Position numbers and translations under genes: made by a program | The notes under the pieces: generated by a model | Database searches by the model: none | What the model was told of the DNA's origin: nothing | Seen by the model: the letters and a program-made list of their open reading frames with translations, nothing else | Part shown: in pieces, positions 1-43,333 of the stretch | How the letters are laid out: the number at the start of each line of letters is the position of its first letter | Numbering within the stretch: the first letter of the stretch is position 1 | Source: a virus | Length of the DNA stretch: 43,333 nucleotides | Reading direction: 5' to 3' (one strand) | Virus record (IMG/VR): IMGVR_UViG_3300037493_006298 | Span: 1-43,333 of that record

Positions 1-2746
1 CAAGGGGGTCTTCAAGTTCACCGGTACCTAATCCCTGCCATCCGATCCAATCGACTTCTTGAAAATTCCAACGCACTTTCTTCCATCCCTTCCAATCTAT
101 GGTTATGTATGGCGCTTGTTCATATTCCTTCTCCAGCGCGCCTTCATGCAGATCGTCAAGTAAATTCACGGCAAGTCTGGTATTGTCTCCGGTTCCATAT
201 ATCCACACGGTAAGAACCACATCCAAATTCTCGATCACCGGGCGTATGTGGTGCGTGGTGACGCGGCAAAAACCACCGGAAAGATCGGTCCATTTCACAT
301 ATAGTTTTCCTATATATTGTCCTTGGATGGTAGGAGACGTAACGATTTCCCAACGACTGGATTGATCCACACCTGCGGTTGAGCCGGAATAATTCGGATC
401 CTGGAATATGATTCCCTGGTTGTGATTCCCATTCCAATAGGAAGATGAACCTGATTCAAAATCTTCCAGGGTTTCCCTTTGACCCGGACCGCAGGATTTA
501 ACCACCATATTGTCGTCTTCGTTTCCATATCTATCCCGGGCGCGTACGATAAAATAACAGGGTTCATTCAATGATATTTCCATGGTATGTTCCAGATTCG
601 TAGTTGTTGCCGTGGGGGTGGTGAAATCGAAGTCGTCCATGGCGCTGCTCATATAAATGTTATAGGTAATGGGATTACTGGCGTCCATGGCTATATTCCA
701 GCTTAGTTGTACGGCTCCGATAATCGCAGATAAATCATCCAATCCTGAAAATCCGGGCGGTTGAGTATCCGGTCGTATCTGGTTTGCAATGTCGTCCAAA
801 AGCAGATTCGATTCTGATGTATTACCGGGAAGTATCAAAAGTCCTGAAAATTCACCCCCAAAAATTCCTCCTGAAAGTTTCCCGTTTCCGCCGTTCCATC
901 CGTAGAATTCGGATTCAGGGAGAAACCATTCCACCTTGTTCCATCCGCTCCAATTGATCGAGATGAAAGGGGTTCGTTCAAACCCGGTTTCATCCTTGAA
1001 TACGGCAGATATCCGCGTTCCATCGTTTTCTCCATAAATCCAGAGAGAAAACCATGCCGTGAAATCCGGACACAGGGGGGCATTCGGGCTTGTTTCAAGG
1101 AAACACTGGCCGTTTACCGGATCCGTCCATTCCAGGGAGAGTTCACCGGAAAAGAATCCGGAATGGACAATATCTCCCCGGATGGTCATTGTGCTGTCGG
1201 CGTCCATGCCTGTTGTATACAGGGAATCCAGGGGATTCTGAAAGATGATTCCCATACCCGCATTTCCACCCCAATATGAGTTATTCCCTGCTTCAAAGTT
1301 TTCCAATATAAAATCATGCGACTCAGATGGAGTAGCGCTCATTTCGATCGTGTTTGCCTCCTCATTGGCGAATTCATCTTCAGCCCGCACCACAAAATGA
1401 TATGGGATTCCGTTTTGCAGTCTTTCCACAAGGAAAACCGTATCCTGAGTGGCATAAGTGGGGGTAGTAAATTCCTCCTGCCCTGAAAGTTCGCTTTGGT
1501 AAATTGTATAAGTTACTGGCAATGTGGAATCGGTCGCAGGTTCCCATCGTAGAACGGCCATGGTATTTCGAGGTTCGGCAACCTGTAGGCATTCAAAAAT
1601 GGGTGGATCGGATTCTGTTTTCGTTTTCCAGGGATATGTAATGGATGGGACAGTTTCCTCAAAAAGGTTGTTTTTTAAATAATCCGCCATGGCATTGGGG
1701 GAATTATTCGGAAAAAGGGAAACGTCTTTATAGATCACGACCCCGGAGGTTGCAAGATCGCGTGAAAGGGTGATTTGTTCATCCAGATAGTCGGTATTGC
1801 CTCCCAGGGCATAGGCGCCGATCCCGGAAAAGATGAATCGTCCATGGGAATGATTCAGATGATCCTGGAGCTGGGATTGAAAAGAGGAAATATCCGTTGT
1901 ATAAAGCATGGGGACGTCAAAATCCAGGATTTTCCGTTTCCTCCACTCTTCCATATCCTGAAGACAGTAGTTGATGCCGCTTGTTCGGTTGGCCCACACA
2001 TCTGCGCCGAAAACCACATCCCAATGAAGGCGGCGTACCATTGTTTTTATGCGAATGAGGAGATTCGTTATCTGGTCTTTTCGCCACTGGGTCCATTCCT
2101 CGGGGAGGCGATCCGGGGATTTTCCGAATCGAGACCAGAACCGGTTCAGGGTTACAGGGTCCCATGAAAATGCGGCATTGGGGAAGCGAACATAATCAAA
2201 GTGAATTCCGTCAATATCGTACCTGGCGGCGATCTCGATGCAATAATTGTAAATCCAATCCTGAACCTCGGGGTGACAGGGATTGAAGAAGAGATGTTCC
2301 CCAATGTTGGTCATCATCTTTCCATCACGATCGACGAGGATCCAATCCGGATGCAGATTAATGGGATGAAGCGGTGAATCCGGCAAAGGAATATTAATAA
2401 GCCAGGCAAGGAAGATGTTCACTTTTGTATGAATCAGGATTCCCCGGGCGTGCGCCATCTCCACGGCGGTTGCCAGGGGATCCCACTCTGGATTCTTGCC
2501 GATTTGTCCTGTAAGGGATTCATTCCAGGGAACAAAGGAGCTGGGATAATTTGCCGTGCCGATATTCACAGTATAGAACATCAGATTATTGAAGTTATAA
2601 TCGGAAAGATTATCGAACAGTTGTTCATAATACGTAGGGGAAGCCTGGGATTCATACGTTGAAAGGGCCCAGATTCCCCGGAATTCGTCGGTATATGCTT
2701 TAATGGTGAATAAAAGAAAAATGAAAATAAGGAAGGTATTTTTCAT
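1..2746 (-). CDS. Secreted GHL10-type glycoside hydrolase with FnIII modules (C-terminus beyond window)
   Basis: The frame stays open from an ATG at 2746 to base 1, giving about 915 residues with no stop reached. An in-frame TAA lies directly before the ATG, so this is the earliest ATG start. Residues 1-20 form a signal peptide without a lipobox Cys. Residues about 20-340 resemble the GHL10 family (FRGIWALST near the start, then HTKVN, GIHFDYVRFP and DVVFGADVWANRTSG), a TIM-barrel fold thought to act on polysaccharides. A FnIII domain (about 379-470) and a jelly-roll-like module (about 475-655) follow, and both are repeated from about 662 and 759, so the module pair is duplicated. It is chromosomal, probably exported, and its substrate is unknown. 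The ATG lies 36 bases after the tRNA 3' end, and no good Shine-Dalgarno is seen. Confidence 0.85.
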   Translation of the reverse strand, partial: MKNTFLIFIFLLFTIKAYTDEFRGIWALSTYESQASPTYYEQLFDNLSDYNFNNLMFYTVNIGTANYPSSFVPWNESLTGQIGKNPEWDPLATAVEMAHARGILIHTKVNIFLAWLINIPLPDSPLHPINLHPDWILVDRDGKMMTNIGEHLFFNPCHPEVQDWIYNYCIEIAARYDIDGIHFDYVRFPNAAFSWDPVTLNRFWSRFGKSPDRLPEEWTQWRKDQITNLLIRIKTMVRRLHWDVVFGADVWANRTSGINYCLQDMEEWRKRKILDFDVPMLYTTDISSFQSQLQDHLNHSHGRFIFSGIGAYALGGNTDYLDEQITLSRDLATSGVVIYKDVSLFPNNSPNAMADYLKNNLFEETVPSITYPWKTKTESDPPIFECLQVAEPRNTMAVLRWEPATDSTLPVTYTIYQSELSGQEEFTTPTYATQDTVFLVERLQNGIPYHFVVRAEDEFANEEANTIEMSATPSESHDFILENFEAGNNSYWGGNAGMGIIFQNPLDSLYTTGMDADSTMTIRGDIVHSGFFSGELSLEWTDPVNGQCFLETSPNAPLCPDFTAWFSLWIYGENDGTRISAVFKDETGFERTPFISINWSGWNKVEWFLPESEFYGWNGGNGKLSGGIFGGEFSGLLILPGNTSESNLLLDDIANQIRPDTQPPGFSGLDDLSAIIGAVQLSWNIAMDASNPITYNIYMSSAMDDFDFTTPTATTTNLEHTMEISLNEPCYFIVRARDRYGNEDDNMVVKSCGPGQRETLEDFESGSSSYWNGNHNQGIIFQDPNYSGSTAGVDQSSRWEIVTSPTIQGQYIGKLYVKWTDLSGGFCRVTTHHIRPVIENLDVVLTVWIYGTGDNTRLAVNLLDDLHEGALEKEYEQAPYITIDWKGWKKVRWNFQEVDWIGWQGLGTGELEDPL

Positions 2747-2774
2747 TTATGTACTCGTTTCAGAACATTCCCCA

Positions 2775-2827
2775 AAATAAAATGGAGCGGGAAACGGGGA
2801 TCGAACCCGCGACATTCAGCTTGGGAA
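2775..2827. other. Left attachment site (53-bp direct repeat)
   Basis: These 53 bases are identical to 41371-41423. They contain the 3' 45 nt of tRNA-Gly(CCC), from the anticodon loop to CCA, plus 8 AT-rich bases beyond CCA. At this end the match stops inside the anticodon region and unrelated phage sequence follows, so this is the displaced chromosomal half of the tRNA. Confidence 0.95.
2783..2827 (-). pseudogene. tRNA-Gly 3' fragment left by integration
   Basis: The fragment covers the 3' side of the anticodon loop and stem, the variable region, the T arm, the 3' acceptor strand and CCA. The D arm and 5' acceptor strand are missing, so it cannot fold as a tRNA. It is the att-core copy in front of the chromosomal glycosidase gene. 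Confidence 0.9.
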
Positions 2828-2865
2828 ACTTGAATATGTATATTGATATATCTATGTTTAAACTC

Positions 2866-3963
2866 CTATTGTATGAATTTTGTATCAGGAACTATATTGA
2901 AATATTGTTTTGCTTCTCCCTGGGAAACCAGGTTGCGGTAATACCGGTAAAGCGTATCCGGGCTTGAATGCCCCATCTCGTGCGCTGTGCGGGGGGCATC
3001 CTGATATAATGCCAGGTGATAGGATCCATAGCAGTGGCGCATTATATCTTGAGTCCATTTTTCCAAACTGATTATTTGCATGAGTTTTTTTCGCTGCTTC
3101 CGGTGTGATGCAGGGCAAATCAGTCCGGATCCGGGATACGCATCAATCCATTTTTTGAGATTTTCGGAAATCGTAATAAATCTCTGATACCTGATTTTTG
3201 AGATTTCCGGGGGAATATGGATATAATCATTGATGGATTTGTATTCTAATAATTGCAATTCTCGCGGGCGTATCCCTGCGAAAAACCCCAGAGCATAATA
3301 CAGAGTCATTCCGGGAGTATGCTCTTGGGACCCGTACAAGATTTTTTTTACTATCTCAACGAGGAATATCTCCGGGATGGATTCCGTTTGCAAGCTGGGA
3401 GAAATCCCCCTTGCCGGATTGAAATCAATGAATCCCTGTTTGATTGCCCAGGAGAAGAGGTTTTTAAAAGCCCTCCTGAATCCATCTCTTTTCCAACCGG
3501 TTCCCCCGTTTGTGTTTATCCATTCTGACAGCATGGGAGCCGTGATTTCCAAAATGTTCAGATCTCCCCAAATCTGAGAGAGTTTTGCAACCTGATATTT
3601 CAGGGTATCCATTGAGTTTTTGCGTAATCCAGAGGAAGATTTATCCTCCAGAAACTGCTCAATGATCTCCCCGAGAGGCGTTTGGCTCGCGTTTATTTGC
3701 CTCTGGCGGGCTTTTATAATCTCCAATAGTGATTCTCCAGGGGGAAGCAGAGAAAAGGCTTTCTGCGCCTCCCTGAGCTGCCAAACCGTCAGGGGGGGCT
3801 CCTGATTGTCGATCTCAATGATTTTACTGTCAATCCATGTCCGGGCGGCGGCTTCAGTGGGGAGGGTTTTTCGGAGAGTTTGATAAGCATGATTTACGAT
3901 TGCCAGATATGTTCCGGCTTCGGTGCGGGTGATATGCCCACGATTGTATTTTTTAAATTTCAA
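2866..3963 (-). CDS. int: Tyrosine recombinase integrase
   Basis: This 365-residue protein is the site-specific recombinase expected to insert and excise the prophage at tRNA-Gly. Residues 1-95 look like an arm-binding N-terminal domain. Residues about 95-180 are a SAM-like core-binding domain. Residues 195-350 are the catalytic domain: Arg232 in GIRPREL, Arg309-His310 in IMRHCYGSY, His332 in MGHSSPDT and the nucleophile Tyr341 in YRYYR. The usual His three residues before Arg309 is Asp306, a variation seen in some phage integrases. The gene ends 39 bp from the left att core. Its start overlaps the upstream repressor gene by 11 bp, so the two are probably co-transcribed. Confidence 0.93.
   Translation of the reverse strand: MKFKKYNRGHITRTEAGTYLAIVNHAYQTLRKTLPTEAAARTWIDSKIIEIDNQEPPLTVWQLREAQKAFSLLPPGESLLEIIKARQRQINASQTPLGEIIEQFLEDKSSSGLRKNSMDTLKYQVAKLSQIWGDLNILEITAPMLSEWINTNGGTGWKRDGFRRAFKNLFSWAIKQGFIDFNPARGISPSLQTESIPEIFLVEIVKKILYGSQEHTPGMTLYYALGFFAGIRPRELQLLEYKSINDYIHIPPEISKIRYQRFITISENLKKWIDAYPGSGLICPASHRKQRKKLMQIISLEKWTQDIMRHCYGSYHLALYQDAPRTAHEMGHSSPDTLYRYYRNLVSQGEAKQYFNIVPDTKFIQ
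2869..2885 (+). repeat. Arm-type repeat, left end (TTGTATGAATT family)
   Basis: An 11-mer TTGTATGAATT is followed directly by a partial second copy (TTGTAT). The 18 bases 2868-2885 recur exactly, in the same orientation, at 41234-41251 near the other prophage end. It lies about 40 bp inside the left att core and overlaps the 3' end of the integrase gene. A role as an integrase or excisionase arm-binding site is inferred. Confidence 0.6.
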
Positions 3964-4435
3964 TGCCTTCCCTCAATATCCTGAGTTTGAGGAGCCATTC
4001 CTCTTTCCGGTTGATTTCATACCGTTCTATTTTTGATATTTCCTCCGGAGTTGGCTTATATATCGCCCACAGGATATCATCCCTCGCGAGTTCCTTCAGT
4101 CCTTTTGTGATCTCCACTTCCACTGTTTTTCTTTTCGCTTCCCAGGTATCAGATATATTTTTCCAGGGATTCCCATATTGAGGGGGTTCCTCTCTCACCA
4201 TAGATATGGATTCAGCATCAAAAATATTTATGTTTCCTATTTTTATCTGAAGATCAAGAGCTTTGCAGATTTCAAAAAACCTGTCAATTGATGTTGTTTT
4301 TTTCTTATTTAAAAACTGATTCAAGGTTGGAATTGATATGCCCGCTTTGCGTGCAATGCGACTTTCGTTCGTTCCTTTCTGCTTAATAAATCGCTTCAAC
4401 AAATTACGCAGGTTATTTACTTTTGTATAATTCAT
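3953..4435 (-). CDS. Xre-type phage repressor
   Basis: This 160-residue protein has a helix-turn-helix at about residues 22-58 (RIARKAGISIPTLNQFLNKK) and a C-terminal half of about 90 residues, rich in charge, that I do not recognise. It lacks the Ala-Gly cleavage site and Ser/Lys pair of LexA/CI-type self-cleaving repressors. It is transcribed leftwards with the integrase, divergent from the Cro-like gene. That is the position of a lysogeny repressor. It probably binds the repeated 9-bp word in 4422-4537, one copy of which overlaps its own start codon region, suggesting autoregulation. Confidence 0.75.
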   Translation of the reverse strand: MNYTKVNNLRNLLKRFIKQKGTNESRIARKAGISIPTLNQFLNKKKTTSIDRFFEICKALDLQIKIGNINIFDAESISMVREEPPQYGNPWKNISDTWEAKRKTVEVEITKGLKELARDDILWAIYKPTPEEISKIERYEINRKEEWLLKLRILREGIEI

Positions 4436-4537
4436 AGAGAACTCATATTATACAATAGTATAACAAGTCAACTATATAAGTAATTTTTTTTATACAATTC
4501 TTTAAATTTTACTTGACAAATTTATAGTATTGTATAA
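4422..4537. promoter_or_regulatory. Operator-like repeats in divergent control region
   Basis: The word TTATACAAT or its complement ATTGTATAA occurs at 4448-4456, 4490-4498 and 4529-4537. An 8/9 match lies at 4422-4430. Spacing between the three perfect copies is 42 and 39 bp, near four helical turns. Two copies overlap the candidate -10 hexamers of the leftward and rightward promoters. This fits repressor and Cro operators; the assignment is inferred from position. Confidence 0.65.
4447..4471 (-). promoter_or_regulatory. Candidate leftward repressor-integrase promoter
   Basis: On the minus strand TTGACT (4466-4471) is followed after 13 bp by TATAAT (4447-4452). The -10 overlaps an operator-like word. 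The spacer is shorter than the usual 17 bp, so the -35 assignment is uncertain. Confidence 0.4.
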
Positions 4538-4538
4538 T
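4513..4538 (+). promoter_or_regulatory. Candidate rightward early promoter
   Basis: TTGACA (4513-4518) is followed after 14 bp by TATAAT (4533-4538), 46 bp before the Cro-like gene. The -10 overlaps the operator-like word at 4529-4537. The hexamers are excellent but the spacer is short. Confidence 0.45.
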
Positions 4539-4584
4539 TGTCATATCGTTTTTTATAGATTGCACAGGGGGTAAGTTAAATAAA

Positions 4585-4815
4585 ATGAATATTCGGGAGC
4601 GCAGGGAACGGTTGAATATTAGCTTACGCAAATTATCAAAACAGGCGAAAATATCGCTTATCGGACTTCACAAAATCGAAACAGGGAAAACAAAAAATCC
4701 GGGGATTCTAACCATAGACAAAATAAACACCGCCCTGGATTTTTTTGAGAGCGTCACGGGGTGCAGCCCTTCTTCCATCTCTTCTCCTTCTTCTCTCGAC
4801 GGGGGAAACTCATAA
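4585..4815 (+). CDS. Cro-like Xre-family regulator
   Basis: This 76-residue protein is a single Xre helix-turn-helix domain (residues about 3-55; RERLNISLRKLSKQAKISLI) with a Ser-rich tail. It is the first rightward gene and lies opposite the repressor, the classic position of Cro. It would bind the shared operators and switch off repressor synthesis. The domain is clear; the Cro role comes from position. Confidence 0.75.
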   Translation: MNIRERRERLNISLRKLSKQAKISLIGLHKIETGKTKNPGILTIDKINTALDFFESVTGCSPSSISSPSSLDGGNS

Positions 4816-4851
4816 CGGGTTTCCCCCTAATCTTTTTTTAGGAGGCGCTTT

Positions 4852-5031
4852 ATGCCGCTTTTAACTCTGCCCGAGGCAGCTAATGAGCTGAATATATCTG
4901 TTAAAAACTTACGCGCCATAATTCGAACCAAAGCAATTGAAATTGTGAAACTATCTCCCCGAACCACCCGGATCGCTCCCGGGGATCTGGAAGATTTTAT
5001 ATCAAAAAGGAGGATAAAATCCAATGAATGA
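4852..5031 (+). CDS. Excisionase-like small HTH protein
   Basis: A 59-residue protein preceded by AGGAGG seven bases before the ATG. The sequence (LTLPEAANELNISVKNLR near the start, then RTTRIAPGDLEDFISKRR) matches the MerR-like HTH_17/excisionase fold: a winged helix that recognises DNA, with the residues before the C-terminal helix forming the wing. It could be the prophage excisionase or a small early regulator. It overlaps the next small gene by 8 bases. Confidence 0.7.
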   Translation: MPLLTLPEAANELNISVKNLRAIIRTKAIEIVKLSPRTTRIAPGDLEDFISKRRIKSNE

Positions 5032-5137
5032 GGATCCAAATAAAATTTTTTCTGCTTTCGTTTTAATCGGTTCAATCATGGGTTGTACCCTGATTGTAAT
5101 AATTCAATCTTTTACAAGTCTATTTTTAAGGAGGTAA
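5024..5137 (+). CDS. Small single-pass membrane peptide
   Basis: A 37-residue frame (MNEDPNKIFSAFVLIGSIMG at its start) with one hydrophobic segment at about residues 9-34 and a basic end (LRR). It starts inside the preceding gene (8-base overlap). Its last codons and stop, AGG AGG TAA, are themselves the Shine-Dalgarno of the next gene, so translation of the two is linked. I do not recognise the family; a short predicted inner-membrane phage peptide is all that can be said. Confidence 0.5.
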   Translation: MNEDPNKIFSAFVLIGSIMGCTLIVIIQSFTSLFLRR

Positions 5138-5143
5138 AAAAAC

Positions 5144-6196
5144 ATGATTACTGGAGGCAAGCTAAACCGACCTAAACGGTTCGCATTTTACGGACCCGAG
5201 GGCATCGGTAAAAGTATCCTGGCTTCCCTTTTCCCAGGGTCTTTATTTTTCGATTGTGAAGAGGGAACGAATGAACTTGATGTTCAGCGGTTTTCATCCG
5301 CACAATCCTGGGGGGATGTTTTCAGATTCTTAAAGTTCCTCCGATCGGAGGAAGCGAAACCGTTTCCCATCATTGTTTTTGATACGGTGGATAAGCTGCA
5401 GGATTTATCTATCTCGAACATCTGTGAGAAATCCAACAAGGGCGGGATCGAAGATTTTGGCTATGGAAAGGGATATACTTATCTCGCCGAAATGCTCTCC
5501 GCTTTCCTCGCCGATCTGGACGTGATCCGGGAAACCACAGGCAAACATATCATCCTGTTGGGACATTCCACCCTGAAAAAAATCGAACTCCCCGAGGAAT
5601 CCGGAGCGTTCGATCATTACGAGCTCAATCTTGAGAAAAAAGTTTCCCCCCTGATCAAGAAATGGGTGGACGGATTATTTTTCATCAATTACAAAATCAC
5701 AATCCAGGAAAACAAAGAGGGAAAGAAAAAGGCTTCTGGCGGGAAATCAAGAGTTATCTACACAACTCACACGCATTTTGCGGACGCAAAAAACCGATGG
5801 GGATTCCCGGAGGAAATTGACGCAGGTGAAACCATTGAGGAAATGAAAGCAGTCGTTGAAAAGTATTTTCTTCCTATCCTTTCCCTGGACGACTTTTCCC
5901 CCACTGAAATCCGCAGACCGGAACCGGTTCCCTCCCCTGCCCCCAAACCCAAAAAACCGAAACCCGAAAAAGAACCCAAACCGAACGAGCCGCAGCCCGC
6001 AAAACTAACCCCGCTTGAAGCTGTGGAAGGACTTATGCGGCTTCACAAAATCACGGAGGAAGACCTGAACAAATTCTTGATCGAAACGAAAACCATTCCT
6101 CCTGAAAACAGCTATAAGGATTTAGCGGAACCGGTTTTGAAAAGCATGTGCGACCGATTTGCAAACGTTCTGAAAGCTTTGAAAGGAGGCAAGTAA
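5144..6196 (+). CDS. Sak4-like RecA-fold ATPase (AAA_24)
   Basis: A 350-residue protein with Walker A at residues 17-24 (GPEGIGKS) and a Walker B-like IIVFDTVD ending at about residue 83, as in phage nucleotide-binding proteins of the AAA_24/Sak4 group. These are single-strand annealing recombinases that work with a phage SSB. The ATPase core spans about 1-240. A proline/lysine-rich linker (about 252-288) leads to a C-terminal helical piece of about 60 residues. The SSB-like gene follows after one base, which supports a Sak4-SSB recombination pair. The Shine-Dalgarno is AAGGAGG. Confidence 0.8.
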   Translation: MITGGKLNRPKRFAFYGPEGIGKSILASLFPGSLFFDCEEGTNELDVQRFSSAQSWGDVFRFLKFLRSEEAKPFPIIVFDTVDKLQDLSISNICEKSNKGGIEDFGYGKGYTYLAEMLSAFLADLDVIRETTGKHIILLGHSTLKKIELPEESGAFDHYELNLEKKVSPLIKKWVDGLFFINYKITIQENKEGKKKASGGKSRVIYTTHTHFADAKNRWGFPEEIDAGETIEEMKAVVEKYFLPILSLDDFSPTEIRRPEPVPSPAPKPKKPKPEKEPKPNEPQPAKLTPLEAVEGLMRLHKITEEDLNKFLIETKTIPPENSYKDLAEPVLKSMCDRFANVLKALKGGK

Positions 6197-6197
6197 T

Positions 6198-6659
6198 ATG
6201 GCGGATGGTTACGCTTTAGGTTGGGACTCACCTGTTGAGCATGACGGGGAGTCGTATGCGATTCTCCCCGAGGGGACACGGGGAACGTTTACGGTTTTGG
6301 CCTTGGAAAAAAAGACATCTCAAAAACTGGATTGCCCCATGGCACTTTTGAAATTGCAATTCAGTTCCGATGCCGGAAAAACTGTATTACTCGAAAACCT
6401 GGTTCTCCACTCAACCTGTGAGTGGAAAATCTGCGAGTTTTTCCGGGCAATCGGGCAGCGGAAGCATGGGGAAAAACTCAAACCAAACTGGAATAAAGTC
6501 ATCGGGGCAACCGGGAAATGCGAGCTCACCGTTGAAACGTACAAAAACAAAAACGGAGAAGAGAAAAAGAAAAACGGAATCTCGTCTTTCCTGGATCCCG
6601 AAGCGGAAACTGAATCAGAAAAAGAACCGGATGAAAAAGCCGATTCCCTCCCCTGGTAG
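6198..6659 (+). CDS. SSB-like protein with acidic tail
   Basis: This 153-residue protein has an OB-like beta-rich core (about 20-115), then a lysine-rich stretch (KNKNGEEKKKNG) and an acidic tail ending DSLPW. An acidic tail with a hydrophobic tip is the partner-binding end of bacterial SSBs (usually DDDIPF). Together with the position just after the Sak4-like ATPase, this suggests a phage single-strand DNA-binding protein. I do not see a strong match to the classic SSB family; it may belong to the DUF669-type group. Confidence 0.6.
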   Translation: MADGYALGWDSPVEHDGESYAILPEGTRGTFTVLALEKKTSQKLDCPMALLKLQFSSDAGKTVLLENLVLHSTCEWKICEFFRAIGQRKHGEKLKPNWNKVIGATGKCELTVETYKNKNGEEKKKNGISSFLDPEAETESEKEPDEKADSLPW

Positions 6660-6673
6660 AAAGGAGAAAAGTT

Positions 6674-7336
6674 ATGAGATGTTTTTTAGACATTGAAACA
6701 ATCCCCGCTCCCAAAAATGATAGATTGTTTTTAAAACCCGATTACTCTTCTGTGAAGCTCGGCAACCTGAAAGATCCGCTGAAGATCGAAGCGAAGATCA
6801 AGGAGGAATTGGAATCCTGGGAAAAGGGGGAAGGGTGCGCCCTGGATTCCCTTCAGGCGAATATCCCCCTGATTGGAATTGCTTTCGACGAGGAAAATTC
6901 TTTTCAATCCCTCTATTTTCCAACCGAGAAAATCACGGATGAAGCGGAGCTTCTTTGCGCGTTATGGGGTTTGATCATGGAAAAGGATACTCATCAAATA
7001 ATCGGACATAATATCCGGTTTGACGCAAATATGATTATTCACAGATCGATTATCCATGACATTGCATTCCCCATAAAATATATGAATGATCTCTTCAACT
7101 ATCGCCCCAAAATTTGGATTGATACAATGGACATCTGGAGCCTGGGAGATCGCCGGGCATCCGGACGCAAGCTGGATCATATCTGCAAAGCCCTGGGAAT
7201 CTCCGTCAAGGAGTCCCCTGTTTGTGGTGCAGACTTTTTTGTTTGGTGGGAAACAAACAAAGAAGCCTGCATCGAGTATAACAAGCAAGATGTTCTTGCG
7301 GTCAAAGAACTTTGTGAAAGGCTTCCGGGTCTATGA
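6674..7336 (+). CDS. DnaQ-like 3'-5' exonuclease
   Basis: A 220-residue RNase H-fold exonuclease with the three Exo motifs in order: Exo I at residues 6-8 (DIE), Exo II at 111-117 (GHNIRFD) and Exo III at 202-206 (YNKQD). It resembles the exonuclease domain of family-B polymerases, but no polymerase domain is attached. It probably degrades single-stranded DNA during replication or recombination. The Shine-Dalgarno is AAAGGAG. The end overlaps the next gene by ATGA. Confidence 0.85.
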   Translation: MRCFLDIETIPAPKNDRLFLKPDYSSVKLGNLKDPLKIEAKIKEELESWEKGEGCALDSLQANIPLIGIAFDEENSFQSLYFPTEKITDEAELLCALWGLIMEKDTHQIIGHNIRFDANMIIHRSIIHDIAFPIKYMNDLFNYRPKIWIDTMDIWSLGDRRASGRKLDHICKALGISVKESPVCGADFFVWWETNKEACIEYNKQDVLAVKELCERLPGL

Positions 7337-7698
7337 ACTCAAAACAAAAAGGTAAATCGGGCGAACTCGAATTATCGCACGAACTGACTCGAATTCTCGG
7401 CATTAAATGCCGGAGAGGTCAACAATATTCCGGGGTTGGCGGTGACGATGTTGTCGGTATTCCAGGTGTTCACATCGAATGCAAGCGCACGCAGAAATTG
7501 AATTTAGCGAAAGCCTTCCAGCAATCTGAAAATGATGCTGATGAAAAAGAAATTCCCGTTGTCTGCCACCGCGCCAACCGCCAGCCCTGGATGATCTCTC
7601 TCAAACTGGATGATCTGGAAGAATTTGTTCGATTAATCGGGAGCATTACGAATGAAACTCAGACCGTATCAAGAAACGGCAATACAGAAAATATATGA
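7333..7698 (+). CDS. Hjc-like PD-(D/E)XK nuclease
   Basis: A 121-residue protein with the restriction-fold signature: Glu11 in KSGELE, Asp38-Asp39 in GVGGDDVVG, and Glu49-x-Lys51 in HIECKR. This layout fits Holliday-junction resolvase-like nucleases of the Hjc type found in phages. It would cut branched DNA arising from recombination and replication before packaging. It begins by ATGA overlap with the exonuclease gene. Its C-terminal 47 bases overlap the helicase gene in another frame. Confidence 0.75.
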   Translation: MNSKQKGKSGELELSHELTRILGIKCRRGQQYSGVGGDDVVGIPGVHIECKRTQKLNLAKAFQQSENDADEKEIPVVCHRANRQPWMISLKLDDLEEFVRLIGSITNETQTVSRNGNTENI

Positions 7699-9196
7699 GT
7701 CATGGAGTTTGTTTGACAAAACTCTCCTGGTTTTTCCCACAGGCACGGGGAAAACCATTGTGTTTTCCCATATCGCAAAGCGGGAGATTGATTCAGGGAA
7801 AAGGGTTTTAATCCTGGCTCACAGGGATGAATTATTACAACAAGCACAGGACAAACTTTTCAGGGCTGTAGGCGTCAATGCGGCAATCGAAAAAGCTGAG
7901 TCCACAGCCCTGGACTCCTTTTTTCCTGTAACGTGCGGAAGCGTTCAAACGCTCATGCGTAAAAAACGTTTAGAACGTTTCCCTCGTGATTTTTATCAGA
8001 CAATCATAGTCGATGAAACCCATCATATCCTCTCACAATCGTATCAAAATATTTTAAATTATTTCTCTAATGGATCCCCCACAAAAGTCTTGGGCGTAAC
8101 TGCAACCCCTGACCGGGGGGACAAGAAAAACCTGGGAAAGTATTTTGATGACCTGGCTTATGAGTACTCGATCAGAGATGCAATTTCGGAGGGATATTTA
8201 TGTCCGATTACAGCGGAAACTATCCCTTTAAAAATAGATATTTCCAATGTTCGGGAAACGGCAGGAGATTACAACGATGCAGATTTAGGAGATTCGATAT
8301 CTCCCTTCCTCTCTCAGATCGCTGAAAACATACCGAGAGACAGAAAGATTTTGGTTTTTCTTCCTCTCATAGACACGTCAAAACATATTAATATTTTGCT
8401 TCAAATGAAGGGTTACAAATCGGAACACCTGGACGGGACATCACAGAACCGGAGGGAGGTTCTCGCTCGTTTCAAATCCGGGGAAACTCAAATCATTTGC
8501 AATTCAATGTTACTCACTGAAGGTTTTGACGAGCCGTCCATTGATTGTATCGTCTGCCTTCGTCCTACTAAAATCAGATCGTTTTTTGCTCAAGTTGTTG
8601 GTCGTGGGACCCGCCCTTTTCCCGGAAAACAGAATCTTTTGATTCTGGATTTCCTCTGGCAAACCGCAACGCATGACCTTTGTCATCCAGCTTCCTTAAT
8701 CGCAGAGAATGAGGAAGTTTCAAAACGCATGACAGAGATTCAAAATGTGGGGGGGTATAAACCGGATTTGATCCAGTTGGAAATCCAAGCAAAATCTTCC
8801 CTGGCTGAAGAACGTGAAAGATCTCTCGCTGAAGAACTGAAAAGACACGAATACAAGCAACGGAAATTTGTTAATCCCCTGGAATTTGCGCTATCCATCC
8901 ATGCGGAGGATCTCCAGACCTATGAACCGCTTTTCAAATGGGAAGCCCATCCCCCCTCAGACAATCAAATAAACCTTTTAGTTAAGTGGGGATTTAATTC
9001 CGATGAAATCCCAAACAAAGGTTTTGCATCGAAATTGATTGATCGCTGTATTTCTCGGAGTAAGCTGAATATGGCTTCTCCAAAGCAAATCAAATGTTTG
9101 AAACGATATGGGATAGACGGAACAGGTTTATCATTTAACCAGGCATCGGAGAATATAGATAAAATCGCTCAAAACGGATGGAGGGTTCCTGAATGA
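7652..9196 (+). CDS. SF2 DEAH/DETH-box helicase
   Basis: A 514-residue helicase. Motif I is PTGTGKT (29-35), motif Ia HRDE (about 57-60), motif II DETH (121-124), motif III TATP (150-153) and motif VI QVVGRGTR (314-321). The second RecA lobe ends near 345. A C-terminal part of about 150 residues includes a conserved-looking segment DNQINLLVKWGF and a similar repeat near the end. It belongs to the Rad25/ResIII-like branch common in phage replication modules. The start overlaps the nuclease gene by 47 bases; the coding frame is unbroken. Confidence 0.88.
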   Translation: MKLRPYQETAIQKIYESWSLFDKTLLVFPTGTGKTIVFSHIAKREIDSGKRVLILAHRDELLQQAQDKLFRAVGVNAAIEKAESTALDSFFPVTCGSVQTLMRKKRLERFPRDFYQTIIVDETHHILSQSYQNILNYFSNGSPTKVLGVTATPDRGDKKNLGKYFDDLAYEYSIRDAISEGYLCPITAETIPLKIDISNVRETAGDYNDADLGDSISPFLSQIAENIPRDRKILVFLPLIDTSKHINILLQMKGYKSEHLDGTSQNRREVLARFKSGETQIICNSMLLTEGFDEPSIDCIVCLRPTKIRSFFAQVVGRGTRPFPGKQNLLILDFLWQTATHDLCHPASLIAENEEVSKRMTEIQNVGGYKPDLIQLEIQAKSSLAEERERSLAEELKRHEYKQRKFVNPLEFALSIHAEDLQTYEPLFKWEAHPPSDNQINLLVKWGFNSDEIPNKGFASKLIDRCISRSKLNMASPKQIKCLKRYGIDGTGLSFNQASENIDKIAQNGWRVPE

Positions 9197-9660
9197 ATAT
9201 TTATAAAGAATTTGTAATGAAAACAAAAGCATTCATTTATTTAACGGGTGTTATCCCTGATAAAGTAAGAATGAGTAGAGATCAAAAAGAAAAATTATTC
9301 AACGATCCTGAATTTCAGGGAGAAAAAGAAAAAAACATAGTGTGTTTTCCATGGGGCGAAAATTCAATTTCCAATAATGTATTTTTGGAAATTGAAACAC
9401 AAGATGAAGAATTGTCTATCGTTCCCCAAAAAATCAATCCTGAAAAGGTAATCGAATCGTATAAAAAATCTCAATCTCTAAAAAAAACAGCCCTTGAATT
9501 TGAAAAATCATATACATGGGTAAAAAGAATTTTGGTAAAATCTGGAATCAAAATCAATTCTCCAGGGGGGGCAAATAACAAAGGCGGACATGAGTATCGT
9601 AAGCTTGTTAAATATTATAGAGTCGGAATGAGAGGGTGGAATAAAATGGAACACACTTAA
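9193..9660 (+). CDS. Hypothetical protein with C-terminal HTH
   Basis: A 155-residue protein that starts by ATGA overlap with the helicase, with GGAGGG upstream. The N-terminal half is beta-rich and unrecognised. Residues about 92-125 (ESYKKSQSLKKTALEFEKSY, then TWVKRILVKSGI) have the pattern of a helix-turn-helix of the transposase/resolvase-like kind. It may bind DNA as a regulator or replication accessory factor; nothing further can be supported. Confidence 0.6.
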   Translation: MNIYKEFVMKTKAFIYLTGVIPDKVRMSRDQKEKLFNDPEFQGEKEKNIVCFPWGENSISNNVFLEIETQDEELSIVPQKINPEKVIESYKKSQSLKKTALEFEKSYTWVKRILVKSGIKINSPGGANNKGGHEYRKLVKYYRVGMRGWNKMEHT

Positions 9661-9701
9661 TTGTTTATCCAGAAGAAAATTGAATCGATGGAGGAAGAAT
9701 C

Positions 9702-10109
9702 ATGAGCGAACGAGAAATTAAATTCTGGCAGGCAGAACGCATGAACGATAACCCACTGACGTGTGAATCAATAGATGAAGCAGTGGGTGAATATGTCGAA
9801 TATTTCAAAGCTCTCGCTGATGGTAAAATTGAAATTATCGGTTATGCGCCGATGGAAGTCAATCCGTATTTATTGGATGATATCCTTGAAAACATTCTTG
9901 AGCGGCTTGACGAAGAATATGGAAACCCGGATAACACCGAGGGAAGAAAACCGACTGAGGAGATGAAACAAGCTGAAGCGGAATTTGTGAAAAAGATCAT
10001 CTCGTTTTACGAACCTTGGATGTGCGAAGAAGTAGAACGCAAAACAATCAATGTCAAGGAATGGATCGAGAAGAATAAACCGGAACGGATGGAGGAAAAA
10101 GGCAAATGA
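9702..10109 (+). CDS. Hypothetical acidic protein
   Basis: A 135-residue, acidic, helix-rich protein (many Glu and Lys, a Trp-containing segment FYEPWMCEEVERKTINVKEW). GGAGGA lies nine bases before the ATG. The end overlaps the next gene by ATGA, so it is part of the replication operon. I do not recognise the family. The EYVEYFKALADGKI and EVNPYLLDDILENI segments look like those of small phage proteins of unknown role. Confidence 0.6.
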   Translation: MSEREIKFWQAERMNDNPLTCESIDEAVGEYVEYFKALADGKIEIIGYAPMEVNPYLLDDILENILERLDEEYGNPDNTEGRKPTEEMKQAEAEFVKKIISFYEPWMCEEVERKTINVKEWIEKNKPERMEEKGK

Positions 10110-10306
10110 TAATCCATGATCGGAAAATAAAACAGAAAGTCGATGTTTCCGAAAAAGAATGTCCCAACCGGAAATGCTATTGGGCGCGCCCTGACCCCGG
10201 CGTTTTTACGCAGGGACAAGGATATCGAAGTCGAACTGTTCCCCTAAAATATTGGATTTGCGGAACTCGTGAAATCCACGGGTGTCCGAGGGAGTTTTGT
10301 AAATGA
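10106..10306 (+). CDS. Small Cys-containing hypothetical protein
   Basis: A 66-residue protein with four cysteines (CPNRKC and then ICG and GCPREFCK), which could coordinate a metal ion. It is coupled at both ends by ATGA overlaps to the genes before and after. Function unknown; its place just before the primase-helicase suggests a replication accessory role. Confidence 0.6.
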   Translation: MIIHDRKIKQKVDVSEKECPNRKCYWARPDPGVFTQGQGYRSRTVPLKYWICGTREIHGCPREFCK

Positions 10307-12339
10307 ATGATTATGAAATAGCTTTACAATGTCTCAAAAAACTTTCTCCCAGGAGAATAGATGAATATGATTCCTGGGTGAAAGTGGGGATGATCCTGAA
10401 ACAAGTCGGGCTCCCCTGTTCGTCCTGGGATTCCTGGTCTAGATCCTCCCAGAAATACAAGCCGGGCGATTGTGAAAACAAATGGCAGTCGTTCAACGGA
10501 AGTTCCCTCGGTGAACTATCCCTTGGATCTCTTATTCAGTGGGTACGAGAAGACGGACAAAACATCGATTACAAAGAAAAGCAGGACGGATATTCCCTCG
10601 ACTGGGATTCGGAGATCGGACCCAAAACACAGATCATCCCCGGGGCTTCGGAGAACTGGCAGACAGACGATTTGATAAAATATCTCAAAACCCTTTTTCA
10701 CGATGATGAAACTGTCAATTATGTGATCGACTCCCACGAGGCGGAAGGGCGTTTTTCCCCTCGAGGAAGGGGCGTAAACAAAAACTGCGGGCAACTCGTA
10801 AATGAGATCGATGCAAACCGGAAAGACATCTCCTTTGCCTTGGGGGATTGGAATCCACAGGCTGGGGCATGGATCAGGATTAATCCCATGTCCGGGGAAG
10901 GATGCCGGAATGCAGACGTAACGGATTACAGGCATGTCCTGGTTGAGTCCGACGAGCTCCCCATTGATGAACAGCTCTCCATGATCCGAACATTAAATTT
11001 GCCTTGCGCTGCTGTTGTTCATTCCGGGGGAAAATCAGTTCATGCAATCGTAAAAATTCAGGCGGGAACATCTATCAATCTGTATAAGGAGCGAGTACAA
11101 TTCCTGTTTTCCGTCCTGGAAAAATACGGATTTAAAATTGATATGCAATGCAAAAATCCAAGCAGGCTCTCACGCATCCCCGGAGTTACCCGAAATGGTA
11201 AAAAACAGTACCTGATTTCCCTCAATGATGGGCTTCCGTCCTGGGAATCCTGGGAGAAGGAAATCCGGGGGGAACTTTATGAATATGACATTATCTCCCC
11301 TTCCCGGATGGAAAACGTAAATGTCGATGATCAATCAGACTCTATCCTGGGAAATCGTTTTTTGTGTAAACAAGGATCCTGGTTGATTGTCGCCCTCTCC
11401 GGGATTGGTAAAAGCGTTGCATGTATTCAGGGCGCTTGCTGCTTCGCTGTTGGACGTGATTTTTTCGGTATCGTTCCTGCAAAAAAACTGAAACAGATCA
11501 TTATCCAGGCAGAGAACAATTTTCTCGATCTCGTTGAACCTTTCCAGTCGATAGTTGCAAAAATGGAGTTGTCCCCCCAGGAAAAAGAAGACCTGAATAA
11601 AAATCTTTTGATACTATCCGAGGACTCTCAAGCCGGACCCCGGTTCGCCCCCTTCCTGGAGCATGTTTGTAAAAAATACAGTCCAGATATTATCTGGATC
11701 GATCCACTTATGGCATATATCGGAGGTGATATTTCCCGGCAGGAGGTTTGTTCCTCATTCCTGCGTAATCAAATTAATCCCATTATACACAAGTATAATA
11801 TCGGATTGATTGTACTGCATCACACAGGCAAACCACCCAAGAATTTGGAAAAGCAACTCCAGGGGCATGAGCTGGCATACCTGGGAATTGGATCGAGCGA
11901 GCTTACAAACTGGGCAAGGGCGGTATCTACAATTACCCAGGATGCCTCCGGAGACGGAGTCTATACATTCGAGCATTCCAAGCGGGAGGGGCGTTCTGGG
12001 GCAAAGAAACAAACGTTTTTAAAGCATTCCGAAAGTGGGATATACTGGGAGGAAACGGATAACCCAGGAGAACCTAAAGAAACCCGGGGACGCCCTCAAA
12101 AATACGCTGATATGGGCTTTGAATATATGCCTCCCAAATCACACAGCCGGGATCATGCACAAAGTGAGCTATTGCAGTTCATCCAGGAGAATATTTTCCT
12201 CCAAACTAAAGAGGAAATTGACATCAATAAAGCGGATGGAATCCGCAGTTGTCTGATGAAAACAAACACAATAATTTATAACAAAAGTATAAAATTATGG
12301 ACTGGAAAATACTACATAGGCGAACAAACGCAGATTTAG
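10303..12339 (+). CDS. Primase-helicase (PriCT-2, AEP primase, RepA-like ATPase)
   Basis: A 678-residue fused replication protein. Residues 1-82 match PriCT-2 (SPRRIDEYDSWVKVGMILK). Residues about 130-310 look like an archaeo-eukaryotic primase core: acidic pair ESD at 215-217, HSGGKSVH at 240-247, and KNPSRLSRIPG at about 284-294. Residues 355-570 are a RepA/AAA_25 hexameric helicase domain: Walker A SGIGKS (366-371), Walker B IIWIDP (463-468), and the VLHHTGK motif (504-510). It would prime and unwind DNA at the phage origin. The candidate origin lies immediately after its stop. Start by ATGA overlap. Confidence 0.88.
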   Translation: MNDYEIALQCLKKLSPRRIDEYDSWVKVGMILKQVGLPCSSWDSWSRSSQKYKPGDCENKWQSFNGSSLGELSLGSLIQWVREDGQNIDYKEKQDGYSLDWDSEIGPKTQIIPGASENWQTDDLIKYLKTLFHDDETVNYVIDSHEAEGRFSPRGRGVNKNCGQLVNEIDANRKDISFALGDWNPQAGAWIRINPMSGEGCRNADVTDYRHVLVESDELPIDEQLSMIRTLNLPCAAVVHSGGKSVHAIVKIQAGTSINLYKERVQFLFSVLEKYGFKIDMQCKNPSRLSRIPGVTRNGKKQYLISLNDGLPSWESWEKEIRGELYEYDIISPSRMENVNVDDQSDSILGNRFLCKQGSWLIVALSGIGKSVACIQGACCFAVGRDFFGIVPAKKLKQIIIQAENNFLDLVEPFQSIVAKMELSPQEKEDLNKNLLILSEDSQAGPRFAPFLEHVCKKYSPDIIWIDPLMAYIGGDISRQEVCSSFLRNQINPIIHKYNIGLIVLHHTGKPPKNLEKQLQGHELAYLGIGSSELTNWARAVSTITQDASGDGVYTFEHSKREGRSGAKKQTFLKHSESGIYWEETDNPGEPKETRGRPQKYADMGFEYMPPKSHSRDHAQSELLQFIQENIFLQTKEEIDINKADGIRSCLMKTNTIIYNKSIKLWTGKYYIGEQTQI

Positions 12340-12340
12340 A

Positions 12341-12512
12341 TTTTTGCACTAGTGCAAAATTAATATCTTGTCACTATAGTGCAAAAATAATTGAGCGAGT
12401 GCAAAATAAATTTTTTATTTTTGCACTAAGGGCAAAAATACCTTTTTATTTTGCACTAAGGGCAAAAATTTATTTTGCACTGTATATATCCCCTCTAAAG
12501 GGGGATATATAT
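12341..12512. other. Candidate phage replication origin (iterons and hairpin)
   Basis: The word TTTTGCACT or its complement AGTGCAAAA occurs seven times: forward at 12342, 12419, 12449 and 12473; reverse at 12351, 12378 and 12398. The first two form an 18-bp perfect palindrome (12342-12359). The copies at 12419 and 12449 sit in a 20-bp direct repeat set 30 bp apart, each with a GCAAAAA arm that can pair back. A hairpin with an 11-bp stem follows (12483-12511). The region is very AT-rich, non-coding, and directly downstream of the primase-helicase gene. Confidence 0.7.
12483..12511. other. Hairpin at edge of iteron cluster
   Basis: TATATATCCCC (12483-12493) pairs perfectly with GGGGATATATA (12501-12511) around a 7-nt loop. 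There is no T-run on either side, so it is a poor terminator. A role as an origin structure or mRNA fold is possible. From 12513 to 12732 nothing coding is seen. Confidence 0.55.
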
Positions 12513-12732
12513 AGGGATAAATCCCCTTTTATAGGAAGGGATTATCCCTGCAAGCCCCCTTCAGAAAAAATTAAAAAATACTACACAGAAAGGAGAAATC
12601 GTAAAATTGTTTTTTTCCCTGTATGTGTTGTTTTATTTGATGGGTGAAAAGATGCAAACTCTTTTCAAGTCAATAAATCCGATAAAGCAGGATCCAGGGG
12701 GGGATTTTAGATCCCTTTACCTGTACCTGTCA

Positions 12733-12758
12733 GGGGGAGAGTTCCCATCCTCTCCCCC
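12733..12758 (+). terminator. Hairpin before next operon (terminator or mRNA fold)
   Basis: GGGGGAGAG (12733-12741) pairs with CTCTCCCCC (12750-12758) around an 8-nt loop, 27 bases before the next start codon. The stem is GC-rich, but only a short AT stretch and no uniform T-run follows. Termination is possible but not certain. Confidence 0.45.
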
Positions 12759-12785
12759 ATCAAATTTATTTCAGGAGGCAAGGCT

Positions 12786-13361
12786 ATGGACATTGCGAAA
12801 CGCATGAAAATTCTGGATGCAATCCATGAGAGTATCAGAGGTTTACTGGTTGAACGCCAGGAGGAAATCTTTGAGGCACTCTCAAAGGCTCTCCAGATTA
12901 CATCCGAGGAAGGCGGAAAGTTCAAGTTTCCCATTTCCATGAAATCAGTTCTTGAACCCCAAGGGAACGGGTGGAATACTCAGACAAACATTTCCTTTTC
13001 CGTAATTCAAAAAGCTTCGACGGAACAATTCGTTGATGACTCCCAGGGGGATTTGGTGGATACATTGATAAAGGGAGTCGGTGAGGTTAAAACACTTTGT
13101 GAAATTATGGATACAAAAAAAGAATCATCCCCCTTCTACGAAAAAACTTATCTCTACAACACCCCGAATGATGGAGAAAAGGAAATCGGAGTTCTGGCAG
13201 GGTTGGGAGATGATACATATATCGTTGGCTGGCTCAAAGAAAATGGCGCACGAAAAAGAATCAAATCTAATCGGCTTCCCGTCTTGCCTGAGCCTGTTGA
13301 ATTACAAGTGAAATTGGATGCCTGGGCGATTGAACGGGGTCTTGTGGAGGTTGTAAAATGA
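12786..13361 (+). CDS. Hypothetical protein
   Basis: A 191-residue protein starting after CAGGAGGC. The N-terminal 45 residues are helical (MDIAKRMKILDAIHESIRG). The middle part (about 50-90) is beta-rich, with FKFPISMKSVLEP and TNISFSVIQKAST. The C-terminus has TYIVGWLKENGARKRIKSN, a basic patch that might bind nucleic acid. It opens a new run of coupled small genes after the origin region. The family is not recognised. Confidence 0.6.
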   Translation: MDIAKRMKILDAIHESIRGLLVERQEEIFEALSKALQITSEEGGKFKFPISMKSVLEPQGNGWNTQTNISFSVIQKASTEQFVDDSQGDLVDTLIKGVGEVKTLCEIMDTKKESSPFYEKTYLYNTPNDGEKEIGVLAGLGDDTYIVGWLKENGARKRIKSNRLPVLPEPVELQVKLDAWAIERGLVEVVK

Positions 13362-13513
13362 GCCAGGTAATTTATCCGATCAATCCAAAATTCGTTCCAG
13401 CCCATATCCAGGAGCTCCTCAAAGCGAGGGGCTCCTGGATAACCAGAAACAGTCAATGTCCCTGTGGGTCTGGGGAACGATTCAAGAAATGCTGTATGAA
13501 AAAGGAGAAATAA
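13358..13513 (+). CDS. SEC-C motif mini-protein
   Basis: A 51-residue protein, coupled by ATGA to the preceding gene. Its C-terminal half is a clean SEC-C zinc motif (CPCGSGERFKKCC, residues 34-46), known from the C-terminus of SecA, where it binds zinc and the SecB chaperone, and from many stand-alone proteins. The N-terminal 30 residues (FVPAHIQELLKARGSW) may form one helix. Here it probably mediates a protein contact; the partner is unknown. Confidence 0.75.
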   Translation: MSQVIYPINPKFVPAHIQELLKARGSWITRNSQCPCGSGERFKKCCMKKEK

Positions 13514-13514
13514 A

Positions 13515-13724
13515 ATGTTTGAACTGGAAAACACAACGAACGTTCTTCTGGATGAAATATCAAACAAAGATTCAACCATTGAATCCGTTGCCAAAACGTA
13601 TCGTTTAGCTTTCATATCGTCCTGTGCAACTGATTGGAAAAAAGTGAATCAAGCAATTATCTCCAGATGGGGAATCAGGTCTCTGATAAAAATCAAAACT
13701 CTGGCTCAGAAGGGTGGTTTGTAA
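13515..13724 (+). CDS. Small hypothetical protein
   Basis: A 69-residue protein with an AAAGGAG Shine-Dalgarno. The sequence is helical with a basic C-terminal half (TDWKKVNQAIISRWGIRSLI). This pattern, repeated DWKKVN and KIKTLAQKGG, is common among small phage proteins of unknown function. No domain is recognised. Confidence 0.6.
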   Translation: MFELENTTNVLLDEISNKDSTIESVAKTYRLAFISSCATDWKKVNQAIISRWGIRSLIKIKTLAQKGGL

Positions 13725-13725
13725 A

Positions 13726-13965
13726 ATGATTCTTACAGATAATGTTCATTTGATTTCTGATGCTTGCGTAATTAATGGGCAAAACGAAAAGGAGTTATTC
13801 AAGTTTTCCATGAAGATCGGACTTGAATATTCTTGGCTTCAATGGGAAAATATTATTCATTTCAATTTGTTCGGTGTGAAAATAGATGAAGCAATAAAAG
13901 CGGGGGCAACGGTTGTCACATCCAGAGAGTTGATTAAAAGATACAGGAGGAATAATCCCAAATGA
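13726..13965 (+). CDS. Small hypothetical protein
   Basis: A 79-residue protein. I chose the ATG at 13726 (MILTDNVHLISD) rather than 13714, because 13726 lies just after the previous stop. Residues about 22-60 (LFKFSMKIGLEYSWLQW) resemble small DUF4031-like phage proteins, but the match is weak. The end overlaps the next gene by ATGA. Confidence 0.6.
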   Translation: MILTDNVHLISDACVINGQNEKELFKFSMKIGLEYSWLQWENIIHFNLFGVKIDEAIKAGATVVTSRELIKRYRRNNPK

Positions 13966-14159
13966 GATGTCCTAACTGTAAAAGAGATTTATTTTTAAAT
14001 GACTTCGAGATTAAAACAACTCGGAATGAAATTAATTTTCCATCTCCCTCTGAGTTTACGGTTTATTTATACTGCGAGGGTTGCGGACATCAGCAAGCGT
14101 TATTCAGTTGGGTGGGAATTCCGACTAAGAAACAAATAATGAGAGTTAGGAATGAATGA
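13962..14159 (+). CDS. Zinc-ribbon small protein
   Basis: A 65-residue protein with two Cys pairs, CPNC (residues 3-6) and CEGC (about 38-41), spaced as a treble-clef zinc ribbon. It begins by ATGA overlap. It may bind DNA or RNA, or a protein partner. No closer family is recognised. Confidence 0.65.
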   Translation: MRCPNCKRDLFLNDFEIKTTRNEINFPSPSEFTVYLYCEGCGHQQALFSWVGIPTKKQIMRVRNE

Positions 14160-14208
14160 AAACCAAGTCGATCATGCGGGCATATCTGGTAAAAGAAAGG
14201 AGTCAATC

Positions 14209-14487
14209 ATGATTGCTACTTTTTGTATCGGTTTGATTCTGGGGTTTTATCTGCATGAAAGATTTTGCAGACACAAAAATCTTTTCAACTGGTTGAAGCA
14301 AAACAAGGGCGCATCATTGATTTGCAACCCACAGGGTTTTTATACAATCACAAAGCCTTTCAATTTCATACCCTTTGCATATTTCGCACAGGGAAAGGAT
14401 TATTACGAATTTCACATCGAAAAAAACAATTACAAAGCATCTCCAGAAGAAGCCATTGAAGATGCTATGGATGAAGGAGAATTATAA
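14209..14487 (+). CDS. Small membrane-anchored hypothetical protein
   Basis: A 92-residue protein when started at 14209, which has GAAAGGAG seven bases upstream; the upstream ATG at 14152 overlaps the previous gene and lacks a good site. Residues 2-15 (IATFCIGLILGFYL) are a short membrane helix. The remainder (KPFNFIPFAYFAQGKDYYEF, acidic end) is presumably cytoplasmic. Function unknown. Confidence 0.6.
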   Translation: MIATFCIGLILGFYLHERFCRHKNLFNWLKQNKGASLICNPQGFYTITKPFNFIPFAYFAQGKDYYEFHIEKNNYKASPEEAIEDAMDEGEL

Positions 14488-14489
14488 AA

Positions 14490-14621
14490 ATGGAAATGAA
14501 TCGCAAGCCCATCATTCCCCACAAACTGGGTAGGTTCTTTCTGGCTAAAATAACGAAGGTTAAACTTTGTTTATTGCCCCATTTTTATACAGATGAAGAA
14601 AAAAAAAGGTGTTTAGTTTAA
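14490..14621 (+). CDS. Small basic hypothetical protein
   Basis: A 43-residue basic frame (MEMNRKPIIPHKLGRFFLAK at its start), preceded by GAAGGAG ten bases upstream and separated by two bases from the previous stop. Nothing is recognised in it. Translation is likely from the site and spacing but not certain. Confidence 0.45.
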   Translation: MEMNRKPIIPHKLGRFFLAKITKVKLCLLPHFYTDEEKKRCLV

Positions 14622-14635
14622 AAGGGGGGATTCCA

Positions 14636-14830
14636 ATGGAAAAAAAGGCTTTATTTTTTTGTGTAAAATCCAATGTTTGGGAACAGGGGATTTTTTATGG
14701 TATATTTCAAATGGATGAAGGTGAGAATTGCCGGTATCCTGTTGCGATAATTGAAGAGGGTGACGGGCTTCTTTCAGAACATCCTATTGAGCATGTTCGT
14801 ATTTTAAAAAATCAGGGGGTGAAGGGATGA
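14636..14830 (+). CDS. Small hypothetical protein
   Basis: A 64-residue protein. The start at 14636 is chosen because AAGGGGGGA sits directly before it. The sequence (FYGIFQMDEGENCRYPVAII, then HPIEHVRIL) looks like a compact beta-barrel of the sort seen in small phage or plasmid proteins. Its end overlaps the next gene by ATGA. The family is unknown. Confidence 0.6.
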   Translation: MEKKALFFCVKSNVWEQGIFYGIFQMDEGENCRYPVAIIEEGDGLLSEHPIEHVRILKNQGVKG

Positions 14831-15075
14831 AAAGGAGAAACACGAACCGTGTGCGGTTAGTGTGGAAAAACTGCTATCTCAAGATGTGGTCTGGTTGGAT
14901 GAGCTTGGGAACAGCAAGAGCAAAAATAAAAAAATGTCCTGAACTTTATGGGGATCGCATCTGTAAAAACTGCGATAGAAATTGCAAAATGGTTGTTGAG
15001 ATAATTAACGAATATGATCAAATTGTGGGGAGGGAACGAAATACTACAGTACGGGTGGAGGGGCGGAATCGGTAG
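14827..15075 (+). CDS. Small Cys-rich basic protein
   Basis: An 82-residue basic protein with cysteines in CPELYGDRICKNCDRNC, a possible metal site. Its last 19 codons (15018-15075) run through sequence whose other frame encodes the start of the methyltransferase remnant. The C-terminus may therefore be a recent accretion created when the upstream part of that gene was lost. Confidence 0.5.
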   Translation: MKRRNTNRVRLVWKNCYLKMWSGWMSLGTARAKIKKCPELYGDRICKNCDRNCKMVVEIINEYDQIVGRERNTTVRVEGRNR

Positions 15076-15296
15076 AGGAGCCTGTCGGGACAATAACGAG
15101 CAAGGACCGGTTCGCCCTGGTAGAGCCAGGAAAAATGGACATCCTATTCCGAATGTTGCAGCCTCATGAACTGGCTGCGGCTATGGGGTTTGAGGATTAT
15201 GCTTTTGCAGGGACGAAAAGCGATCAGGTGAGGCAGATAGGGAATGCCGTGGCTGTGGGGGTTGCGGAGGCGCTTTGCGGTAGCATGATGGAATAA
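15018..15296 (+). pseudogene. C5-cytosine DNA methyltransferase, C-terminal remnant
   Basis: The frame after a TGA at 15015 encodes 92 residues matching the end of phage Dcm-type enzymes: SVEEPVGTITSKDRFALVEP (target-recognition end), MLQPHELAAAMGFEDYAFAG (motif IX) and QIGNAVAVGVAEAL (motif X). All catalytic motifs (SAM-binding FxGxG, PC, ENV) are missing, and the only internal ATG (15135) lies inside motif IX territory. It is therefore a deletion remnant that cannot methylate DNA. Confidence 0.8.
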
Positions 15297-15310
15297 AAGG
15301 AGAATAAAAG

Positions 15311-16207
15311 TTGAAGCTTACAAGATGCAAAATTGCGGATTTGAAACCCCATCCCAAGAATTACAATACTCATAGCGAAGAACAGATTGAGGAACTTTGC
15401 AAGTCGCTGAAGAAGTTCAAGCAGTTCAAAAATGTAATTGTCTGCAAAGGTAAAATTCTTGCCGGGCATGGACTGATTGAAGCGGCTAAGCGTTTGGAGA
15501 TGAAAGAAATCGATGCTCAGGTTCTGGATAATCTTTCTGAGAAAGAACAGATGGAAATCATAATTGCCGATAACGTTCTCCCCACTCATGCGGTTCCTGA
15601 TTACAAGAAGTTGAACAGCCTTCTTTCCGAGATCGGAGACGATGAAACGCCCGGCGTGACGGAGGAATGGCTTAAAAGGATGAAGCCATACTTTGATCAA
15701 GAAAAGGATGAATTACCAAACAGTGATGCCGAACCGCAGATTGATAAGGCTGAAGAGTTACGCATAGAATGGGGCGTCGAGACTGGGCAGTTGTGGGAAC
15801 TGGGAGATCATCGGTTATTGTGCGGGGATTCCACGAAGCCGGAAAACGCTGAAAGGCTTTTGATGCGGGAAAGGTCATCCCTATTGTTCACAAGTCCACC
15901 ATATTTAGCCGCAAGGGACTATGGGGGGAATGATTTAGACTTGGGGGAAATCACTAGATTTATTGTGGTATTCAAAGGCTATACAGACTTACAAGCAATA
16001 AACTTAGGCATTATTCGCAAAGACAACGAGGTGGTTTTATACTGGAATGCTTATATTGAAAAGGCGGTGGCGTGTGGGTTGAATTTGCTTTCTTGGAATA
16101 TTTGGGATAGACAGCAGCCATGGTCAATGGCACAAAATACGGCAATGTTTCCGATTGAGCACGAATGGATATTCATCTTCGGGTTGAAAATAAAACCCCC
16201 GGAATGA
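15311..16207 (+). CDS. ParB-domain DNA methyltransferase, N-terminal part (frameshifted)
   Basis: A 298-residue product. Residues 1-75 form a ParB-like N-terminal domain (KPHPKNYNTHSEEQIEELC, AGHGLIEAAKRL). From about 155 it is an amino-methyltransferase: GDHRLLCGDS, then the catalytic TSPPY at 194-198. The SAM-binding motif is absent here but present in the next frame (16165-16554), so a one-base loss has split the gene. Adding one A to the run near 16188 restores a continuous protein, joining FGLK to NKTPGMRM. Such enzymes methylate adenine N6 or cytosine N4, often to protect phage DNA. The start has AAAGGAG about nine bases upstream, and the codon at 15311 is TTG or the frame begins nearby. 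Confidence 0.8.
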   Translation: MKLTRCKIADLKPHPKNYNTHSEEQIEELCKSLKKFKQFKNVIVCKGKILAGHGLIEAAKRLEMKEIDAQVLDNLSEKEQMEIIIADNVLPTHAVPDYKKLNSLLSEIGDDETPGVTEEWLKRMKPYFDQEKDELPNSDAEPQIDKAEELRIEWGVETGQLWELGDHRLLCGDSTKPENAERLLMRERSSLLFTSPPYLAARDYGGNDLDLGEITRFIVVFKGYTDLQAINLGIIRKDNEVVLYWNAYIEKAVACGLNLLSWNIWDRQQPWSMAQNTAMFPIEHEWIFIFGLKIKPPE

Positions 16208-16554
16208 GAATGAGTATAACAAATAGACAAAAAGACGGAACCCTTAAAAAGGTATCCCCCAAAGAGGTCAGAACGCATAGACCACTCGGAACTATTTTTA
16301 GATCCATGCCGTATATCGGAACAGATATTGGACATCCCGCTATGTTTCCTATAGTTCTTCCGGAAGCTTATATTAATGCATGTACAAAACAAGGCGACAT
16401 TATAATCGATCCTTTCCTCGGCTCCGGCACAACTCTTATCGCCTGCGAAAACCTAAACCGCAAATGTCGAGCCGTTGAAATCTTCCCGGCGTATTGCGCC
16501 GTGTCAATCCAGCGATGGGTTGACGTGACGGGAGGAACTCCGAAGCTGCTATGA
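16165..16554 (+). CDS. ParB-domain DNA methyltransferase, C-terminal part
   Basis: This frame continues the methyltransferase above in the -1 phase. It contains the SAM-binding motif DPFLGSGTT and the following acidic end of the fold (KCRAVEIFPAYCAVSIQRW), which always accompany TSPPY enzymes of this group. Real homology begins about residue 9, so the ATG at 16165 is probably not used on its own. The end overlaps the small terminase gene by ATGA. Confidence 0.75.
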   Translation: MDIHLRVENKTPGMRMSITNRQKDGTLKKVSPKEVRTHRPLGTIFRSMPYIGTDIGHPAMFPIVLPEAYINACTKQGDIIIDPFLGSGTTLIACENLNRKCRAVEIFPAYCAVSIQRWVDVTGGTPKLL

Positions 16555-17069
16555 AAAAAGTATCTGAAGAGTTAAAAAACGAAACTCTGAAATTAGTCAA
16601 GGCGGCAGTGAAAGGAGATGCGCCTTGGTTTGATGAAATCGTAAAGCAATCTGGATATATCAATCCGCAAAAGGTTAAGGGAGAAACTCTTGCGGAGTTG
16701 TTCGGGATTTCCCCCATGGCGGTTTCTCAGTGGTACAAGCGCGACAAGTTGTCCAGGAATCCAGATAAAACCTATGATCTAAAGAGCGTTCTTCAATGGA
16801 GAGAAGAGAAACACAAAAACAATCTTCCTTCCAACTCTGATATTCATGAAGCGGAACGGCAGTTGAAATGGGAGAAGGCGAAGCTTGCCCGGATGGAGCG
16901 AGAGAAACGAGAGGGGAATCTTGTCAATATCGATGAAGTCAGGGGGATGCTTTCGGAGTTTGCTATGCGACTTAGGAAAGCCATTGACGGGGTTGCGAAA
17001 TCTCATGGCGTAAAAATACAGGGTGCTATAATAAATGCAATCGGGGAAATCGAAAAGAAAATTAAATAA
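16551..17069 (+). CDS. Terminase small subunit (Nu1-like)
   Basis: A 172-residue protein. Residues about 45-85 form a winged-helix DNA-recognition domain (TLAELFGISPMAVSQWYKRD). A long charged helix (about 95-130, rich in Arg, Lys and Glu) and a C-terminal oligomerisation segment follow. This matches lambda gpNu1-type small terminases, which bind the packaging site and hand DNA to the large subunit. It sits directly upstream of that subunit, overlapping it by 35 bases. Confidence 0.8.
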   Translation: MKKVSEELKNETLKLVKAAVKGDAPWFDEIVKQSGYINPQKVKGETLAELFGISPMAVSQWYKRDKLSRNPDKTYDLKSVLQWREEKHKNNLPSNSDIHEAERQLKWEKAKLARMEREKREGNLVNIDEVRGMLSEFAMRLRKAIDGVAKSHGVKIQGAIINAIGEIEKKIK

Positions 17070-19044
17070 TTTAAAAACTCTTCTCCGGTGGTTCTGTGAT
17101 CGATGCAAGCCTCGGGCGATTCGATCAATGGCGGAATTTGCGGAGCAAGAAATCATTATTCCATCCGGAGAGTTTGAAGATCAACCATACAGAATTTCTT
17201 ATCAACCGTTTATCAGGCATTGGTTTGACGCCATAGATTCTGGTAAATTCTCCCGACATGTTGCCTGCGGTTGTGTGCAGTCAGGGAAATCAACGTCCTG
17301 CCATATTATCCCCACTATCTATCATTTGTTCGAGTTTGATGAAAATGTTCTGGATGGACTTCCAACAATCGAAATGGGGAAAGAAAAATGGACATTAGAT
17401 TTTGAACCCATCCTGCAAAGAACCAGGTATTGGAATCAGATTCCTCAAAAGGGAGCGGGAAGTCGAGCCGGAAATTTCAAATCTATTAAATTTAAAAACG
17501 GGCAATATTTCAAATTTTTAGGCGCCGGAGGCAGAGACAAACAGCGGGCGCATATCCGCTCCCGGGTGCTTTGTTTGACCGAGGTTGACGATTACGATAA
17601 AAGCGGAGAGATGTCAAGCGAGACTGACAAAGTCTCTCAGATGGAAGGGAGACTATTGCATTACAAGACTCTACAACGCAGGGAATACATGGAATGCAAC
17701 ATTACAACCAAAACAGGGAGGATATATCGGGAGTTGATTGGCGGGACCAACACCCGGATCGGGTGTCCGTGTCCGTATTGCCAAACCCTGGTAACTCCCG
17801 AGCGGGAACATCTCCAGGGGTGGCAGGAAGCCAAGTCTGAGAGGGAAGCCCTGGAGAAATCTTTTTTCTGTTGTTCGGCATGTGGACACGGATTGACCAA
17901 TGAAGACCGGGAAAAAATGAATCGAACTAGTAAACCGATTCATCAAAATAACCCTGAAGAGACAATCACATTTTCCTTTCGCTGGAATGCTTTTAACAAT
18001 TTGTTTTGGCTTCCGGGCGATATAGGGATAAAAGAGTGGAAGTGCAAACGAGAAGAAAACGATGCAAAAAAGGAATTGATGGAAAAAGAACTCTGTCAAT
18101 ACTATTGGACAATCCCTTACGAGCCTCCATCAATTGACACAATTAACCTTAATTACAAAGCGATAAACGCCAGGAGAAATATTAACCCCAGAGGTGAAGT
18201 TCCCGCTTGGGCTGAATGGGTAGTCGCTGGGTGTGATACAAGAAAACGTTTAGCGCATTATGTAATAATTGCTTTTTCAAAATCAGATAAAAGGAAAACT
18301 GTAATCGACTACGGTAAATTCGAGGTTGCCGGGGATTATATGGAAGTTGACGAAGCAACCCTAATAGCGTTGAGGGATTTTCGAGACAGGTTAGAAACGG
18401 GGTATCCTCGGCAAGGATCAGGAGAAAGGATCGTTCCTCAACAGGTATGGATTGATTCTGGATACACAGAAGCCCGGTTAGGGGTTTATGAGTTTTGCAA
18501 AGAGAGCGGATTTGACAGATATAAGCCGTCAAAAGGATTTGGTTCCAGATTCTCAGGGAAATATTATTCACCTAAAGAAAAAAATCAGAACCTGATTTCT
18601 TCTGGAACCATGTATCATATTGAGTGGATTCCTGAAGATGGGATTTACCTGGTTGAAATTGACTCCGATTTCTGGAAAACAAAAGTCCATCAAGCGTTGG
18701 CTGTACCAATGGACGGATATAATTCGACTCTGACGTTGTTTGATTCCCTTGACAGATTCGAACATGTAACAATTTCAAAGCATTATGTTTCTGAAAAAAA
18801 GGTCTCAGAATTTATTTTAGATAAGGGGCAGGTTGAAAGGTGGATTTGCACAAGCAAGGAAAATCATTTTTTCGATTGTACTTATCAAGCGTTCGCCGCA
18901 GGTGATTATTGCGGGGCAAATTTTTTACCGATTGCTTTGCTCCAACAGTCGCCTGAACCCAGAATTCAAAAAGATTATGAGCAAGATAATTCTTCTGGAA
19001 TGTTGACTCCCGATGGAAGATCGTTTTCAATTTTAGATAGATAA
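17035..19044 (+). CDS. Terminase large subunit (lambda gpA family)
   Basis: A 669-residue packaging motor with an ATPase domain: Walker A-like CVQSGKST at 80-87 and Walker B LTEVDD at 181-186. A Cys cluster typical of the gpA group (CPCPYC at 244-249, CCSACG at 279-284) follows. The C-terminal nuclease part includes VAGCDTRK (about 398-405) and VWIDSGYTEARLG. It translocates DNA into the prohead and cuts concatemers. The gpA type suggests cos-style ends. An alternative start is the ATG at 17128, but the annotated frame is open from 17035. Confidence 0.9.
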   Translation: MQSGKSKRKLNNLKTLLRWFCDRCKPRAIRSMAEFAEQEIIIPSGEFEDQPYRISYQPFIRHWFDAIDSGKFSRHVACGCVQSGKSTSCHIIPTIYHLFEFDENVLDGLPTIEMGKEKWTLDFEPILQRTRYWNQIPQKGAGSRAGNFKSIKFKNGQYFKFLGAGGRDKQRAHIRSRVLCLTEVDDYDKSGEMSSETDKVSQMEGRLLHYKTLQRREYMECNITTKTGRIYRELIGGTNTRIGCPCPYCQTLVTPEREHLQGWQEAKSEREALEKSFFCCSACGHGLTNEDREKMNRTSKPIHQNNPEETITFSFRWNAFNNLFWLPGDIGIKEWKCKREENDAKKELMEKELCQYYWTIPYEPPSIDTINLNYKAINARRNINPRGEVPAWAEWVVAGCDTRKRLAHYVIIAFSKSDKRKTVIDYGKFEVAGDYMEVDEATLIALRDFRDRLETGYPRQGSGERIVPQQVWIDSGYTEARLGVYEFCKESGFDRYKPSKGFGSRFSGKYYSPKEKNQNLISSGTMYHIEWIPEDGIYLVEIDSDFWKTKVHQALAVPMDGYNSTLTLFDSLDRFEHVTISKHYVSEKKVSEFILDKGQVERWICTSKENHFFDCTYQAFAAGDYCGANFLPIALLQQSPEPRIQKDYEQDNSSGMLTPDGRSFSILDR

Positions 19045-19059
19045 TAAAGGAGGTTCGTT

Positions 19060-19284
19060 ATGGCTGTAGTAGTAAAAAAAGTGGAAGTCCCTATGATGGA
19101 TTTATCTCCGGATGAAGTGCTTATCAGGAATGTGGAGATTACCCGGTTGAGTATTGATCAGGCGAAAACGTTGAAAAGAGTGTTTAATGCTCTTCGTAAA
19201 AATGATGTGTCTCTTCGTTGTGGCGAGAAAATAACCACCCATAACAGGGTTTTCCGTTGGTTTCTGGAACAGCTGGATTCCTGA
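19060..19284 (+). CDS. Small hypothetical protein after terminase
   Basis: A 74-residue protein with AAAGGAGG before the ATG. The region LSIDQAKTLKRVFNALRKND with a conserved-looking HNRVFRWFLEQL end recalls small helical phage proteins placed after terminases. It does not match gpW clearly. A strong hairpin lies downstream. Confidence 0.6.
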   Translation: MAVVVKKVEVPMMDLSPDEVLIRNVEITRLSIDQAKTLKRVFNALRKNDVSLRCGEKITTHNRVFRWFLEQLDS

Positions 19285-19381
19285 GACTCAGGAAGTTTTT
19301 TGCATAGAACGCAAAATATTATTGATTTCTAAATTCTGGGGTTTGCTATTACGTTAATTCGTAAAGCTTGCCTCCCGATAT

Positions 19382-19443
19382 CCTCCCCGGTCGAAGGAAT
19401 CGTGAAGACCGGCACGATTCCCCAAACCGGGGAGGGATTTTTT
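19382..19443 (+). terminator. Long two-tier hairpin with T-run
   Basis: An outer stem CCTCCCCGGT (19382-19391) with ACCGGGGAGG (19426-19435) encloses an inner stem GGAATCGTG (19396-19404) with CACGATTCC (19413-19421). GATTTTTT follows. This is a strong intrinsic terminator in form, placed only 11 bases before the next gene. The stretch 19285-19381 holds no other feature that I can identify. Confidence 0.65.
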
Positions 19444-19454
19444 AAGGGTTTTTT

Positions 19455-19748
19455 ATGGCGACGAATTTAGAAACCGCAATTACCGAGTACCTTGAAAATG
19501 CTGATTACTCAACCGATGAGTCAACCACGAAGGCGAAGACGTTTATTGTTGCCTGCCGAAAACTGCTTATTCTTTTACCCAGGGAGGTTTCTCACAGCAA
19601 CAATGCAGGAGTCGAGTCAACCGGAATGGATCCCGTGAGAATCGAAAATCAATTGAAAGAAGCAGAATCATTTCTGGCTTCGGCTTCTGAAATTGATACC
19701 GGGGGATATGGTGAAACACTTTGTGACTTAAGGAATTTTAGGACTTAA
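19455..19748 (+). CDS. Head-tail joining-position protein
   Basis: A 97-residue, helix-rich protein between terminase and portal, where lambda has gpW. ITEYLENADY and the RIENQLKEAESFLASA helix suit a small connector protein, but I see no firm gpW match. It overlaps the portal gene by one base (TAATG). The start lies just downstream of the long hairpin, whose own G-rich arm may act as its ribosome site. Confidence 0.55.
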   Translation: MATNLETAITEYLENADYSTDESTTKAKTFIVACRKLLILLPREVSHSNNAGVESTGMDPVRIENQLKEAESFLASASEIDTGGYGETLCDLRNFRT

Positions 19749-21301
19749 TGTATCCGGATAACTCCATAAAATCTGTCATGCAATCCTTCCAAGACCTACG
19801 AGCTGCCTATGCTGCTGCAATCCCTTCACGTTTCCGGCGAAATAGAAACCTTCCCTATGTTGGTCAAAATGCTGATACTCACTACAGCGAACGAGATTAT
19901 TGCTACATGATGGAATACGCCCGGGCTTTAGATCGGGATGACCCCGTAATTTCTCAAATGGTTAAACGGGTTGTCGATAATACAATTGAGGATGGATTCC
20001 AAATTGACCCCAGAACCGGAGATATTGAAATTGATAAAATGCTTTCTCAAATGTGGAAGGATTGGAAAAATGATCCTTCTCAATGTGATGATGCTGGGGA
20101 GGAAAATTTCGATTCTTTGACAGCAAAGGCTTTCAGACATCAAATCGTTGACGGTGATATTATCGGACTCCCCATGTCGGAAGGATCTCTGCAAGTAGTT
20201 GAAGGGCATCGTTTAAGAACGCCCACAGGAACAAAGAGAAATGTAATTCACGGGGTCCTGATGGATGATCGTAGAAAAAGACAAGAGTACTGGATTACAA
20301 AAAGTGAAGTTTCTCTTTGGGCGACAGTTGGACTTGTGAAAGACATTCAACCCTATAAAGTTCGGGATAATGAAGGAAACAGAATTTTATTCCATTTGTA
20401 TAATCCTGACAGGGTTTCCCAAACCAGGGGGATTTCCGCTTTTCATGCGATATTCGATATTGCTGGAATGTTTGACGATCTGACTTTTTCAACATTGGTC
20501 AAGGCGAACGTCTCTTCAGCATTTATTACATTTCGGGAACGAGAAGCAAATTTTTTGAACAAGTCGTTCAATAAATCACGAATTTCAACTTACACGGAAG
20601 ATGTTCCGTATCCATACGGCGGGACAAGAACCATAAAAAATATTCAGCCGGGGACGGAAATAATCGGAGCTCCAGGCGAGACGTTGAAGGGTTATTCCCC
20701 GAACATTCCTAACCCGGAGTATTTCCCTCATTGTAGATTGCTCTTAACAATCATCGGAATCAATCTGGGGCTTCCCCTTGTCATTGCTATCATGGACGCA
20801 TCCGAAACGAATTTTTCAGGTTATCGGGGTGCGCTTGATCAGGCAAAGCAGGGATGGAAATCTAATCAAAGATGCGTAATTTCCAAATGGGTGAAACCGG
20901 TTTATATCTGGCAGGTTTCCCGTTTTATTTCAAAGGATCCTGCGCTATATAATGCCTCGAGAAAATCAGGTATCAATATTTACAATCATGCGATTACGCC
21001 CCCCCGCTGGGGATATATCGAACCAATGAAAGACGCTCAGGCGGATGTTGTGAAAAAATATAACAACTTGGAATCCCCCAGCAGGATTGCAGCGGAGCGC
21101 GGGATTGATTTTTCTGATATGATTGAAGAGACGATCAGAGATAATTCGTTTATAATTAGAAAAGCGATTGAAGCGAAAAAGGGAATTGAAGTCGAGTTCC
21201 CCGGGGAAATTGTTTCTTGGCGTGAAATTGCTACAGGGAAATTCAAGCAAGAAGGAAATACAAATGGATCCTCAAATGGAAATACAGATTCCGAAAAATA
21301 A
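19748..21301 (+). CDS. Portal protein (lambda gpB family)
   Basis: A 517-residue protein of the lambda-type portal family. It has the typical RALDRDDPVISQMVKRVVDN helix region (residues about 58-77), then the DGDIIGLPM stretch (about 137-145) and the C-terminal TNFSGYRGALDQAKQGWKS segment (about 355-373). Twelve copies form the DNA channel at the capsid vertex. It is TAATG-coupled to the preceding gene. Its last 38 bases overlap the protease gene. Confidence 0.9.
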   Translation: MYPDNSIKSVMQSFQDLRAAYAAAIPSRFRRNRNLPYVGQNADTHYSERDYCYMMEYARALDRDDPVISQMVKRVVDNTIEDGFQIDPRTGDIEIDKMLSQMWKDWKNDPSQCDDAGEENFDSLTAKAFRHQIVDGDIIGLPMSEGSLQVVEGHRLRTPTGTKRNVIHGVLMDDRRKRQEYWITKSEVSLWATVGLVKDIQPYKVRDNEGNRILFHLYNPDRVSQTRGISAFHAIFDIAGMFDDLTFSTLVKANVSSAFITFREREANFLNKSFNKSRISTYTEDVPYPYGGTRTIKNIQPGTEIIGAPGETLKGYSPNIPNPEYFPHCRLLLTIIGINLGLPLVIAIMDASETNFSGYRGALDQAKQGWKSNQRCVISKWVKPVYIWQVSRFISKDPALYNASRKSGINIYNHAITPPRWGYIEPMKDAQADVVKKYNNLESPSRIAAERGIDFSDMIEETIRDNSFIIRKAIEAKKGIEVEFPGEIVSWREIATGKFKQEGNTNGSSNGNTDSEK

Positions 21302-22574
21302 TATTCCCAGGATCAATGATTATTTTGGTGTGTGGTCTATTCATTCTCAAATATTTTCTTCAATGTTTCTTTCCCTGAAAGATATGGATTTGGTTTCTCA
21401 CATTCAGAATCCTGTGGCATTTTCAGCGATGGAAGACGATCTTTCATTTGTTTGGGAAACTCCCAACGAAAACAAGTTGGGAATCATAAACATATCAGGA
21501 TTGATGATGAAATATTTTTCCTCTCTCTCTGATTCCACTTCAACGGTTTTGGTTCGTCAAAGAATCCGTGCGTTTGCAAAAGATGATGAAATTTCAGCAA
21601 TCATTTTGAATATTGATTCTCCAGGGGGAACGGTTTCCGGAACCCAGGAACTCGCAGACGAAATCAAACGGGCAAGAGAAAAGAAACCCGTTTACGCCTA
21701 TATAGATGATATGGGGGCGTCTGCGGCTTATTGGATAGCGTCTCAGGCTCAAGAAATTTTTGCAAACAAAACCGCTTTAGTCGGATCCATCGGGGTGTTT
21801 TCCGTTCTGACAGACTCGTCAGTGGCAGCGGCTCAAGACGGGATTAAAGTCCATTTGATTACAACTGGGGAATTTAAGGGGGCGGGTTCTCCTGGGGTCC
21901 CAATAACCGAAAATCAAATTTCGGATTATCAAGGCATAGTCAACGATATGCAAAAGTATTTTCTCGAAGCTGTTTCAACAGGTCGCCCCGGGCTTGCGGT
22001 GGATCAGGTTTCAGACGGACGGGTTTTTTTAGCTGAGGCGGCTCTGGCTTTAAAATTGATAGATGGGATTTCATCTTTTTCTGAATTTATAAAATATGTG
22101 GAAAATATTTCCATATCAAATAAACCTGTTGGAAAGGGGGTTGCAAAAGTTATGGCTGAAAAAGCTACCATTGAACAGATTGAGGCTGCTTGTTCGGGGG
22201 CGTCTCCTGATTTTATCCTGAAGCAATTCAAATCCGGAGCAACCATCGAAGCCGCTCAATCTGCGTACATTGAGGAATTGAGAGCGATTTCCCAAACGCA
22301 AGAAAAAGTCATCAAACAGAAGGACGACGAACTTTCCAAAAAGAAAGTTACGGGTGTGGTTCCTGTCAATCTCTCCGGGAAAGTTGCCGGGGAAGAAGAT
22401 TCTTCTTTCGGCGATCCGATTGATGCCTACAATCAGAAACACGAGGAGCTTGTCAAAGCGGGGAAATCTGCTTCTCAAGCCCACAAGATTCTTATCAAGC
22501 GGGATCCCGAGCTTTACAAAGCGTACATCGATGCGTACAATCGAAAGTACAATCCTCGATGGAAAGAAGATTAA
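21264..22574 (+). CDS. S49-family head maturation protease (lambda gpC-like)
   Basis: A 436-residue protein from the ATG at 21264, chosen for the AAGGAA site upstream and for family fit. Residues about 70-270 form a ClpP/SppA-like domain: DSPGGTVSG at 118-126 and the nucleophile Ser153 in MGASAAYW. The C-terminal part (about 297-436) is a charged helical scaffold-like tail with a KVIKQKDDELSKKK coiled-coil segment. As in lambda gpC, the protein probably trims the portal and scaffold in the prohead. Confidence 0.85.
   Translation: MDPQMEIQIPKNNIPRINDYFGVWSIHSQIFSSMFLSLKDMDLVSHIQNPVAFSAMEDDLSFVWETPNENKLGIINISGLMMKYFSSLSDSTSTVLVRQRIRAFAKDDEISAIILNIDSPGGTVSGTQELADEIKRAREKKPVYAYIDDMGASAAYWIASQAQEIFANKTALVGSIGVFSVLTDSSVAAAQDGIKVHLITTGEFKGAGSPGVPITENQISDYQGIVNDMQKYFLEAVSTGRPGLAVDQVSDGRVFLAEAALALKLIDGISSFSEFIKYVENISISNKPVGKGVAKVMAEKATIEQIEAACSGASPDFILKQFKSGATIEAAQSAYIEELRAISQTQEKVIKQKDDELSKKKVTGVVPVNLSGKVAGEEDSSFGDPIDAYNQKHEELVKAGKSASQAHKILIKRDPELYKAYIDAYNRKYNPRWKED
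22152..22574 (+). CDS. Nested scaffold protein (lambda Nu3-like), in-frame start
   Basis: An in-frame ATG at 22152 starts a 140-residue product identical to the protease C-terminus. GGAAAGGGGG lies 11 bases upstream, a strong site in the middle of a gene. In lambda, the Nu3 scaffold is made in this way inside gpC. The region's helical, charged composition suits a scaffold. Independent translation is an inference. Confidence 0.55.
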   Translation: MAEKATIEQIEAACSGASPDFILKQFKSGATIEAAQSAYIEELRAISQTQEKVIKQKDDELSKKKVTGVVPVNLSGKVAGEEDSSFGDPIDAYNQKHEELVKAGKSASQAHKILIKRDPELYKAYIDAYNRKYNPRWKED

Positions 22575-22597
22575 TCCCAGATGAAAGGAGAAAATAA

Positions 22598-22951
22598 ATG
22601 ACGTGCCAAACGAATGAACGAACGAGATCCTTTCTCAATGGACTCACTGCCATTGATGAAGGACTTCGTGTTGTAAAAACAGCTGGAGTCCTTGCGCTTG
22701 CGGGCTTAGCCGATAAGGAAATCGGTACGGCTGTTCAGCGGATTGAAGCCAGCGTGTATGGAACTGTTCTTTTCCGCAACACTTCCGGAACCAGGTTGAT
22801 GATCGCATCCGGTTCAATCACGGATCAGGCTGTGGTTTATTCCGGCGCTGATGGAAAAGTTTCTGCTTCGCAAGGCGAAGGGGCTCACGAAATCGGGCAA
22901 GCAATGGAAGCGGCTTCAGACGGCGATTTGTTTGAAGTGATGATGAATTAA
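22598..22951 (+). CDS. Head decoration protein (DUF2190-like)
   Basis: A 117-residue protein with the beta-rich pattern of capsid cement proteins (GLTAIDEGLRVVKTAGVL, then IEASVYGTVLFRNTSG, and AHEIGQAMEAASDGDLFEV at the end). Cement proteins of the DUF2190/gpD kind stabilise the mature head. It lies directly between protease-scaffold and major capsid genes, as in lambda. The Shine-Dalgarno is AAAGGAG. Confidence 0.75.
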   Translation: MTCQTNERTRSFLNGLTAIDEGLRVVKTAGVLALAGLADKEIGTAVQRIEASVYGTVLFRNTSGTRLMIASGSITDQAVVYSGADGKVSASQGEGAHEIGQAMEAASDGDLFEVMMN

Positions 22952-23005
22952 AACACGAATCGGGAAAAGGCAAAAATCCGGTGATAAACTTAAGGAGTAA
23001 AAAAT

Positions 23006-23974
23006 ATGTACCCTATTACGACTCTAAAAACCTATAGACCGGAAATTGGCGGATCAATGTCTGAGATTGATCTTGCTCTTTCCCGAACTGGTTTTGTGGG
23101 TTTAAAAATTGCACGCCCCCGCCCTATGGGGAAAAAAAGCGGCACTCTTGGGATAATCCCGATTGAATCCAGGTTGATGAATCCCGACACGAAGCGGAAC
23201 GATCGGGGAGAATATAACCGTGTGACCTGGAGCTTTGAAGACGGTTCTTTCGATTGCCAGGAGGATGGCATCGAGGTTCCCGTTGATCGTTCTGCCGCGG
23301 CTGCGTTTGTTGATTTCTTTGACGCCCTTTTGGAATCGTCCGAAGTCTCTAGGGACATTGTCCTGCGGAAGTTGGAAATCACAATCGCCACGAAGCTCAT
23401 GGATATTGCGCAAATCGCCAACGCCAACGCAGGTGTGAAATGGACTGATACCACAGGATCAAATCCAATTTCGGATATTAACACCGGGAAAAAAGCAATC
23501 AGGAATCAGCGTGGTGTAGTCCCTAACTGTATGTGCGTTCCTTATGAGAATTTTCTGCTTCTCCAGGAAAATTCAAAAGTTTTGGATCGCATTCACAGTT
23601 ATGGCGCGGGTCAGTCCATCAAATCAGCGGATATTTCTGCGGACGTTCTCGCGCGGGTTTTCGATGTGGATTACTTCTATATCGCGGATGGGATGTACAA
23701 TACAAAGTCCAGAAACAAAACCGCCGTCCTGGCTGACATTTGGGACAAGACGAAAGTTCTTCTTTGCCGCATTCCTCCCGAAGGCGATGAACGAGCAACA
23801 ACACCCTGCCTCGCTCGAACGCTTCACTGGGATGAAGCCGGTGGAGACATCGGAGGGCAGGTTGAAGTTTATCAATCCCCGCAGACAAATGGCGAGGTGA
23901 CTCGGTCCATTATGTTCACTGATGTGAAATATATGGATTTATCCCTGGGATATATCATCAAAGAAGTCGTTTAA
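23006..23974 (+). CDS. Major capsid protein (lambda gpE-like)
   Basis: A 322-residue protein of the lambda gpE type. N-terminal GGSMSEIDLALSRTGFVGLK, RDRGEYNRVTW-like region, GIEVPVDRSAAAAFVDFFDA helix (about 90-110), and a C-terminal MFTDVKYMDLSLGYIIKEVV end. It forms the T-number shell with the HK97 fold. It has a TTAAGGAG Shine-Dalgarno, and its position after the decoration gene matches lambda-like order. Confidence 0.85.
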   Translation: MYPITTLKTYRPEIGGSMSEIDLALSRTGFVGLKIARPRPMGKKSGTLGIIPIESRLMNPDTKRNDRGEYNRVTWSFEDGSFDCQEDGIEVPVDRSAAAAFVDFFDALLESSEVSRDIVLRKLEITIATKLMDIAQIANANAGVKWTDTTGSNPISDINTGKKAIRNQRGVVPNCMCVPYENFLLLQENSKVLDRIHSYGAGQSIKSADISADVLARVFDVDYFYIADGMYNTKSRNKTAVLADIWDKTKVLLCRIPPEGDERATTPCLARTLHWDEAGGDIGGQVEVYQSPQTNGEVTRSIMFTDVKYMDLSLGYIIKEVV

Positions 23975-23985
23975 GGAGACAAATT

Positions 23986-24666
23986 ATGAAAAGAAAATCG
24001 ACTTGGCTTTTACTGGCGTTCCTGGGGATTGTCATTATCGCATTTGCATATTCCCCGAATGTTGCTCGGGTTCCTATGGATCGATATTGCGAATTTTTCA
24101 AAGAGGTCGTTTTCAGGACTCCTGGTGGAACCGATTCGCCTTCGCTGATTTTCCTGGATGGGTCCGGGGAATATGTTGAGATCAAGAAATTAAATTCTGG
24201 AAATTTGACCGTAACTACAAGCGATTCTCTCCAGTTGATTACTGGGGGAATTGTTACGCCCAAAATTAACGGACATGATGAAATACGGATTGAGGAATTT
24301 AATTACTATGATCTGGATATTGCATCAAGCCAATCTCTAGAAGCGTGGGGGATTGATCCTTCAGCGAATGTAGGTGGGATATTGAAATATCATAAAACCC
24401 CCCTCGGTGGATCATTGATCGGATTAACCGTTTACATCGATGACACTATTTCAGCGGGAAATATGACAGTAGATATAACGTTTGATGGTTCTCCAAGCGG
24501 ATTCCAGGCGGTGTTAAATTCGGGAATTCAAAGCGTTGCCACGATGAACGCAAATACCGAGTATCCGATTGATGCGGGGCTTGTTGGCGTTCAGGTTTCA
24601 ACGTCTGTTGATTGGGCTGCCGGAAGGACCCCCAATGGAATGATTGGGGTTTTGTGGAGTTACTAA
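23986..24666 (+). CDS. Signal-peptide-bearing beta-rich protein
   Basis: A 226-residue protein. Residues 1-22 are a hydrophobic signal or anchor (KRKSTWLLLAFLGIVIIAFAY). The rest is beta-rich and Gly/Ser/Thr-rich (GNLTVTTSDSLQLITGG), with a C-terminal domain of the tail-fibre or lectin type. An export signal is unexpected in a virion gene next to the major capsid. It could be a secreted or membrane-displayed factor. The ribosome site is AAGGAG. Confidence 0.6.
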   Translation: MKRKSTWLLLAFLGIVIIAFAYSPNVARVPMDRYCEFFKEVVFRTPGGTDSPSLIFLDGSGEYVEIKKLNSGNLTVTTSDSLQLITGGIVTPKINGHDEIRIEEFNYYDLDIASSQSLEAWGIDPSANVGGILKYHKTPLGGSLIGLTVYIDDTISAGNMTVDITFDGSPSGFQAVLNSGIQSVATMNANTEYPIDAGLVGVQVSTSVDWAAGRTPNGMIGVLWSY

Positions 24667-24921
24667 ATGGTTTCCCGAGCAAAAGAAATTTTCGATCTAT
24701 TAGGCTCACCTGTACTTGAGGAACGCCATGTCAAAACACTTCAAATCGCCCGTCCTGTTTTACAAACAGACGGGGCGGGCGGTTTTTCTGAAATCGTTGG
24801 AGAGACAAGCGATTTAAATTGTGATCCGGTTTTATTCGATCAGGACGGAGAAATGATCCTATCTGTAGATGTAGATGAAGACATTCTAGTTGGGGATCTG
24901 ATTTTTATTGATTACAATTAA
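24667..24921 (+). CDS. Small hypothetical structural-position protein
   Basis: An 84-residue acidic, beta-rich protein that begins directly after the previous stop. The sequence (VSRAKEIFDLLGSPVLEERH, then VDEDILVGDLIFIDYN) is not recognised. Its place in the block after the capsid suggests a minor head or connector protein, but this is not proven. Confidence 0.5.
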   Translation: MVSRAKEIFDLLGSPVLEERHVKTLQIARPVLQTDGAGGFSEIVGETSDLNCDPVLFDQDGEMILSVDVDEDILVGDLIFIDYN

Positions 24922-24932
24922 GGAGCAAAAAT

Positions 24933-25295
24933 ATGACTCTCGAAACGATTGCCAGGAATGCAGCTGTTGCAGCAGTCGGAACCCTGTGTAATGGTGGAGA
25001 TATACAATTCCAAACAGCTGCTGGAAATGAGGTTGCAACATGTACGTTTGGAGCAACGGCGTTCGGGGCTCCATCAACCGGAACTATTACAGCCGCAGCA
25101 ATGGGGGCAGATACCAGCGCAGCGGGGGGAACGATCGGAAAAGCCGTCCTTCGTAAAGCGGATGATTCGGTCGTTGCAACGTTGACCGTGACAGTTGTTG
25201 GCGGGGGCGGTGATCTGGAAGTGACTTCTCTGGTTGTTGCAGCTGGTGAAAAAGTTGAAATGTCACCATTGCCCACTTTAACACAGCCTGCGTAA
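24933..25295 (+). CDS. Ala/Gly/Thr-rich beta-rich phage protein
   Basis: A 120-residue protein with low-complexity Ala, Gly and Thr segments (FGATAFGAPSTGTITAA) and a regular beta pattern at the end (VVATLTVTVVGGGGDLEV). It resembles small phage structural proteins that occur with fibre-type genes. The ribosome site is AAGGAG. Exact role unknown. Confidence 0.55.
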   Translation: MTLETIARNAAVAAVGTLCNGGDIQFQTAAGNEVATCTFGATAFGAPSTGTITAAAMGADTSAAGGTIGKAVLRKADDSVVATLTVTVVGGGGDLEVTSLVVAAGEKVEMSPLPTLTQPA

Positions 25296-25314
25296 TTCCC
25301 CCAGGGGGTGAATG

Positions 25315-25857
25315 ATGTCGAATCGTTTTTTAACAGCGGTCGTAAACGGCGGTTTGGTTTTTACAGAATCCGGCGACTTGTATTTTGAAGCCGAAATTGA
25401 CGGCGCGAATATTCCCGAAGCAGAACGAGTTGATGTAACTCGGTTAGTTGCGTTGGACAGTGACGGAGATCCTCAAAAAGTTCCTCTTCCAAATGAAATC
25501 AAAACCATTTCTGTTTTTATAGCAGGTGAACCAGCCCCAACGGGGGCTGGAAGTTATTATTTCAAATTACCGATGTCTTTATTTGGGGTTTCCGTCACTG
25601 TCCTGGGAATTTCTGTCAATGCGTCTATCTGGACTGGTTTATCTGGTTCGACTACTGTCAGGGTGGGGGACGCTGTTTACGGATCGGGGAATACAATTGA
25701 CGTTTCCCTGACAAATACTGGAGCGGATACAGACAGAAATAATTCCGCAACTGGCTCTTTTGTTGTTGCCACAGCCACGGAAAATCTTTATTTACATATC
25801 CATCTTGCTGGCGGTCACGCAAATATAAACGTGACTATATTTTTCAAACCTGTTTAA
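25315..25857 (+). CDS. Beta-rich structural-type protein
   Basis: A 180-residue protein (181 if started at 25312). CAGGGGG upstream supports either ATG. The sequence is Gly/Ser/Thr-rich with regular strands (ASIWTGLSGSTTVRVGDAVY, GSFVVATATENLYLHIHLAG), which fits a jelly-roll of the fibre or decoration type. Nothing catalytic is seen. It lies in the block of fibre-like genes. Confidence 0.55.
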   Translation: MSNRFLTAVVNGGLVFTESGDLYFEAEIDGANIPEAERVDVTRLVALDSDGDPQKVPLPNEIKTISVFIAGEPAPTGAGSYYFKLPMSLFGVSVTVLGISVNASIWTGLSGSTTVRVGDAVYGSGNTIDVSLTNTGADTDRNNSATGSFVVATATENLYLHIHLAGGHANINVTIFFKPV

Positions 25858-25868
25858 GGAGGCAAATC

Positions 25869-28007
25869 ATGAAAAGGTTATTTTTACTAGTCTTGATTTT
25901 GGGGCTGATTGCGCCCGGGTTTGCTCAGGTGAGTCCGGTCAAGGCTTCCAGTTTGAAACTGGATACAAACGGAGATGGGACTTTTTCTACTTTCCAGGAA
26001 ACTGATATTGATCAGAGGATTAATGTAAATTATGATGATGCCGTAACAAGTGAGATGCTTGTTTATACTGGGACGGGGGTATCTTGGGTATGTCGTGGGC
26101 TTGCAGATTTAGGGATAGCTCCTCCGGGGAATACTATTATCGTGGCAAAAAGTGGCGGGAATTACAACACGATTGCGGAGGGCGTTGCGGCGGCGGTGAG
26201 TGGGGATGTCGTGTTGATTTATCCGGGGACATATACTGTTACAAATTTAAATATTAATAAAGCAATTGCTCTTGTTGGAATTGATCGTGATAATTGTATT
26301 ATCCAACAGGATAATGTTGTAACCGGAACTGTAACTTATACGAGTGGTGTTGTAAACTGTACAGTGTCCGGTATAACATTGGAAAATCTAACAATACAGA
26401 ATATTGGAAGTGATGATGGAACTTACGCAACACCCGCAGTAATAACATCAAGCGGGATTTGCTGGATTAGAAATTGCAGGATTCGGGGGAATGGTGGGCG
26501 TGATATATTTGACATATTGGGGACTTCAACAACTTATTGTTATGGTGTTGAGGTAGAACAATATGCGCTGGGATCGGCTGCGAGCCATGCCATTTGGGTG
26601 GACAATTCTGCTAATTTATATTTTGAGCATAGTAAGACAATTGTTTCCGGTTCTGGAAGCGGAGCGCAAGTAAACACTACGGGCGATTGTTATTTCAGAT
26701 TTTCCAGATTAAGCGGCGCGAGTTATGCCCTGGACATAACAAATTGTGATATTTTGGAACTCCGACATTGTACAACGAACGCAACTTCATTTTTGTCAAC
26801 GGAAAATTATAATTCGCTTGATGATGGTTTTTCAGATTTTTTAGACATTTCAGTAGATGATATTTTGGGAAATTATATAACCTGTACGGGATCGGCAATA
26901 TTCGGCGGTGAGGCGGATTCTGCAACGATGGAGTGGGATGTTGCAACAAATAAAATGATTTTAACAGCTTCCGGTTATGATCCTGTAAACCTCTACTCGA
27001 CTGAGGAAGAAACGCCAAAACTTAAAACGGATAATATTTTTTCTGCAAATTCCTTTTTAACCGGTTCAACGGAGCGGATCAGCGCGGCTGGAGTTGGGAC
27101 TCTGACCCAGGCAAATGTGGATAATGTCCAGGTTGATGGGAATACAATATCGGCAACCAACTCAGGGGGAGATATTACGCTGACTCCGAACGGGACCGGA
27201 GATGTCAAAGCTTCGGCTGGAGATGTGCAAATAACGACTGACGCGGGGCAAGTGGTTATTGGAGCCTCCGATACGGTCAATTTGTATCGATCTGCTGCGA
27301 ATACCTTGAAGACGGATGATGCGTTTATTGGTGGAAGCACGGGGACTTTTGCGTCATATTTAACCGTGCAGAGCGGGAGCGGGATATTTCTATCAAATAC
27401 AGCAGCTAAACTGCAATGGTATTCCGGCGCAAGCTACGATGTGGAATTATCGAGGAGTGCTGCGGACACGCTTTATACCCCGGATACGTTTTCGGCTGGG
27501 GCGGGGCTGAATTGCAATGCCACGATCTGGAGGAATTTTGCAGCGGCGGTGGATGCGGCGGGGAATGTAGCCGGTTATGGAGTGGCAAATGAGTTGGGAA
27601 ATCCATATTCTACCACCGGCTGGATGGAGAATGCTATTAATGCACCAACCTTTATAACAACCAGCGAGGACGGGGCGTGCGTGTATTTTCCCGTCCCATA
27701 TTTGGCAGGGTCTGTCATTACGCAAATTCGTGTTCGCTGGCAAGCGATTGGAAACGCGGACGGAGTGCTGTTGCGGTTGGTAAAGCGGGTGGAAAGTGGA
27801 ACAGACACAGCATGGACATTGGTTGGGGCACAACAAACATATACGGATCTTGGGACACCCTATCCCGTGACGCTGTCAACCTATGATATTGCAGATACAA
27901 CGTTAGATGCTGATACCTTCTATGCTATTGAGATTAAATCGCAAATGATGGCAACGGGGGTTAATTTATATTCCGTTGGTATCGAAACATCTAAAAGAGT
28001 TTATTAA
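25869..28007 (+). CDS. Beta-helix fibre/tailspike-like protein with signal peptide
   Basis: A 712-residue protein. Residues 1-19 are a clear signal peptide (FLLVLILGLIAPGFAQ). Residues about 90-330 carry the pectin-lyase-like parallel beta-helix, starting with a typical first turn (GNYNTIAEGVAAAVSGDVVL, IYPGTYTVTNL). Residues about 375-560 are fibre-shaft-like repeats (GGDITLTPNGTGDVKA). The last 120 residues resemble a jelly-roll. Such proteins bind or cut surface sugars. The signal peptide suggests secretion rather than direct virion assembly. The Shine-Dalgarno is AAGGAGG. Confidence 0.7.
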   Translation: MKRLFLLVLILGLIAPGFAQVSPVKASSLKLDTNGDGTFSTFQETDIDQRINVNYDDAVTSEMLVYTGTGVSWVCRGLADLGIAPPGNTIIVAKSGGNYNTIAEGVAAAVSGDVVLIYPGTYTVTNLNINKAIALVGIDRDNCIIQQDNVVTGTVTYTSGVVNCTVSGITLENLTIQNIGSDDGTYATPAVITSSGICWIRNCRIRGNGGRDIFDILGTSTTYCYGVEVEQYALGSAASHAIWVDNSANLYFEHSKTIVSGSGSGAQVNTTGDCYFRFSRLSGASYALDITNCDILELRHCTTNATSFLSTENYNSLDDGFSDFLDISVDDILGNYITCTGSAIFGGEADSATMEWDVATNKMILTASGYDPVNLYSTEEETPKLKTDNIFSANSFLTGSTERISAAGVGTLTQANVDNVQVDGNTISATNSGGDITLTPNGTGDVKASAGDVQITTDAGQVVIGASDTVNLYRSAANTLKTDDAFIGGSTGTFASYLTVQSGSGIFLSNTAAKLQWYSGASYDVELSRSAADTLYTPDTFSAGAGLNCNATIWRNFAAAVDAAGNVAGYGVANELGNPYSTTGWMENAINAPTFITTSEDGACVYFPVPYLAGSVITQIRVRWQAIGNADGVLLRLVKRVESGTDTAWTLVGAQQTYTDLGTPYPVTLSTYDIADTTLDADTFYAIEIKSQMMATGVNLYSVGIETSKRVY

Positions 28008-29002
28008 TGTCTGGGCATGAAATAACATATCTTGGGTTTTCTTTGGATGCAACAGAACGTCTTTTGTCTGATTCAATCGATTTTTTAATATCGTCTGAAT
28101 ATTATAGAGTCGATTTAGATTTGTTTACAGAGTCGGCTTTGTTTTCCGGGAACGGGATTATTACTCGGATAGGGACGGGATCTCCTACAACTCAGAAAAT
28201 GCTTTTCGATGGAACGGGAATTAAAACCGTTTTATGTACGGGAAGTTTTTCAACCGAAAAAACAGAAGCTTCTGGCTTTGGAATTATAACCGGATTTGTT
28301 TCTGCGATCGGGGATTTTTCAACTGAAAAAATGACAGCCTCTGGCGGAGCTCAAATAACAGCAGAACAGGGCGTTATTACTGCAACAGGAGAATTGATTT
28401 GTGAAATCATGGCAGCCTCCGGCGGGGCTAAACTCTACAGGGTTTATTATGCTACAGGTTCACCAATAGCGTCAAAAGCCTTGTTTTCGGGTTCTGCGAT
28501 CAAAACCCTTATCAGTACTGGGGCGATTGAATCAAATGCCACCACGCTTGCAGGAACCGGGATAAAAACTATCCTGGGAACAGGAGGAATAGAAACACAA
28601 TCCCCCACAATTACAGGGGGGGGAATTCGTTCCATTCTGGGAATGGGAAATCCTGAAACGGAATCATGCCAGGGATCGGGCGGGGGAATCATATATCAAA
28701 GAATTTGGGCAACTGGGGAACTTTCAACCGGGGAAATGAGTTTCCTTTCCGGGGCTGTCAAAACAGTTTTGTGCATGGTTGCGGATGCAATGATGGAATC
28801 TGTTTCAGCATCAGGAGGAAGTAAAAAAACCGTTTACGGATCTCTCAATGAAATTAATCCTACTATGGAGTTTGACGCCGGCGGGCGGAATCCTGCGGCG
28901 TTGACAACGCAAACATTCAGAATAAGAGACATTGAAAAAGTAGAAGGAAAGCCATATAAACTTTTGTATCTGGAGCCGGTAAGGAGACCGATAAACAAAT
29001 GA
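28007..29002 (+). CDS. Tandem-repeat protein, about ten 21-26-residue repeats
   Basis: A 331-residue protein, TAATG-coupled to the beta-helix gene. It is built of about ten repeats with the pattern of a strand, then TG, then ET or STE, a short variable part, and SGGA or TGGGI (for example GTGGIETQSPTITGGGIRSI and the units around it). The C-terminal 45 residues are unrelated. Repeats of this kind usually form elongated solenoid or fibre shafts. Possible fibre partner of the beta-helix protein; no family recognised. Confidence 0.6.
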   Translation: MSGHEITYLGFSLDATERLLSDSIDFLISSEYYRVDLDLFTESALFSGNGIITRIGTGSPTTQKMLFDGTGIKTVLCTGSFSTEKTEASGFGIITGFVSAIGDFSTEKMTASGGAQITAEQGVITATGELICEIMAASGGAKLYRVYYATGSPIASKALFSGSAIKTLISTGAIESNATTLAGTGIKTILGTGGIETQSPTITGGGIRSILGMGNPETESCQGSGGGIIYQRIWATGELSTGEMSFLSGAVKTVLCMVADAMMESVSASGGSKKTVYGSLNEINPTMEFDAGGRNPAALTTQTFRIRDIEKVEGKPYKLLYLEPVRRPINK

Positions 29003-29433
29003 TTATGGTTCATAAAATCGTTCTTAGATATTTCCCTAAAGAAGTTTTGAAAGCAGCTCAGCAAGCTTCCTTAACTCCGCTTATGGAAGCGGGGTATTTG
29101 GTACAGCGTGAGGCGAAAAAATCTATGAGGAAATTTACCGGAAAATCGTCTAAACCCGGGCATCCTCCAAAATCACGAACAGGAAGATTAAAAGCAGGGA
29201 TTCATACAGCTCGAGAAAAAGACGGGCGGGTTATAGTGGGTCCTGTTGGTTCTGCTTGGTATGGGAAAATTTTGGAACACGGCGGGAGAAATGTTTCCCC
29301 CCGGCCATTTATGAAACCAGCGGTTGAAAAAGTCAAAGAAAAATTCCCTTACCTTTGGCATGGGAAAAGTTTGGCATCAACACCCGAAGGACGAAAGCTC
29401 AACGCATGGAGGCTTTCTCGAAGTGGATCTTAA
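28999..29433 (+). CDS. HK97 gp10-like tail completion protein
   Basis: A 144-residue protein with the HK97 gp10-like pattern: basic central region with SKPGHPPKSRTGRLKAGIHT (about 50-69), VIVGPVGSAWYGKILEHGG (about 79-97) and RPFMKPAVEK (about 101-110). This family sits at the head-tail interface and completes the tail or neck. It starts by ATGA overlap with the repeat protein. Its last 11 bases overlap the next gene. Confidence 0.8.
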   Translation: MIMVHKIVLRYFPKEVLKAAQQASLTPLMEAGYLVQREAKKSMRKFTGKSSKPGHPPKSRTGRLKAGIHTAREKDGRVIVGPVGSAWYGKILEHGGRNVSPRPFMKPAVEKVKEKFPYLWHGKSLASTPEGRKLNAWRLSRSGS

Positions 29434-29851
29434 AACGGCATTGTATCAATTCATTTCAGGAAACGCTCGGATAACAAAAGGGCTTTCTGTTTTTACTATG
29501 GATGAAGTAAAATATCCATCTGTGTTTACTCTGGAATCTCCCCCTATTGGATGCGAAGATCCTGCTATCTGTATCCGGGGTGAAGGCGGCTCTACATTTG
29601 ATTTTCAGGGGGGCGCAGGTGGAGACGCTTCATTCTCTGTAATTTTATTTACGGGGAATGAAACGACAACGGTCAATATGGTTTCTCTGGCAAATCGGAT
29701 ACAGCAAATTTTGAACAGAAATAATGATTTCGCCTGTGCAGGATATACGATTTTAAACATTACGGCGAATCCTCCCAGGGAAGAAAGAGACGAAAAAAAA
29801 TTTATTATTTATGTAATAGACGTGTCGATTAGATTTATAAAGGAGGAATAA
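29423..29851 (+). CDS. Tail terminator (DUF3168-like)
   Basis: A 142-residue protein. I place the start at GTG 29423 because GGAGG lies ten bases upstream and the family begins with a similar VDLKTALYQFISGNARI. Upstream ATG codons lie deep in the previous gene. The order tail completion, terminator, tube fits DUF3168-type proteins that cap the tail tube. The end is directly followed by the tube gene. Confidence 0.7.
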   Translation: MDLKTALYQFISGNARITKGLSVFTMDEVKYPSVFTLESPPIGCEDPAICIRGEGGSTFDFQGGAGGDASFSVILFTGNETTTVNMVSLANRIQQILNRNNDFACAGYTILNITANPPREERDEKKFIIYVIDVSIRFIKEE

Positions 29852-29852
29852 A

Positions 29853-30236
29853 ATGGCTCGGTATAAAGGTTGGAGTTGCTCTTTAAAAGTCAACGGCTCT
29901 GAAGTTCTTTACCATAGGGGTGTTGATGTTAATCGCAAAATCGAAATGAAGGATGTCACAACGAAAAATTCCGGGGGTGCTCAAGAAAACGATTCGGGGC
30001 TTTCCTCCTGGGAATCGTCTGAAATTGAACTCGTTCGGGATTCTGCGGATTCCATGATAACCACATTGGAAACTGCTTTTGAAAATAGGACGGCCGTAAC
30101 TGTCATTTTCGCAGAGCCGTCAGGCGGAAGATCAAAAACTGGTTCCGCTCTCATTTCAGATTTCAATGAGACGCATCCTCATGATGATGTCGTGCGGATT
30201 CGTTTCAAGCTCACGGGAACAGGAGCGTTATCATGA
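29853..30236 (+). CDS. Major tail tube protein (TP901-1-like)
   Basis: A 127-residue protein of the TP901-1 major tail family (RYKGWSCSLKVNGSEVLYHR, KIEMKDVTTKNSGG, TAVTVIFAEPSGG). Hexameric rings of it stack to form the non-contractile tail tube. It is followed by the two overlapping chaperone frames, standard siphovirus order. The Shine-Dalgarno is AAAGGAGG. Confidence 0.85.
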   Translation: MARYKGWSCSLKVNGSEVLYHRGVDVNRKIEMKDVTTKNSGGAQENDSGLSSWESSEIELVRDSADSMITTLETAFENRTAVTVIFAEPSGGRSKTGSALISDFNETHPHDDVVRIRFKLTGTGALS

Positions 30237-30595
30237 CAGAAACTATCGGGGACACTATGGAATTCCAGGACGAAAAAGGGGACGTTTGGCGGTGTCGTGT
30301 GGATGTACAAGTTCTCATGAATGCCAGTCTGGATTTGCATATTACTCTAAAGGATCTTTTCAATTACGAAAACATGAATTTCGGTGCATTGATCGGACTC
30401 CTTTATTATTCCGTCTTATATCTGGCAAAGGCAAAGGGCGTTTCAAAAGAAATATTTTACAAAGAACGAATAACTCCTAAAATCCTGATTCCCGCTTTAA
30501 CCGCCCTGGGAAATGCGATTGCATTTGCGTTTCCAATATCGGAGGCTGCGGATTCATCCCCTTTGGAACCAGACCCTGGGAAAACCAGGATTTGA
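30233..30595 (+). CDS. Tail assembly chaperone, upstream frame
   Basis: A 120-residue helix-rich protein in the position of lambda gpG. It is coupled to the tube gene by ATGA. Near its end the zero frame contains the heptamer C CCT TTG (30559-30565), a fit to the X XXY YYZ rule. A -1 slip there would join residue 111 to the next frame, giving a 185-residue fusion with GTRPWENQDLIDLCG at the junction. This matches the gpG-gpT style of tape-measure chaperones. Confidence 0.8.
   Translation: MTETIGDTMEFQDEKGDVWRCRVDVQVLMNASLDLHITLKDLFNYENMNFGALIGLLYYSVLYLAKAKGVSKEIFYKERITPKILIPALTALGNAIAFAFPISEAADSSPLEPDPGKTRI
30559..30565 (+). promoter_or_regulatory. Programmed -1 frameshift slippery site (C CCT TTG)
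   Basis: The heptamer obeys X XXY YYZ in the reading frame of the upstream chaperone gene (codons TCC CCT TTG). The -1 frame continues through the downstream chaperone frame without a stop until 30789. The site lies 30 bases before the upstream stop. No clear stimulatory hairpin is visible, though CCCTGGG at 30573-30579 and CCAGG follow closely. Confidence 0.7.
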
Positions 30596-30789
30596 TTGAT
30601 CTATGCGGACTCGCCGGTTTCGATCCGTTTGAATGCAAACTAACTCCAAAAGAGCTTTATGAAATGGTGAAAACCAAAACGAAAAATCAATGGGATCATA
30701 CGGCTTTTATTTCAACAGCGATCATGAATACATTCAGCCGGGATAAAATTCGATTTGAAGACGTTCACCCATTCAGGAGAACCGAATGA
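30592..30789 (+). CDS. Tail assembly chaperone, downstream -1 frame
   Basis: This frame, in the -1 phase relative to the upstream chaperone gene, encodes KELYEMVKTKTKNQWDHTAF and similar helical sequence typical of gpT-like extensions. As a stand-alone ORF from 30592 it has 65 residues. The more likely product is the C-terminal part of the -1 fusion described for the gene above. It ends by ATGA overlap with the tape measure gene. Confidence 0.7.
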   Translation: MIDLCGLAGFDPFECKLTPKELYEMVKTKTKNQWDHTAFISTAIMNTFSRDKIRFEDVHPFRRTE

Positions 30790-32408
30790 GTTTAGCAGGT
30801 CAAATAAAAATGGGGGGGGCATACATCCCCATCGGCGCGGATCTCTCCGGACTGGAATCAAAACTGCAATCCGTCAAAGGAAAATTTTCCTCTCTGGGTT
30901 CTGGGCTTTTGAAAATCGGAGGGGTTTTTTCCGTTGCGGGTTTAGGGTTGCTGACTCCCCTGGGTAAGAGTTTATCGATTTTCCAAAATTATGGGGATCA
31001 AATAGCGAAGGCAGGAAAACGTACATGGATTACAGCTCAATCAATGGGGGAATTGAGTTATGTGGCTGAGCTGGAGGGGGCGGGATTAGAATCACTGGAA
31101 AAGGGAATCCGTAGAATGCAACGATCTCTTACGGATTACAAAGACAACCTCTCAACCACAAAACGAGTTTATCAGGGTTTGGGAATCGGGCTTGAGGAAA
31201 TTATCAATCTTTCGCCCGAAGAGCAATTTTACAAACTCGCGGGTGCAATGGGAAAAATGAAAAATGCTTCATTGCAAGCTGCTTATGCTCAACAGATTTT
31301 TGGCAGGGGTGGACCCGCATTAATTCCCATGATTAATTCTGGAACTGAGTCCATCCGAGCCATGAGAAAAGAATATCAAGAGTTTTACGGAACATTGAAT
31401 TTCGCTGATGCTGAAGCTCTAAACGATAACATATCCCGTGTAAAACACGCGCTGCGTGGTATCGCCATGACAATCGGGCAAATCCTTTCCCCCGCAGCTT
31501 TGGAAATTACATCACGAATCACGGGAATCTTGGTTGCTTTACGAAAAGTTATTGCAGAGCATCCAGAGATCATCAAAGCCCTGGGCAAGATCGGAATTGC
31601 ATTGCTTTCCCTGGGAACCATTTTTACAGCTACGGGGATAACTATCCTTGCTATCATGTCCTCCATAATCGGAACGACTCTCGTTATAACTGGCTGCATT
31701 GCGGCGATAGTATTAGCTGTATTATCTCTCCTAGAAACATTTGGGATTCTGGATTTGGGAATCAATCAGAGTTTAAAAAGCATTTGGGATGGATTTACAA
31801 TTTTCGGCAGGACGATTTCCGATTGGTTTCAAACTCTAAAAAATAATATATCAATCATGTTTTATGGTTGGGTAAATATTATATCAGAAGTATATATAAA
31901 AATTTATGAAATTATCATGTTGGTTCTCAAAAAAATAGCTGACGGTTGGGCGTGGATTATCAGCCTGGCAGACAAAGCAGCTGGAGCGCAAATAAAAGCG
32001 GCAAATGAAATGGCATTCTCCGGAGCTCCCCCAAAATTTCTTGAGGAAATAAGGAAATGGTCTCAAGGGAAAATGTACGAGAAATTTCAAACGCATGATG
32101 ATTTTGTCGGATCTCTTGAAGAAAAAAACAAAGGGAAACCATCCCTCGAGGGATTTATAAAAAAACTCGGTGATATTCTGAAATCAAAATTCCCCAATCT
32201 GGGAGATTTGAAAGACATTCAACCAGAATTGGGAGGACTCCCCGAACAGAAATTATCAAAGGGTGTGAGTGGATTTTTTGGATTACCCTTTGCAGAAATG
32301 CTTGGCGTGTCCTCCAATATGGATAAACAACAGCTTGATGAATTGAAAAAGATTTCCTTTTTATTAGAGAACATCGAATCTCAAAAAACAATGGCGGCTT
32401 ACTCATGA
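30786..32408 (+). CDS. Tail tape measure protein
   Basis: A 540-residue protein directly after the chaperones. N-terminal region: LKSVKGKFSSLGSGLLKIGG-like helix and GLGLLTPLG; a central hydrophobic stretch at about 265-325 (membrane-like, ITILAIMSSIIGTTLVITG), and a second at about 358-396. These are standard for tape measures, which set tail length and may insert in the host membrane. The short length predicts a short siphovirus tail. The Shine-Dalgarno is CAGGAG. Confidence 0.85.
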   Translation: MSLAGQIKMGGAYIPIGADLSGLESKLQSVKGKFSSLGSGLLKIGGVFSVAGLGLLTPLGKSLSIFQNYGDQIAKAGKRTWITAQSMGELSYVAELEGAGLESLEKGIRRMQRSLTDYKDNLSTTKRVYQGLGIGLEEIINLSPEEQFYKLAGAMGKMKNASLQAAYAQQIFGRGGPALIPMINSGTESIRAMRKEYQEFYGTLNFADAEALNDNISRVKHALRGIAMTIGQILSPAALEITSRITGILVALRKVIAEHPEIIKALGKIGIALLSLGTIFTATGITILAIMSSIIGTTLVITGCIAAIVLAVLSLLETFGILDLGINQSLKSIWDGFTIFGRTISDWFQTLKNNISIMFYGWVNIISEVYIKIYEIIMLVLKKIADGWAWIISLADKAAGAQIKAANEMAFSGAPPKFLEEIRKWSQGKMYEKFQTHDDFVGSLEEKNKGKPSLEGFIKKLGDILKSKFPNLGDLKDIQPELGGLPEQKLSKGVSGFFGLPFAEMLGVSSNMDKQQLDELKKISFLLENIESQKTMAAYS

Positions 32409-33238
32409 TAAACTGGTTAGAAAAATATGAATCCGGGGAATCGGTTGAAAATGAAAACGGGATTTCTATTACGAAAAATTTGTTTTCCGACAATCCGGAT
32501 CCAAATGAAACCCTGATTCAAATCAAATTGAGCGGAACGCTCCCCTACTCAATTAATATTGGAGACTCGCATCCCAGTATTTCAGATGCAAAAGTTTCCG
32601 AAATTCATGCTCGGCAATGGTCTGAAAATAAATCCCTTGTAACTGTAATTTACAAAACAGACGAAATTTATCCTTCCGAGAACGAATGGGGAGAAACCTG
32701 GGAATGGGAATTGGCATCCTCACAATCTCACATAAACAGTGTGGATGATCCAGACAAGCAAACTAATTATGGCGTTGATGTTGGGGTTGCAATTGGAGTC
32801 AATGGCGAAAACATCGACGGTGTTGAAGTTTATCGTCCAGTAATGCAACTTAAAGTTACGAAACATGTAACTGATAGCAGTTTATATGCAGCAAGATCAA
32901 ATATCAGAGATCAGTTGGCAACCGTGAATTCCCATGCCTGGAAAGGATTTGATCCTGGGGAAGCACTTTTTATAGGCACTCAAATTCGAAAAAACAAACT
33001 CGATGATTGGTTATTCGAATATCATTTTTTGATAGGGAAAATCCAGATAACTCCTGCGATAACGTTGGCTGACGGATCAACAGTAGGACCCTTAACGCTT
33101 TATCCCTGGCAGTATGTTTGGTTTCAACATCAAAATCTTGTTCTGGATGGAGATTTAAAAAGGCTAATTAAATCTGTACATATTACAAACGTTTATGAAT
33201 CTTCGTCTTTCGCAAATTTCGGACTGAAGGGCAGCTAA
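32405..33238 (+). CDS. Tail-tip region protein
   Basis: A 277-residue protein, ATGA-coupled to the tape measure. It is beta-rich with acidic N-terminal part and contains a TITLADGSTVGPLTLYPWQ-like run near the end (about 216-236). It occupies the distal-tail position (lambda gpM/gpL region). I do not recognise a family. It is TAATG-coupled to the next gene. Confidence 0.6.
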   Translation: MINWLEKYESGESVENENGISITKNLFSDNPDPNETLIQIKLSGTLPYSINIGDSHPSISDAKVSEIHARQWSENKSLVTVIYKTDEIYPSENEWGETWEWELASSQSHINSVDDPDKQTNYGVDVGVAIGVNGENIDGVEVYRPVMQLKVTKHVTDSSLYAARSNIRDQLATVNSHAWKGFDPGEALFIGTQIRKNKLDDWLFEYHFLIGKIQITPAITLADGSTVGPLTLYPWQYVWFQHQNLVLDGDLKRLIKSVHITNVYESSSFANFGLKGS

Positions 33239-33777
33239 TGCAAACAGTCAAAAAAGGCGATCGCATTCGAGCGAAAACGATCAATGATTTGATTCGCAAA
33301 TCCGAACCGTTGAAAAATTTAATGGGATCGGGTTTGAGAAATGATATTCCCCGTTTGACAGCATGGGCGGAAAATATTGGATTAGTTGATTTATCAATTG
33401 GAGATGTTGTTGTAATCAAAGGTCAGTCGTTATCATCTCCCGAAAATCAAAATAATGTGGTTTTAAAAATCGGTCTTCCGGCAATAGGAGATGATTTAAA
33501 TCGGATTGTTATTTGTTTGGATCCTGTTCCCGTTGGGCAATGCGGACGCATAATTGTTTCCGGGATGTGTTGGGCATTATATGATGGTGGAAGTGGTTTT
33601 TACGGATCCTTACAAACCGGGTCAAATTATTTGATTTCTGGAAGTTCTGGTTCAGCTCAAATATTAGACACATCCGGGAATTATGCTTTGATACGTTTCC
33701 CCGTTGGAGGCGATTCTGGTTCTGGTTCTGGATGCGCTTGTTTACAAGAATGTTATATGCTTTCCGGATCGGATTAA
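33238..33777 (+). CDS. Hypothetical tail-region protein with Gly/Ser linker
   Basis: A 179-residue protein. Residues 1-25 (VKKGDRIRAKTINDLIRKSE) recall an N-terminal module often found at the start of small phage baseplate or fibre proteins. The body is beta-rich, with a Gly/Ser-rich linker (GGDSGSGSG) and a Cys-containing end (CACLQEC). The role is not known. Its stop and the next start overlap as TAATG. Confidence 0.6.
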   Translation: MQTVKKGDRIRAKTINDLIRKSEPLKNLMGSGLRNDIPRLTAWAENIGLVDLSIGDVVVIKGQSLSSPENQNNVVLKIGLPAIGDDLNRIVICLDPVPVGQCGRIIVSGMCWALYDGGSGFYGSLQTGSNYLISGSSGSAQILDTSGNYALIRFPVGGDSGSGSGCACLQECYMLSGSD

Positions 33778-36700
33778 TGTCTCATGTATTTCCATATAAT
33801 GATTTTCTGGGTTTTACTCAAGAACCTGATACACGTTTATCAGGTTCTGAAATTGAAAATATATATGAAGATTTTTCTTCCTGCCTCGAATGTGAATCAA
33901 TAGCAGATTGTGGAGCCCACCATTTAAAATGTTATGGAAAACTTTTAACCATTCCCATCACAAAACGAATGCCTCCCGCAGACTGGTTCAAATGCGTTCA
34001 AGCATACCTTCAAATCCTATACAATATCTATATGGGAATTCCCGCATTCAATTATATTTATAATGCAAACGAATCATGCAATAATTTTGTGGAAATTCTT
34101 GGAACATTTGAAGTGATTTCCGCAAGCGGGCAAAATCTGATTTTGGATTCGGGAGGTAATGATCCTCGTGCCTGCACGCCCGGAACATGGATTGATAATC
34201 CTGAGTGGCCGCTTAGTGGCGCGCGGTGGATTGGGGCAGGAGATGAAAATGGAAGCCTTCAGCAATTTGATTTTATCACGTTTTCAAACTCTCCTCTTGA
34301 GTCCAGGGGGGTTATCACATGGATTGAGGAATTAACATATATTGATGAAAATTCATTTTCAATCAAATGCCCGATTCCTGTGGATGCGGCGGATGTGGCT
34401 ATCGATGAAGAAAATCCTTGTTATGTAATTTTGCACAGGCGTTTGTCAACCCGCCCCCTATGGGATGAACCACTGGAATCAATTCCCTTTCGTGGTGATT
34501 ATGCTGAAGAAAATTTTGAAATGTCTGAGATCATTGAATTATCAGGATTGATGTTCCATGAAAACTATATAGTTTTGATCGACAACCAAAATGTAACTGA
34601 TCAAATCACAGACAGAATCTTGAATGAAAATGATATAACAAAAATATATTTTGGTTCTACGAACTGGAACGGAGAAACCGTTGAAGACCTTCGGCTTTTG
34701 GGGAGTAGCGTATCTGTAAAATATTACAAATATAATCCAAATTCAAACTGTGTTTTGGGGCAAAAGATTTGCTCGAATTGCAGAACTACAGGACGTTTAA
34801 ATAACTGGGGATCTGGAACGGCGGATCACGGATTGAAAACGGTTTACTGTTTGCGGAGAAATGAAAACCCTTCTGCATTGTCAGAATTTACGGATAATTG
34901 TTATCAACCATCATGTTCATTATTCCAGATAAGGGAATTTTCAACAAGTAATATGGGGCGTTCCTGGCTCGAGGGATTTTTCAATAATATTTGGATAGCT
35001 CAAGATTGGTATGGGAAACAAGCGGCTGCGGGAACTCATACATATTATTTGTATGTGAAAAAACATCCTTCTATTATGTCATTGCTTGGACATTTCAGAC
35101 TGATAGCTCCTACTTCATACAGAGAAAAAGTTTTTATTGTCGATAATGGAATTTTCAGATCATTTACAAATAAGGGGTGTCTTTTTAACGAATTGTATGA
35201 AAACCTTGCGAGTTATCAATATGATACTGGAAAAGAGTATATTGAAAATGATATTCCAGCAGGATTGAAAGGACAAATATTTTCCATTCTGGCAAATTGG
35301 CAATCTCTGAAAAACTCTTATGATTGGACTCAAAACTCCGCAAATTATAATGATATGCTTCTTCCCAAATTTCAGAAAGCGGGATACAGACAAGAGGAAT
35401 TGGACGTTTCCGGTATTGGAGAAACTCGTTATGTTCGGGGCGGGGAAATCTATGATAAAATAGTTTTTCGGTTTGATCGAAATGCAGGGATCGCATATAA
35501 TAGGAGAATGTCTACGGAATTGATTGATGATCAATTAGTTGTTTTGATCAATACCGGACTTCCTGAAGATCAGGAGGAAACCGTTGTCGCTGGAACCGTG
35601 CATAGCGCGACCCGGATTGACGCAAATACAATCAAAATTGAATGTGAGTTAGGGAATGCGTCTCTTGGAAAAATATCCGGGCAATGTGATGAAGTCATCA
35701 ATTATTGTGAGGGCGGGAACATTGTTGAAATGACCGACCTCATGAAACCAAATAACTATTATCATAATAACGTCTATGGCTCAAATCAAAAAACACGTCC
35801 AGGAATGTCTTTTCATATTTCTCTGGATGAAGAGAAAATCTTTACTATAAAAAACGCTTACCCTTGCACGGGGGAAAGGCTCTCTTATATTCCCGGATCC
35901 ATGACGGCCGCCTCATTTATTGATCTCCCATATTATGGTTTATTAGCAAATCAGATTCCCATATCAATCGAAGCGAAAAGGGGAACGCCTCCGAACGCCG
36001 TCATGTATAGGGCGATACTTGCTTATTGCCCTGCGTGTGACAGAGAAGAAAAATTCCGGAACGTTGGCTCAAATTGGGTTTGTCAGAATTGCAGTTATAC
36101 AACCGGAACAGAACCGGAAATAACGGGGAGACCCCCCGGGATGTGGCGAGTAGGAGAACCTGGGGTTTCTTCCGAACGCGCTTTAGAAATGGAACTCGAA
36201 AAAGATGAATATTTTTATGAAGGAATTTTTGATGAGAATCAGGAACTATCAGAAAATAGAATTTACTTTTCAAACTGGATTCTGGATCATTTAGATTCCG
36301 GCGGAAGCTATGAAGTAAAAATTTCATTAGCTGGCGGGGGAACGATTGATTATAATCCTCTGACTCAAGCTGATATGGATTTAGAAATAACTGAAGATCA
36401 ATACAACTCAATAGATGAAGATGATTTTTATATTGGAATTTGGGAGAATGAAGACGTTTTGCTTTTATCAGAAACGGATGATGCAGACACCCGGAATTGG
36501 TGGGATTCAGAGACGGATGGAAGATTTCTATTTTACAAATATATCGATGCAGGAAAATATTGGATTCGAGTTCACAGGGATTTTTTGGGTATGACTGCGA
36601 AGGCTTTGTTTCCTCAATCTCCACTAGGTGGAATTTCGAGCGATGAATATTATAATCTAAAAATTGCAGGGATGCCGGGGTTGCCCGCGAATCATAGTGC

Positions 36701-36968
36701 CTGGGGATGCAGAGCGGATGTTTTAAATATTGTGGATCATGGCATGATTGATGATCCTTCAGTTTTCGATAATCTCAGCTTCACAATAAAAAACAGATCG
36801 ATCATTCATGATGATTCTGAAATTGTAATAGAAACTTATAAGCCTGGCAGAATAGATTTCGTAACGCTTTTAACTTCGGATTTTGAGATTCATCATGCAG
36901 CGGGGATGATTTCGATAAATGCTTTCGCATTGCCAGCAGATAATATTTTTTGTTTGGAAATATCATGA
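33777..36968 (+). CDS. Large tail/host-contact protein with zinc ribbons
   Basis: A 1063-residue protein started at the TAATG-overlapping ATG 33777 (the frame is open from 33732, but the upstream part lies within the previous gene). It has two Cys-pair motifs: CSNC near residue 332, and CPAC with CQNC near 751-772, a rubredoxin-like zinc ribbon. The remainder is beta-rich with many aromatic residues. By size and place it is probably a tail-tip or host-recognition protein. I recognise no known receptor-binding family in it. Confidence 0.65.
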   Translation: MSHVFPYNDFLGFTQEPDTRLSGSEIENIYEDFSSCLECESIADCGAHHLKCYGKLLTIPITKRMPPADWFKCVQAYLQILYNIYMGIPAFNYIYNANESCNNFVEILGTFEVISASGQNLILDSGGNDPRACTPGTWIDNPEWPLSGARWIGAGDENGSLQQFDFITFSNSPLESRGVITWIEELTYIDENSFSIKCPIPVDAADVAIDEENPCYVILHRRLSTRPLWDEPLESIPFRGDYAEENFEMSEIIELSGLMFHENYIVLIDNQNVTDQITDRILNENDITKIYFGSTNWNGETVEDLRLLGSSVSVKYYKYNPNSNCVLGQKICSNCRTTGRLNNWGSGTADHGLKTVYCLRRNENPSALSEFTDNCYQPSCSLFQIREFSTSNMGRSWLEGFFNNIWIAQDWYGKQAAAGTHTYYLYVKKHPSIMSLLGHFRLIAPTSYREKVFIVDNGIFRSFTNKGCLFNELYENLASYQYDTGKEYIENDIPAGLKGQIFSILANWQSLKNSYDWTQNSANYNDMLLPKFQKAGYRQEELDVSGIGETRYVRGGEIYDKIVFRFDRNAGIAYNRRMSTELIDDQLVVLINTGLPEDQEETVVAGTVHSATRIDANTIKIECELGNASLGKISGQCDEVINYCEGGNIVEMTDLMKPNNYYHNNVYGSNQKTRPGMSFHISLDEEKIFTIKNAYPCTGERLSYIPGSMTAASFIDLPYYGLLANQIPISIEAKRGTPPNAVMYRAILAYCPACDREEKFRNVGSNWVCQNCSYTTGTEPEITGRPPGMWRVGEPGVSSERALEMELEKDEYFYEGIFDENQELSENRIYFSNWILDHLDSGGSYEVKISLAGGGTIDYNPLTQADMDLEITEDQYNSIDEDDFYIGIWENEDVLLLSETDDADTRNWWDSETDGRFLFYKYIDAGKYWIRVHRDFLGMTAKALFPQSPLGGISSDEYYNLKIAGMPGLPANHSAWGCRADVLNIVDHGMIDDPSVFDNLSFTIKNRSIIHDDSEIVIETYKPGRIDFVTLLTSDFEIHHAAGMISINAFALPADNIFCLEIS

Positions 36969-38062
36969 CTTTGAGACTTAATAATTTATCCTCACGAATT
37001 CCCACAAGGATTTTGAACGACATACAGAATGCGATCAAGGGGATTAGAACGCTCATAGATTCTCCCAGCGGGAATAATATCACTATCAGTTGTAAGGGGA
37101 TGTGGGACCTTGAGGGAAAGACGGCGACTTTTTATTTGGATTGTTGTCCAAATGCGGTCAAAATAACCGATCTGATCCGGGGACTGGATAAACTATCTGC
37201 AAACGACTATTATAATAACCATGGCGGGGACGCGCTATTGTTGAAGGAAGGCGAGGCTCCCTATTCGGTGAATATTCTGGGATATTGCAGCATGATCGAG
37301 AACAATGACGCTGCTGTATTAATTGAGGATCAGGGCATTTATTCGCCAAACTCGAATTCCGGGCATGATTATATCATGGGTACGGATACCAGTATAGGCG
37401 ATATGTCGGGGGATATAGGGGAGACGCATATCAAGTGCGAATGCAATGCGTTTGTACTTGCCCGAGTGGAGCGGCTCCCGGCGGGGACGACAATTGCCTC
37501 CGCAAAAATGAAATTTCGAACAACAAATTATGTGAAAGCCAAACGATTGATCACGGCTACGCATGATGAGAGCGGGGTGCATTACACGGATCATGGGTGG
37601 ACGTATAACGCTATCAATGGAGAAATCTCATTCCTCCTCATTGCGGAGGATACAGACGGGGAAATTTATCTGATATCGATGTGCGCGAATACTGCCATTA
37701 CGAACAATACAGGGGAATGGGTAGAGATCGATATCACGGATTTAATTCAAAATTATTTAACCCTGATCCAGGGATCAATATATACCAAAGTGGCAATCAT
37801 GGCGACGCCATCGGCGTACACGATTGAGGCAATGCAGACCTCTGAGAAACTGCTTTTGATTGATGCCATGAAAGCAACCTGGCTGATTGAGGCGGCGAAT
37901 TATGCAGATGAATGCAATATCGGGTGCTTCGCCTCATCAAACTATTGTACATATTCATACCTTAACAACATTGAGATCGGAGAGGTGGAGGTGACGTTCG
38001 ATTTGCCGGATATGAGTCAGTTTGAAGTCCCATATAGGAATTTGCCGGGGTTTGGATCATGA
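36965..38062 (+). CDS. DNRLRE-like fibre or tail protein
   Basis: A 365-residue protein from the ATGA-overlap start at 36965. Residues about 150-310 resemble the DNRLRE jelly-roll pattern (ARVERLPAGTTIASAKMKF early, then GEWVEIDITDLIQNYLTL), a surface-adhesion fold. The N-terminal part has a helical ILNDIQNAIKGIRTLID stretch. It follows the large tail protein and precedes the lysis cassette, so it is likely a tail fibre or tip component. The DNRLRE match is inferred from pattern only. Confidence 0.55.
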   Translation: MTLRLNNLSSRIPTRILNDIQNAIKGIRTLIDSPSGNNITISCKGMWDLEGKTATFYLDCCPNAVKITDLIRGLDKLSANDYYNNHGGDALLLKEGEAPYSVNILGYCSMIENNDAAVLIEDQGIYSPNSNSGHDYIMGTDTSIGDMSGDIGETHIKCECNAFVLARVERLPAGTTIASAKMKFRTTNYVKAKRLITATHDESGVHYTDHGWTYNAINGEISFLLIAEDTDGEIYLISMCANTAITNNTGEWVEIDITDLIQNYLTLIQGSIYTKVAIMATPSAYTIEAMQTSEKLLLIDAMKATWLIEAANYADECNIGCFASSNYCTYSYLNNIEIGEVEVTFDLPDMSQFEVPYRNLPGFGS

Positions 38063-38262
38063 AAATATTTATAAATAGGTTTGCAGAAAAATATTATCTG
38101 ACGTGTCCTGTTTGTGGAAAAAGTCAGGAACTGAAAATAAAATGTCTTTGCGTTTCTCAAATTCCGGTGGAATTTGTTTTCAACTGCGATAATTGTAAAA
38201 ATAAATTCCAGTTAAAAAAACGTTGGGGGATTTCATCATCCTGGGAATGGGAAAAAGTATGA
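38059..38262 (+). CDS. Small zinc-ribbon protein
   Basis: A 67-residue protein with CPVC (16-19) and CDNC (about 43-46), a four-Cys zinc ribbon; an extra pair (KCLC) lies between them. ATGA overlaps couple it to both neighbours. Function unknown. Confidence 0.6.
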   Translation: MKIFINRFAEKYYLTCPVCGKSQELKIKCLCVSQIPVEFVFNCDNCKNKFQLKKRWGISSSWEWEKV

Positions 38263-38543
38263 ATAATGACGAACGGATAGCAATTTCTGAAACTGAAATC
38301 AAAGACATAAAACAGGATCTCGAGCGATTATTTGGGCGAACTACAGAGATAAAAAAACAGATGTTTGAATCCAAAGGTTCTTTTTCGGAAAGACTTACCA
38401 AGCTGGAGGAAATTCATAAATTGTGCGATTTATCTAAGGTGAAGAAGCAAATCAATTTCCTGATTATTCTCGTTATTCTTTTAACTGTTTCCATTTTGGG
38501 GAAGGATGTGAATTTATCAAAAATAATTAGTTTGATTTTCTAA
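38259..38543 (+). CDS. Coiled-coil membrane protein (XhlA-like)
   Basis: A 94-residue protein from the ATGA-overlapping ATG at 38259. Residues 8-55 form a heptad-rich helix (TEIKDIKQDLERLFGRTTEI), and residues about 65-83 form one membrane segment (FLIILVILLTVSILG). This coiled-coil-then-membrane layout is that of XhlA-type proteins that assist holins. It starts a lysis-like cassette. Confidence 0.6.
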   Translation: MNNDERIAISETEIKDIKQDLERLFGRTTEIKKQMFESKGSFSERLTKLEEIHKLCDLSKVKKQINFLIILVILLTVSILGKDVNLSKIISLIF

Positions 38544-38585
38544 GGAAGGCAGCTTTCCGGTTATATTTTTCAAGGAGGTTTTATT

Positions 38586-38960
38586 ATGGAAATTGCATTG
38601 ATTCTCGAAGTCCTGAAATATTCAGCGACTATTATTGCCGGTGGGATTGCGATTTACAAAGCGTTCAAGGCAAAAAAATACAAAGACGCTTTCAACGTGT
38701 CGGAGAAAACCCTGGAGAGCGTTGTCGCTGCACTTGAACTTTTACCGTTTGATAATGAGACCATGACAACTATCAAACGGCAGGTTCAAAAAATTGCCCT
38801 GGCAACCGGAAGCGAAAAAGAAAAACTTGCAGAAGTTGTCGAATTTGTTTCTAATTTTCTTTCCCAAAATGGAATTACATCCGCGGATCCTGAGGCAACT
38901 ATCCGGGCAGCGGCGGCAATTATTGAAGCCAGAAAAATCAGAAATGGAGGGGCGAAATGA
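38586..38960 (+). CDS. Holin-like protein
   Basis: A 124-residue protein with an N-terminal membrane helix (residues about 5-25, LEVLKYSATIIAGGIAIYKA), a basic stretch, and a cytoplasmic helical domain (KTLESVVAALELLPFDNETM). AAGGAGG lies ten bases before the ATG. A role as a holin or pore-associated protein is inferred from position between the XhlA-like and lipoprotein genes. A single helix is unusual, so it is not certain. Confidence 0.45.
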   Translation: MEIALILEVLKYSATIIAGGIAIYKAFKAKKYKDAFNVSEKTLESVVAALELLPFDNETMTTIKRQVQKIALATGSEKEKLAEVVEFVSNFLSQNGITSADPEATIRAAAAIIEARKIRNGGAK

Positions 38961-39166
38961 AAAGGTTCTTACTCATTGCATTGCTGTTTTTTTTGGTGGG
39001 CTGCGCAACCCAGAGATTCACGACTGAGACCGTAATTTCCGGGGACCCGCTTCCGGATTTGGCGATTGAGTGGCCCCCGGGAACGCAGAAAGAGGAAATC
39101 TATACCACTGTAATTGATGGTCGGGTGATAAGCGTGGCGCCGCTCAGGGCAACAGAAATGCCTTAA
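38957..39166 (+). CDS. Rz1-like outer-membrane lipoprotein
   Basis: A 69-residue protein with a textbook lipobox (FLLIALLFFLVGC, Cys16) and a Pro-containing mature part (IEWPPGTQKEEI). Small lipoproteins at the end of a phage lysis cassette are usually outer-membrane spanin subunits (Rz1 type). No separate Rz partner is seen; the XhlA-like or holin-like protein might pair with it. It starts by ATGA overlap. Confidence 0.6.
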   Translation: MKRFLLIALLFFLVGCATQRFTTETVISGDPLPDLAIEWPPGTQKEEIYTTVIDGRVISVAPLRATEMP

Positions 39167-39187
39167 ATCTAAACGTCTTGACAGTTA

Positions 39188-39224
39188 AAAGCCCCGGGAA
39201 GGGGATTATCCTTTCCGGGGCTTT
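39188..39224. terminator. Strong bidirectional hairpin terminator
   Basis: AAAGCCCCGG (39188-39197) pairs with CCGGGGCTTT (39215-39224). Five more pairs extend the stem to 15 bp with a 7-nt loop. It lies between the rightward late operon and the leftward accessory genes and could end both transcripts, though only short T/A runs flank it. Confidence 0.8.
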
Positions 39225-39258
39225 GATTGATCCTGGGGGCATTTCTGGGGGTTTGAGG

Positions 39259-39441
39259 CTATTCCCTGAAATCGTCATAGATTTCGATTATGGGGATTTT
39301 ATCATCCCATATTTTCGGAATACTGATTATGATGGGATATTTGTTTTTCTCAATAAATTTTATCAAATCCTTCAAGGATTTAATTTCAAGAGTTCTGTAT
39401 TGTTGGATTTTATAACTGGTTTTTGTGATTTTAAATTTCAT
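39259..39441 (-). CDS. Small hypothetical protein
   Basis: A 60-residue protein with a highly charged, beta-alpha pattern (MKFKITKTSYKIQQYRTLEI; LKDLIKFIEKNKYPIIISI; IEIYDDFRE at the end). Short leftward proteins with this start and an EIYDD end are common in phages and mobile elements. It is ATGA-coupled to the RHH-like gene upstream. GGAGGGAAATC supplies the ribosome site. Confidence 0.65.
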   Translation of the reverse strand: MKFKITKTSYKIQQYRTLEIKSLKDLIKFIEKNKYPIIISIPKIWDDKIPIIEIYDDFRE

Positions 39442-39617
39442 GATTTCCCTCCTCGAATAAACTCATGATTTCGCTTGATGTAAAGCCGGACCCACGTTGT
39501 GCCTCCGTGAAGCCCTTCTTTTTGTGCCAGGGCATCAATCGTTTCCCACTCCTGCGGGGTGAATCCTACAGGTCGGAATTTCAGTTTATCACTTTCTGTT
39601 TTTGGTCTTCGTCCCAT
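39438..39617 (-). CDS. Small helical DNA-binding-type protein
   Basis: A 59-residue basic protein (MGRRPKTESDKLKFRPVGFT, then PQEWETIDALAQKEGLHGGT). The strand-helix-helix pattern with a basic N-terminus suits a ribbon-helix-helix-like repressor. AAAGGAG lies seven bases before the ATG. It is encoded leftward in the accessory cluster. Confidence 0.6.
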   Translation of the reverse strand: MGRRPKTESDKLKFRPVGFTPQEWETIDALAQKEGLHGGTTWVRLYIKRNHEFIRGGKS

Positions 39618-39679
39618 TGGGGTCTCCTTTCAATAATTTTTTTCTCTTTTGGGTTTTGAAAATAAATTTCGATTTTCAT
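39581..39679 (-). CDS. Very small possible gene
   Basis: A 32-residue frame (MKIEIYFQNPKEKKIIERRP at its start) whose ATG overlaps the stop of an 18-residue frame (39676-39732, MNVSGFIRDKIFRRAAES) as ATGA. Its 3' 37 bases overlap the RHH-like gene. Neither is recognised. They may be real coupled peptides or leader sequence. Confidence 0.25.
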   Translation of the reverse strand: MKIEIYFQNPKEKKIIERRPQWDEDQKQKVIN

Positions 39680-39736
39680 GATTCAGCCGCCCTTCTGAAT
39701 ATCTTGTCTCGGATAAACCCCGAGACGTTCATTTTA

Positions 39737-39898
39737 TTATCCTTTTCCTTTTGCTCTTATATCAGGTTTAAACTCGACCACCTGAGACGTAAACCATTCG
39801 TCAAATCCCAGGGCTGACCCGTGTTTAACTGTCCATTTATGGAGATATTGATCATATTTGTCCATGATTTCCCTAAGTGCCCTCTGGTTCTTATTCAT
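39737..39898 (-). CDS. Small hypothetical protein
   Basis: A 53-residue protein (MNKNQRALREIMDKYDQYLH at its start), helix-rich, with a WFTSQVVEFKPD middle part and a basic end. The bases GGGGAAAAC lie just upstream as a weak ribosome site. A compact leftward accessory gene; family unknown. Confidence 0.5.
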   Translation of the reverse strand: MNKNQRALREIMDKYDQYLHKWTVKHGSALGFDEWFTSQVVEFKPDIRAKGKG

Positions 39899-39969
39899 GG
39901 TTTTCCCCTTTTCCCGCTCTACCTTCAGCCCTCGGAATCCAAGGGCTCAAGGAGGGGCGGGATGCCCCC

Positions 39970-40137
39970 TTAATTGAATAATCTCAAAAATTCGGCGTAC
40001 ACCCGTTCATACGCCTCAACCTGCCCGATATACCGATCATGATTTTGGGGATTATCACTATCTCTCCGAAATCTGGCAGAGGAAAGTGACGATTCTATCA
40101 TCTCCAAAAATTTTTCTTCTTTTATGGATCTTTTCAT
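39970..40137 (-). CDS. Small hypothetical protein
   Basis: A 55-residue helical protein (MKRSIKEEKFLEMIESSLSS at its start; HDRYIGQVEAYERVYAEFLR near the end). AAAGGAAA precedes the ATG. Small proteins with the YIGQVEAYERV pattern accompany phage and plasmid accessory genes, but the role is unknown. A GC-rich hairpin (39900s, AGCCCT with AGGGCT) lies after it. Confidence 0.5.
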   Translation of the reverse strand: MKRSIKEEKFLEMIESSLSSARFRRDSDNPQNHDRYIGQVEAYERVYAEFLRLFN

Positions 40138-40189
40138 CTTTTTTTCCTTTCTTGCCCTTGTTCTCTATTCTCCCCCATGGGGGAAGGAT

Positions 40190-40217
40190 AGGGAAAGGGG
40201 CAAGAACCCCTTTCCCT
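40190..40217 (-). terminator. Hairpin after DUF932 gene
   Basis: AGGGAAAGGGG (40190-40200) pairs with CCCCTTTCCCT (40207-40217) around a 6-nt loop, 16 bases after the DUF932 stop. No T-run follows on the minus strand, so it may weaken rather than end transcription into the small genes, or stabilise the mRNA end. Confidence 0.5.
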
Positions 40218-40232
40218 TTGTCCTGGAAGTGT

Positions 40233-41048
40233 TTAATTTATGGAAGGAACCTGTTCCAGGAAGAAGTTGGTTACTTCCCGATTGTCTCCATCAGCCACCA
40301 AGGAATTTTGGTCTGTACAAACCTTTGTAAATCCGTTGTACAGATCCCAGTAGGTGGGATCACCTTTCATTTCACTTCTGGTAACATTCAAAACATCTCC
40401 TATCCTGGAACCGGGGAATCCGTGTCCTGTTACCAGGTCGGAACAGATTTGGAGCATTCTGCCGGATCCCAGGGATTGTTGGAACCGTTGGAACCTGGGG
40501 AGAATGGAATGAATGTTCTGTGTCATTCCCTGGATTTGATCGCAAGCTTCATCAAGTTCCTTTTGAAATTCCCCATTGCCGTTGATATGTCTGAATCGGA
40601 AAAATCCGAAATGCTGATCAACAATCATTCCATTGGAGCAAACCAGGCGTTGAAGGTTGAATGCAAGTCCGAAGGTGGTTGTTTTGTCGTAGGAATTATG
40701 AAGGTCAATTGCTAGGGCAATGAGGTCACCGGGGGCAACTTCAGCCTGAATGGAAGGGATGATCCAACGGCGGGAGAAGGTTTTCCCCGTCCATATCGAT
40801 CTTCCTTCTTCAAAATTCAAGCCTGTGCGAGTAATGACATCAAGGGCGATGTCGTTGGCTTGCTTGTTCGGAATCAGGAGGTAATCACGGGAAACGGGGA
40901 CGAGTTTTTGAATGTATTCATCTTGTTCTGTTTCCGTAGAAATTACGGGAAGTGAAAAATTGCTTTCAGGGATTTGCTCCAGTTTGATCCCGGAATCCCA
41001 GGGAAAGATTTTCGTGTCCACCCTTTTGTTTACGATTGTTTGAGTCAT
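40233..41048 (-). CDS. DUF932 family protein
   Basis: A 271-residue protein of the DUF932 (phage/plasmid-like TIGR03299) family: VPGDLIALAIDL-like VAPGDLIALAIDLHNSYDKT (about 128-147), GLAFNLQRLVCSNGMIV (about 151-167), and HINGNGEFQKELDEAC in the second half. The biochemical role is unknown; these genes occur in phages, plasmids and islands, often on their own transcript. Here it heads the leftward cluster, has an AAAGGAG site, and lies next to the right att region. It is about the usual length. Confidence 0.8.
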   Translation of the reverse strand: MTQTIVNKRVDTKIFPWDSGIKLEQIPESNFSLPVISTETEQDEYIQKLVPVSRDYLLIPNKQANDIALDVITRTGLNFEEGRSIWTGKTFSRRWIIPSIQAEVAPGDLIALAIDLHNSYDKTTTFGLAFNLQRLVCSNGMIVDQHFGFFRFRHINGNGEFQKELDEACDQIQGMTQNIHSILPRFQRFQQSLGSGRMLQICSDLVTGHGFPGSRIGDVLNVTRSEMKGDPTYWDLYNGFTKVCTDQNSLVADGDNREVTNFFLEQVPSIN

Positions 41049-41370
41049 GTTTTCTTCTCCTTTTCAATTAAAATTTAATGATTAATATATAAAAAGGAAT
41101 TGAAGGAAAGTCAATAAAAAAATGAATATAATATAAATTTTTTTAAGTTATAAACCATTGATTTTGCTATACTTGCAAAAATCATCAAAAATATATTATA
41201 AAAAAATATAACATTTTTCGGGGAAATATGAAAATTGTATGAATTTTGTATGAATTAAATGATCTTATTGGATATTAAGTGATTTTAATTGATCTAAAAG
41301 AACATTAATAAAATAAGGGTGAATCCTATGAGAGGCTTGATTTTATTGAGCGGGAGCTTGATTTTACTAT

Positions 41371-41378
<8 letters not shown>
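41049..41378. other. AT-rich non-coding right end of prophage
   Basis: This stretch of 330 bases has no credible gene. It probably contains the promoter for the leftward DUF932 cluster, and it carries the arm-type repeats at 41234-41256. It is the phage arm flanking the right att core. Confidence 0.7.
41235..41256 (+). repeat. Arm-type repeat, right end (two perfect 11-mers)
   Basis: Two perfect tandem copies of TTGTATGAATT (41235-41245 and 41246-41256), in the same orientation as the copy and a half at 2869-2885. It lies about 115 bp inside the right att core. Pairs of 10-11-bp repeats on both arms are what tyrosine integrases bind through their N-terminal domain. Binding itself is inferred. 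Confidence 0.65.
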
Positions 41379-41454
<76 letters not shown>

Positions 41455-41834
41455 TCACAAAAAACATATGAACAATGGAATAAACGATTTACGCGCGTCA
41501 AGAGAAAAAATAGGGCATGTCTTGATTCCATGAGGCAATCGCGGAATGCGTTTAGGGTCAATACCCTTCTATTAAGTGTTAACATCATTTTTCCCATCAA
41601 ATTGTCTCCATTTTATTATCATAGGACGCGTTGAGGGTAGGTCTGGAGTTTATGGGTTTTAAGAACCTTTTAAATAAACTCATTTAGGCGCCCCAGTTTT
41701 GCTAATTGAATCATAGCCTATTTATTAATTCCGGTTTTACACCTTATTTTATGAATGATACCATAAATACCATGTTATGATTATTACTGCAAAAGATATG
41801 ATAAGTGCAACAGGGAATATTTATTGTTTTGATC
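41455..41834. other. Chromosomal intergenic region
   Basis: AT-rich DNA upstream of the tRNA, with no supported gene. It should contain the tRNA promoter. The only feature I can define is one 29-bp arm of the inverted repeat that flanks the IS element (41623-41651). Confidence 0.6.
41623..41651 (+). repeat. Inverted repeat flanking the IS, left arm
   Basis: These 29 bases match the reverse complement of 43116-43144 at 28 positions. The two arms lie about 185 and 60 bp outside the IS ends, so they are not IS termini. They may be the ends of an older element or of a palindromic intergenic repeat into which the IS jumped. Confidence 0.8.
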
Positions 41835-41844
41835 TAGTGTCATG

Positions 41845-42468
41845 TCACATATCAAATGTCGGATAAAGCCTCTTTAGTTTTATACGAGCCTTTTCCGTCG
41901 TGAACTGCCAGTTTATCCTTGCATTCAGATTGTTGCGATGCGTTTGCCATTCTTTCACTTCTGCTTTCACTTCAGAGATTTGATCGATGCGCCTTCTCAA
42001 GCATTGATGAACAAGTACATTTAACTCGATCTCTGCCATATTGAGCCAACTGCCATGTTTGGGCGTGTAAACAAATTCAAAACGATCCCAGAGTTTTTTT
42101 GCTTCCTCCGGCGTAAAGGCATCATACAATGATCCTGGTTTATGTGTGTTCAAATTATCCATGACCAGAGTGATCTTTTTCACCTTCTTGTAGTGATCCG
42201 CGATTTCTTTGATGAACTGCGCCCAATCCAATTTGGTTTTTTTTTCTGTTACCTTGACAAGTCGATCTCCCGCCAATGGTTCGCTCGCCATGAATATATT
42301 ACATATTCCACATCGTTGGTATTCATAGTCATGGCGTTCGATTCTCCCGGGCGCAGCAGCAATAGGGATATGCTTTTCCTTGATTAATTGCTTTGGCGAT
42401 TCATCCATACAAACAATAGGAAAATCCTTGTTATAAGGACGTTTATATACATCAAGAACGTTTTCCAT
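41845..42468 (-). CDS. IS630 transposase, catalytic part
   Basis: A 207-residue frame with the DDE centre of IS630 transposases: first Asp in VCMDES (about residues 19-24), second in LVMDNLNTH (about 101-109), and Glu in SWLNMAEIEL (about 140-149). It excises and joins the IS ends at TA sites. Homology starts upstream of the ATG (frame reads GWVIPSPQNSDFVAC before it), so it is the C-terminal part of a split protein. Confidence 0.88.
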   Translation of the reverse strand: MENVLDVYKRPYNKDFPIVCMDESPKQLIKEKHIPIAAAPGRIERHDYEYQRCGICNIFMASEPLAGDRLVKVTEKKTKLDWAQFIKEIADHYKKVKKITLVMDNLNTHKPGSLYDAFTPEEAKKLWDRFEFVYTPKHGSWLNMAEIELNVLVHQCLRRRIDQISEVKAEVKEWQTHRNNLNARINWQFTTEKARIKLKRLYPTFDM

Positions 42469-42484
42469 ACAGGCGACAAAGTCA

Positions 42485-42976
42485 CTATTTTGAGGACTTG
42501 GAATGACCCACCCCCGCCTTTTCCAGGGTTTGATTTCGTTTTTTTAAAACTCGGCGAACAGTTTCATAAGAAATGCTGTCAATGTAATTCAGTTCAACAA
42601 CCTTGTCCGCGAGCAATCTCAAAGACCACCGCGCAAAACCTTTCGGCGGCTTGCTGCAACTTAATGCCACGAGGTGCGCCTCGAAGTCTCCATCGGCTTT
42701 CTTTTCATAAACCCTTTCCCCTTTGCGTCCATTTAAAACCATCTCCAAGCCTTCCTCAATAAATCTTTTTTTTATTCGGTCAATCTTCCGCATACTGACC
42801 TTCAAGATGGACGAGATCCCCTCATTTTTTGTTTTTTTATCCTGGAATTCTCCTTCATCACAATTGAGCATAACCAATGCGTTGATAACTTTTTGTGATT
42901 TATGATTTCCCTTCCTTGTAATCTCCCTGAGGTATTCTCTTTCGGCGCTTTCCAATGTCACCTTGTATTTTTTCAT
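42485..42976 (-). CDS. IS630 transposase, DNA-binding part
   Basis: A 163-residue frame with the N-terminal helix-turn-helix region of IS630 transposases (GISSILKVSMRKIDRIKKRF) and the typical KPPKGFARWSLRLLADKVVE segment. It leaves the family frame at a run of seven A (about 42541-42547), after which the catalytic part continues in the +1 (or -2) phase. A single-base change or slippage at the run would restore one protein. Confidence 0.88.
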   Translation of the reverse strand: MKKYKVTLESAEREYLREITRKGNHKSQKVINALVMLNCDEGEFQDKKTKNEGISSILKVSMRKIDRIKKRFIEEGLEMVLNGRKGERVYEKKADGDFEAHLVALSCSKPPKGFARWSLRLLADKVVELNYIDSISYETVRRVLKKRNQTLEKAGVGHSKSSK

Positions 42977-43058
42977 CGAATTTATTCCCCCTTTTGTATT
43001 TAATCTGGGGAATAAATATATCGTTCAAATACGTCATGTCAAGTGTGACATGACACTA

Positions 43059-43333
43059 GTGATGAGTAAAATGAAAAATAGTTCTATCTGTAAATTTTAA
43101 AGAATAATATTACAAAAACTCCAGACCGACCCTCAACGCGTCCTGTTGGAGGTTGTACGAATCATGCTGTATTCTAATAAACGATTTTATCGAACCGTGT
43201 CAATAATATTTTCATAAAAAGGATAGACTGATTCCAATCGCGTACTCAATAAGTCCAATAGGTTGTCAAAATCATGGTCAAAAAATAACTATCCTAATAC
43301 CTTTTTTATTTGGTAAGTTGGGTTATTTACGTA
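43059..43333. other. Chromosomal intergenic DNA at window end
   Basis: AT-rich sequence to the right of the IS. It contains the second inverted-repeat arm (43116-43144) and no supported gene. Confidence 0.55.
43116..43144 (-). repeat. Inverted repeat flanking the IS, right arm
   Basis: Reverse complement of 41623-41651 with one mismatch in 29 positions. The pair encloses 1.5 kb that includes the whole IS630 element. Confidence 0.8.

Follow-up and report, generated by a model that had tools for sequence, protein, structure and literature searches.

Why should a prophage carry, between its major capsid gene and its tail-completion gene, a block of six genes of which two encode proteins with predicted signal peptides? 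By the usual view, tailed phages make their virion parts in the cytoplasm. Export signals are not expected on phage binding proteins, and in a 2018 survey the target proteins of phage DGRs lacked signal peptides (PMC6199706). The preliminary description of this DNA had suggested that the block may be a set of surface proteins of the lysogen or the infected cell, or else head fibres with unusual export, inserted as a unit.

The prophage and its six-gene block

The window, a viral record of 43,333 bases that was analysed as a whole, contains a prophage of ~38.6 kb flanked by direct repeats of 56 bp (2775-2830 and 41371-41426), with a tRNA-Gly gene enclosing the right copy. The gene on the left flank (2-2746, minus strand) has a full-length counterpart of 54% identity in the Sumerlaeota genome G013, and the nearest named relative of the terminase comes from a Candidatus Sumerlaeota MAG (53% across a fragment). 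Because of these two affiliations, the host of the prophage is very probably a member of Candidatus Sumerlaeota. The late module starts with genes for the terminase (17035), a lambda-type portal (19748) and an S49 protease (21264), followed by a cement-like protein (22598, family match below the cut-off), the major capsid protein and the six-gene block. Behind the block lie the tail-completion gene, a short gene (29423), the tail tube gene (29853) and, past 30786, the tail-tip genes; the gene at 30786 encodes a probable tape measure that remained without match in family searches. All six genes of the earlier account, here named p1 to p6, were present as closely spaced forward ORFs, and the borders of the block were confirmed by matches to phrog_1005 and phrog_5 (Table 1).

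Table 1. Features of the six-gene block and of its bordering genes (positions in the window)
Feature	Position	Strand	Basis
Major capsid protein, left border	23006..23974	+	phrog_1005, E 9.3e-36
p1, 226 aa, signal peptide followed by fibre-like beta-rich protein	23986..24666	+	Shine-Dalgarno 6 nt; score of 8.2 by own signal predictor
p1 signal peptide, 21 residues, predicted	23986..24048	+	own predictor
p2, 84 aa, no signal; may be the front of a head-tail connector (weak)	24667..24921	+	no family match
p3, 120 aa, no signal	24933..25295	+	weak match to phrog_3758, virion structural protein, E 0.005
p4, signal-less protein of 181 aa with jelly-roll at its C-terminus (about 25492-25842)	25312..25857	+	homologues in L093, L192, L193, L194
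p5, 712 aa, signal-bearing beta-helix fibre homologue	25869..28007	+	sequence matches, signal prediction
p5 signal peptide, 19 residues, predicted	25869..25925	+	own predictor
p5 segment behind the signal, LKLDTNGDGTFSTFQET, DxNxDG loop	25953..26003	+	alignment; common to relatives
p5 pectinesterase-like beta-helix, approximate limits	26130..26564	+	match to 1gq8
p5 tail-fibre repeat, residues 412-451	27102..27221	+	match to Melnitz tail fiber
p5 C-terminal beta domain	27618..27989	+	low-confidence model
p6, 331 aa, 21-residue repeats, no signal	28007..29002	+	repeat spacing in protein
p6 last 29 residues, like a head-tail connector C-terminus (hint only)	28913..28999	+	tail ranking
Tail-completion (HK97 gp10-like) protein, right border	28999..29433	+	phrog_5, E 1.6e-12

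p3, p4 and p6 resemble components of virion or neck. One block member had been described as a tandem-repeat protein, which is true of the p6 protein with its 21-residue spacing but not of its DNA, where a tandem repeat is lacking. p4 is homologous to a protein of the Sumerlaeota phage locus L093 (E 2e-11) and to proteins of L192, L193 and L194. An AlphaFold2 model of its jelly-roll, built from five sequences, reached pLDDT values of mostly 72-94 from residue 81 onwards. Its weak fold matches included a phage baseplate structure, the lambda gpJ fibre and carbohydrate-binding modules; given TM-scores of 0.2-0.45, they define the fold class only. No relatives were found in an IMG/VR scan with the p4 domain. 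The protein may be a virion-borne binding partner.

The proposed insertion of the block as a unit agrees with the gene order at L017, L003 and L074, where a short connector gene lies directly behind the capsid gene; at L002 two small genes lie in between. By eye, p2 resembles the front of a connector and the last 29 residues of p6 its end, a hint that a cassette may have landed inside a connector gene and split p2 from the p6 tail. The statistics of this resemblance were weak, however. As connector end, the p6 tail came 32nd among 1409 ORF tails, and nine of the better-ranked tails belong to true connectors. p2 joined to the p6 tail scored only 2.7 bits as a connector, which was equalled by none of 500 shuffles and by 21 of 1494 foreign tails, and p2 alone gave no signal as connector front (298 of 1494 foreign heads were as good). 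A PHROGs search with the joined sequence yielded no match.

Signal peptides and architecture of p5

Signal peptides were called with our own scoring script and not with SignalP. The N-terminal signals noticed earlier at the starts of p1 and p5 were predicted as MKRKSTWLLLAFLGIVIIAFA with cleavage before Y in p1 and as MKRLFLLVLILGLIAPGFA with cleavage before Q in p5. Strong Shine-Dalgarno matches (6 nt in p1, 7 nt in p5) precede the start ATG, and neither gene has a downstream ATG past the signal with comparable support. According to our predictor, p1, p5 and their relatives combine a basic n-region, a hydrophobic core and an A-x-A-like site without a lipobox, as is typical of signal peptidase I substrates. 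The same predictor detected no signal peptide in p2, p3, p4 and p6; the idea of a set of exported proteins applies to p1 and p5, which look exported, but not to the other four. When 948 ORFs were scored, from loci that were mostly terminase relatives, few late-module proteins were convincing, namely p1, p5, a fibre-like gene of another Sumerlaeota phage and a lipoprotein of the window (38957). A second exported protein of fibre-like type is probably represented by p1. Homologues of p1 were absent from 40 Sumerlaeota genomes and from cultured phages, and hhalign did not connect p1 with the domain of p4.

The beta-helix with fibre-like repeats was recovered in p5, a mosaic which consists, from the N- to the C-terminus, of the signal, the segment LKLDTNGDGTFSTFQET, a pectinesterase-like beta-helix, fibre repeats and a C-terminal beta domain. 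Motifs of the DxDxDG-like type are common in calcium loops of secreted proteins. The best PDB match of the beta-helix was the pectinesterase 1gq8 (p5 residues 88-182, E 9e-4), in an alignment that spans chain residues 8-109 only and leaves the catalytic part (Gln/Asp/Asp/Arg) outside; we do not ascribe an enzymatic function to the helix. Residues 412-451 share 62% identity over 40 residues with the 'tail fiber' of the Methylophilales phages Melnitz, and the fibre repeats also match tail fibres of many IMG/VR viruses. The structure model of p5 from one sequence had a pLDDT of 42 and, being so poor, was set aside.

Signal-bearing fibres in other Sumerlaeota phages

A fibre-like protein with signal peptide and ribosome-binding site was encoded at seven further Sumerlaeota phage loci. 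Together with the window, the loci L093, L192, L193, L194, L196, L247 and L238 carry such genes with Shine-Dalgarno matches of 4-7 nt, and at L235 the signal of an S74 fibre hinges on a start codon with little support. Four of the loci were found with the p4 domain (L093, which had first been reached by its capsid protein, L192, L193 and L194), L196 by fibre similarity, L238 through the S74 domain, and L227 and L247 by a tape-measure search, which does not select for fibres. The locus count is not a random sample, since several loci were reached through p4 or S74. Most of the related contigs are short MAG pieces. The tape-measure contigs of G040 and G031 stop before the fibre genes and are uninformative, and an S74 fibre in L242 with its start near the contig end was left out of the count. 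The gene next after the p4-type gene was signal-bearing and of the fibre or beta-helix type in five of five loci, the window included.

The closest relative of p5 is encoded at L192. From residue 2 on, its signal, LSLDSNGDGHYEDFTET and the start of the helix align with p5 (E 2e-8), and the remaining helix lies in another frame, possibly by an assembly error or a real frameshift. The protein of L247, whose genome is the nearest to the host of the window, has the p5 layout with two helices (Pfam Pectinesterase, E 4e-26); its helix aligns with that of p5 (E 3e-10) and its gene overlaps a tail-tip gene by 14 nt. Matches to tail or tail fibre families of PHROGs were obtained for L193 (E 2.6e-15), L194 (E 5e-5) and L196 (E 1.4e-10). 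L193 is siphophage-like, with a tape measure of PF10145, and L194 carries Baseplate_J. The fibres of L238 and L235 carry the S74 fibre chaperone, and several members of the class have a short DxDxDG-type segment behind the signal. Elsewhere the fibre genes are mostly found at the tail-fibre position (L193, L194 and L247), whereas in the window they follow the capsid gene. At L238, the gene called next after a capsid gene (phrog_10, E 3e-26) is the one for the signal-bearing fibre, so the position in the window is not unique.

Homology to tail fibres, through the Melnitz-like repeat of p5 and the PHROG tail-fibre families of its relatives, is confined to local segments. The L193 fibre is 60% identical to a protein of Puniceispirillum phage HMO-2011 over 83 residues, and its cultured homologues match it at residues 72-197 only; the signal peptide stands where these homologues carry their N-terminal region. 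The N-terminal part of virion fibres is absent, and p5 was therefore classified as a fibre homologue and not as a tail fibre. The tail fibres of HMO-2011, Sinorhizobium phage phiM6 and Melnitz, which have fibre segments in common with the L193 fibre or p5, possess ordinary N-termini without signal peptide, unlike p5.

In the controls, a signal peptide was predicted in one of 77 IMG/VR fibre ORFs sharing the p5 repeats and in none of ten homologues of the L193 fibre or p5 from cultured phages, whose N-termini are ordinary. The lone positive, L107, has a neighbour that is also fibre-like and bears a lipoprotein signal. As background, the predictor was positive for 13 of 151 ORFs in nine Sumerlaeota or window loci, six of them being the fibres themselves; without those fibres, 7 of 145 ORFs were positive, p1 included. 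For 8/9 versus 1/87 a one-sided Fisher test gave p ~6e-10, a value to be read with loci partly chosen through p4 or S74, non-independent records and our own predictor. Signal peptides recur on fibre-like proteins of Sumerlaeota phages, and the p5 signal is no local oddity. Lack of conservation of the signal peptides had been put forward as grounds for refuting the special nature of the block; since the signal recurs in other phages, this objection fails. The predicted signals behind ribosome-binding sites, the fibre homology, the recurrence across unlike phages and the pairing of a p4-type gene with a following fibre gene are features of the sequences themselves.

The S74 domain occurs in 14 of 40 Sumerlaeota genomes, and many of those proteins have signals, so exported fibres fit this host. 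The secreted S74 proteins of the host (L231-L246) share signal peptide and S74 domain with the fibres of L238 and L235; they differ in a TYQGxL-type start and in their location apparently outside prophages, and p5 is without an S74 domain. Relatives were found neither in an IMG/VR scan with the C-terminus of the L196 fibre nor in IMG/VR queries with capsid, portal and p5, and homologues of p1 to p6 were absent from the 80 IMG/VR loci given by the terminase alignment.

Possible destinations of the putatively exported fibres

We tentatively favour a reading in which p5-type fibre homologues are exported by Sec and most likely act on the envelope of the infected cell. The usual fibre N-terminus would have been replaced by a cleavable signal peptide, in several members together with the DxDxDG-type segment. 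p5 would be made along with the late genes, moved across the inner membrane by Sec, trimmed by signal peptidase I and folded outside the cytoplasm. As a free receptor-binding fibre, it could then attach to a glycan or receptor on the surface of the infected cell, so that superinfection, or the capture of progeny by debris, would be reduced. What we infer from the sequence of p5 and its relatives is its export and trimming, the formation of trimers, its target and its benefit. Against an action on the envelope it counts that Sec alone leaves p5 in the periplasm of a two-membrane cell, and that the fibre genes sit in structural modules, which a virion role fits equally well.

Somewhat unlikely in our estimate, the exported fibres could instead fold in the periplasm and join the particles at lysis, as true virion adhesins that take an unusual route; those of the window phage would then sit at the neck. 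The tail-fibre position of the signal-bearing genes in L193, L194 and L247 and the S74 fibre chaperone on two fibres agree with such a late attachment, for which Sec alone would suffice. A parallel exists in the 936 lactococcal siphophages, whose neck passage structure (collar/whisker) places binding modules at the neck and in its group D has the same pectinesterase match as p5, 1gq8 (PMC6669499). A conserved N-terminal domain of about 180 residues is a further hallmark of such structures. The block genes likewise lie in the head-tail region, between capsid and tail, and include a beta-helix module; signal peptides are unmentioned in that paper, and p5 is likened to the structure by gene position and 1gq8 only. 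Attachment to the virion is harder to reconcile with the missing N-terminal region of the cultured homologues, in whose place the signal stands, and the binding function of the virion could be provided by p4 or other proteins that lack a signal.

Our search of the open literature, with most subscription journals uncovered, turned up neither a description of signal peptides for tail fibres as a class nor any account of Sumerlaeota prophage fibres. A recurrent signal on a class of fibres, in unlike phages of one phylum, would point to free receptor-binding fibres or to a virion made in part outside the cytoplasm, and either outcome would alter the reading of fibre genes in environmental phages. 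If true, fibre export followed by attachment to the virion at lysis would be a step undescribed for tailed phages in the literature searched.

The position in the head-tail module, the fibre homology, the weak virion match of p3 and the existence of neck fibres with such helices (PMC6669499) would also suit neck or tail fibres of the ordinary kind, put together in the cytoplasm, whose hydrophobic N-terminus serves not for export but as an anchor in the particle, or is lost on maturation. We consider this unlikely, as the N-termini have a basic n-region, a hydrophobic core and small cleavage-site residues, unlike those of homologous fibres, and an efficient signal would compete with assembly. 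Expression from the prophage, as proposed for the lysogen, found no support. Lambda offers a known case of an exported protein among tail genes in Lom, which is encoded within or behind them and has a signal peptide like p5 (PMC12309495); Lom is an outer-membrane beta-barrel, whereas p5 is a beta-helix fibre. In the module, promoter-like sites (30 versus 31.3 expected) and terminator-like sites (22 versus 17.2) were not above chance in a test limited to the sigma-70 consensus, the genes are packed in the late module, and the proteins are built like fibres, all of which renders lysogenic-conversion proteins unrelated to the virion very improbable. Least probable of all is an artefact, whether from misplaced start codons, chimeric contigs or N-termini that are hydrophobic by chance: MAG contigs and our own predictor leave some room for it, but the ribosome-binding sites lie directly at the starts, the signal recurs in independent contigs, and p5 and its L192 relative align through both signal and helix.

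Signal-bearing fibres and S74-domain proteins

Proteins with the fibre-chaperone domain S74 (loci L230-L246) are numerous in Sumerlaeota, being encoded in 14 of the 40 genomes searched with a maximum of eight in genome G021. Many of them carry predicted signal peptides, and they apparently lie outside prophages. The 6.4-kb contig L238, on which no tail genes were found, is perhaps a satellite or a remnant. Among the 77 IMG/VR fibres sharing repeats with the signal-bearing fibre p5 of the window, a signal-bearing fibre followed by a fibre-like protein with a lipoprotein signal was found once, in the phage L107.

Possible split head-tail connector, holin- and spanin-like genes and other elements

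The 84-aa protein p2 and the tail of the repeat protein p6 may be halves of a single head-tail connector with the block in between, the statistics being weak. Sequences similar to the holin-like and outer-spanin-like pair of the window appear to share a single ORF in L195. Beyond its right end, the prophage is followed by two ORFs that resemble an IS630-type transposase split over two frames. A related terminase is present as a remnant in the Sumerlaeota genome G001 (L089), adjoining transposase-like and beta-helix ORFs.

Features of the window and compared loci
Feature	Location	Strand
p2	window 24667-24921	
p6 tail	window 28913-28999	
Holin-like gene, then small lipoprotein similar to outer spanin	window 38586-39166	
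DUF932 protein, within prophage, right end	window 40233-41048	minus
Two ORFs	window 41845-42976	minus
Single ORF	L195 16870-17487	
AAA-type protein, HK97-type capsid and signal-bearing S74 fibre genes	L238 1452-6378	
Signal-bearing fibre, 1088 aa	L107 7340-10606	
Fibre-like protein, lipoprotein signal	L107 10752-11288
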